This document shows, piece by piece, positions 1 to 39,484 of a DNA stretch of 39,484 nucleotides. Numbering within the stretch: position 1 is the stretch's first letter; each line of letters begins with the position of its first letter. The notes beneath the pieces are model-generated. The model ran no database searches. It worked only from the letters and a program-made list of their open reading frames with translations, and had not been told where the DNA came from. Location of the stretch: the NCBI RefSeq assembly GCF_000346505.1, contig NZ_ANOH01000132.1, positions 1 to 39,484 of the forward strand. The letters are read 5' to 3'. This DNA is from Aporhodopirellula sallentina SM41 (GTDB lineage Bacteria; Planctomycetota; Planctomycetia; Pirellulales; Pirellulaceae). The position numbers and the translations under genes are program-made.

Positions 1-30
1 CCTGAACAAACGCCTATTCTAAGCAAGCGT

Positions 31-486
31 TTATTCGGTCTCGATGATCCACAGGTTGACCGCCCCCAACAGCCTCGGCGTGGCCCCCTCCCCACAAATT
101 TGGATTTCCAACTCGTTGTGGCGTGACAAACAATCGGTCAAGTCGAATCGACTACCGCCGTCACACGATTCAATCGCAGACAGCGACTGCGAGTTGATTC
201 GCACATCATCCAGCCGCCCGCTGACTTCGCCGATTTCCAGCTCAACACGCGCCGCCGTCTCAATACCGGTAGGAGAATTGAATCGCCTCAGATAGCAGAC
301 GTGCCCGAGCCTCTCACGCGCGACCTCGCGTCCATCGCTCGAATCGTTTTCATTGTCAGGAACATCGACCTGCTGTGTACGCACCTCATCATCAGCGGGA
401 GGCGAATCCCCATTCGTATCTTCCGTTGGGTTCACCCAATGTTCGCGACGTGTCCACGGTTTGCGAAGACGAATGCGATGAGCCAT
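31..486 (-). CDS. Hypothetical protein, 151 aa
   Basis: I do not recognise the family. The protein has a basic N-terminus (residues 1-15, rich in Arg/Lys), a very acidic low-complexity linker (about 18-58, many Asp/Glu/Asn) and a C-terminal part (about 60-150) with alternating hydrophobic residues that looks like one small beta-rich domain. No signal peptide or membrane segment is visible, so it is probably cytoplasmic. It starts at an ATG and lies 104 bases downstream of tatC on the same strand, so the two could share a transcript, but nothing ties its function to Tat export. The reading frame is intact and no alternative frame competes well. Confidence 0.65.
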   Translation of the reverse strand: MAHRIRLRKPWTRREHWVNPTEDTNGDSPPADDEVRTQQVDVPDNENDSSDGREVARERLGHVCYLRRFNSPTGIETAARVELEIGEVSGRLDDVRINSQSLSAIESCDGGSRFDLTDCLSRHNELEIQICGEGATPRLLGAVNLWIIETE

Positions 487-590
487 CGATACCTCTCTCT
501 ACGATTTAGATTGGCTGTCGGTCCGAACGGGATCGAGCACTCGATCGCTGCATCAATGACTCGGACATCTCAACCGAAGCGTCGCCTCGG

Positions 591-1763
591 TTAGGCGGGG
601 TCATACGCACCGCTGCCTAAACCACGCCCTCGTGGCATGTACAAGCACAAACCGATCCCCAAGAAATACAACACCATCAAAGGGAGCGCCAACGCGACCA
701 TACTGGTCACATCCGCAGGCGTCACAACCATCGAGATAAAGAAGATCACCAGCGTCGCAATTCTCCAACTGGCGATATAGTCCTTTGTTTGAATCAAATC
801 AATTCGTTGCAGAAACAACATCACCAACGGCAATTGGAAGGCGACCCCAAAACCGAGAGGCAACATCAACACGAAATTGACGTAGTACGAAAGCCGAGGC
901 TCCACGGTCACTTCCATGCTGCTGTTGAACGCCAACAAGAAACTCAGCACGTACTGCAAGACCAAGAAGAACGCGAGCGAAACCCCCGACACAAACAACA
1001 CCACACTGAACGGCAAATACACATAAACGTAACGTCGTTCGTGGGCATGCAGACCGGCGGCGACAAAACTCCATAGGTGGTAGAAGATCATCGGTGACGC
1101 CAACACTGCCCCCACGATCAGCCCCGCCTTGACCCAAATCATGAACGTCTCTTCAACCTTGAAAGCGCTGACACCACGCTCACTGCGACGAAACTGAACC
1201 GTCGGCACCATCATGTCCGGATCAGGAACCGCTCCAATCGCGGCGATCAAATCCGCGGTATCGATACGCTGTGCCCCATCCACAATCGTCGTCTCCGGTG
1301 CAACGGTTTTGTCGACAACTTCGTCGCTAGGGCCGGCATCTTTTTCTTTCGCTGACTTAGCCTTGCCTTTATCGGCAGGTTGCTCCTTTTTGGCAACCAA
1401 GTCTTCATCTGCGGAGTCGTTCACCTGCGATGGCAATGCGTAAACCAACTCCGCAACTAACGCGTTCTCCATCAAGAACCGGTGGAACCGTAACGTGGCA
1501 GGATCGTCAGTTTGAGAAATGCCTAGAACCGCCATATCTCGATCGGCGTTGTACTTGATAATGGCCTGCTTGAGCGGCTCTTGCACGTATCGCACCACGC
1601 GGTTGGCCACCAACAAACCGAACCCCAGTCCGATTGCGAGCCAGATAATTGCCTTCACCAGCGCACTTCGCAACTCTTCGAGGTGCTCTCCCACGGTCAT
1701 CGTGGAATTGTCAAACAGATCGTCTTTCGGGCGAGCCAGAGCGTCCACGGCGGTCTTTGTCAA
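591..1763 (-). CDS. tatC: Sec-independent protein translocase TatC, with long periplasmic-loop insertion
   Basis: TatC is the polytopic membrane subunit of the twin-arginine translocase; it binds the RR signal of folded exported proteins and works with TatA/TatB. The family signature HLEELR is at residues 27-32, just before the first membrane helix (about 38-55). After a long insertion, ETFMIWVKAG and the SPMIFYHLWSFVAAGL...ERR block (about 205-245) match the conserved core, followed by four more hydrophobic helices. At 390 aa it is much longer than the usual ~250 aa. The extra ~130 residues (about 70-200) sit in the first periplasmic loop and are rich in Lys, Ala, Asp and Glu. The longest frame begins with TTG; a GTG at 1748 is an alternative start, and no clear ribosome site decides. 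A likely client here is the DUF1552 protein (27036-28319), which carries a twin-arginine leader. Confidence 0.93.
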   Translation of the reverse strand: MTKTAVDALARPKDDLFDNSTMTVGEHLEELRSALVKAIIWLAIGLGFGLLVANRVVRYVQEPLKQAIIKYNADRDMAVLGISQTDDPATLRFHRFLMENALVAELVYALPSQVNDSADEDLVAKKEQPADKGKAKSAKEKDAGPSDEVVDKTVAPETTIVDGAQRIDTADLIAAIGAVPDPDMMVPTVQFRRSERGVSAFKVEETFMIWVKAGLIVGAVLASPMIFYHLWSFVAAGLHAHERRYVYVYLPFSVVLFVSGVSLAFFLVLQYVLSFLLAFNSSMEVTVEPRLSYYVNFVLMLPLGFGVAFQLPLVMLFLQRIDLIQTKDYIASWRIATLVIFFISMVVTPADVTSMVALALPLMVLYFLGIGLCLYMPRGRGLGSGAYDPA

Positions 1764-2038
1764 AATGGAAGGATACTGAAGGTGGGAAGTGCAGACCGAT
1801 CCAGGATTGGTCTGTCGATGGGGCAGTCGGATTCGGGCGAAAGTGGCAACGTGTTGATCACGCTCCCGGGCAAGTCAACTCGGCCGGATCACCACCAAAC
1901 GCGTTGTTTTTCGCGACTCGGCGGACTGTGACAGCCAAAGTTAACAATTTGAGTCCACTAGATGAATGTCCAACGGATCTACTAGTTTAACTGTTTCCTT
2001 CAATTCCGCACGGTCTCTTTGCAAATCAGAACAATCCG

Positions 2039-2602
2039 ATGACAACATTGCCCGAAACCAATCACGTGTCTCCGGTTACGCTGTCTGGCCGCCGGGTGCT
2101 CGCCTTTGTCGGGGAAATTTACGAGGACCTCGAACTGTGGTACCCACGATTTCGGCTGATTGAAGCGGGGGCAGAGGTGGTGGTTGCCGGCCCCGAGGCA
2201 AATAAAACGTACCAAGGAAAACTCGGGTACCCCTGCGAAAGCGACGCTGCCATTTCAGACATGAACAGCGACGATTTTGATGCGTTGCTCGTTCCAGGAG
2301 GGTTCATGCCAGACAAACTCCGCCGAGATCCGACGGTTCTGCGTTTGGTCCAGGAATTCGATGCTGCCAAAAAACCGATCGCTGCGATCTGCCACGGTGG
2401 CTGGATTCCCATCTCTGCCGGCGTCTACCGAGGTGTTCGGGTCACCGGATCCCCTGGCATTAAAGACGATCTTGTCAACGCGGGAGCGACCTACGAAGAC
2501 GCCGCGGTCGTGGTCGACGGGCACCACGTCTCGAGTCGCCGCCCCGACGATTTGCCCGATTTTTGTCGCCATTTCCTGGCATTGATCGCCGCCGGACGTT
2601 GA
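2039..2602 (+). CDS. DJ-1/PfpI (type 1 glutamine amidotransferase-like) family protein
   Basis: A 187-aa single-domain DJ-1/PfpI protein, the usual length for the family. The nucleophile-elbow motif AICHGG holds Cys118 followed by His119. The N-terminal strand is followed by E26-x-x-E29-D30, the position of the conserved acidic residue that tunes the cysteine. LLVPGGF (about 83-90) is the other conserved glycine-rich turn. Members act as cysteine peptidases, deglycase/glyoxalase-like enzymes or stress chaperones; sequence alone does not choose. No signal peptide, so cytoplasmic. It is divergent from tatC across a 275-base gap in which I see no clear promoter. The following gene starts about 100 bases downstream on the same strand. 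Confidence 0.9.
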   Translation: MTTLPETNHVSPVTLSGRRVLAFVGEIYEDLELWYPRFRLIEAGAEVVVAGPEANKTYQGKLGYPCESDAAISDMNSDDFDALLVPGGFMPDKLRRDPTVLRLVQEFDAAKKPIAAICHGGWIPISAGVYRGVRVTGSPGIKDDLVNAGATYEDAAVVVDGHHVSSRRPDDLPDFCRHFLALIAAGR

Positions 2603-2699
2603 CACGCGGTGGTTAAAATTCGTATACGAGCCATCGGCACGTCGTCGCTCTCCCGCGATGCCCCCGCTCATCTCGACGCTCTCATACGCAGTACACACG

Positions 2700-3644
2700 A
2701 TGAAAACCCACTCGATCGAAAAGCGGAATCGGCCAATACCGATTCTCCCGATCGGCTGGTGTGCGGCGTGCCTCGTGGCCATGCTTTTTGCGATCCCTGG
2801 CTGCACCCTTTGGAGCTCGGGAGTTTGGTCGGAACCCAAGTCGCTCCTGGATTCCTCTCAGAAGTCAGAAAATGACTCTGACAGCAAACCGACCTCCCAC
2901 CACTCGGTTTCCACCCTGACCCATCAATCCCGGGACACCATTTCGCTCGCCGTTGAATTTCGCCACATTTCATCCTCCGCGCTCGGAGAACGGATGTGGC
3001 AGTACATCGACGAAACCGTGTTTGACTCCCGCATCCGAAAATCTTGGATGGACAACGGCCTGCGGATCGGTCTGCTCAATTCCCTCGCCAACGCACCCGA
3101 GGGCGCCGCAAAAGCCGATGGGAAAATGCATGATCCGATCAACGAACTCTTCGCCGGCGCCGACGTGATCGGGTCGCATTCCGACGGACGAGAAATTATC
3201 CCGCTTCGTCCATCGAGACGTCATGAGCTGCCGTTGGCCCCACCCCTCGAAGGATCTCATACCGTCCTGGTCCGGCAAAACTCCGGCTTGTCAGGACGCG
3301 ACCTCTTCTCTCCCCAATTCCTGCTCGCGATCACCGCGGAATCAGGAACCCGAAAGGGACAGTCACAAATTGAAATTCGCCCTGAGATCCAACACGGCGC
3401 GGTTCGCCAGAAATTCGTCAGCAGCGAAACGGCCGTCCGCATCCAAGCCGGACGCGATCGATGGGAACTTTCCGAACTGAATCTGACCTGGATGACACGT
3501 CCGGGCGCGACGTTGGTGATCGCACCAGTCGTCCAAACCGACGAGAGTGAGCCGACATTCGGACTCGGCCGTCAAATGATGCGTGACCCCGATCACGTCG
3601 TAGACGATCAACACATCGTGGCGTTCCTACAGATCGAAGACTAG
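2700..3644 (+). CDS. Putative lipoprotein, 314 aa, unknown function
   Basis: The start is placed at the ATG at 2700 because it gives a proper lipoprotein leader: a basic N-region (KTHSIEKRNRP), a hydrophobic stretch, then FAIPGC with the lipidated Cys. An upstream in-frame ATG at 2658 would add 14 residues without any signal character. The mature part begins with a Ser/Asp-rich spacer, followed by a soluble alpha/beta region with no motif I recognise. The C-terminal half (about 180-314) is predicted beta-rich. Export to the outer face of a membrane by lipidation is inferred. It follows the DJ-1 family gene by about 100 bases on the same strand and ends in a convergent gap that carries a repeat element. 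Confidence 0.75.
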   Translation: MKTHSIEKRNRPIPILPIGWCAACLVAMLFAIPGCTLWSSGVWSEPKSLLDSSQKSENDSDSKPTSHHSVSTLTHQSRDTISLAVEFRHISSSALGERMWQYIDETVFDSRIRKSWMDNGLRIGLLNSLANAPEGAAKADGKMHDPINELFAGADVIGSHSDGREIIPLRPSRRHELPLAPPLEGSHTVLVRQNSGLSGRDLFSPQFLLAITAESGTRKGQSQIEIRPEIQHGAVRQKFVSSETAVRIQAGRDRWELSELNLTWMTRPGATLVIAPVVQTDESEPTFGLGRQMMRDPDHVVDDQHIVAFLQIED

Positions 3645-3766
3645 TCCTTCACGTCAACTTGATTTTCGGGTATTTGACGAGGCGACGAGTCCTCGATGCG
3701 CTAGTCACGCAACGGGATTCCTTGCGTCATCCACTACGACTCCACCCGAAAGCCACGAGTGGAATA

Positions 3767-3810
3767 CTAGAGCGTCTTAAGAGTGATGTAGCCGACGTCG
3801 CCGGACTTCA
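3767..3810 (+). repeat. Dispersed repeat, copy A (partial)
   Basis: This partial copy begins with CTAGAGCG (3767-3774) and carries the core TGATGTAGCCGACGTCGCC (3784-3802) shared with copies at 7342-7477 and 31554-31628. The sequence diverges after about 3810. It lies in the 267-base gap between two convergent genes. Confidence 0.65.
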
Positions 3811-3911
3811 ATCGCCGCTTCGTTTCTGCCCGTCTTTGTGAACTGGGCCTCTCTGCTCGGGAAGACAATCCTGGCACGAGTCTTCGTTAAACGGTGTTTG
3901 TTCGCTCGTCC

Positions 3912-4748
3912 TTACTGAACAAACGGATTCGAACGCAGCCCGCTCGTCGACGGTTCGACCTTCTTCGGCAAAGTCGACTTGGTGCTGGAGCATCCGCTTT
4001 GACAACGACTCGGGGCAGGCGTCGGATAGGGACTGGATCTTTCTTCGGTGAAAAAGCTGTCGTAGATCCCTTTCGAATCGCCGCTCGGTATCGCGAGTCC
4101 GGGTAGCTGCATGGGCAAGCTTTCTGGATCGGTGAAATCGATGCTGTTGGGATCGTTGAAATCAATGTCCTTCAATTTTTCACCGAAAACGGCTCCCGAC
4201 ACTTGCGTGAGATCGAGATCTCCAAAACCGCTGCCAGACTCGTCACCGCCAGGAATAACTCCCGGCGTCATCGCCAACTCGCTCTTGAGATGCTCAAAAT
4301 CGATTTGGTCGAGGTCCGAATTCTTCGCTATCACAAATCCTCCAACCCCAACGAGGGTGAACAGCGGTACCATTCCGATGAGACTAAACAGACCGTATAA
4401 GAAGCAAGTCGCGAATCCACGACTGATCCCACATTGGCCCACCATGGAGATCACCACGGCATAGGCTCCGACGGACGCGACACATGCGATCAGCTCGGCG
4501 GATGGAACACCGCTCATCGCCACCGTAACTAAAAACGATACAAACCCACTGGCTAGTCCGGTTGTCGTCACCATTCCGATTGACTTCCAAAACCCGAAGC
4601 GACCGACGCCCGCAACAGCGAGGGCGAATTTCATCGAATAGCCCACGACCACGAACATTAATATGAAAGTGACTATCGCTAGCACCGCCATTGGCAGTGC
4701 GATGTTCGCAAGTGCACCTTGGAGCGACTGAAGACTCGGTTCGTTCAT
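3912..4748 (-). CDS. Integral membrane protein with acidic C-terminal tail, 278 aa
   Basis: The family is not recognised. The start is placed at the ATG at 4748; a GTG at 4841 would add 31 residues without obvious function. The N-terminal half contains four hydrophobic segments (about residues 13-38, 55-80, 85-105 and 112-140), so it is an inner-membrane protein. The second half is hydrophilic and strongly acidic, with a run of Asp-Leu/Asp-Phe-Asn motifs (about 150-220), ending in a Ser/Pro-rich tail with two Cys. The layout, a four-helix membrane domain plus a long soluble tail, would fit a protein-interaction or scaffolding role, but this is inference. Its 3' end faces the lipoprotein gene across repeat copy A. 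Confidence 0.65.
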   Translation of the reverse strand: MNEPSLQSLQGALANIALPMAVLAIVTFILMFVVVGYSMKFALAVAGVGRFGFWKSIGMVTTTGLASGFVSFLVTVAMSGVPSAELIACVASVGAYAVVISMVGQCGISRGFATCFLYGLFSLIGMVPLFTLVGVGGFVIAKNSDLDQIDFEHLKSELAMTPGVIPGGDESGSGFGDLDLTQVSGAVFGEKLKDIDFNDPNSIDFTDPESLPMQLPGLAIPSGDSKGIYDSFFTEERSSPYPTPAPSRCQSGCSSTKSTLPKKVEPSTSGLRSNPFVQ

Positions 4749-5091
4749 GTTCAGCAAGCAGGCTTGAGTGTTCTTATTCACAACGCCGCGCACCAACCCG
4801 CGCACCGCGTTGAGAGAGTATCTGCACGAACCATAGGTCACCGATGGAGACCGTCACCCAAAATTTGAGCCCAGAATTCCTGATTTTGAATCGCCTAGCT
4901 TCGCCTTAGCGATCATTGGGATCTCTCACGTCGCGATCGGTAAAGAAGGTCTCGCATTGGGGCAACAGAGATGAACGTCGCATCTCGTTCTACCTCCCCC
5001 TCCCGGCTTCAGCATTGTCTATACTGCTGATCCTTCCGGGGCGTCATCGACGTCCTGTCACTTCCTCCCTCCACGATCCCCACCCACTGCC
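4749..5091. other. Divergent intergenic region, no gene seen
   Basis: This 343-base gap separates the membrane protein (minus) from the sialate O-acetylesterase-like gene (plus), so it must hold both promoters. I see no convincing -35/-10 or -24/-12 pair and no conserved small frame. There is no strong ribosome site before the ATG at 5092. Confidence 0.5.
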
Positions 5092-7290
5092 ATGACAAAA
5101 TCTGACGTCACTCGTTCGCTCGACAGGCTATGGTGCCTGCTCGGGTTTGCCGCTGCTTTAACGGTGTCTGCTAGCCCCTGTTTCGCGGACGTTCGCTTAC
5201 CGAGCATTTTCAGCGATCACATGGTCCTGCAGCAAAACCAGACGATACGCATCTGGGGTTGGTCCGCCCCTGGTGAAACCGTCACGGTAAGCTTCAGCGA
5301 CCACACCGCCACCGCTGATCCCAGCGATAGCGGACGTTGGCAGGTTGAACTTCCAGGTGTGGATGCCAGTTCCACTCCCCAAAAACTGGTCGTCAAAGGC
5401 AACAACACGATCGAAGTCCAGGACGTGCTCGTCGGCGAAGTTTGGCTCTGTTCCGGCCAATCAAACATGGCATGGACAGTCTCGCGATCGTCAAACGCAG
5501 ACGAAGAGATCGCAGCGGCGAACCATCCGCTCATTCGCCACATCGCAATCCCCAAAACACCATCGTTTCAGACAAAAGACGACGCTCCGGCTCAGTGGCA
5601 AATCTGTTCACCGGAAACCGCCGGCAACTTCACCGCATGCGGATACTTCATGGCGCGTGAACTACATCAACAATTGGGTGTCCCCATTGGCTTGGTCAAT
5701 TCATCGTGGGGCGGTACTCGCGTCGAACCATGGACACCACCGGTCGGATTCAAGAACGTAGACGCACTTCAGGACATTTACCAATCCATTGTCGGCCGCA
5801 CCCCCGGAACCGATGTTTATCAAGGGCGCCTTCGCGCTCATTTGGATGCGACTCAGTCGTGGCTCGAAAACGCAGAACAATCTTTCCGCAAAAACGAATC
5901 CGTCACGGCCAACCCCTCATTCCCTGCCGATCTGATGCCGTTCACTCGTCACCAAGATCCAACCATGCTATTCAACGGGATGATCCACCCCGTCCTCGGC
6001 TTCCCGATCAAAGGTGCCATCTGGTACCAGGGAGAGGCGAACCACAGCGAAGGAATGCTGTACACGGAGAAAAAGAAAGCACTCATCAACGGATGGAGAG
6101 AACGATGGCAGCAAGGTGACTTCCCATTCTATTTCGTCCAGATTGCTCCCTACACCTACGGCAACGAAAATCCGGAAATCCTTCCTCAATTCTGGGAAGC
6201 TCAAGACGCGGTTCAGCATCAGGTTCCCCATACCGGAATGGTGGTGATCAACGACATCGCAACCACCAACAACATTCACCCGCCCGCCAAACAGGAGGTC
6301 GGCCAACGATTAGCCGGACTCGCACTCAAAAATGACTATGGTCGCACCGAACTCGTTGCGTACAGCCCCGCGTTTGATTCACTCGAGATCCTCGATGGCA
6401 AACTGAAAGTGAACTTCACGAACACCGGTGGAGGACTCACAACACGCGATGGCAAGGCGCCGACGCATTTCGAAATCATCGGCCCCGGTTCCGCAGGGTT
6501 CCAACCGGCCAGCGCGAATATCGAAGGCGACTCGGTAATTCTCCAATCCGCCGATGTGTCCTCACCCGTCGCGTTCCGGTTCGCGTGGCACAAGACCGCC
6601 GACCCCAACCTGATGGGAGGAACCGGACTTCCCGTCGGCGCCGTCCGTGGAGGCACCGTCCCCGCGTTTGTCGACATGCTTCCAATCGATGACAAATACG
6701 AACTGGTGTACGACCTCGACCTGTCAAATCTTGGACAGAAGATCGAGTACGACACCGATCGCAGCAACCAAATTAGCGACTTCGACCGAATCGCCTATCT
6801 GTTGGAACTGGTCTCAAACGAAGGAAAGTCGCAATCACTGTTTGTTTCGGTCGACGCGTTTACCGACGACGTGAAGAAGATCGGCATTCCGACGACCGAA
6901 TCGGGATCTCATTTCCAAACCCACATTGGTGCGATGGACGTGTATTCCGATGTTGCTGGCATTCAAACGGGAACGGCCATCCAAAACGGAAACATCGAAT
7001 TTTGGCCGAACAATTACTCACCCAACAACAGTTCGAAGGTGAACGGCGCAAGCAATAATCGATATGACTTCGGCGATTCTCCCGGTGAACCCACCAACGG
7101 TTATGGTTCCATGCAAATCCATAACACCGCAGCCAAACAAACCTTGTTTGCGATCAATCAGTGGCGAGCAAGCGACAAGGCTGATATCGGAATTGGCAAT
7201 AGCAATGGCGAAACCCGAGATTGGACCTTCACGAAAAACGCGGATTCTTACCGGAGCAAACGCTTGCGAGTCTACGTCCGAACGAAGTAA
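5092..7290 (+). CDS. Secreted sialate O-acetylesterase-like SGNH hydrolase with C-terminal extension
   Basis: A 732-aa exported carbohydrate esterase. Residues 1-32 form a signal peptide (ends SPCFADV). A beta-rich N-terminal domain (about 33-115, starting [12 protein letters not shown]) is typical of sialate O-acetylesterases. The catalytic SGNH-like domain follows, with GQSNM placing the nucleophile at Ser124, then NSSWGGT, IWYQGE and the Asp...His element in [11 protein letters not shown]. The family removes O-acetyl groups from sialic acids or plant/algal glycans; in planctomycetes the real substrate is uncertain. After about residue 500 there is a ~230-residue extra domain, Asn/Asp/Gly-rich, not found in the core enzyme and without a family I can name; it may bind glycan. 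It sits beside sulfatase and lyase genes, consistent with degradation of acetylated or sulfated polysaccharide. Confidence 0.88.
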
Positions 7291-7341
7291 AGGACTCGCA
7301 AAGTCGACCACCGGAACATCAACCGATCGACAGTCAACGTA

Positions 7342-7477
7342 AGAGCGTTATCAAAGATCACGAAGCCGATGTCGCCAGAATTCGGTCGCCTGATTTCGGT
7401 CGCCTGATTTCGGTCGACCTGAATTCCGGTGAATTCAGCGACTCGGATTGGAGATATCCGACTCAAAAACGCTCTAG
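7342..7477 (+). repeat. Dispersed repeat, copy B (full length, with internal 14-bp tandem repeats)
   Basis: The element runs from AGAGCGTT (7342-7349) to AACGCTCT (7468-7475) followed by AG, an 8-bp perfect terminal inverted repeat. The core GCCGATGTCGCC (7365-7376) matches the other copies. Inside, a 14-bp unit TTCGGTCGCCTGAT occurs at 7381-7394 and 7395-7408, with a third divergent unit after it. The centre forms a long imperfect palindrome with GAATTC on each side. It lies between the convergent esterase genes ending at 7290 and 7894. Confidence 0.7.
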
Positions 7478-7893
7478 GTTCGCGTCTTTGCGACCCTCGT
7501 TGGCTGTCGCGGTGGTTACGGCAGAAACGCAGCCAATGCGCTTTCGGATCAACTCGAATTTGTCCGCATCGACGAGAATTAAACTCCACGTCTCAGCATC
7601 GACGCCCCGCGTCAGACGCACCTGACGCGAGGAACGATTCCGTTTCCTCGTATCACAAGCTGCTTCTCGCACGCCGCATCTGTAGGCCGCTAGTAGAAGA
7701 ATGTGGGTCAAGGGCGTAGCGAACGTCGCCAAGACTTTCGGTGATTCACGAGCCCTCCCGAAACTCTTGGCAAGTTTCACTCCCCGAAAACGAGGCTTTG
7801 ATCTTGATTGTGACGCACCACTAGCTGCCATATGACAACTCTCATGCGAGTCAAGATTGCTGCTCCCTGACCCGACACGGTGACGATAAGCCC
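7478..7893. other. Convergent intergenic remainder, no gene seen
   Basis: About 416 bases between repeat copy B and the end of the GDSL hydrolase gene. Short open frames exist on both strands but none has a signal peptide, a ribosome site or a recognisable domain. It is an unusually long gap for two convergent genes and may hold decayed sequence. Confidence 0.45.
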
Positions 7894-8610
7894 CTACTCG
7901 TCACCGGCCAAGAGAGGTTTAACGACCCCGGCAATGTGCTTGGCAATCATTTCACTGCCTTGCTCACTTGGATGCACCCCATCGCGTGACAGCCAACCAT
8001 CGTCCGTTTGCAACAACGTAAATAGGTCGACGACGGCAACGCCTTCTTCCTTCGCGACATCAATGACTGTCGCCCGATAGTCACCGAGCAACTTCGTGAG
8101 ACCGCCTGCTCGATCGAATACCGTTTTATCGTGTCGGGTAAAGTACGGGGCAGTGGCGATCGGTGGCGGAGTGCAAAGCACAACACGCGAATCCCCCGCC
8201 CGGCACTGTGCCACGATGCTGCGGAGGTTCTCCGCATATCGCTTCTGCGGAACATACTTGTCACTATCGACACGAATATCGTTGGTCCCGAAAAGAACGA
8301 CGACGATATCCGGATTCTTATCGAGCACGTCCTTTTCGATACGCCGCAACCCTTGCGATGACGTGTGCCCGGGCACTCCGGCATTCACCGCCTCGACATC
8401 GAGCAATCGTCCCATCACCTCAGGGAAGCCACGCCGTGTAATGCTGTCGCCAAAACAGACGACGCTCGAACGCCCCGGGTCACTCGCTTGCTCGCCCGGA
8501 TTGTCTTCTGCACTGGCCCAAGACGGCAACCAATTCAACGCAAATAGCACCAACAACAATGCGAGACCCCGTAGCACGGAAAAAGAACCACGGCCCGGAC
8601 ACTTACTCAT
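7894..8610 (-). CDS. Secreted GDSL/SGNH-family hydrolase
   Basis: A 238-aa exported esterase/lipase of the SGNH superfamily. The ATG at 8610 is chosen because it puts a clean signal peptide at the N-terminus (hydrophobic core about residues 12-28, cleavage near SWASA-ED); a longer frame to 8688 adds only non-signal sequence. Block I is CFGDSIT with nucleophile Ser56, block II is the Gly in NAGVPG, block III is FGTND, and block V is DGVHPS with the catalytic Asp/His. All four catalytic or oxyanion positions are present, so it should be active. The likely substrate is an acyl or acetyl ester on a glycan, judging by the surrounding carbohydrate genes; this is inference. It is transcribed away from the FecR gene and separated from it by 409 bases. 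Confidence 0.9.
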   Translation of the reverse strand: MSKCPGRGSFSVLRGLALLLVLFALNWLPSWASAEDNPGEQASDPGRSSVVCFGDSITRRGFPEVMGRLLDVEAVNAGVPGHTSSQGLRRIEKDVLDKNPDIVVVLFGTNDIRVDSDKYVPQKRYAENLRSIVAQCRAGDSRVVLCTPPPIATAPYFTRHDKTVFDRAGGLTKLLGDYRATVIDVAKEEGVAVVDLFTLLQTDDGWLSRDGVHPSEQGSEMIAKHIAGVVKPLLAGDE

Positions 8611-8743
8611 GTTTTCACCAACACCATGTTGCGAAGTCAAACTAAAACCGAACCGGCACGTGCGTGAAAGCGAATTGCCAACACACACCTCTCTGAAGCC
8701 AAACCGACCACCGGCCTCCCAGTGGGCAGCCCCCCCGTGCTAT

Positions 8744-9010
8744 TTAGGCCCGGCACATCGACACGACCAATAAACCAGATCGCACTAGAGCATCTGCATG
8801 CCAACTTACCCGATCCGGATAGCTAAATTCGCCCGAATCCAGGTCGTCGAATTCTAGCGACATTGACGACGTCATCTTTGAAGAGGCTCTTGGTACCACA
8901 CGGACCGACAAAGCCATTCGAGTATCGTCAATTCCAGATGCGTACGCGTTACCCCAGGCAATTAATCCGGCCAATACGATCACCGTGATCGCGCGATCCA
9001 CGTCCGCCAT
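8744..9010 (-). CDS. Possible small secreted protein, 88 aa (doubtful)
   Basis: An ATG at 9010 opens a frame nine bases after the stop of the FecR/LamG gene on the same strand. Residues 1-25 resemble a signal peptide (hydrophobic ITVIVLAGLIAWGNAYASG), which favours a real product. Against this, its second half is read through repeat copy C (8785-8890), no family is recognised, and the ribosome site is weak. It may be a genuine short exported peptide whose end was replaced by the repeat, or a chance frame. Confidence 0.3.
   Translation of the reverse strand: MADVDRAITVIVLAGLIAWGNAYASGIDDTRMALSVRVVPRASSKMTSSMSLEFDDLDSGEFSYPDRVSWHADALVRSGLLVVSMCRA
8785..8890 (-). repeat. Dispersed repeat, copy C (minus orientation)
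   Basis: Read on the minus strand, it starts AGAGCCTCTTCAAAGAT (8890 downward), which aligns with the start of copy B (AGAGCGTTATCAAAGAT). It continues through ATGTCGCTAGAATTCG (compare ATGTCGCCAGAATTCG) and ends GCTCTAG (8791-8785), like copy B. It is shorter than B because it lacks the internal 14-bp tandem units. It lies in the 409-base gap between the GDSL hydrolase start and the FecR gene end. Confidence 0.65.
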
Positions 9011-9019
9011 CGTGCCCGC

Positions 9020-11635
9020 TTAAGGCTGGGCAATGACGCGTAGTGTATCGAGGCTTCCTGATCCGTCGGTATCAACAAACTCGAAGCTCCAAACATCGGT
9101 GTTCACTTCGGGGCCAAACTGCAGCCCCTCATCGATGAGCTCGCCATCCCAATGCATGACGTCCCATTCACCGGCGATCGAGTTGTCGACAAAGCCGAGG
9201 TCGATCAACGCGCCGTTTGCGAACCTCACGTCCACACCCTCACCTTCGGCCTCGCCGCCAATGTTGATCCTCGTTAATCCGCTTTCACCGACTCGCACCT
9301 TCAAAGTGCTGCCTGCATTCTGATGCCAAAAGCCGGCACCGTCTTTGTAGGTGCCGATCTCAATGGCAGACGCGTTGTCGCCAATCACAGAGAAGACGCC
9401 ACGTCCCTCATCGCGTCCCAAACTGACGCCTCGCCGTGTCATCAGTTCGCCGCCGCTAATCTCGAAAGTGCCGTCTCCATAGAGCGGCCCGACGTCCAAA
9501 CTGCACTTCGTCAAGTTGTTTGCACGCGACAGCAGGAGGTTGCCCCCTGTCATGCGATAAAGGCCGTGCGAAGAGGGATCAAGCCCGATCTGCAACGAGT
9601 TCAGGTTCACCTCGCCGGCATGTTGCCACACCTCGCCGACTCCTCCTGCGACACCCACACGTGTATGCCGGTCGGGATTTTTTGTCGCTAGTATCTTTCC
9701 ACCCGAAATTTCCAACGATCCAAGCCGCCCCGTTCCCGATCCAAGAATAACGCGATTGAGATCCTCTGTACTTCCACTGTTGAAAACAACATTCTCTTGA
9801 TCGGGAATATCGAGATAAACGTCGTCGCCTCGGACCGGCAGAATTTGGGCAGACCAGTTTTCGGGATTTCCCCACTCGTTGCTTTCTGCGCCACTCCAAT
9901 ACGCTGACTTCAAATCGTGGAACGCCTGTATTTCTTGATCGCTAAAGACGCGATCGAACATCACGAACTCATCCATGCGGCCATTGAAATTGCGTACCGG
10001 CGAGGAAAGGCTGAAACCTTCACGAGGAGTCCAATTCCCGAGCTCCAAACGCCCCGTCGATAGAAACGATGAATCGACCGAGGTTCGGGTGAAGTCGCGA
10101 CTCACCAATTTGCCGTCAATGTATTGGCTGCAAATTCGTTCTTTGCCATCCCATACGAATGCCAACTGCATCCAAGTTCCTAAACGCTGTGGGCCGATGA
10201 TCGCATCACTGAGGAAACTGTCCATCGAGTTCCACTGCGAATCGAGACGCCGACCGAGATTCAAACGCCCCATCGAGTTGTCGAGTCTGTTCTGAGAGAT
10301 CTGCCACTGCAACTCGCCCTCGATCGCATCACCCGACATCAACAACGAGCTATACGCGCGGTCCATCGCCCCCAAGCGAACCGAAGTAATGCATGTCAAC
10401 GATTCATGTTTTCCATCGACCGAAAACAGCACACGATCCGATGCATTCTTAAAATCCAATGCTCGCTTGCCACGCCAACGACCATCGGTCCAGTCGCAAC
10501 CGACAACCACTCCGTGTTCACCCGCATCGGCACTTTTCGAGTGGTTCGGCACGATGGTGTCACGATACCGCGACCGGACGGCTCGCGATTTTTCGAAATC
10601 GAAATAAACCAGGCATGACGGATCATCCACAATCGCATCGCGTCTTTGCCGCCACGCTTGCCGCATCTCGAGCGCCGCACTCTTCGTTCGCGAGTCGATC
10701 TCAGCGCTCGAAGGAAACGCGTCCGATGCAGAACGTATGTCATTGAACATGCCGTCACTGGCGATACGAATCGCCTCGCCTTCACGAACCTCTCTCATCG
10801 GAGAATCGGAAACCGGCGAGGTCAACTCGACGAGCCCGTCGATAACATGCACTTCGGCTTTCTCGTCACCTTTGACATCCATTGCAAAGGCGGTTCCTCG
10901 GTCAACAACCTGCACGAGCGGCGTGTGTACTAGGAAACCTTCCGCTGGCGGTGGCACCTCAACGCTCAAACGACCTTCCTGGCACCTTACCTCCATATCG
11001 CTCACAATTTCCAAATCGGCAGGACCTTCGAGCAGGATCAGTGCACCGCGGTTCGTCTGGATCTCGATCAGGCCATTGTCAAATTGGATTCTTCGCGCCT
11101 TCATCGGCTCGCCGACAACGGGCGCATCGATCGGGTTTTGCCATTCGACACCAACGGCTTTTCGCAACACCGCGACCCATGCATCGCGTTGCTTGACCAG
11201 CGTCCCCTCAACGCCATAAGGCTCACGCCCCATATCGCTGGCAACGTTGGCAACTCGAAACCGTTCCAGGTCACCATCGACTTCGTGCAGCACCCACTGC
11301 CCGATCATCACCAGCATCAAGCTCGCCGCTAACCCGGCGACGAGCCATCGGAACAAAGGCCGATGGAATGAGGCGGCAGCGTCGTCGCGAGCAACCGGGC
11401 CCGCCGCACGCACGATGTCCTCCGAAGCGGTGTCATCTACGGACACGACATCTTCCACACCCCAACCTTCCTGCCCCTGCTGACGCAGGTGCGCATTCAA
11501 CTGAGCCCGCTCCCAAAACAACGAGCGGGCCAGCGACGAAGCGAGCAGCATTTCTTCTAGCTCGTGTTTTGTATCTGCATCGAGACCTTCATCGAAGTAA
11601 AGATCCAACAGTCGCGACAAACGATCAATATCCAT
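9020..11635 (-). CDS. FecR-domain membrane protein with LamG domain and C-terminal beta-repeat region
   Basis: An 871-aa protein. The start at the ATG at 11635 leaves four bases after the sigma-factor stop, typical of coupled ECF/FecR pairs; a frame to 11671 would overlap that gene. Residues 1-60 resemble an anti-sigma-type N-terminal helix bundle (DIDRLSRLLDLYFDEGLD). One membrane helix lies at about 95-115. A FecR domain follows (about 180-290, including EGPADLEIVS, GRLSVEVP and VDRGTAFAMDV). A LamG/concanavalin-like domain spans about 330-585 (for example NFNGRMDEFVMFDRVFSDQEI). The final ~280 residues are Gly-rich with LEISGG-like repeats, as in beta-helix or autotransporter-adjacent domains. 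The protein likely senses or binds a surface or extracellular ligand and controls the adjacent sigma factor; this is inferred from domain order and coupling. Confidence 0.85.
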   Translation of the reverse strand: MDIDRLSRLLDLYFDEGLDADTKHELEEMLLASSLARSLFWERAQLNAHLRQQGQEGWGVEDVVSVDDTASEDIVRAAGPVARDDAAASFHRPLFRWLVAGLAASLMLVMIGQWVLHEVDGDLERFRVANVASDMGREPYGVEGTLVKQRDAWVAVLRKAVGVEWQNPIDAPVVGEPMKARRIQFDNGLIEIQTNRGALILLEGPADLEIVSDMEVRCQEGRLSVEVPPPAEGFLVHTPLVQVVDRGTAFAMDVKGDEKAEVHVIDGLVELTSPVSDSPMREVREGEAIRIASDGMFNDIRSASDAFPSSAEIDSRTKSAALEMRQAWRQRRDAIVDDPSCLVYFDFEKSRAVRSRYRDTIVPNHSKSADAGEHGVVVGCDWTDGRWRGKRALDFKNASDRVLFSVDGKHESLTCITSVRLGAMDRAYSSLLMSGDAIEGELQWQISQNRLDNSMGRLNLGRRLDSQWNSMDSFLSDAIIGPQRLGTWMQLAFVWDGKERICSQYIDGKLVSRDFTRTSVDSSFLSTGRLELGNWTPREGFSLSSPVRNFNGRMDEFVMFDRVFSDQEIQAFHDLKSAYWSGAESNEWGNPENWSAQILPVRGDDVYLDIPDQENVVFNSGSTEDLNRVILGSGTGRLGSLEISGGKILATKNPDRHTRVGVAGGVGEVWQHAGEVNLNSLQIGLDPSSHGLYRMTGGNLLLSRANNLTKCSLDVGPLYGDGTFEISGGELMTRRGVSLGRDEGRGVFSVIGDNASAIEIGTYKDGAGFWHQNAGSTLKVRVGESGLTRINIGGEAEGEGVDVRFANGALIDLGFVDNSIAGEWDVMHWDGELIDEGLQFGPEVNTDVWSFEFVDTDGSGSLDTLRVIAQP

Positions 11636-11639
11636 CGTC

Positions 11640-12218
11640 TTAACCCACCACCTTGAGATGACTATTGACACATTTCTGCAACGCCGTCCTGGCTCGCGAC
11701 AACACCACGTAGACCGAATCCGTTGACCACCCTAACAACTTCGCGATTTCACCCGCACTGTGAGCTCGCGAGTAACGCAACTCGACCGCCTTCCGAGTGT
11801 GCGGCGACAAACTGTCCATGCAACATTTCAATGCCGCCATGCGAGCCTCTTCATCATCCGATGGCGCCGGCTCATGCGAAACGCACACCGCTTCGATGAC
11901 TTCGGGCGACAGCATCAAGGATTTGCTGTGCTTTCGATTGCACTCTTCGAGCACCTTGTAGCGAGCAATCGTGCACGCCCATGCCACGAAGTTGGAATCA
12001 CGCTCGTAGTCATCCGCTTTTGCCGAAACGGTCAAAAACGTCTCCTGCATCACGTCATCGGCGCGACTCATGTTGGGTAGCAGGCTGAGAATAAACCCAC
12101 GGATCCGCGGCGAATGCAGCACAAAAAGTGCATTGACGTGGTCACGGTGGGATTGGGTGCAAGACTCCAAACCATTGACTCCAATTTGCCGACAAAACGC
12201 GAGAACAACACCGCCCAA
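11640..12218 (-). CDS. ECF-family RNA polymerase sigma factor (planctomycete type)
   Basis: A 192-aa ECF sigma factor with the two expected regions. Region 2 is at about 30-100 (HVNALFVLHSPRIRGFILSLLP, then DDVMQETFLTVSAKAD and FVAWACTIARYKVLE). Region 4 is at about 128-185 (MDSLSPHTRKAVELRYSR, AGEIAKLLGWSTDSVYVVLSRARTAL, a helix-turn-helix that reads the -35 box). The frame opens with TTG at 12218; no ATG precedes the conserved start of region 2, and another TTG at 12170 would remove 16 residues. It is the first gene of a two-gene operon with the FecR/LamG membrane protein, which is probably its regulator. It is divergent from the first DUF1559 gene. Confidence 0.93.
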   Translation of the reverse strand: MGGVVLAFCRQIGVNGLESCTQSHRDHVNALFVLHSPRIRGFILSLLPNMSRADDVMQETFLTVSAKADDYERDSNFVAWACTIARYKVLEECNRKHSKSLMLSPEVIEAVCVSHEPAPSDDEEARMAALKCCMDSLSPHTRKAVELRYSRAHSAGEIAKLLGWSTDSVYVVLSRARTALQKCVNSHLKVVG

Positions 12219-12489
12219 TATTACACGGGCGAAACACCTACGACGTGCCTCTGTTCAATGCAGAAAGAGCGCAAATTCTAAACATAAAAACCCAGTTTAT
12301 CAGGCGAGGAAACACCATAGCCCGAGTTGAGTGCCCATGCCCCCCGCCACAGAGAAAAAAAGCAATCCTCCCAAAAACTTGTTAAGAACCGCAGGGCCCG
12401 CTCCATAGACCAACAGCTGTGGACCTTCCCCTATGAGCCGACGACGGCCGCCTCCACGGCATAACCATCATTCTTTGGAGAAATTACCC

Positions 12490-13728
12490 ATGAATTCACA
12501 ACAGAAAAAGACGGGTTTCACGCTCGTCGAGCTTCTCGTTGTCATCGCGATCATCGGTGTCTTGGTCGGCCTGTTGCTGCCCGCCGTTCAGGCAGCACGC
12601 GAAGCCGCTCGCCGCATGAGCTGCAGCAACAACTTCAAACAGCTCGGTCTTGCGATGCACAACTACCACAGTGCATTCCAACGCATCTCGCCATTCCAAA
12701 CCGGAACGTTCGAGGTCCAAGGTGTAGCTGGTCACTCAGTCGCCCCAACTGGCAATAACCAGTACAACCTCAGCCACCTTCCAGGCTTGTTGCCGTTCAT
12801 GGAACAGCAAGCGTTATGGGAGCAAATCTCAAACCCGTGGCAAACCAGCGGCGGCATCATCCAGGCGATGGGCCCAACGCCAGACATGGACTTGGTCGCT
12901 CACAGCAACATCGGCAACTACGACCCATGGCTAACAAATATCCCAACCTTGCGATGCCCTAGCGATCCAGGCGTTGGACTCCCCGGCCAAGGTCGAACGA
13001 ACTACGCCGCAAACCTCGGCGATTCATACATGTTCGCAAACGGCTCTGACGGCTACCGCAACTGGGGCGATGTCTACAGCAACGGACGGGCCGAACAGAT
13101 CGATCGCTGCTCCCGCGGCTTCTTCGTACCTCGCGTCAAAGGCAAACGCTTTCGCGATGTCCTTGACGGCCTCGCAAACACCATCTGCATGGGCGAAATC
13201 GTCACTGATGTCGGGGACAACGACAAACGCACCCAAGGTGTTGGCCTCGACGCGGGCCCAACCTCGCGAAACCTTGGCAACAACCTCACCGCCCCTGGTT
13301 CGTTCCTGACCTGCCGCGACGGAATTGACGCCACCCGGCCTCAGTTCTGGGATCCGAGCAACCTAGCTAGCGGAACCGGCCTCCGAGGCGGAAGCGAAGA
13401 CCAACGTGGACTTCGATGGGCAAGCGGACGGCCAATGCAAACCGCATTCTTCACAATCCTCCCACCTAACTCGGAAATCTGCCTCTCCAAAGACCATCGT
13501 GGAACAGGCGTGCTTCCTGCCGGGAGCCGACACCAAGGTGGCTGCCATGTCCTGATGGGCGACGGAGCAGTGAAGTTCATCACTGATTCGATCGAAGCTG
13601 GCAACCAGAACAGTGCAGTTGTTGCCTGGCCTGGCACCGGATTGGACTACGGAGTGAAGAGCCCATTTGGACTCTGGGGCTCCCTGGGCACTCGGGCTGC
13701 TAAAGAAGTGATCAGCGAAGAACTCTAG
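12490..13728 (+). CDS. DUF1559 pseudopilin-like protein, copy 1
   Basis: A 412-aa planctomycete DUF1559 protein with a type IV pilin-like leader. The ATG at 12490 is chosen because GGAG at 12477-12480 lies nine bases ahead and because the leader [22 protein letters not shown] then sits at the very N-terminus; prepilin peptidase would cut before Phe. After the hydrophobic helix comes the hallmark [17 protein letters not shown], then a large soluble domain with [28 protein letters not shown] and, near the end, [16 protein letters not shown]. Function is unknown in the family; surface or cell-wall-associated structures are suspected. It is a close paralogue of the gene at 14886-16133, and both are followed by a hairpin and a tiny lipoprotein gene. 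Confidence 0.92.
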   Translation: MNSQQKKTGFTLVELLVVIAIIGVLVGLLLPAVQAAREAARRMSCSNNFKQLGLAMHNYHSAFQRISPFQTGTFEVQGVAGHSVAPTGNNQYNLSHLPGLLPFMEQQALWEQISNPWQTSGGIIQAMGPTPDMDLVAHSNIGNYDPWLTNIPTLRCPSDPGVGLPGQGRTNYAANLGDSYMFANGSDGYRNWGDVYSNGRAEQIDRCSRGFFVPRVKGKRFRDVLDGLANTICMGEIVTDVGDNDKRTQGVGLDAGPTSRNLGNNLTAPGSFLTCRDGIDATRPQFWDPSNLASGTGLRGGSEDQRGLRWASGRPMQTAFFTILPPNSEICLSKDHRGTGVLPAGSRHQGGCHVLMGDGAVKFITDSIEAGNQNSAVVAWPGTGLDYGVKSPFGLWGSLGTRAAKEVISEEL

Positions 13729-13786
13729 GAAGTTCGACAGCGCCAATCGCCCTCAGAAACTCTGTAGTTTCGCTGCTTCAAATTCC

Positions 13787-13816
13787 GCTGTCTCGGAGCA
13801 TCGACTCCGAGGCAGC
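13787..13816 (+). promoter_or_regulatory. Intercistronic hairpin between DUF1559 copy 1 and its lipoprotein
   Basis: The 12-bp stem pairs 13787-13798 with 13805-13816, contains one G-U pair and has a 6-base loop. No T-run follows, so it is not a typical terminator. It could attenuate, process or stabilise the two-gene message. A hairpin of the same design lies at the same place in the second unit (16182-16218). Confidence 0.6.
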
Positions 13817-13857
13817 CTCCCCCATCTCACATCACTCACCCCCCACATTGTTTCATC

Positions 13858-14094
13858 ATGAAATCATCCATCACCAAACTTGCTATCGCCGCATCATTGT
13901 GTCTGACAGCAACCACATTGCCCGGCTGCGGCAACGGTGACCCGTCGGCACCATCACCTGACGCGGTAACGAACTTCCTTGACAACAACCCTGAGCTGAT
14001 TGAAGAATCAAAACGCCGGGCAGAAGAAGAAGCCGCTGAAGCAGAACGGGCCACCAAACGCTCCTCCTCTGACGACATGGCACCGCCACTTTAA
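13858..14094 (+). CDS. Small lipoprotein paired with DUF1559 copy 1, 78 aa
   Basis: A short secreted lipoprotein. Residues 1-24 are a lipoprotein signal (KSSITKLAIAASLCLTATTLPGC) with Cys24 as the lipidation site. A Gly/Ser/Pro spacer follows, then a conserved segment DAVTNFLDNNPELIEE, and a charged tail (Glu/Ala/Arg-rich helix, then Ser/Asp). The protein at 16295-16483 shares the plan and the segment (EIQNFVDENPDIVAE), so the two are paralogues, which supports both as real genes. It begins 129 bases after the DUF1559 stop, on the far side of a hairpin. No ribosome site is evident. A partner or anchor role for the pseudopilin is inferred from pairing only. Confidence 0.78.
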   Translation: MKSSITKLAIAASLCLTATTLPGCGNGDPSAPSPDAVTNFLDNNPELIEESKRRAEEEAAEAERATKRSSSDDMAPPL

Positions 14095-14198
14095 GCAACA
14101 CGCCTCGGTTCGCCTCACGATGACGCTGACTGAGAGTCATCAATAAGACAAACGTTAGCGTGGCCCGACGATGGCCGCCGCACCAAAATGAACGGAGC

Positions 14199-14225
14199 AG
14201 GATCGACAACGCCTCTGTCGATCCT
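14199..14225 (+). terminator. Perfect 10-bp hairpin downstream of lipoprotein 1
   Basis: AGGATCGACA (14199-14208) pairs perfectly with TGTCGATCCT (14216-14225) around a 7-base loop, about 105 bases after the lipoprotein stop. No U-tract follows, so it may end the first unit's transcript weakly or protect its 3' end. Confidence 0.45.
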
Positions 14226-14885
14226 ATCCGAACACCTCACCAATTGCCCAACCCCGGGACCTTCGCCCTGGCTAATCCGTACCAATGGTGGCTAAGGCAG
14301 ACCGAAGCGGCGCTCTCGACAGGCTCTCAATTGCCGTGAAGACGGTAGAGCCTAGCCGTCGCCCCAATTCAACCGGGACGACACGTCGCCTTTTCGGCTT
14401 CCGCCCGACGGCATGGGTAATCGCAACCGTTGGCCCCATCCAGCCGACCGCCGCCGTCGCCCCACACCGGAACGCCCTGACAATAGAGCGATCCGATTTA
14501 TTCTGCTAAACAACAGCTGCGTCGCGCCTTCCTGCGCCCAACTGCATGGCGATCAACTGCGCTGCGCACGCGGCCTCTTTTCTCTTCTTAGCAGTCTCCC
14601 CCCACTTGCGATTCCAGCCATGGCAGTATGCCGATGCGTTACGGATCAAACACCACACCGCCACACGGCGGCGACGCCCCGCAAACAACCTGGCCCCACC
14701 CGGTTGCTGCCCAACCCGGCGACAGACAAAAAGTTTCGCTCAATCAAGCTTTTCCTCGAAAGAAAATTGTTTTTTATGTTTAGATAAGACAACTCGCCTC
14801 CATAAAACGACAGATAACGGGGTAGCAGGCCCCATTCATAGGCGCCGAGCTGAAATGATTGCTATTTTCTCGAGAGGTTAAAGAA
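14226..14885. other. Long intergenic region between the two DUF1559 units, no gene seen
   Basis: About 660 bases. No frame here has recognisable protein features. The last 150 bases are AT-rich and probably hold the promoter of DUF1559 copy 2. The 14-mer at 14771-14784 (TTTTTATGTTTAGA) also occurs, on the minus strand, at 12290-12277 upstream of the ECF sigma factor. Confidence 0.5.
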
Positions 14886-16133
14886 ATGGTCCGGAAACAA
14901 AAAAGACTCGGGTTCACACTTGTCGAACTGCTGGTCGTGATCGCCATCATCGGCGTTTTGGTGGGGCTGTTGCTGCCCGCCGTCCAAGCGGCTCGCGAGG
15001 CGGCTCGCAGAATGAGTTGCAGTAATAACTTCAAACAGATTGGGCTGGCAGTTCATAACTACCACTCCGCATTCAAATTGATCCCGCCGTACATGACGGG
15101 CACAATCGACAACGGCGGAAACCCTCGCACAGCACCGACGGCGAACAACCTGCTAAGCCTCAGCCACCTTCCCGGCCTCACGCCTTTCTTCGAGCAGCAA
15201 GCGATCTGGGAACAAATTTCGAACCCGTGGCAAACCTCCGGTGGCGGAATCATTCAAGCGTTCGGGCCATACCCCGATTTGAGCCTCTCCGACCAAGCAA
15301 ACATCGGCGGCTACGATCCATGGATGACTAATATCCCAACGCTGCGTTGCCCGAGCGACCCAGGACAGGGCCTCCCTTCCCAAGGACGCACCAACTATGC
15401 CGCCAGCCTCGGAGACTCTTTCCTCCGGTCCGACGGCAGTTTCTACGACCGCCAAGGTAACGTTGCCAAGAACAAGGGCATTGAACGAGTCGACTGGCTG
15501 ACCGCGGCCCGATCCGCTCAACGTGGTTTCTTCGTTCCACGAATCAAAGGCATGGCCTTCCGCGATGTGCTGGACGGCCTTTCGAACACCATCTGCATGG
15601 GCGAAATCATCACCGACCTCGGTGACAATGACATCCGATCGCAAGCGGCAGGAGACTCCGCAGGCCCGGCATCGCGCCGCAGCGGTGCCAACATGCTCAA
15701 TGGTGGACACGTCAAATGTAAAGCGCTCATCGATCCCGAGCGTCCACAATTCTGGAACTTCTCGCTCGTCAGCGGCACCGTCAAAAGCCTCGCTGGTGCG
15801 GAAAACGGCCGGGGTGGCAAATGGGCGATGGCTCATGGATTGTACACCACGTTCCAAACCATCTTTCCACCCAACAGCGAAATCTGCCTTTCCCGCGACC
15901 GTAGCGGCAGCGGATTGCTTCCCGCAGCGAGTCGTCACCAAGGCGGATGCCATGTCCTGATGGGCGATGGGGCTGTCAAATTCATCACCGATTCGATTGA
16001 TGCAGGTAGGTCACAAGATCCATCCGCTCGAGTTGTTGGAAACGGCACACCAAACGGTGCCGAAAGCCCATTCGGCCTTTGGGGAGCATTGGGAACTCGT
16101 GCCAGCCGCGAGGTGATCGAAGAAGAACTGTAA
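14886..16133 (+). CDS. DUF1559 pseudopilin-like protein, copy 2
   Basis: A 415-aa DUF1559 protein. The ATG at 14886 is preceded by AGAGG at 14873-14877 (eight-base spacing) and places the pilin-like leader [21 protein letters not shown] at the N-terminus. It shares with copy 1 the [17 protein letters not shown] block, the [12 protein letters not shown] motif, [32 protein letters not shown] and a nearly identical C-terminus ([13 protein letters not shown]). Differences cluster in the middle (about 190-300), where copy 2 has a few extra residues. The pattern indicates a tandem duplication that has since diverged. Role as for copy 1: an exported, probably fibre-like or surface protein of unknown function. 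Confidence 0.92.
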
Positions 16134-16181
16134 GCCTCTCCACAGGTCAGCAGATCGCCTACTCGCAACGGCGGACTCTCC

Positions 16182-16218
16182 CCGGTGGTATCCTTGATAA
16201 ATAGAAGGATGCCACCGG
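16182..16218 (+). promoter_or_regulatory. Intercistronic hairpin between DUF1559 copy 2 and its lipoprotein
   Basis: The 14-bp stem pairs 16182-16195 with 16205-16218, with one G-U pair and an AT-rich 9-base loop. A second, smaller stem (16249-16255 with 16264-16270) follows. No T-run follows either. Its place and strength match the hairpin of unit 1, though the sequences differ. Confidence 0.62.
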
Positions 16219-16294
16219 CAGACCAACCATCTCAGTTGAATCGTCCCCAAGGCCGAGGACTCGCGGCCTTCCCCATGAAAGGAATGAACTAAGC

Positions 16295-16483
16295 ATGTCA
16301 CGTTTTTCAATCGCATTCGCCGCCGCTGTTTGCTTGTCTAGCATGAGTATCGTCGGCTGCGGCGACAGCGGCCCTACAGCTCCCACCGGAGATGAAATTC
16401 AGAACTTCGTCGACGAGAATCCAGATATCGTCGCCGAAACGGAGCGTTATGAGGCAGACCCGTTCGACGAATCAACAGAGTGA
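16295..16483 (+). CDS. Small lipoprotein paired with DUF1559 copy 2, 62 aa
   Basis: The lipoprotein signal MSRFSIAFAAAVCLSSMSIVGC gives lipidation at Cys22. The mature part starts GDSGPTAPTGDEI and contains NFVDENPDIVAE, clearly related to NFLDNNPELIEE of the protein at 13858-14094. The tail is shorter and acidic. AAAGGA (16278-16283) lies upstream of the ATG with 11-base spacing. It follows the DUF1559 gene by 161 bases across two hairpins and ends just before a strong terminator, so the pair forms a closed two-gene unit. Confidence 0.8.
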   Translation: MSRFSIAFAAAVCLSSMSIVGCGDSGPTAPTGDEIQNFVDENPDIVAETERYEADPFDESTE

Positions 16484-16527
16484 AAACGCTTCATCAATCA
16501 ATTCGTTTTCTTGCGTAAAACTCCAAC

Positions 16528-16560
16528 CGGGACAGGCCATGTTGCCTGATCCCGTTTTTT
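16528..16560 (+). terminator. Rho-independent terminator after lipoprotein 2
   Basis: A GC-rich stem (16528-16537 with 16544-16554, one bulged base) is followed directly by six T residues (16555-16560). It ends the DUF1559-lipoprotein unit 45 bases after the stop codon. Confidence 0.85.
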
Positions 16561-16783
16561 GTTTCCTGACAACGGAGTACCCAACAAACCGAGTGCAAAA
16601 CAACCAGCGACTGTATAGACTAAAACCGCATCCATCGGCCTTCGTCTTGGTTCACACCAGACAACGAGGAATCTCAGACACAGCCGGCTCATCATTTCGG
16701 CCGAACTCTCTGTTCTCTGCTACGCAGCCATATTCTGATTCTTCCATCAGCCGTTTGCTAAAATTTGCTCGATCTCAGACATA

Positions 16784-16893
16784 GAACCTATCTGAAAACC
16801 TCGATAAACCAATTAGCCGGCGGACCTTCGCACCGGCTGTTTGATGGAAACCGTGGCGAACGCCGATCGGCTGATGAGTTTTCCGATAGGTTC
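16784..16893. repeat. MITE-like element with 16-bp near-perfect terminal inverted repeats
   Basis: GAACCTATCTGAAAAC (16784-16799) and GTTTTCCGATAGGTTC (16878-16893) are inverted copies with one mismatch, 78 bases apart. A smaller GCCGG/CCGGC stem lies inside. ATA flanks both ends and may be a 3-bp target duplication. The ends resemble those of IS5-type elements by memory only; there is no transposase. It occupies the 460-base gap (16484-16943) upstream of the alginate-lyase-family gene, 50 bases before its start. Confidence 0.5.
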
Positions 16894-16943
16894 ATAGCAA
16901 TAACGCAACTCAATACGCGAAACGCAATCCCCGCTGATAAACA

Positions 16944-18176
16944 ATGAAACTTTGCTTGATTTTCCTGCTCGTCCTTAGCTCGGTCGGATCCGTTCTCGCC
17001 GGAGATGCCTCGTCATCGGCGCAAGAGAGCAAGAGTTTTGTCCACCCGGGACTTCTGCACAGCAATGCCGATTTGGAGTTCATTCGCCAGAAACTTCACG
17101 CCGGCGAAGAACCTTGGGTGACAGCCTGGAACGAACTGCGATCACCGCAATCTTCGAGATCTCGATCTCGTAACAATCGTAACCGGCGTCTCGAATCGCG
17201 ATCGAACCCAGACTCGAATCGTGAACGAAGGCGACGTCGACCAGTCACGGTCTCGTCACTCGATCACATCCCGCAACCTCGCGAGAACGTGGTCCGTGGC
17301 CCCAGCAACAATCCCAACATCGGCAGCTCCGAGTTTTCGACCGATTCAACGGCGGCTTATTCTCACGCGTTGCAGTGGTGCCTGACGGGAAAAACAACTC
17401 ACGCGCAGAAGTCCATTGAGATTATTAACGCATGGTCAGGAACCCTCGAGAGCGTCTCAGGACACGACGCGAGACTTCTGGTGGGTATGGCTGGAATGGG
17501 GTTCTGCAACGCGGCCGAGCTTCTTAAATACTCGCACGCCGGATGGCGAGAGAAAGACCAAAAGCAATTCGAACACATGCTCCGCGAAGTGTTCTATCCG
17601 GTGATCGAGGACTTCTATCCTTCGGCAAATGGAAACTGGGACGCGTCGATGATCCAAACCATGATGGCCATGGGAGTCTACCTCGACGATCACGCCATGT
17701 TTGATCGCGCAGTGAACTACTACCTCAAGGGAGAAGGCAACGGAGCAATCGGCAACTACATCAACGAATTTGGTGAGTGCCAAGAAAGCGGACGTGACCA
17801 AGCCCACACTCAAATGGGACTCGGGTTCCTTGCCAACGCATGTGAGATCGCATGGAAACAAGGAGTGGATCTTTACGGTGCCGCCGACAACCGGCTAGCA
17901 ATCGGATTCGAATACACGGCCAAATTCAACCTCGGTAACGAAGTCCGATACGAGCCATACACGAGCTTCGAACGCCGCTACCACTATCCCAAAATCTCGA
18001 ACGACTCACGTGGTCGCTTCGCGCCGATCTACGAGCGAGTGGTCCACCACTACCACGAACGTGTCGGCCTGGACATGCCGTTCAGCAGACAAGTCACCGA
18101 GTCTCAACGCCCCGAAGGTTTTTCAACGACCTATATCCCATGGGGAACGCTCACCTCCTACGGCCCACCGCGATAG
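16944..18176 (+). CDS. Secreted alginate-lyase-family polysaccharide lyase
   Basis: A 410-aa exported protein with a signal peptide at 1-20 (ends SVLAG-DAS). HPGLLHSNADLEFIRQKL at 34-51 is the usual start of the alginate_lyase (alpha/alpha toroid) domain. Later blocks typical of the fold are AYSHALQWCLTG, SGHDARLLVGMAG, NGNWDASMIQTMMAMGVYLDD and ESGRDQAHTQMGLG, the last two supplying Asn, His, Arg and Gln side chains that line the active site in relatives. It should cleave uronic-acid polysaccharide (alginate or glucuronan type) by beta-elimination; exact substrate unknown. Residues 66-100 are an unusual Arg/Ser/Asn-rich insertion inside the domain. The gene stands alone on the plus strand beside sulfatase genes. 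Confidence 0.85.
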   Translation: MKLCLIFLLVLSSVGSVLAGDASSSAQESKSFVHPGLLHSNADLEFIRQKLHAGEEPWVTAWNELRSPQSSRSRSRNNRNRRLESRSNPDSNRERRRRRPVTVSSLDHIPQPRENVVRGPSNNPNIGSSEFSTDSTAAYSHALQWCLTGKTTHAQKSIEIINAWSGTLESVSGHDARLLVGMAGMGFCNAAELLKYSHAGWREKDQKQFEHMLREVFYPVIEDFYPSANGNWDASMIQTMMAMGVYLDDHAMFDRAVNYYLKGEGNGAIGNYINEFGECQESGRDQAHTQMGLGFLANACEIAWKQGVDLYGAADNRLAIGFEYTAKFNLGNEVRYEPYTSFERRYHYPKISNDSRGRFAPIYERVVHHYHERVGLDMPFSRQVTESQRPEGFSTTYIPWGTLTSYGPPR

Positions 18177-18310
18177 GCCATCACCAATCGCACGCGTGCA
18201 GCATCAGAACCGAACCGGGTGACAAGAAAGGAGCCTTCTCGTCGCCCGCTAAGTCGCGTCGTCGATCGAGTAGCTGAGCTCCATCGAACAAGCCAGGTGC
18301 ATTTGCTCGC

Positions 18311-19678
18311 TCAATCCGCGAGACGCGAGAATCGCAGGATGTCGTTGCCGTCTCCATCGGTGAGATACAACAAACCATCGGAATCGATTCGGTATCCAGT
18401 AACCTGGGAAAGTGCCTCGGTAAAACGAGACTCTTGGTTCATCATCGCCGGTGGCCCTGCACGTCGCGTCGAAATCAATGGACCGAACGTGATCGCGTTC
18501 CCGTCGATGGTTGCCTGACCTCGATAACGATTCACCGCCGTGCTGCCACTGACCGAACCGTCCGCCGTTACCTCGAGAGTCGTCTGGGCACGATCAATCA
18601 CGCCGTTGCCCATGATGTCTTCGGCCAACCAATTCCCAAACAAGGTTTGCGGTTTGCTCGAAGACACTCGCTCAGACAGGTCGAACCACATCCGATTCCA
18701 ATCGCGTTTCATGTCAACAACGGTCCAACCATGTTGGGGCGCGACTTCCAGCGCCGTGGTCAATTTTCCTGACGCCGGCGGCTTGGCATCGTAGGCGTAC
18801 TCCCGCTCGGCATCGGTGTGATGGACGATCAAACCGAAACTGGGATTCGGATTTCCGATTGTCGTGTACTCGAGCATGGCTTGATCCCCATCGCTGTTGC
18901 CAAAACAAGCAATCGGCCGGCGACCGATGAATTGGTGGATACCGACTGGCTTTCCTTCCTTGTCATCAACGAAGAGATTGTCCATCGTTTTAACGAGCAC
19001 CGGGACACCGTCACGATTCTCGAAACGAGGTTGCGCCATCGAGCCCACAACGTTTTGCGGAACGATTCCATAGACACGCTCCGACCAGACTCGCATAAAA
19101 TCGGCTCCACCGCCGGACACAATAAAACATTCGAATTGATTGTCCCGGAGATAGTCAAGAAGTTCCTGCATCGGCTGATAGGTCAGTTCCAGATAGCGAC
19201 ATTGAAACCGAGGATGCGACGCAGTCTCCGTCCATCGATTCACACGCTCGCGGAAATCATCCGTTGTCATCCCTGCGTGCGTTAGACCGAGAACCTGGAT
19301 CAGCCCATCGTGGTGCTTGCCTTGGAGCAGCTCATCGATTCGCCCTGCCAACGCCGCCTGCACCATCGGATCAGCGGCAAACGACGGCTCATTCGGGGCA
19401 CGCCGTTTGACCTCATCGAAGGCGAACGCAGCCTGAAATGGCAACGGAGCCTCGCACCACAACGTCCCGTCGTTGTCAAACACGGCAATCCGTTCACTCG
19501 GTTCGACGTAGTCCGGCGAACCTTTGTCTGACACCTTTTTGACGAATGCAACAATCGACTCTTTGACATCGCCCTCATTCCAGGTCGGCAGTGGGTCCGA
19601 TGCCCTCGCCATCGTCGCGTTGACCGACAACAGGATCGCCAACGAGGACATAACCAAAACGTTCAATCGCTTCTTCAC
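18311..19678 (-). CDS. Exported HAD-family phosphatase fused to a META domain
   Basis: A 455-aa protein. The start is the GTG at 19678: GGAG lies seven bases before it and it yields a signal peptide (KKRLNVLVMSSLAILLSVNATMARA). The open frame runs to 19918 but adds no domain. The HAD phosphatase core spans about 35-320: motif I FDNDGT (Asp68, Asp70), motif II VSGGGADF and motif IV FGNSDGDQAM, as in phosphoserine-phosphatase-like enzymes. The C-terminal ~120 residues (about 335-455, starting LFGNWLAEDI and including ITFGPLISTRRAGPP) match the META/HslJ domain, but with a changed core. The substrate is unknown. It lies 245 bases downstream of a sulfatase gene on the same strand and may be part of that transcript. 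Confidence 0.82.
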   Translation of the reverse strand: MKKRLNVLVMSSLAILLSVNATMARASDPLPTWNEGDVKESIVAFVKKVSDKGSPDYVEPSERIAVFDNDGTLWCEAPLPFQAAFAFDEVKRRAPNEPSFAADPMVQAALAGRIDELLQGKHHDGLIQVLGLTHAGMTTDDFRERVNRWTETASHPRFQCRYLELTYQPMQELLDYLRDNQFECFIVSGGGADFMRVWSERVYGIVPQNVVGSMAQPRFENRDGVPVLVKTMDNLFVDDKEGKPVGIHQFIGRRPIACFGNSDGDQAMLEYTTIGNPNPSFGLIVHHTDAEREYAYDAKPPASGKLTTALEVAPQHGWTVVDMKRDWNRMWFDLSERVSSSKPQTLFGNWLAEDIMGNGVIDRAQTTLEVTADGSVSGSTAVNRYRGQATIDGNAITFGPLISTRRAGPPAMMNQESRFTEALSQVTGYRIDSDGLLYLTDGDGNDILRFSRLAD

Positions 19679-19923
19679 TGCTTGACTCCATGAGCGCGGA
19701 TAGGCTGCAACAGGACGACAGGATAAGCGTTGAACACGTCTCAACAAAGAGACCTCAACCGATTCTTCATCACCATCCTTTGCCATCGAGTCCTTTTTCA
19801 ATTGCCTTTCCGCAACGTCTCCTCCAAAGCAATCGATCAGCAGAGTTCTCGCCAAACAGGAATTCGGGCCACATCGAGGCTCCGCAAACACGCCTCCCAA
19901 TACTGAGCGACGTTTCACTGCCG

Positions 19924-21459
19924 TCAGTATGCCCCGTCCGTTCCAAACATCTCCTTCTTTGACGGACGTGGTCGTTTTCGCACCGAATGGTCAGGCTCTC
20001 CCGTCACCCGGTCAAACTCATCCGGAGTACGCCGACTCGGTAAGAAATCACCGGTCTGATCACTCCAGTTGTGAAGTGCATCGCCCAACCTCGATCGCAC
20101 CGAGGCGTACGCGGGGTCATCCGCCCGATTGAACAATTCCGCCGGGTCGCGTTGCAGGTCATACAGCTCCCATTTGGCACGGGGCACACGGAAACAGGCT
20201 TGCTGTGCTTCGTTCAAACCACCGACCTTGTGCAAACGCAGCATCTCTTGCCACGTCAGCCCGCGACCCGCATCGGCCGATGGCGTTGAAGGCAAATCGA
20301 CGTAGTCGTTTCGGATTAGTTTGAATCGTCCATCCACCACACATCGAGCATGATCTTCGTAGTCGTGCCAATGATCCTCCGCGAAAGCAAACTCTCGGTG
20401 TGACACCGTCGGATCTTTCAGCACACTGGCAAAGCTGACTCCATCGTTCGGCAGTGAGTCTGCATTTCCTCCCACGACTTCCAAGAAGGTGCTCGCGATA
20501 TCAACGGCACTGACGAGTGCATGGGTTGATTGCCCTGGCCGAACATGTCGCGGCCAACGCACAATCCACGGTGTCCGAATTCCGCCGTCATACAACGTCG
20601 TTTTGTCACGCGGAAAAGGACGCCCGTTGTCACTGATAAACAGAACCAACGTATTGTCGGCGACGTTCTGCTCGTCGAGTTTGGCCATCACCTCCCCAAC
20701 ATACGAATCGAGCCTACCGATCTCGTCGTAATACAGACGCAGGTCTTCACGCACCTCAGGCGTATCTGGCAAGTGAGGAGGCACGATGACATCGCTTTGG
20801 CGGTGAGGTGGCTCCAACGCGCCGTCGGTATATTCACGGTGTGGGTCGAGTGCGGCTAGCCACAGAAAGAACGGCTGATCTCGTTTTCGATCATCGAGCG
20901 CACGCGTCCAATCTTCACACCCGCTCGGTTGCTTGGCAACCATTTTCGCGGGCTCGCCATCCTTGCCCGATGGAAGAACAAATCCCGCCGTGGACGCCTC
21001 ATAAATCCTGTCGAAATGATCGCGTACGGCATCTCCCATATGCCATTTACCAGCCGCCGCCGTGTAGTACCCGACCCGGCCGAGTTGCTCGGCAATCGTG
21101 GAAACACCGCTTGGAATCGGCCAGTGAAGTTGCTCCGCACCCGTGTTGTGTGGGTACCTTCCGGTAATCAAACTCGCACGCGATGGGCTGCACGAATTCG
21201 TCGTCAGATATGCGTGGCGAAATAACAATCCCTCACTCGCCAATTGGTCAATATGCGGTGTCCGAATCGCGGGATGACCGTACGCACCACAATCATCCCA
21301 ATTCATGTCATCAGCAATCATCAAGACAATGTTGGGGCGATCCGATTGCGACGCGGCTTCATCTCCCCACGCGTCTTCAGCCGCCACCATCACAAACAGC
21401 ATGGACAACACCCGCCACGCGGGCCCCGGCATTCGCAGACAAACTGAATCAGAAATCAT
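19924..21459 (-). CDS. Secreted type I sulfatase
   Basis: A 511-aa exported sulfatase; the ATG at 21459 keeps a signal peptide (hydrophobic RVLSMLFVMVAAEDAWG) near the N-terminus. Alternatives are 21501 and 21432. The Ca-binding pair is in MIADDMNWDD (Asp50, Asp51). The formylglycine motif is C90-S-P-S-R, so it needs maturation by a formylglycine-generating enzyme, which is not in this window. GKWHMGD and LFISDNGRPFPRDKTTLYDGG are later conserved active-site blocks. The sequence is of the sulfamidase/heparan-sulfatase-like branch. It probably removes sulfate from algal or animal polysaccharide. The gene follows the protease gene by 56 bases on the same strand. Confidence 0.93.
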   Translation of the reverse strand: MISDSVCLRMPGPAWRVLSMLFVMVAAEDAWGDEAASQSDRPNIVLMIADDMNWDDCGAYGHPAIRTPHIDQLASEGLLFRHAYLTTNSCSPSRASLITGRYPHNTGAEQLHWPIPSGVSTIAEQLGRVGYYTAAAGKWHMGDAVRDHFDRIYEASTAGFVLPSGKDGEPAKMVAKQPSGCEDWTRALDDRKRDQPFFLWLAALDPHREYTDGALEPPHRQSDVIVPPHLPDTPEVREDLRLYYDEIGRLDSYVGEVMAKLDEQNVADNTLVLFISDNGRPFPRDKTTLYDGGIRTPWIVRWPRHVRPGQSTHALVSAVDIASTFLEVVGGNADSLPNDGVSFASVLKDPTVSHREFAFAEDHWHDYEDHARCVVDGRFKLIRNDYVDLPSTPSADAGRGLTWQEMLRLHKVGGLNEAQQACFRVPRAKWELYDLQRDPAELFNRADDPAYASVRSRLGDALHNWSDQTGDFLPSRRTPDEFDRVTGEPDHSVRKRPRPSKKEMFGTDGAY

Positions 21460-21515
21460 TTCAAACGAGCCTTGAACGGGTTTATCAAACGGAACATACA
21501 AAACAGGAACAAACG

Positions 21516-22703
21516 CTACCGTGGCATGGCGCCGGCGACCGGAGAAAACAGCCTTCGAATCGCTGGCAACGAGACCGCATGCCGCACGACGAGTTCGAAA
21601 CCGTCCGTTTCCAATTCAGAGGTCGCGTCCCAGAGCAACTCATCCAACAACGCCGATTGCTCCGCGTCCAACTCGCCAGACATCTCTTCTTCCACCGTCT
21701 CTGCCAGACCGTGCCCGAGCAACGCTAGCGACGGTCCATCTCCGAGCATCACAATCGAGACGAGCCCCACGAGTTCATGCCTTTGATTGAAGATTCCACA
21801 ACCGCTGCCTCCCGGACCAAAAGGCAGCGACACCTCCATCCACTGCTTCCCTTCGATCACCGGGTTGCGCATGAGATATCCACGATCGTAGGTGTAGAAT
21901 CGATTTTCCGTATGGTGCATCATCACAAGGTTGTCTCCAATCTCAGGTGCTGTGGTCGCCACCTCAACAGTCGGCATGTCGGTTCCATCGATTCGAATCA
22001 ACGCGACATCAGCAAGACGATCTCCCGCGATGAATTCCACAACTCGGTAGCTTTTGCCGTCGCTCGTCAGTGCAGTCATCCCGGACGCGAATGCCTCGGC
22101 AACATGAAAATTGGTTAACACCAATCCGTCCGATCGGACCAACACACCGCCACTGGTGAAATAGTCATCCCCTTCGCCTCCGGCGAGCACCACCGTCGCT
22201 TTGACGAGATCCTCCACGACTGTCTTTCGCCCAACGGGTTTGGGTAAAGTCAGCCGACTGGTCATCGGCACGCTTTCAATCTGAAAGCCTTCGGGACGAG
22301 GATTCTGTTCGAGGTTGTCGAAGTGCCGATGAAAAACCGCCCCATCGATTTTCGAATCATCGATTCCGCTCGCGACGGACGCAAGTAACGGATACCCAGG
22401 ACCTGGATCCTCCGGAGTCGTGTCCAATTCGGCATCGATCTGCTCGAGCAAATCTTCGAGCGCGACCAACTCGTCACCTTCGAGCTTGTCATCGCCGTCG
22501 TGATTGAGAGCTCCGAATATTTTCCCCGAGGGCAATTGATAGTCAGGATAGAATTCCCGAAGAAGTTGCTTCAGTTCCTTTCTTTCGAGAGGCTCCGCTA
22601 CATTCTCTTGAGACGGTAAAACGCGAGGATCATCCGCCATGCACCTGCCGGCAAAAAACGAGACTGCCAACAGTGCAGCCAACCCCAGATCAGTCAGTTT
22701 CAT
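21516..22703 (-). CDS. Exported trypsin-like serine protease with EF-hand
   Basis: A 395-aa protein. The ATG at 22703 gives a signal peptide (LTDLGLAALLAVSFFAGRCMA-DD). Residues 67-78 (NHDGDDKLEGDE) form an EF-hand Ca-binding loop, followed by a linker with a second, weaker acidic site near IDDSKIDG. The protease domain spans about 160-350: TNFHVA with His200, ADVALIRID with Asp232, and GPGGSGCGIF with Ser300, a complete trypsin-like triad. The GSGCG form of the serine motif differs from the common GNSGG of HtrA/Deg, and there is no PDZ domain. It is the first gene before a sulfatase on the same strand. It could process exported proteins or the sulfatase itself, but that is inference. Confidence 0.82.
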   Translation of the reverse strand: MKLTDLGLAALLAVSFFAGRCMADDPRVLPSQENVAEPLERKELKQLLREFYPDYQLPSGKIFGALNHDGDDKLEGDELVALEDLLEQIDAELDTTPEDPGPGYPLLASVASGIDDSKIDGAVFHRHFDNLEQNPRPEGFQIESVPMTSRLTLPKPVGRKTVVEDLVKATVVLAGGEGDDYFTSGGVLVRSDGLVLTNFHVAEAFASGMTALTSDGKSYRVVEFIAGDRLADVALIRIDGTDMPTVEVATTAPEIGDNLVMMHHTENRFYTYDRGYLMRNPVIEGKQWMEVSLPFGPGGSGCGIFNQRHELVGLVSIVMLGDGPSLALLGHGLAETVEEEMSGELDAEQSALLDELLWDATSELETDGFELVVRHAVSLPAIRRLFSPVAGAMPR

Positions 22704-22946
22704 CACGTATCCGTAAATTTCAGAAGCCGGTCGCTGGCGTTTCCGAGCCAACTGGCGTCAAAAGAATTCACCACCGCACATCAAGAAGAGACGACGTCGT
22801 GACACCAAATTGTTCAACAAGAACAGCCGGTCGTCCATCGCCTCTCCGCATCGACGCAGTATACACGCCGTCACAGTGCGCGCATTCCGCATCGCGACCT
22901 CGGACATTGCTTGAAATGCGTGTGGCAATCGGCGTCCACGACGTGC

Positions 22947-24500
22947 CTACTTACGGCGTTTCTTCCCGGCGACCAGCACCGGACGTTTCATGTCCGAATC
23001 GACAGATCGGAATACCCATGGCTCCCATTTCTCTCGGGCGGCCCTCCACTCGTCCAACGTTCTCGTTGGGTACCAAGCGGGCCAACCAACCACGTTGAAA
23101 TCATATTCATCGCCGTGCGCCGCAACCCATTCGTCGACTGTCGACGTCGGCATATCCGGCGGAAAAACGTTCGCGGCTCGAAACGTTTCAGTGACACCTT
23201 CGTCCTCGATCACCTCATCACGCCACTCTTGCAATTCCGCCAGCAACGCCGTCTTCACCTGCAAATACTCTGGTTCATCGGCAACGTTGTTCACTTCATA
23301 CGGATCACTTCGAAGATCGAATAGCTCTACCGGCGGCTTGGACGCATTGAAAAAGTTTGCTTGCTCCGGAGTCAGTTTCCCTGTCATGGAAAGAACATTC
23401 ATTTCCGCCAAGACGGGGTAAGCTCCTTCTTTGTAACGGTTGTACTGACACCAGGGCCGTTCAGGCATGAGGTTTAGAATCAGTTTGAAATCCTTTGACC
23501 GTATGGCACGCATCGCATCATGCGTTTCGTCCATTTTATCACGCGCGGCAAAGACATACTCTCGTTTCGCAGTCTCACCACCGAGCAGACTGACTCCGTG
23601 CAGAGGCACCGGCGGAGTAACGCCCGCCACCTCCAAAACCGTCGCACAGATGTCAATTGACATCACAAGCGAATCGTCGACCTGTCCCGGTTCGATCCGA
23701 GTCGGCCAACGCATGATCATCGGGATGCGAATGCCACCGTCATAGAGAAACTGTTTGCCGCGAATGTGGCAACGACCGTGGTCACCGATGAAGAACACCA
23801 ACGTGTTTTCGGCGAGCCCTTCGTCTTCGAGTCGCTGCAATAACGCACCCACCTCGCGGTCAACCAATTGCATCTGCTCGAGCCCGTTGGCCCAGTCGCG
23901 CCGGACGAAAGGCGTATCGGGATAGTAAGGAGGCAACTCCACGTCATCAATTCCGATGGGGCGTTGCGGGTCGCGTTTCCACGACCGATGTGTGCCACCA
24001 AAGGTCACCCTTGCAAAGAACGGCTGCCCGGGGCGGCGTTCGGACCAGTCCTTCCCTTCGAACAATTCGTCCTTCTTGGTCGGCAAAAAATTGCAATCCG
24101 TTTTCCAACTCATCAATGCCGTGAAGTAGCCCGCATCGCGAAGCAAATGCGGGATCGGCTCGATACCGTGCGGCAGTGGCTGCTTGTTGTGCTCTCGGTG
24201 CTGGTTCGCACCAATGAAATTCTGATGGAAGCCCGTCATCATTGCGGATCGAGACGTCGAACACACGGGCGACGTCGTGAACGCAGTTTCGTACCGGATT
24301 CCCTCTTCGGCCAAACGGTCGACATGCGGAGTATGAATGCCTTTCGTGCCGTAGCACGAGAGATCCGGCGACCAATCTTCAATCGTAATCCACAGAATAT
24401 TCGGCCGGGTATCTTTCGCTGATTCGGTTGCGTGGGCAATACTCAATGGCATGGCCACAATCATTGCGACCCAACACACATAGATGACTAGTTTTGGCAT
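22947..24500 (-). CDS. Secreted sulfatase with CSTSR active-site motif
   Basis: A 517-aa sulfatase with signal peptide 1-24 (ends SIAHA-TES). The N-terminal metal site is ITIEDWSPDLSCYG. The formylglycine motif is C80-S-T-S-R, with Thr where the consensus has Pro or Ala; the Cys and Arg are kept, so it is probably active. LVFFIGDHGRCHIRGKQFLYDGG is the distal metal/active-site block. The sequence is of the sulfamidase-like branch common in planctomycetes. It is the last gene of a minus-strand operon after DUF1552 and the DUF1592 cytochrome, 44 bases downstream of the latter's stop... that is, the cytochrome stop at 24545 precedes its ATG at 24500. The C-terminus is basic (KKRRK). Confidence 0.92.
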   Translation of the reverse strand: MPKLVIYVCWVAMIVAMPLSIAHATESAKDTRPNILWITIEDWSPDLSCYGTKGIHTPHVDRLAEEGIRYETAFTTSPVCSTSRSAMMTGFHQNFIGANQHREHNKQPLPHGIEPIPHLLRDAGYFTALMSWKTDCNFLPTKKDELFEGKDWSERRPGQPFFARVTFGGTHRSWKRDPQRPIGIDDVELPPYYPDTPFVRRDWANGLEQMQLVDREVGALLQRLEDEGLAENTLVFFIGDHGRCHIRGKQFLYDGGIRIPMIMRWPTRIEPGQVDDSLVMSIDICATVLEVAGVTPPVPLHGVSLLGGETAKREYVFAARDKMDETHDAMRAIRSKDFKLILNLMPERPWCQYNRYKEGAYPVLAEMNVLSMTGKLTPEQANFFNASKPPVELFDLRSDPYEVNNVADEPEYLQVKTALLAELQEWRDEVIEDEGVTETFRAANVFPPDMPTSTVDEWVAAHGDEYDFNVVGWPAWYPTRTLDEWRAAREKWEPWVFRSVDSDMKRPVLVAGKKRRK

Positions 24501-24544
24501 TTCGTTGAAATCAATCTCGGTAAAAGCGCTGAGAACAAACCTGA

Positions 24545-27043
24545 TTATTGCTGTCGAAACAAAGGACTATCGACCACCGCGGCGATGGTGTCCACGACAC
24601 GGAAGTCATGCTCGGCCGACTTCGCGAGAATCCGTTCGATCTCCGCAATATCGTCGGGTTCGGTTCCGTTGGCATACATCAGCAGTTTCTTGACAAAGCA
24701 TCTGACGAACTGAATCTGATTCGCATCACTCTGCATCAACGTTCGAAACTCGGCGATGTCGTGATAGCTGTTTCCATTGCGAAAGGTCGACGAAGCATCA
24801 ATGGGCAATTCAAACCGTGCCTGTTTCCGCTTCTTCGTTTTCTTTGCCGCCTGCGATGGAGTGTCGACCGTCAGTTGGACGTAGTTGTCACGCCACGCGC
24901 CGACCGGATCGAAGTTTTCAAACGCATACCCATATGGGTCGATACTGCGATGACACGAAGCACAGGTATCCTCCGCAATGTGCGCCGCCAAAATATCCTT
25001 GATCGTCTTGGCCTGACGGACGTCGGGTTCTTGAATCTCGACATCACCTGGAGGCGGTGAAGGTTTGATTCCCATGTAATTTTCGAGAACGTAAACCGCC
25101 CGATGAATCGGGGATGTCCCCAGGGTATCGGCAGTCAACGTGAGAAAGGCTCCCATCCCCAACAAACCACCACGCCTGCCATCGGTGAACTGATAACGAC
25201 GCAGCGTGGAATCGTCCGGCACGTCATCGATTCCATAAACCTTAGCGAGGTCAGCGTTGATGAACGAATAGTCGGAGGTCAACATTTCGGGAACCGGCAA
25301 ATTGTTCTCTACCGCATACCGGAAGAACGCCTTGGCCTCAGCAACCATGTCATCGCTCACACTCTTTCGATGGTAATGCGGATAGTGGTCTGGATCGGGC
25401 GCCATGAAATTGATCCGGTCCAACTGCAACCACGCGTGCGGAAACTCATCGAGAAATTCGTCCGCCTTCGCATCACGAATGTACAACTCGACCGCATCTC
25501 GCACGGACTCAAAATCATTCAGTTCGCCTGCCGCAACCTGCTGGCGTAGAACAACCTCTGGCAGCGTACTGCGGAAAAAGTAAGACAGCTTTGTCGCAAA
25601 CCGATCGGCTGGCGTCCCCTCCTCTGGATCAATCAACAAAAACGAGGGGGAAACAAAGATCGCAACGATGCCCTCTTTAAGAGCTTCGATATTTCCGAGT
25701 TCCGCCTTTCGCTGCTCAACGAGTCTGACAAACGGATCGAGTTCACCGTCACGCACCTCTCGTTTCCACGCACGCTCCGCAATTCGTTTGAGAACCTTCT
25801 CGGCATCCTGTACATCAGGAGACGCACCGATCAGATTCACCTGCCGTTGGGGTGGCCATGAATTGTAGAATGGTCCTTCCACGACGGCACCATAAACCCT
25901 CGGCCGAGGCCCACGCCAGTAATCGACCCAGTGGCTCCAATGATTGACACCGAGTTTCCGACGCCCTCCTTTCTTGCGTATTTGAGCGACGACCTCTTCG
26001 TACAACTCGGGATCGTGTTGTTTGATGTGATCGTGGGCGATGGCTTGCTGAAACTTAAAGTTCCCGTTGCCACGCTTACGCAGCCCATCGGTCGGATACG
26101 ATAGCTCGATGCGTGTCCCTTTGGCGAGCCACTCCGTCAACTCGATCTCCTTCATGTCATCGTCTGGAAGATCAAAGACGCGTTCTCGATCACCGAGATG
26201 CACCGCGAGGCGAATCGGATCACCATCGTGGACGCCTGTCATTTCAGCGTCGTAGTAGCCACGATCGATTCCAGTCGCTCGAATTTGAATGTTGTAGTAT
26301 CCGGTTTCCGGAACGCTATCGAAGTTGTCAAAATACATCCGCACCCTCATGTCGCGAAAATCCACGCTGTCCGGGTGACGCACCGCAGACTCACGCCGAC
26401 GAGTTTGCTGGCTCAGCGAGGTCATCTTCAACATTTCGGACGGCACTTCATACCGCTCCGACTCTGGTTTCTCACCGGTCCAAATGACCGCATCGACCAC
26501 ATTGCGAACCGCCGCGATGTACTTTTCGAGATGATACTCGCTGATACCCAGTGCGTCGCCGTTGGTATCGAAACCTTCATGCAATGTATCGCCGAGTAGA
26601 TCCCCGAGCGGAAAGTGCGTCCCGGGATCTTCGATGCCCAATGCGTCACTGATACTGTTGGCAAACTCTCGATTATTCAGCCGTCGAGTGGGGACCGAAC
26701 TTACCGCAGCCTTTTTCTCACCAGCCGCGATAATAACGCGACGAAGATAGCGTGCGATGCGTTCGCGTTCGCTTGGGGTCACGCTCGAATCATCGTTCGG
26801 AGGCATATCTCCGAGTGACACGTACTCCAAACTCGCCTGCCAGTACTCGCGGCTCTCCTCGTTCACGGAGTCGCCGAGCATTTTCAAATGAAACCCTCCT
26901 TCAGGATCACTGCCCGAATGGCATTCCATGCAGTATCGCTGCAAAATCGCATGGTCATTTGCATCAACCGACCCAAGCAACCCCACGCACGCCAACAGGA
27001 TTGCGATCGACACCCTGCTGCGTCCCACCGAGTAGTTACGCAT
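24545..27043 (-). CDS. Secreted cytochrome c-type protein of the DUF1587/1592/1588/1585 family
   Basis: An 832-aa multi-domain planctomycete protein. The ATG at 27043 overlaps the end of the upstream DUF1552 gene by eight bases (ATGCGTAA), indicating translational coupling; a frame to 27091 is less likely. A signal peptide (hydrophobic RVSIAILLACVGLLGSVDA) precedes a c-type heme motif C38-M-E-C-H42. A second CxxCH (CASCH in TCASCHRSIDPYGYAF) lies in the DUF1588 part near residue 680. Between them are DUF1587-like, a carbohydrate-binding-like insertion (around YYNIQIRATGIDRGYYDAE), DUF1595 and DUF1592 segments. DUF1585 closes the protein. It is presumed to be a periplasmic electron-transfer or oxidase component linked to carbohydrate breakdown; the reaction is unknown. 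Confidence 0.9.
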   Translation of the reverse strand: MRNYSVGRSRVSIAILLACVGLLGSVDANDHAILQRYCMECHSGSDPEGGFHLKMLGDSVNEESREYWQASLEYVSLGDMPPNDDSSVTPSERERIARYLRRVIIAAGEKKAAVSSVPTRRLNNREFANSISDALGIEDPGTHFPLGDLLGDTLHEGFDTNGDALGISEYHLEKYIAAVRNVVDAVIWTGEKPESERYEVPSEMLKMTSLSQQTRRRESAVRHPDSVDFRDMRVRMYFDNFDSVPETGYYNIQIRATGIDRGYYDAEMTGVHDGDPIRLAVHLGDRERVFDLPDDDMKEIELTEWLAKGTRIELSYPTDGLRKRGNGNFKFQQAIAHDHIKQHDPELYEEVVAQIRKKGGRRKLGVNHWSHWVDYWRGPRPRVYGAVVEGPFYNSWPPQRQVNLIGASPDVQDAEKVLKRIAERAWKREVRDGELDPFVRLVEQRKAELGNIEALKEGIVAIFVSPSFLLIDPEEGTPADRFATKLSYFFRSTLPEVVLRQQVAAGELNDFESVRDAVELYIRDAKADEFLDEFPHAWLQLDRINFMAPDPDHYPHYHRKSVSDDMVAEAKAFFRYAVENNLPVPEMLTSDYSFINADLAKVYGIDDVPDDSTLRRYQFTDGRRGGLLGMGAFLTLTADTLGTSPIHRAVYVLENYMGIKPSPPPGDVEIQEPDVRQAKTIKDILAAHIAEDTCASCHRSIDPYGYAFENFDPVGAWRDNYVQLTVDTPSQAAKKTKKRKQARFELPIDASSTFRNGNSYHDIAEFRTLMQSDANQIQFVRCFVKKLLMYANGTEPDDIAEIERILAKSAEHDFRVVDTIAAVVDSPLFRQQ

Positions 27044-28319
27044 ATTCAAGATCGAAACTCCCGGTGCTAAGGTTGAATCGGTCACGCTCAATCCCGAACC
27101 GCTGCATCAGGGTGACGAACAAATTGCACAACGGCATGTTGTTCCCCGCCGGGCTTCGCGTATCGACATGCCCGAGGTGATTGAAGCCGCCTCCGGCGAC
27201 CAAGATCGGCAGGTTGCGGTTGGAGTGTGTGCCGCCGTACCCCATTCCGCTGCCAAAGAGAATCACGGTGTGGTCGAGCAAACTTCCATCAGCATTCGGT
27301 TCGTCGATTTCGTCGAGTTGCTTCATAAATCGCGACAACTGTTCGATCTGAAAGGACTCGATCGCAACGAGTTCAGACACAACCTGCTCGTCCTTTCCGT
27401 TGTGCGTGCACGCGTGATACCCTCGCGTCACCCCGTTCACGTCGGTGTATCCGAGTTCGTTCGGAAACGCGATGGTGGCAACGCGAGTAAGGTCCGTTTG
27501 AAAAGCATACGCGACCATATCGAATATCGCGTTGTATCGTCGGATGATCGTCGCTTCCCCTTGGAGGTGATGCGAAATATCGTACTCCGGCTTGTCACGC
27601 CCGACCCAATCATGGCGGGTTTGAATCCGCTGCTCCAACTCACGAATCGACGTTCCAAATTGATCGAGACGCTCTCGGTCAGCGACGCTCGCCCGCGACT
27701 TCACATCGGCAAACTGTTCTCCGACCGCGTCGAGGATGCTGCTGTTTCGCTCGAGCGTTTGAACCTGCTCTCGTTTCGCTTGTTCACTGAGATTCAGAAA
27801 CAAATGCTCGAACATCTTCTCAGGATTCGTGAACGGTTTCAGCTCAACTCCGTTGGCATTCCACACCATCCGGATTCCAGTCTGCAATGCCGCATGGATC
27901 GATGGAAAACGAACGTCGTCGCCGATATGCCTGGCAATCAACTGATCAATCGACATATTTTTTTCGGCAAACGCGTGACTGGTCTCGGGCAACACACCGC
28001 TGAGAAACGCAATCTCCCGACCGTGGCCGCTCTTCATCCCATGGTCGGTATGAGACAGCACGGTAAATCGATCTCGCACCCACTCGAGCGGCTGCAACGT
28101 TCGAGACATGGTGTAGTCAGTCCCGAAATCACGCGGAAAAAAATTGGGCGGATGCATTCCCAAAGGATTCCCCACAACGAGAAATCGCAACGGTGCCGCG
28201 ACTGTGTCGGACCGCCTCTCTCGCGCGCGAACTTCACTCCCTCGAGCAACTGACTCGAGCCGCGGCAGCGCCAGTGCACCGCCAAGCCCCTGCAAAATCG
28301 ACCGACGAGAAAACGACAT
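27036..28319 (-). CDS. DUF1552 protein with twin-arginine signal
   Basis: A 427-aa DUF1552 protein. The ATG at 28319 puts SFSRRSILQGLGGALALP at the N-terminus, a Tat signal (SRRxxLxG), so it is exported folded through TatC. The body shows the usual DUF1552 blocks: GNPLGMHPPNFFP, SHTDHGMKSGHGREIAFLSG, a long helical region (about 165-250), and near the end ILFGSGMGYGGTHSNRNLPILVAGGG. The fold is related to the alkaline-phosphatase/sulfatase-like or DUF1501 type in general annotation, but no activity is proven. It is the first gene of a three-gene operon: its stop overlaps the start of the DUF1592 cytochrome, and DUF1552/DUF1592 pairs are a recurrent planctomycete arrangement. A sulfatase follows. 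Confidence 0.92.
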   Translation of the reverse strand: MSFSRRSILQGLGGALALPRLESVARGSEVRARERRSDTVAAPLRFLVVGNPLGMHPPNFFPRDFGTDYTMSRTLQPLEWVRDRFTVLSHTDHGMKSGHGREIAFLSGVLPETSHAFAEKNMSIDQLIARHIGDDVRFPSIHAALQTGIRMVWNANGVELKPFTNPEKMFEHLFLNLSEQAKREQVQTLERNSSILDAVGEQFADVKSRASVADRERLDQFGTSIRELEQRIQTRHDWVGRDKPEYDISHHLQGEATIIRRYNAIFDMVAYAFQTDLTRVATIAFPNELGYTDVNGVTRGYHACTHNGKDEQVVSELVAIESFQIEQLSRFMKQLDEIDEPNADGSLLDHTVILFGSGMGYGGTHSNRNLPILVAGGGFNHLGHVDTRSPAGNNMPLCNLFVTLMQRFGIERDRFNLSTGSFDLEYA

Positions 28320-28854
28320 AATTCCTACTCTCTTTGAAAGGCACATCGGCCGGCAGATCGAAATCACAACTCATTTCCGGCTCACGAATAGCCAGCTCAG
28401 GAATTCAAAACCGGATCGGATGCACACCACACTTCGTTGGCTCGATGCCTTCCGTCAGCTATCAATCGGAGTGTTTGCCCCGCGAGTCATCCTTCGGCCA
28501 GGATTCCACCAGTCTATCTGCCCGAGCGGCGACAACCTGCCGCACTTTTTGCACAAATTTCGCAAGGAATTTGTCGTCTCTATTCCGAGCGTCTCTATTT
28601 CAAACCGATTCGACAACTCATTCGCCGCTCGGCGATTCACGCGGTAGATACGTGAAAACCGTGCGAGCGTCTGGCGGCGACTCGAATCCCCTCAGGTTCT
28701 TCTGCAGCCTCATCGCGTGAACGGCCCGTTCGCTTTACCCCGCCCGTGATTCATTCGAGATCACCGGAATTTCAGAACCGAACTCGATCGCTCTCCGGTG
28801 ACGCTATCATAACCAAGCATTCATCACCTCGATTCACACTCCCGTGCAACAACC
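28320..28854. other. Divergent intergenic region with a hairpin near the sulfatase start
   Basis: This 535-base region lies between the DUF1552 operon (minus) and the third sulfatase (plus). No convincing gene is seen. TCACCGGA (28761-28768) and TCCGGTGA (28794-28801) form an 8-bp perfect inverted repeat about 55 bases before the sulfatase ATG, possibly in its leader or an operator. I see no -24/-12 promoter in it. Confidence 0.45.
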
Positions 28855-30315
28855 ATGTCACAGCCCGCTGAGCGTTTTTGGATTTTCACAATCGCCGTCT
28901 TCGCAATCACTCTTGGTTCGTATCCATCACTGGCAGAGGATAGACCTCAGCAACCCAACGTCGTTCTTTTCGTTTCAGACGACCACGGGCTCGACGCTCT
29001 TGGTTGTTATGGAAACCCTGTCATCCAAACGCCGAACATGGACCAACTCGCCGAGGACGGAGTCCGTTTCACACGTGCCTACTGCACCAGTGCGAGTTGT
29101 GCAGCGAGCCGAAGCGTGATCCTGACCGGCCAATTCGGACACGCCACCGGATCGTATGGTCACGTTCACGACTACCATCACTTCAGCACGTTTGACAACG
29201 TCAAATCTTTGCCCGTCATGCTTGAAAAGGCGGGATACCGAACGACGCGAATCGGAAAATACCACCTTGCTCCCGATTCGGTATATCGTTTCCAAAAAAC
29301 GCTCGACGTTGATCCTCGGAGCACCGTCGAAATGGCCGATGCCTGCCAACAAACGATCGCATCCGATCAGCCGTTCTTTCTTTACTTCTGCCCCGACGAT
29401 CCACACCGCGGCCACCCATTCACGCCTGCGGTTTGGAGCGATCCGAATTCGTTCGGCAATCGTCCGGAAGGGTATCCGGGAGTGAAGACGGTAACCTACC
29501 AACCCGATGAGGTTCTCGTTCCACCGTTTCTTCCCGACACGGAACAATGCCGCGAAGAGCTAGCGCAGTACTACCAATCGGTCTCACGTATCGATCAAGG
29601 ACTCGGACGCCTGATGAAACTGATCGACGAAGCAGGCAAATCAGAAAACACAATCATCATTTACCTCTCCGATAATGGCATCGCGTTCCCGGGTGCGAAG
29701 ACCACCGTTTACGAACCAGGAATCCACCTACCGTTGATCGTGAAGGATCCGAGGTCTGAAAAAACGGGATCCGTCAATCACGCGATGGTCACATGGGCCG
29801 ACCTCACCCCAACGATTCTCGAAATGACCGGCACGGCCGTCGATCCCAATCGGTTCCAAGGACACAGCTTCGCAGGCATCTTAGACCAGTCCTCACCGGA
29901 AGGATGGGACCGGATGTTCGCCGCCCACAACTTTCATGAACTCACCATGTACTACCCCATGAGAGTCATCCGCCAAGGCGATCACAAACTGATTTGGAAT
30001 ATCGCATACGGGCTCAGCTATCCATTCGCATCGGACCTGTGGGCATCATCGACGTGGCAAGGTATTCATCGAACCGAAGCCACTCATTTTGGAAAGCGTT
30101 TGGTTTCCGCATATTTGTTCCGACCGGAATTCGAGCTCTACGATCTATCATCGGATCCGGATGAACTCAAAAACCTTGCGAGCGATCCGAAACACGCCGA
30201 TTTGCTCGAGAAACTCAAAGGCGAACTCAAAGAATTTCAAATTGAGACGAAAGATCCTTGGCAAATTCAATGGAACAATGAGAGCCAAGTGCAAGGCACC
30301 GGCGTGGGACTGTAG
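28855..30315 (+). CDS. Secreted sulfatase with CAASR active-site motif
   Basis: A 486-aa sulfatase. Signal peptide 1-27 (FWIFTIAVFAITLGSYPSLA). Metal ligands are in FVSDDHGLDALGCYG (Asp42, Asp43). The formylglycine motif is C82-A-A-S-R86, an allowed Ala form of C-x-P/A-x-R. Distal blocks are IGKYHLAPDSVYRF and IIYLSDNGIAFPGAKTTVYEPG, both typical of the sulfamidase-like (heparan N-sulfatase related) branch. The protein has the usual length and an intact C-terminal subdomain. It is monocistronic on the plus strand, divergent from the DUF1552 operon, and is the last polysaccharide gene before the sigma-54 island. Confidence 0.93.
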   Translation: MSQPAERFWIFTIAVFAITLGSYPSLAEDRPQQPNVVLFVSDDHGLDALGCYGNPVIQTPNMDQLAEDGVRFTRAYCTSASCAASRSVILTGQFGHATGSYGHVHDYHHFSTFDNVKSLPVMLEKAGYRTTRIGKYHLAPDSVYRFQKTLDVDPRSTVEMADACQQTIASDQPFFLYFCPDDPHRGHPFTPAVWSDPNSFGNRPEGYPGVKTVTYQPDEVLVPPFLPDTEQCREELAQYYQSVSRIDQGLGRLMKLIDEAGKSENTIIIYLSDNGIAFPGAKTTVYEPGIHLPLIVKDPRSEKTGSVNHAMVTWADLTPTILEMTGTAVDPNRFQGHSFAGILDQSSPEGWDRMFAAHNFHELTMYYPMRVIRQGDHKLIWNIAYGLSYPFASDLWASSTWQGIHRTEATHFGKRLVSAYLFRPEFELYDLSSDPDELKNLASDPKHADLLEKLKGELKEFQIETKDPWQIQWNNESQVQGTGVGL

Positions 30316-30381
30316 TTCACGTCCGGCACGACGTAGTGCGTTCACTCCTGCCTTGTCGATCCGTGCGACACCTTTCCCATC

Positions 30382-30397
30382 CGTGCGTTCGTGCCCA
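30382..30397 (+). promoter_or_regulatory. Candidate activator half-site upstream of nitroreductase
   Basis: CGTGC-GTTCGT-GCCCA matches the left arm and spacing, and 3 of 5 bases of the right arm, of the CGTGC-N6-GCACG repeats found near the regulator and stress-protein genes. A second CCGTGCG occurs 20 bases upstream (30361-30367). It is about 55-70 bases ahead of the -24 box. Confidence 0.3.
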
Positions 30398-30448
30398 CTT
30401 CATAGTCAAAATCGCACCACCATGTCTCGGTTTACATGGCAATTTGAA

Positions 30449-30465
30449 GCGGCATGATCGTTGCA
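30449..30465 (+). promoter_or_regulatory. Sigma-54 (-24/-12) promoter of the nitroreductase gene
   Basis: GCGGCATGATCGTTGCA: GG at 30451-30452 and GC at 30463-30464 are separated by exactly 10 bases, with a full TTGCA -12 box. The -24 box matches GGCA. The predicted start near 30475 gives a ~45-base leader to the ATG at 30520. Confidence 0.65.
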
Positions 30466-30519
30466 TCCCCATTCACGTGAGCATCCAACTCGCGCGCAAA
30501 TGTAATGGGGAGAAAAGCA

Positions 30520-31530
30520 ATGACGACCACATGTCAAGATGCCGCAATGCGTCGGCGTTCCAGCAATCTCAACAAACGCCTGCGAGGTGCGGTAGAGTTT
30601 GCCGTTTTGGCTCCGTCGAGCCACAACACGCAACCGTGGAAATTCCGGATCGTTCGCGATGGCATCGAACTTTATGCCGACCGTGATCGAGCGCTTCCGG
30701 TAGTGGATCCACACGACCGAGAACTTACGATCAGTTGTGGTGCGGCACTCTATCACCTTCGACTTGCGTTGAACTGTGATTCACTGGCCACGCTTATCCA
30801 TGTACTTCCTTCCGCCGATCACCCCGACCTGCTCGCTCGGTTGCGGGTCAGTGGGCCTCACACTCCGGATGAAGACGAACAAGAATTGTTTCGGGCAATC
30901 GCGCACCGGCGAACCAATCGACAACCATTCGACCACCGAAACGTTCCTCTTTCGATCTTTGACGAATGGTACCTGGACCTGAAAGAACATAATTGTTGGT
31001 TGCAACTCGTCGAAGACAAGACGCAAAAGCACATCATCGCCGACCTAATATCCGAAGGCGATCGCCTGCAGGGCAGCGACCGGCGTTTTCGTCGTGAATT
31101 GTCTCAATGGGTTCATCCCAATCGCACGTCATGTCGCGACGGAATGCCGGGCTACGCACATGGAATAAACATGATCGCATCGTACCTGGGTCCACTGATG
31201 GTTCGCACATTCGATTGGGGCGAAGGACAGGCGGCCAAAGATCGTCAATTGGCCGAGGGGTCGCCCTTGCTCGCGATCATTGGAACCCAAGACGATACCC
31301 CGGAAGCCTGGATGTCGACCGGACAAGCCTTGGCCAAAATGCTACTCCGAGGCACGTCCCGTGGCTTGTCAGCATCGTTCTTGAATCAACCCATCGAAGT
31401 CACCTCTCTCAGACCGGAGATCGAGGATCAGTGTGATGAAAAAGGCTTCCCGCAGATTCTCCTGAGATGGGGTTACGGCCGGGAGGTGCCGGCAACTCCC
31501 CGGCGCAGTGTCGAAGAGGTCTTGGTGTGA
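30520..31530 (+). CDS. Acg-family (nitroreductase-like) FMN-binding oxidoreductase
   Basis: A 336-aa protein. The ATG at 30520 is preceded by GGGGAG (30507-30512, seven-base gap), so it is preferred over an ATG at 30505. The N-terminal block LAPSSHNTQPWKFRI (about 29-43) is the flavin-phosphate-binding signature of nitroreductases; HRRTNRQPF is the second typical block, and GWGYGRE-like RWGYGREVPATPRR ends the fold. The length (two nitroreductase-like halves) and motifs fit the Acg family, first known from the DosR hypoxia regulon of mycobacteria, which may bind flavin without reducing nitro compounds. A sigma-54 promoter lies directly upstream, so it is likely induced by the NtrC-type regulator encoded at 32697-34142. 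Confidence 0.82.
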   Translation: MTTTCQDAAMRRRSSNLNKRLRGAVEFAVLAPSSHNTQPWKFRIVRDGIELYADRDRALPVVDPHDRELTISCGAALYHLRLALNCDSLATLIHVLPSADHPDLLARLRVSGPHTPDEDEQELFRAIAHRRTNRQPFDHRNVPLSIFDEWYLDLKEHNCWLQLVEDKTQKHIIADLISEGDRLQGSDRRFRRELSQWVHPNRTSCRDGMPGYAHGINMIASYLGPLMVRTFDWGEGQAAKDRQLAEGSPLLAIIGTQDDTPEAWMSTGQALAKMLLRGTSRGLSASFLNQPIEVTSLRPEIEDQCDEKGFPQILLRWGYGREVPATPRRSVEEVLV

Positions 31531-31553
31531 CACGCTTTCGACACACACCTAAC

Positions 31554-31628
31554 ATGATGTAGCCGATGTCGCCAGAATTCGGTGGCCTGAATCTGCGGGC
31601 CTGAATTTGCGAACCCGCATTCTGGCGA
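31554..31628 (+). repeat. Dispersed repeat, copy D, with perfect 10-bp stem
   Basis: The core TGATGTAGCCGATGTCGCC matches copy A, and GTCGCCAGAATTCGGT matches copy B. TCGCCAGAAT (31569-31578) and ATTCTGGCGA (31619-31628) are perfect 10-bp inverted arms around 40 bases. The CTAGAGC end is missing. It lies in the 128-base gap between the convergent nitroreductase and K+ channel genes and may end both transcripts. Confidence 0.7.
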
Positions 31629-31658
31629 ATCTTTTCGCAGCATGGCTTCGAAACCCTC

Positions 31659-32681
31659 TCAATCGGCCCGCTGATACTTCGTACGAAACTCGCTGATATC
31701 TCCACTACGTCCCATCAACATCAACGTGTCGCCAGCATGAATCAATTGCGCGGCGTCGGGGTTGAAGACGAGTTGTTCGTCTTTGGTTTGAATCGCCACG
31801 ATCAGCAGTTTATGGTCGCGGTGCGCATCGGTTGCCCCAACTGACATGCCAACAAGCCCACTCAACTCATCGACACACAATTCATCCAACTCGAGGTCAG
31901 CGAACTCGCGCTGAGACAACAACTCGATTAGGTCGGCCGTCGTGGGTCTGGTAATCACACGGGCCATTTGACGCGATCCCACCACCGTCGGCATCACCAC
32001 ACGATCGGCCCCGGCCTGGCGCAGTTTCTTTTCGGTGCTGCGTTGATCCGCTCTCGCCACGATTTGAATTTTTGAGTTGAGATTTCGCGCCGTCAGAGTC
32101 AGGAACACGTTTTCCGCGTCACCCGACAAGGCAGCCACCAACGTTCGAGCACGCTCGATTCCGACGGATTCCAACGTCGCTTCCTCGGTTGCATCGCCCG
32201 TTATACACGGGAATTCAAGAAGATCCGCTTCTCGAATCCGTTCGCCGTTGCTTTCAATGATGACAACGGTTCTTCCCTGCGACCGCAGGTCTTCGGCCAG
32301 ACTATGCCCCATCCGTCCGAAACCACAAATGATGACGTGGTTATTCATGTCAGCGATTTCTGCGGTCATTCGACGAAGTCCGATTAGACGATCAATTTCA
32401 CCGGCCAAGAGCAGTTGGATTAACCCACCGAAGGTGTACGCCGCAGCAGACATCCCGATCAAAATGACGAAGACGGTGAACAACTGCAACGCCGGCGAGA
32501 GCGAACTGGACTCACTATATCCCACCGTGGAGATCGTGATCACTACCATCCAGATCGATTCGAGCCACCCGTAATCGCCGACGTAGCGATACCCGGTTAC
32601 CGCGACGGCGAACACGAACGCGAGCAGCACACCGCCGGCTGCGATCCGTTCAATCGGGGTTTTCCCCGGAAACGCCGTCAC
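31659..32681 (-). CDS. Potassium channel with RCK (TrkA-N/TrkA-C) domains
   Basis: A 340-aa two-helix K+ channel subunit. TM1 is at about 15-32. The pore loop has the selectivity filter T52-V-G-Y-S56 (ISTVGYSE), with Ser in place of the more usual Gly or Asp after Tyr. TM2 is at about 63-85. The RCK_N/Rossmann domain starts NHVIICGFGRMGHSLAEDL (about 114-230) and binds NAD or a nucleotide, and an RCK_C domain (about 255-335) ends the protein. It should conduct K+ across the inner membrane under ligand control. The GTG start is 15 bases after the stop of the sigma-54 regulator, so it is the third gene of that operon (kinase, regulator, channel) and shares its promoter. Confidence 0.93.
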   Translation of the reverse strand: MTAFPGKTPIERIAAGGVLLAFVFAVAVTGYRYVGDYGWLESIWMVVITISTVGYSESSSLSPALQLFTVFVILIGMSAAAYTFGGLIQLLLAGEIDRLIGLRRMTAEIADMNNHVIICGFGRMGHSLAEDLRSQGRTVVIIESNGERIREADLLEFPCITGDATEEATLESVGIERARTLVAALSGDAENVFLTLTARNLNSKIQIVARADQRSTEKKLRQAGADRVVMPTVVGSRQMARVITRPTTADLIELLSQREFADLELDELCVDELSGLVGMSVGATDAHRDHKLLIVAIQTKDEQLVFNPDAAQLIHAGDTLMLMGRSGDISEFRTKYQRAD

Positions 32682-32696
32682 GGACTTTTCACCCGA

Positions 32697-34142
32697 TCAG
32701 ACACTTGTTTCACACGATGCGACGGTCTCACGACACTCACTCTCGGAGCTGCAACGAAAGCGATCGAGTAGCCGGTAGAGTTTGCGGCGGTGTATCCCCA
32801 ACTTCCTCGCCGTACTGGCTTTATTGCCATGCTCTTTCGCGAGCACTTCTTCAACGTGAACACGCACCACCTCATCGAGTTTGAAATGCGAGTTCCCGAG
32901 CATATCGGAATGCGTGGGGACAATAGGAGCGGCATCGGTGCGAATAACGTTATCGGTACAATTTCGTTTCGACAATGATCGATTGTAATGAACAACCTCG
33001 TGCGGCAGGTCGTTGACCATAATATCAAAGTCGTCTGCCAGAATTGAGGCTCGCTCAATGACGTTGATCAGTTGCCGTACGTTGCCCGGCCAAGGATAAC
33101 GATTGAGAATTTCTCGCGCCGCTGGGTCGATCCGATACGACTTCGGCAAAAAGTGATCGATCAACCGATCGACATCACCTTCGCGTTCTCGCAAGGTCGG
33201 CAATTGAATCGCGAACACATTGATCCGATAAAACAAATCTTCGCGGAAACGTCCTGCGTCGACTTCGTTTTGCAGATCACGGTTGGTCGCCGCGATCAAA
33301 CGCACCGTAACACGGCGTTCACGATGGCACCCCACTCGTCGCATCGTCCCGTCCTCCAAAACTCGCAGCAGTTTTGGCTGCAGAGACAACGGCAACTCGC
33401 CGACTTCGTCGATGAACAGCGTGCCCCCATCGGCAATTTCAAACAATCCCGGTTTCTCTGCCGTCGCCCCGGTAAACGCGCCTTTGAGATGTCCAAATAA
33501 TTCACTTTCAACCAAATTCTCTGGGAACGCGGCACAGTTCACCGTCACAAAGGGACAGTCGGCTAAAGGACTCGCTTGCTGGATCGCCCTCGCGACCAAT
33601 TCTTTTCCGGTACCGCTCTCGCCTTGAATCAAAACCGGTTTGTTAGTCGGTCCGACTTTATCAATCAATCCGAGAACCTGCCGCAAAGGTTCGGATTCAC
33701 CGACGAGTGAGGCGGTCGGACGCGATCGCGAAATCACTGCTTTGAGTTGTTTATTCTCTTTCTTTAGCAGCCGACGTTCCCGGGCACGAAAACAATGATG
33801 CTCGAGATCCGCCAATGAACATGGCTTGCGCAGGAATTCACATGCTCCCATTTTCATAGCCGAAACGGCGGTTTCGACGGTTCCCTGTCCCGTCAGAATG
33901 ATCACCTCGACGTCGAGATGCTCTTGGTGAACCCGCTGCAGTAGCTCGAGGCCCGACATGCCGGGCATATTCATATCAAAGACGCCAACGTCGAACGTTT
34001 GCCGCTGCAAAAGAGTGAGAGCTTCCGCGGCGTTGGAGACATCGGTCACCTCATGACCTTTTCGCCGCAACCACTTTGCGGCCGAACGACGTGAATCTTC
34101 TTCATCATCAACAAGCAATATTTTGATCGGTTGTTCAGACAT
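32697..34142 (-). CDS. NtrC-family sigma-54-dependent response regulator
   Basis: A 481-aa protein in the normal three-domain order. The ATG at 34142 starts just before the receiver (IKILLVDDEED); the longer frame to 34358 adds no domain. Receiver 1-125: acidic pocket Asp12/Asp13, phospho-acceptor Asp56, Thr84, Lys106, all intact. AAA+ domain about 145-380: Walker A GESGTGKE (174-181), GAFTGA loop (221-226) that contacts sigma-54, Walker B TLFIDE. C-terminal helix-turn-helix (about 435-465, NKASTARKLGIHRRKLYRLL). It should activate -24/-12 promoters, four of which I see in this region. It is encoded downstream of a PAS kinase and upstream of a K+ channel. An alternative upstream promoter of its own is possible in the 231-base gap after the kinase gene. 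Confidence 0.96.
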   Translation of the reverse strand: MSEQPIKILLVDDEEDSRRSAAKWLRRKGHEVTDVSNAAEALTLLQRQTFDVGVFDMNMPGMSGLELLQRVHQEHLDVEVIILTGQGTVETAVSAMKMGACEFLRKPCSLADLEHHCFRARERRLLKKENKQLKAVISRSRPTASLVGESEPLRQVLGLIDKVGPTNKPVLIQGESGTGKELVARAIQQASPLADCPFVTVNCAAFPENLVESELFGHLKGAFTGATAEKPGLFEIADGGTLFIDEVGELPLSLQPKLLRVLEDGTMRRVGCHRERRVTVRLIAATNRDLQNEVDAGRFREDLFYRINVFAIQLPTLREREGDVDRLIDHFLPKSYRIDPAAREILNRYPWPGNVRQLINVIERASILADDFDIMVNDLPHEVVHYNRSLSKRNCTDNVIRTDAAPIVPTHSDMLGNSHFKLDEVVRVHVEEVLAKEHGNKASTARKLGIHRRKLYRLLDRFRCSSESECRETVASCETSV

Positions 34143-34264
34143 CTCATTCTTCACAGATGGATAGCGAACGATTGCGGGGCCGTTCGGTCGGATAGTGATT
34201 GCGGTAGACAACCGCACACGACTCCCGCGTGATGCGAAAAACGTTCCGTCACCGAAAACGGCTA

Positions 34265-34278
34265 TTTGCACGTGCAAA
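34265..34278. promoter_or_regulatory. 14-bp perfect palindrome upstream of the regulator
   Basis: TTTGCACGTGCAAA is its own reverse complement. It lies in the 231-base gap between the kinase stop (34374) and the regulator ATG (34142), about 125 bases before the latter. It may be an operator or part of a tandem site with 34290-34305. Confidence 0.4.
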
Positions 34279-34289
34279 ACACGTCGCCA

Positions 34290-34305
34290 CGTGCGAACTC
34301 GCACG
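34290..34305. promoter_or_regulatory. CGTGC-N6-GCACG inverted repeat, candidate activator site
   Basis: CGTGC-GAACTC-GCACG, with perfect 5-bp arms and 6-base spacing, identical in arms and spacing to the site at 38265-38280 upstream of the universal stress protein. It lies 12 bases from the palindrome at 34265-34278. Confidence 0.4.
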
Positions 34306-34373
34306 ATCGCACACCAGCGCAATTCCTTTCGTACGTCGATTCGTTTTATCGTTCGCACAACAGATAGGTGTGA

Positions 34374-35462
34374 CTAAGAGCCGAACTCCTGCGGAAAGTA
34401 CACGTGCATGACCGCCCCACCGGCAGGATGATTGGAAGCTTCGATCGTGCCGTTGTGTGCCTCAGCAATCCGTTGGCAGACCGCCAACCCCAACCCTGTG
34501 CCTTGCTGTTTATTGGTAAAGAACGGCTCGAACATGCACTGCCTAGTTTCTTCGCTAATCCCGCTTCCGTAGTCCCGGACGGAGATTTCAATCCCCTGGG
34601 TTTGCTCCCGCTGGAAACGTTGGCATCGGATCTCGATATCCTTCCCAGGTGGACTCGCATGCACTGCGTTGTCCAACAGATGACGTAACAGCACCCGAAA
34701 TCGATCGACATCGAAACTGACTGCGGGCAGGTCTTCGTCGCACGATATGCGGACGTTGGAGTCTGCCCCACATTCCCATGACCACTGATCGACGATGACG
34801 CCGAGCAATTGCGACAACTCCACGACCGAGCGTTTCAATAGAATCGGCGCCGCATACTCCCGCACCTCTTCATAGTTGCGGTGAATCCCTCGCAACGCGT
34901 TTCGAATACGATGAGTCAATTGAAGAGACTCGCTGTTCGTCTCCAAATCCATCTCGAGTAGGTCGAGACAGGATTCTGCACGCTGCATCGCATTGCGTGA
35001 CTCATGCGACAACCCCGACACCATCTGCGAGACGGCTGCCAAACGTTCACATTCCAGGTGCTTTCGATAACACCAATCATGGTCGGTAACGCTGACCACG
35101 TTGATCAACCGAATCTCCCCCGCGTCGGTCTCCAACGCATGCAGACAAACTTTTGTCAAGAAAAACGTTTTGTCTCTTCGACGCGCCGATAGCCACCATT
35201 TTTTTCCGGGTTCTGGATCTCGCACATGTGACATGAAGCACGACGAATGTGCCTCCGCGTCACCTTTAGACTCAAACCGGAACAGACGTTCAATCGCCAT
35301 TCCGACGAGCTCGGCATCGACATACCCGAACCACTCCTGAGCCACGGGATTGGCCTGGGAAATCGTCCCGTTAGGGGTCGTCAGGAAGATCGCCACCGGC
35401 GACGTTTCGATCAGAATGTTCGCAATTCGATTGCGACTCAAAGGAACCATCGCTTGCATCAT
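34374..35462 (-). CDS. PAS-domain sensor histidine kinase (cytoplasmic)
   Basis: A 362-aa kinase with no membrane segment. A PAS domain spans about 12-130 (IETSPVAIFLTTPNGTISQANPVAQEWFGY), able to sense a small molecule or redox cue. The HisKA domain has the H-box SGLSHESRNAMQR with phospho-acceptor His153. The HATPase domain has the N-box LLDNAVHAS, DYGSGI, FEPFFTNK and GTGLGL, all intact. It is the first gene of the kinase-regulator-channel operon and should phosphorylate the NtrC-type regulator next to it. It is a paralogue of the kinase at 36468-37961; both have HESRNAxQR and EVREYAAPI. A strong sigma-54 promoter ends 42 bases ahead of its start, suggesting positive autoregulation. An ATG directly follows the first, so the start may shift by one codon. 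Confidence 0.94.
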   Translation of the reverse strand: MMQAMVPLSRNRIANILIETSPVAIFLTTPNGTISQANPVAQEWFGYVDAELVGMAIERLFRFESKGDAEAHSSCFMSHVRDPEPGKKWWLSARRRDKTFFLTKVCLHALETDAGEIRLINVVSVTDHDWCYRKHLECERLAAVSQMVSGLSHESRNAMQRAESCLDLLEMDLETNSESLQLTHRIRNALRGIHRNYEEVREYAAPILLKRSVVELSQLLGVIVDQWSWECGADSNVRISCDEDLPAVSFDVDRFRVLLRHLLDNAVHASPPGKDIEIRCQRFQREQTQGIEISVRDYGSGISEETRQCMFEPFFTNKQQGTGLGLAVCQRIAEAHNGTIEASNHPAGGAVMHVYFPQEFGS

Positions 35463-35504
35463 TGTTCCAACCCAAGGGAGTCAACAAACAGGCAAGCCGA
35501 TTGC

Positions 35505-35521
35505 CGCAAGCGGAGTGCCGT
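35505..35521 (-). promoter_or_regulatory. Sigma-54 promoter of the kinase-regulator-channel operon
   Basis: On the minus strand: ACGGCACTCCGCTTGCG. GG (35519-35518) and GC (35507-35506) are 10 bases apart, with GGCAC and TTGC both complete. The predicted start near 35494 gives a ~32-base leader to the ATG at 35462. It is divergent from the flavodoxin promoter 37 bases away. Confidence 0.7.
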
Positions 35522-35557
35522 TTCTCGCGTTTGAACAGAATCACTCAGCAGAAAAGT

Positions 35558-35574
35558 CTGGCACAGCGTTCGCA
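35558..35574 (+). promoter_or_regulatory. Sigma-54 promoter of the HemG-like flavodoxin gene
   Basis: CTGGCACAGCGTTCGCA: the -24 box TGGCAC is perfect, GG (35560-35561) to GC (35572-35573) spacing is 10 bases, and the -12 box is TCGCA (one mismatch). The predicted start near 35585 leaves a ~195-base leader before the ATG at 35781, longer than usual; no other gene lies between. Confidence 0.7.
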
Positions 35575-35780
35575 TTATGCTTCCTGAAGTGATTGGCATC
35601 CCGATCGGAAGATTTGACTCAGCAGGATTTGTTTTCGCACACGGAGGTTCTCTCAACAGGGCCTCGAAGAGTTTTCTCTTCCTATCTAAAATTTGAGCAT
35701 CCAGTTCCTCAAATCGGATAGGATGAAATCAGTCGGGCGTCGCCAGACCCCAGTAATCGTCATTACCGAAAGTGATCCAT

Positions 35781-36437
35781 ATGCGTGCGATAGTAATTTA
35801 CGCGTCGTGCGGAGGCCAAACGCGGCGAATCGCGCAACGCGTTGCCAAGACGATGACACAGCGCCGAGTCCCCACCGACACGTTCGACGTCACCAAACTC
35901 TCTGTTACCGAACTCGCGGTGAACTTCTACGACGCAGTCGTGTTTGGTTCGCCGATCTACTTCGGTGAACATGATCGTCGTATCCTGTGGTGCATGCGGG
36001 AGCACCGTCGCTTTCTCGCATCCGTCCCAACAGCGTTTTTCTCGGTGTGTCTGAATATCATCAACGCCCAAGAAGAGCGATGTAGAACGAACGATGACGT
36101 CACCAACGACATGCGAACGAGGATACCGTTTCAACCATCACGCCACGTTACATTTGCCGGTGCGTTGAGGTATTCCGAGTATGGATGGTTGAAGAAACGC
36201 ATCATGCATTCCCTCGCTTTGCAATCCGGTTACGAAAGCGAACTGGGTCACGATCGGGAATACACCGATTGGGATCATGTCAACTCATTCGCAGTTGACT
36301 TCGCCGATGAAGCGAGAGCGTTTCACCATCAATCGAGAAGCGTGCAGATTCCCGCCGACGCCAAACGCCCCGCGGAAGCAAAATGGCATCGCATCCATCG
36401 CTCGGAAGTGCAGTCGAACAGCCCCGTTTCTCGTTGA
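35781..36437 (+). CDS. hemG: HemG-like flavodoxin (protoporphyrinogen dehydrogenase family)
   Basis: A 218-aa flavodoxin-fold protein. The ATG at 35781 is preferred over a GTG at 35772. The FMN phosphate loop is IYASCGGQTRRIA (about residues 6-18). The middle block VVFGSPIYFGEHDRRI and the C-terminal block FAGALRYSEYGW...YTDWDHVNSFA match the HemG family (menaquinone-dependent protoporphyrinogen IX dehydrogenase) of enterobacteria, including GALRY and YTDW. About 35 extra basic residues close the protein. Most planctomycetes are thought to use other enzymes at this haem step, so it may serve another quinone-linked or redox-sensing role here. It is driven by its own sigma-54 promoter, divergent from the kinase operon, and converges with the second kinase with 30 bases between. 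Confidence 0.75.
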   Translation: MRAIVIYASCGGQTRRIAQRVAKTMTQRRVPTDTFDVTKLSVTELAVNFYDAVVFGSPIYFGEHDRRILWCMREHRRFLASVPTAFFSVCLNIINAQEERCRTNDDVTNDMRTRIPFQPSRHVTFAGALRYSEYGWLKKRIMHSLALQSGYESELGHDREYTDWDHVNSFAVDFADEARAFHHQSRSVQIPADAKRPAEAKWHRIHRSEVQSNSPVSR

Positions 36438-36467
36438 GAAGACGTCTCCGATTGCAGACCGGCGGGC

Positions 36468-37961
36468 TCACACGCTCACTTGTTCGTTCTTCTGGTCAAT
36501 TGAGTAACAGCAACTCTGCCCGCGACTGGGTCTTGCAACTCGCATCAGAAAGCAAGCTCCGGATTGATCGGTATCGCTGATTTCAATGCCACCACCATGT
36601 GCCTCGAGAATTCGTTGCACGATCGACATCCCCAATCCGGTACCGCGGGCTTTGGTTGTGAAGAAGGGATCAAATAGCTTTTCCCTCTGCTGCTGCGTCA
36701 AACCGGGACCGTTATCCTGAACAATGACGTGAATCCAACCGGGTTCATCACAACGACAGGTGACGCAAATCTGTGCCGGGTCACTGCAGGCGGCGAGTGA
36801 GTTTTCGAAGAGATTACGAAAGACGCGTTCCATCCGTATCTCATCGACCTCAACCACGATATCGCAGTCACAGATATCTTCTTTCAGGCTCGCAACCCGA
36901 TTTGATCGCGTGATGGCCAGATACTCCCATACACGTCGCCACACAGTAGGCAGGAAAACCGGTTCCGCATTCAAATGAATCGGCGCGGCATACTCACGAA
37001 CTTCCTCGAGTGTTTCCTTCAATTCGTTCGACGCACGGTAGATCGAATCCACCTCATCTCGCATGTCCGATCCGACCGGAATGTCGAGCTGCAGTATTTC
37101 AACGCTCGCCTGGATGCGTTGCAACGCATTGCGACTCTCGTGCGCAATCCTCGCGACGGTCTGCCCGATCGCTGCTAAACGTTGCGACTGAACCGAACTT
37201 TGCTGCGCCGCGATCAGGTCGGTGACATCGACGCCAATCGCTAAAATCGACTTGGCTTGACCATCATCACCATAGAGAGTTGTGTTTGACCAACGTATCT
37301 GTCGCGTCGCACCCGTTTTGGTCAACACCGAGTTGACCGCACCGGTACTCTCGTTGCGACGTGCAATCTCAACGAAAATATCACGAACTTGACGACGATC
37401 ATCGGTAGGCACACACGTCGTAAACCAATTCCGACCTCGTAGTTCCTCGAGTTGCCAACCCGCAATTCGGGAAAAGTAACTATTCACATGCTCGATCGTG
37501 CCATCCATATCGAGCAACAGGATGACCGCTTCGGCGGTCTTGAGCACCTCCGTCGCAAATTGATGCTCTTCGCAAAGACGATCCTCGACACGCCGCCTCT
37601 TGCAAATACGGGCCACACTCGCACGAACCACGTCGGCGTGAAACGGTTTGCAAATGTAGTCCACCACGCCGAGTTTCAACGCGACGATCGCATGATCGAG
37701 ATCCGCGTACGCTGCGACAATAACAAAGTCCGCGTTGGGCAATAACTGCTTCAATTCCGGTAGCACATCTTCGGCCAGACCGTCAGGCAATTCTCTCTCG
37801 AGGATCACCAACGCGATCGAAGGTTGAATGCCAGCCGTGCGAATCTCATCGAACGTTTCTGCGATACGGACGCTGTGACCATCGTCCCGCAAGATTTGCG
37901 TCAAACTTGACGAACAGTCGCGATCCGCTTCGACGAGCAATACGTTCAACGCATCATACAT
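36468..37961 (-). CDS. Hybrid PAS histidine kinase with degenerate N-terminal receiver
   Basis: A 497-aa cytoplasmic kinase; the ATG at 37961 starts directly before the receiver (ALNVLLVEADRD), while the longer frame opens with TTG and adds 12 residues. The receiver (1-125) keeps Lys105 but has Glu55 in place of the phospho-acceptor Asp (VILERELPDG) and Ala83 in place of Thr (VAAYAD), so it probably cannot be phosphorylated normally. A PAS domain (about 137-250) follows. HisKA has the H-box RIAHESRNALQR with His274. The HATPase has LFENSLAAC, DNGPGL, FDPFFTTK and GTGLGM, complete. It is a paralogue of the kinase at 34374-35462 and may be a second input to the same NtrC-type regulator. No regulator gene of its own lies beside it. 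Confidence 0.94.
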   Translation of the reverse strand: MYDALNVLLVEADRDCSSSLTQILRDDGHSVRIAETFDEIRTAGIQPSIALVILERELPDGLAEDVLPELKQLLPNADFVIVAAYADLDHAIVALKLGVVDYICKPFHADVVRASVARICKRRRVEDRLCEEHQFATEVLKTAEAVILLLDMDGTIEHVNSYFSRIAGWQLEELRGRNWFTTCVPTDDRRQVRDIFVEIARRNESTGAVNSVLTKTGATRQIRWSNTTLYGDDGQAKSILAIGVDVTDLIAAQQSSVQSQRLAAIGQTVARIAHESRNALQRIQASVEILQLDIPVGSDMRDEVDSIYRASNELKETLEEVREYAAPIHLNAEPVFLPTVWRRVWEYLAITRSNRVASLKEDICDCDIVVEVDEIRMERVFRNLFENSLAACSDPAQICVTCRCDEPGWIHVIVQDNGPGLTQQQREKLFDPFFTTKARGTGLGMSIVQRILEAHGGGIEISDTDQSGACFLMRVARPSRGQSCCYSIDQKNEQVSV

Positions 37962-38264
37962 CTTCCCTACCGTCCTACCGAGAAACACGCTTGACAAAAA
38001 AGTGCCCCGTCACCCCACAACCGTCATCGGGTCGTAGGTTCCATCGACACCGGGCTCGCAGGAAGAAGAACCAACATCCCCACGGTTCGTTGTCGCAAAC
38101 ATCTGCGAGCGGCCCCGCACTCCATGCAGTCAATACGTTCAGCATACCGAAACGCCCCGCATCGTTTAGCCCGAAAGTTCGGATTTATCGGCAGCGCATT
38201 GTCGCACGCCTTCTCTAACCACACCGGAAATTGGATTCACAAAAGAGTTGACGCGATGTGCACG

Positions 38265-38280
38265 CGTGCCATATCGCACG
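38265..38280. promoter_or_regulatory. CGTGC-N6-GCACG inverted repeat, candidate activator site 1
   Basis: CGTGC-CATATC-GCACG with perfect arms, 63 bases upstream of the -24 box of the stress-protein promoter. Arms and spacing equal those of 34290-34305. Confidence 0.45.
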
Positions 38281-38295
38281 AATCGATTTCGCCAA

Positions 38296-38311
38296 CGTGC
38301 AACGAAGCACA
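38296..38311. promoter_or_regulatory. CGTGC-N6-GCACA inverted repeat, candidate activator site 2
   Basis: CGTGC-AACGAA-GCACA differs from site 1 by one arm base. Its centre is 31 bases from that of site 1, close to three helical turns, which would put two bound dimers on one face of the DNA. Confidence 0.42.
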
Positions 38312-38340
38312 ATTCGCATTCAGAACAGCGGCTTCTTTCA

Positions 38341-38357
38341 TTGGTACGCAAACTGCG
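38341..38357 (+). promoter_or_regulatory. Sigma-54 promoter of the universal stress protein gene
   Basis: TTGGTACGCAAACTGCG: GG (38343-38344) and GC (38355-38356) are 10 bases apart; the -24 box is TTGGTAC (one mismatch) and the -12 box CTGCG is weaker. The predicted start near 38368 gives a ~56-base leader. Confidence 0.6.
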
Positions 38358-38423
38358 ATGTCTCTTCGGCAGGCACCGGACGTGAATACATTCCCCCGAA
38401 TTGACGTACGAGGAGACCAGAGC

Positions 38424-39344
38424 ATGAAGATTCTATTGGCAACCGATGGCTCTTCCGCTTCCACCGAAGCGGCAAAATTCGTTGTAAATTTGGCGAAGAA
38501 TTCTCCGGTCGATGTTGTGGTACTCACCGTTTCGTTCGATCCGGAACACTATCCCATGCATCCCTGGAGCGGGCACTGGACCGAACACGCCCAGGATCGC
38601 ACTCAGCCTATTTTAGACCGAGCAAAATCGCTTCTGAGCGAATCCTGCCAATCCGTTTCACTGGTTCACGGGTCGGGATCGGCGGCTCCCTGCATTCTCG
38701 ACCAAGCAAAGAAGTCCGAAGTCGACCTGATTGTCCTTGGTGCCAAAGGTCACACCGCGCTGCACCGTGTGCTGCTGGGGAGCGTTTCCGACAGTGTTGC
38801 CAGCAACGCGGAGTGCTCTGTCGTCGTGGTCCGACACCGCCCCAAAGCCGACGATCCGGTCAAAAGGATCGTGGTCGGTTTCGACCAATCAATCGCCTCT
38901 CGCGAAGCCGTCTTTGAGCTGATGCAGTGGAACCTCGCCAATGACTGCAGAGTCGACTTGGTCAGCGTTGCTTTGCAACCGTATGTCTTCGTAGGTGAGG
39001 GCTATGCGGGGCCGCCGATCACCATTGACCCTGAGTTGGTTGAGCGAATTGACGAGGCCGCCGAAAGAATCGCGAGCCAAGTTGCCGACCACTTTCCTGA
39101 CACCCATGCGCAAACACGTGTTTCCGATCACATCGGTGACTCGATCGTCAACGTCGCGGAGGAAACCAATGCGGAGCTGATCGTCGTCGGTGACACCGGA
39201 CACAGCCTGCTGAGCCGGTTCTTATTGGGGAGCACGTCAAAGTATGTCCTACGACATGCTCCTTGCAGCGTTTGGATCTCGCGACACCACTGGAACGCCG
39301 ACGCCACACCGAAAGAGGCAACCAACGCAGCCGCAACCGGTTAA
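38424..39344 (+). CDS. Tandem universal stress protein (two UspA domains)
   Basis: A 306-aa protein. The ATG at 38424 is chosen: AGGAG (38411-38415) lies eight bases ahead and the protein then begins with the UspA start KILLATDGS. Domain 1 is at about 1-147 and domain 2 at about 152-292 (RIVVGFDQS). Both carry the ATP-binding pattern G-2x-G-9x-G-S: GAKG...LLGS in the first and GDTG...LLGS in the second, so both are probably nucleotide-binding. Such proteins help cells survive starvation, hypoxia or oxidative stress. It is cytoplasmic and monocistronic, with a sigma-54 promoter and two candidate activator sites upstream, which places it in the regulon of the NtrC-type regulator. Confidence 0.94.
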   Translation: MKILLATDGSSASTEAAKFVVNLAKNSPVDVVVLTVSFDPEHYPMHPWSGHWTEHAQDRTQPILDRAKSLLSESCQSVSLVHGSGSAAPCILDQAKKSEVDLIVLGAKGHTALHRVLLGSVSDSVASNAECSVVVVRHRPKADDPVKRIVVGFDQSIASREAVFELMQWNLANDCRVDLVSVALQPYVFVGEGYAGPPITIDPELVERIDEAAERIASQVADHFPDTHAQTRVSDHIGDSIVNVAEETNAELIVVGDTGHSLLSRFLLGSTSKYVLRHAPCSVWISRHHWNADATPKEATNAAATG

Positions 39345-39484
39345 ATCAACTCGCAACGATCCGAACACTCATCGGCTGGCCGGTGTTAACCACGGTTACG
39401 CCGAGACAACCGGGGCCCACTCTCGCCGGCTAGTCAATTTACCGAGGGTTTGGGTTTGGTTCGTTGTGACGTTTGCAGGAGCAC

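Follow-up and report, generated by a model that had tools for sequence, protein, structure and literature searches.

A candidate autoregulated sigma-54 regulon of stress and redox genes around an NtrC-type activator in Aporhodopirellula sallentina SM41

In Aporhodopirellula sallentina SM41 a group of stress and redox genes surrounds the gene for an NtrC-type regulator, and the question that this locus raises is whether these genes form a regulon under the control of that regulator. We analyzed a stretch of 39,484 nucleotides that includes the locus (the window). The outermost genes of the island are acg (30520–31530, forward strand), whose product passed the cut-off for the Acg/Rv3131 subfamily of FMN-binding oxidoreductases (NF047509, 338.8 bits versus 199), and usp (38424–39344, forward strand), which encodes a two-domain universal stress protein. 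Between them, as judged from Pfam domains, are kch (31659–32681, reverse strand), which starts 15 bp after ntrC and encodes a K+ channel with Ion_trans_2, TrkA_N and TrkA_C domains; ntrC itself (32697–34142, reverse strand); a PAS-HisKA-HATPase kinase gene, HK1 (34374–35462, reverse strand); a flavodoxin gene (Flavodoxin_5; 35781–36437, forward strand); and a REC-PAS-HisKA-HATPase kinase gene, HK2 (36468–37961, reverse strand). The flavodoxin is HemG-like, but it missed the NF008316 equivalog cut-off for HemG (menaquinone-dependent PPO; 103.7 versus 142); we use hemG below as a short name only.

The regulator has REC, AAA+ and Fis HTH domains in one protein (PF00072, 97.3 bits; PF00158, 230.5; PF02954, 31) with the sigma-54 contact loop GAFTGA at residue 221, which is GSFTGA in three relatives inspected. 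Its sigma factor, rpoN, is represented in the genome by one PF04552 match (210.2 bits). The preliminary description took this to be the sole regulator of a suitable type, which is correct within the window but not in the genome, where 23 PF00158 matches, including a sister of this regulator, are over the cut-off and 18 of these are strong (sigma-54 activators). The island regulator missed the equivalog cut-offs for NtrC proper, the nitrogen regulator NR(I) (TIGR01818, 400.8 versus 558.6), for ZraR (NF007689, 309 versus 760) and for AtoC (NF008469, 400.3 versus 714). As for the kinases, the Pfam search found PAS or REC-PAS alone ahead of the kinase cores of HK1 and HK2, with no match to a GAF domain at E ≤ 0.001 in either.

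Candidate sigma-54 sites were scored against TGGCAC-N5-TTGC (10 positions). The four -24/-12 sites described previously were all confirmed, each with the GG-N10-GC spacing: acg (CGGCATGATCGTTGC, 30450–30464, forward strand, 8/10), HK1 (CGGCACTCCGCTTGC, 35506–35520, reverse strand, 9/10), hemG (TGGCACAGCGTTCGC, 35559–35573, forward strand, 9/10, 207 bp before the ATG) and usp (TGGTACGCAAACTGC, 38342–38356, forward strand, 8/10). A fifth, weaker site that was absent from the earlier list is situated ahead of ntrC (CGGAACGTTTTTCGC, 34234–34248, reverse strand, 7/10) and has aligned counterparts in Rhodopirellula rubra and Aporhodopirellula aestuarii. For HK2, no site with ≤3 mismatches was found within 350 bp upstream. 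A scan for sigma-70 promoters and terminators returned no more matches than shuffled sequences.

Within the island, sites with ≤2 mismatches occur in four of the six upstream regions, compared to a mean of 0.32 and a maximum of 2 in 200 dinucleotide shuffles, which agrees with the earlier view that chance explains the four sites poorly. Over the whole window the count is four of 24 upstream regions, while the shuffles had a mean of 1.15 and reached 4 in 2 of 200 rounds, and the reversed pattern matched three regions; the promoter count is, therefore, only moderately unusual when no island boundary is drawn. The genome-wide -24/-12 scan that had been suggested as a check revealed no enrichment (29 exact consensus matches versus 40 for the reversed pattern), and we do not use such counts as evidence. 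Instead, the case for the predicted promoters is carried by the positions of the sites and their conservation. The matches are kept at the orthologous genes of R. rubra and A. aestuarii. In three genomes 55 bp separate the acg site (CGGCATGATC-N-TTGCA) from the ATG, the usp site is likewise unchanged in three, the hemG-side site (GGCAC-N4-TTCGC) is kept in all six compared, and the HK1 site in five of six.

A search for a potential enhancer was conducted with the window excluded, using 3328 palindromic 4-mer dyads and 81 stretches from 24 loci of relatives. GTGC-N6-GCAC ranked first, being present in 24 of the 81 stretches (0.45 expected), whereas the highest count for any dyad in 60 shuffle rounds was 9. 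In the window, intact copies are situated ahead of ntrC (CGTGC-N6-GCACG, 34290–34305, about 43 bp from the -24) and, twice, ahead of usp (CGTGCCATATCGCACG, 38265–38280, about 63 bp from the -24; CGTGCAACGAAGCACA, 38296–38311, about 32 bp). Degenerate copies (7/8) are found at acg (CGTGCGTTCGTGCCCA, 30382–30397, forward strand, 54 bp ahead of the -24 GG), where the position is conserved in both R. rubra and A. aestuarii (gap 55), and inside the HK1 coding sequence (35227–35242, at a distance of about 320 bp to the -24 of hemG). The dyad-promoter distances in the window, about 33, 44, 54 and 64 bp, are helically phased, and a set of 64 dyad-promoter pairs had R = 0.61 at 10.5 bp; after de-duplication to 46 pairs R was 0.53, a value that 20,000 uniform draws never reached.

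In the A. sallentina genome the strict dyad is rarer than its reversed control (29 copies versus 43), and the corresponding counts are 42 versus 65 (G003), 42 versus 64 (G009), 28 versus 32 (G008) and 45 versus 22 (G006), the best ntrC match being 43% identical in both G006 and G008. Such counts were discarded as evidence, and the dyad thus has weight only beside a -24/-12. The window holds three of the 29 strict dyads, two of which have a -24/-12 of ≤2 mismatches within 260 bp compared to none of the other 26, and at ≤3 mismatches the figures are 3/3 and 4/26. Since the genome-wide scan covered the strict form of the dyad, there may be further targets, with degenerate (7/8) dyads, outside the island.

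The proposed "kinase-regulator-channel operon" is probably two transcription units, HK1 and a separate ntrC-kch, given the conserved site ahead of ntrC, and we reject a single promoter ahead of HK1 as the sole one for all three genes. In addition, the self-amplification suggested previously gains support from the dyad and -24/-12 ahead of ntrC and from a predicted autoregulation pair of this kind (dyad plus -24/-12) upstream of 23 of 38 genes of the ntrC clade (shuffles: mean 0.57, maximum 3). The 15 clade genes without this pair include those of L096, L097 and L098 (74–75% identity) and those of L155–L158, in which the dyad is present and the promoter absent. Across the clade the recognition helix (LGIHRRKLYRLL) hardly varies, while the best of 14 other activators with a readable HTH in the A. 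sallentina genome is identical at 20 of 37 positions. ntrC, HK2 and usp remain neighbors in several relatives, most related loci that we compared have an HK2 homolog adjoining ntrC, and in R. rubra and A. aestuarii HK1 and hemG are beside ntrC.

Based on these sequence statistics, we consider it likely that the island genes form a small sigma-54 regulon that is autoregulated and controlled by its own NtrC-type activator. In such a circuit, the regulator would be phosphorylated, presumably by HK1 and/or HK2, and would bind YGTGC-N6-GCACR, which in the window lies 32–63 bp upstream of the -24 on one helix face. Once bound, the regulator would remodel sigma-54 polymerase at three promoters (ntrC-kch, usp and acg) and might also activate HK1 and hemG via the dyad inside HK1. 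Activation would be self-reinforcing because ntrC itself is a predicted target. The products (Usp, the Acg flavoprotein, flavodoxin and K+ channel) would fit electron-acceptor limitation or energy-poor survival, and low oxygen or redox state may be the signal. Several features count against the regulon: the ntrC promoter is poor (7/10), sites just as poor accompany 4 of the remaining 26 strict dyads, 15 of the 38 clade genes have no dyad-promoter pair, and acg has a degenerate dyad whereas HK1 and hemG have none nearby.

That the promoters are chance matches to a loose consensus would accord with the flat genome-wide count and with the 2 of 200 shuffles that reached the observed number in the window; however, we regard this as highly improbable given the island shuffles, the conserved sites, a dyad found with the window left out and the helical phasing. 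Alternatively, the promoters may be shared with, or mainly served by, a sister activator on contig C101, so that the island would belong to a two-activator network rather than a private local circuit. Over residues 1–290 the sister has 70% identity to the island regulator; it is truncated at a contig end, which cuts off its HTH. Upstream of the sister gene there is a similar dyad (CGTGCGATAGTGCACT) with a -24/-12 at gap 168. Members of the 60–64% clade in other genomes share the HTH, and the sister may share targets with the island regulator. We nevertheless consider this arrangement unlikely, as this 39-kb contig alone accounts for three of the 29 strict dyads, no other strict dyad has a nearby -24/-12 of ≤2 mismatches, and ntrC, HK2 and usp stay adjacent in relatives. 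The HK1 and hemG promoters have the weakest link to the island regulator, as the window has no dyad of ≥7/8 between HK1 and hemG and only the degenerate one inside HK1. They could be under another of the 18 strong activators, leaving a regulon of ntrC-kch, usp and acg only, and this has a substantial, if less than even, chance of being correct. Among eight HK1 genes examined, three lack the intragenic dyad, while five have one of ≥7/8 at nt 204–222, with different encoded residues; this dyad is possibly a shared enhancer of HK1 and hemG, both of which adjoin ntrC in R. rubra and A. aestuarii.

A local circuit could also be real and respond to another stress (metal, osmotic, starvation or envelope) instead of low oxygen or redox state, a reading that we rate as plausible though somewhat short of probable. 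It would be consistent with the best NCBIfam kinase matches, AtoS and ZraS, both below cut-off; with the lack of an assignable cofactor for the PAS domains, the comparison of HK1 to solved structures having matched kinases of many sorts and given no cofactor clue; with the absence of Acg at E ≤ 1e-10 from 54 of 60 relatives; and with the use of the name ZraR for planctomycetal COG2204 members in passages of a sigma-54 survey (PMC12316311). In contrast, Acg, the flavodoxin and a hydrogenase in relatives point to electron-flow problems, as does the gene content of a mycobacterial regulon considered below.

DosR (DevR) of mycobacteria is a NarL/LuxR-type response regulator, and the sensor kinases of its system are of the GAF-haem type. 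The resemblance of the gene set to the DosR regulon, proposed earlier, was strengthened: Usp and Acg are common to the DosR regulon and, under predicted sigma-54 control, to the window, and a NiFe hydrogenase adds to the likeness in R. rubra and A. aestuarii, not in the A. sallentina genome. The control differs, being by sigma-54 and an AAA+ activator with a Fis HTH rather than by a NarL-type regulator. Usp, Acg and the hydrogenases Hhy and Hyh are named as members of the dos regulon of Mycobacterium smegmatis in passages of PMC8125079. The island programme would resemble the DosR regulon in function. We tentatively suggest, at somewhat less than even confidence, that Pirellulaceae evolved a DosR-like dormancy/electron-balance programme on sigma-54 independently of mycobacteria, in which a bEBP that amplifies its own expression would act through a private enhancer, GTGC-N6-GCAC, kept even within the gene of its own kinase, and would control Usp, Acg, flavodoxin and K+ channel, with an NAD(P)-linked NiFe hydrogenase and PEP synthase added in some species. 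The proposal makes convergence testable, in that the same types of target (Usp, Acg and a pyridine-nucleotide hydrogenase) would be governed by an unrelated regulatory apparatus.

Upstream dyad enhancers are a feature of NtrC-family two-component bEBP regulons. The NtrC, ZraSR and AtoSC regulons have the same REC-AAA+-Fis architecture, GAFTGA loop and -24/-12 promoters as the island, which differs from them in its dyad and its stress/redox target set. The survey mentions ZraR autoregulation and reports, among predicted sigma-54 targets of Planctomycetia or Planctomycetota, enrichment of COG0589 (UspA) and COG2204 (NtrC type) (PMC12316311, 2025). It works at the COG level; its main text contains none of the terms "nitroreductase," "Rhodopirellula" or "upstream activ," and passages in it on hydrogenases concern other phyla. 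For one of the roughly 18 sigma-54 activators of a planctomycete genome, our proposal names the activator itself together with a DNA operator and a set of targets.

Regarding the hydrogenase, no NiFe hydrogenase match (PF00374) was detected in the A. sallentina genome, and no PEP synthase ortholog either, apart from one partial 35% match; PEP synthase is the less certain of the two as a further regulon product in relatives. In R. rubra and A. aestuarii an NAD(P)-linked-type NiFe hydrogenase, possibly group-3b-like, is encoded alongside usp and acg. The alpha, beta and delta subunits best matched sulfhydrogenase subunit models and gamma best matched AsrB, all below equivalog cut-offs, and of the maturation proteins the protease was below its cut-offs and HypB over its own. 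In both relatives several hydrogenase genes follow one another, the first of them overlapping usp, and ahead of the hydrogenase genes are predicted usp and cNMP promoters with dyads.

The final 9 kb of the window, itself one whole contig (C132) of the 8.19 Mb, 491-contig genome of A. sallentina, holds acg, kch (K+ channel), ntrC (NtrC-family regulator), HK1 (PAS kinase), a HemG-like flavodoxin gene (hemG), HK2 (REC-PAS kinase) and usp (two-domain universal stress protein). Sequence comparison gives good support to the anatomy predicted for this island, that of a regulon under an autoregulated sigma-54 activator. The start of the regulator is most likely the ATG at 34142, the longer reading frame being a GTG extension. 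The usp gene ends 140 bp short of the contig end.

All four -24/-12 sites (predicted sigma-54 promoters) of the preliminary description are present with GG-N10-GC spacing. When up to 350 bp upstream of each gene was scanned, sites with ≤2 mismatches were found in four of the six island regions (mean 0.32 and maximum 2 in 200 shuffles), compared with none for the reversed pattern and two on the opposite strand, which are expected because the HK1/hemG region is common to divergent genes. Over the whole window, 4 of 24 regions had a site (shuffle mean 1.15, with four reached in 2 of 200 trials; reversed pattern 3), and over the window plus 17 related loci the count was 73 of 231, versus 9.3 by shuffling (40 rounds) and 9 for the reversed pattern. 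Since the exact consensus is not enriched in the A. sallentina genome (29 versus 40 reversed), site number alone proves little.

Close orthologues of the regulator occur in Rhodopirellula rubra (genome G003, locus L151), Aporhodopirellula aestuarii (G009, L152) and Neorhodopirellula pilleata (G011, L159), and the expectation that the promoter matches would be kept in orthologous loci was borne out. The acg element, CGGCATGATC-N-TTGCA, lies 55 bp upstream of the ATG in the window, R. rubra and A. aestuarii, and the usp element, TGGTACGCAAACTGC, has the same sequence in these three genomes. Of the six genomes compared, all retain GGCAC-N4-TTCGC on the hemG side and five the HK1 element; no hemG was matched next to the hemG-side element in G002 and G010. 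Of 60 genomes, six, A. sallentina included, have an Acg match (E ≤ 1e-10), and acg lies ≤15 kb from an ntrC orthologue in three further genomes (R. rubra, A. aestuarii and the relative G025). A second -24/-12-like match, CGGCAATCGGCTTGC (35506-35492, minus strand), 14 bp downstream of the HK1 element, is absent from the five other genomes compared.

When four upstream regions were compared, the words most clearly in common were GTGC/GCAC, shared by three. Predicted enhancer dyads of the form YGTGC-N6-GCACR lie upstream of ntrC (34290) and, twice, of usp (38265 and 38296), and a form matching at 7/8 positions lies upstream of acg (30382). Because the dyad was first noticed in the window, the discovery test was run with the window excluded, on 3328 palindromic 4-mer dyads (gaps 0-12) in 81 stretches preceding -24 sites at 24 related loci. 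GTGC-N6-GCAC ranked top, in 24 stretches versus 0.45 in shuffles (the maximum for any dyad in 60 rounds was 9), these not being 24 independent events since some loci are closely related; the runner-up, TGTG-N8-CACA, is an extension of the same motif. Within the window GTGC-N6-GCAC occurs four times, one copy (24198) being inside an unrelated gene. The strict dyad is present 29 times in the genome, versus 43 for the reversed control. Its three window copies are all intergenic and within the island; by gene calls the other 26 comprise 9 intergenic and 17 intragenic copies. Two of the three window dyads have a -24/-12 of ≤2 mismatches within 260 bp, versus none of the other 26; with ≤3 mismatches the counts are 3/3 versus 4/26, three of those four in genes. 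Another intragenic strict copy lies within the A. aestuarii acg coding region (G009:C24:107599-107614).

Autoregulation is suggested by the ntrC clade, in which 23 of 38 members (58-100% identity) have a dyad and a -24/-12 upstream of ntrC, compared with a mean of 0.57 (maximum 3) in 200 block shuffles, 2 in reversed sequence and 7 in the reverse complement. The pair is missing upstream of the other 15, including loci L096, L097 and L098 (74-75% identity); L155-L158, also among these 15, have the dyad and no promoter. A sister ntrC on contig C101 (L150, 10740-11609), cut short by the contig end, shares 70% identity over 290 residues. It has the dyad CGTGCGATAGTGCACT, which departs from the strict pattern at the final base, and, at a gap of 168, a promoter with 3 mismatches, CGGAACACACTTCGC. 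The recognition helix region of the regulator, LGIHRRKLYRLL, is near-invariant across the clade and unlike those of the 14 other activators of the genome with readable HTH (best, 20/37 identical). The genome has one rpoN and 18 strong sigma-54 activator matches by profile search (for the HTH comparison one was not recovered and two were cut by contig ends), so that the description of this protein as the only regulator of the right type holds for the window but not genome-wide. The sigma-54 contact loop is GAFTGA in the window protein and GSFTGA in clade members L151, L163 and L102.

Dyad-to-GG distances cluster at 32-34, 41-45, 51-56, 62-66, 73-77 and 82-83 bp, with a few outside (20, 23, 37, 109-130). 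We tested phasing after noticing these clusters by eye, using 34 loci, gaps of 20-130 (gaps of 135-222 also exist and were left out), dyads of ≥7/8 and promoters with ≤3 mismatches. At 10.5 bp, the B-DNA repeat, R was 0.61 (n = 64 pairs), or 0.53 (n = 46) after reduction to a single pair for each gene family and gap, a value reached by 0 of 20,000 uniform draws; 8/8 dyads alone gave 0.62 (n = 23, p 0.0001). The best-fitting period was 10.3-10.7.

Between HK1 and ntrC, alignment of the window, R. rubra and A. aestuarii identified a block, CGGAAC(G/A)T-N2-TTCGCA, in all three genomes, which is the predicted -24/-12 of ntrC itself (34248-34234, minus strand) and a fifth promoter. With kch lying 15 bp after ntrC, ntrC-kch is probably a transcription unit of its own; of the proposed kinase-regulator-channel operon, the promoter before HK1 stands but the single unit probably does not. 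A perfect palindrome, TTTGCACGTGCAAA (34265-34278), between the ntrC dyad and promoter is possibly a second operator; the alignment did not show it in R. rubra or A. aestuarii.

The HK1/hemG link is where the model is weakest. The intergenic region of the window has no 7/8 dyad, and an intragenic dyad at nt 204-222 of HK1 (≥7/8 in five of eight genes examined, 8/8 in two) could be an enhancer common to both genes. The encoded residues differ (SSCFMSH, LCFLSH, SVCTLSQ, TSCRPAR and TSCRLAQ); their common cysteine means that one dyad half is perhaps due to coding constraint. The coding background for such dyads is 57 in 132,857 bp, and the site is absent in A. aestuarii, K23_9 and L171.

R. rubra and A. 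aestuarii have a run of hydrogenase genes whose first member overlaps usp. The run encodes gamma, delta and alpha subunits, followed by a putative maturation protease that scores below cut-offs and by HypB, and lies downstream of the predicted usp promoter and dyads (7/8 and 8/8 in the two species, respectively). Both species also have a cNMP-binding protein gene followed by a beta-subunit gene, with another dyad and -24/-12, and a PEP synthase gene between acg and the hydrogenase/cNMP genes; a dyad and promoter immediately upstream of PEP synthase were found in L157 only. In G025, cNMP, beta, delta and alpha genes are also near ntrC. The best matches are to models of NAD(P)-dependent sulfhydrogenase for alpha, beta and delta and to AsrB for gamma. 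None of them reaches its equivalog cut-off, so the label "group 3b-like" is our interpretation. Neither a NiFe hydrogenase match nor an orthologue of this PEP synthase occurs in the A. sallentina genome. The hydrogenase and cNMP-binding genes of the R. rubra, A. aestuarii and G025 islands (L090/L091, L092 and L094) are missing from the window island, as is the PEP synthase of the first two.

The M. smegmatis dos regulon reportedly includes Usp and Acg as well as two hydrogenases, Hhy and Hyh (PMC8125079). The relatives' hydrogenase genes thus put the suggested DosR resemblance, as an analogy of gene content, on firmer ground than the window could by itself; regulator and sensor of the DosR type are absent here. 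A low-oxygen or redox signal and a pairing of the kinases with the regulator are inferences. Among the matches listed from the open-licence literature, none linked these genes, the dyad and sigma-54 in planctomycetes. In the text of an R. baltica stress array study, a single sigma-54 promoter is mentioned, that of a thioredoxin gene, and the terms "universal stress" and "nitroreductase" are absent (PMC2754498). According to a survey of predicted sigma-54 promoters published in 2025, UspA (COG0589) is enriched in Planctomycetia and NtrC-type regulators (COG2204, named ZraR) in Planctomycetota (PMC12316311).
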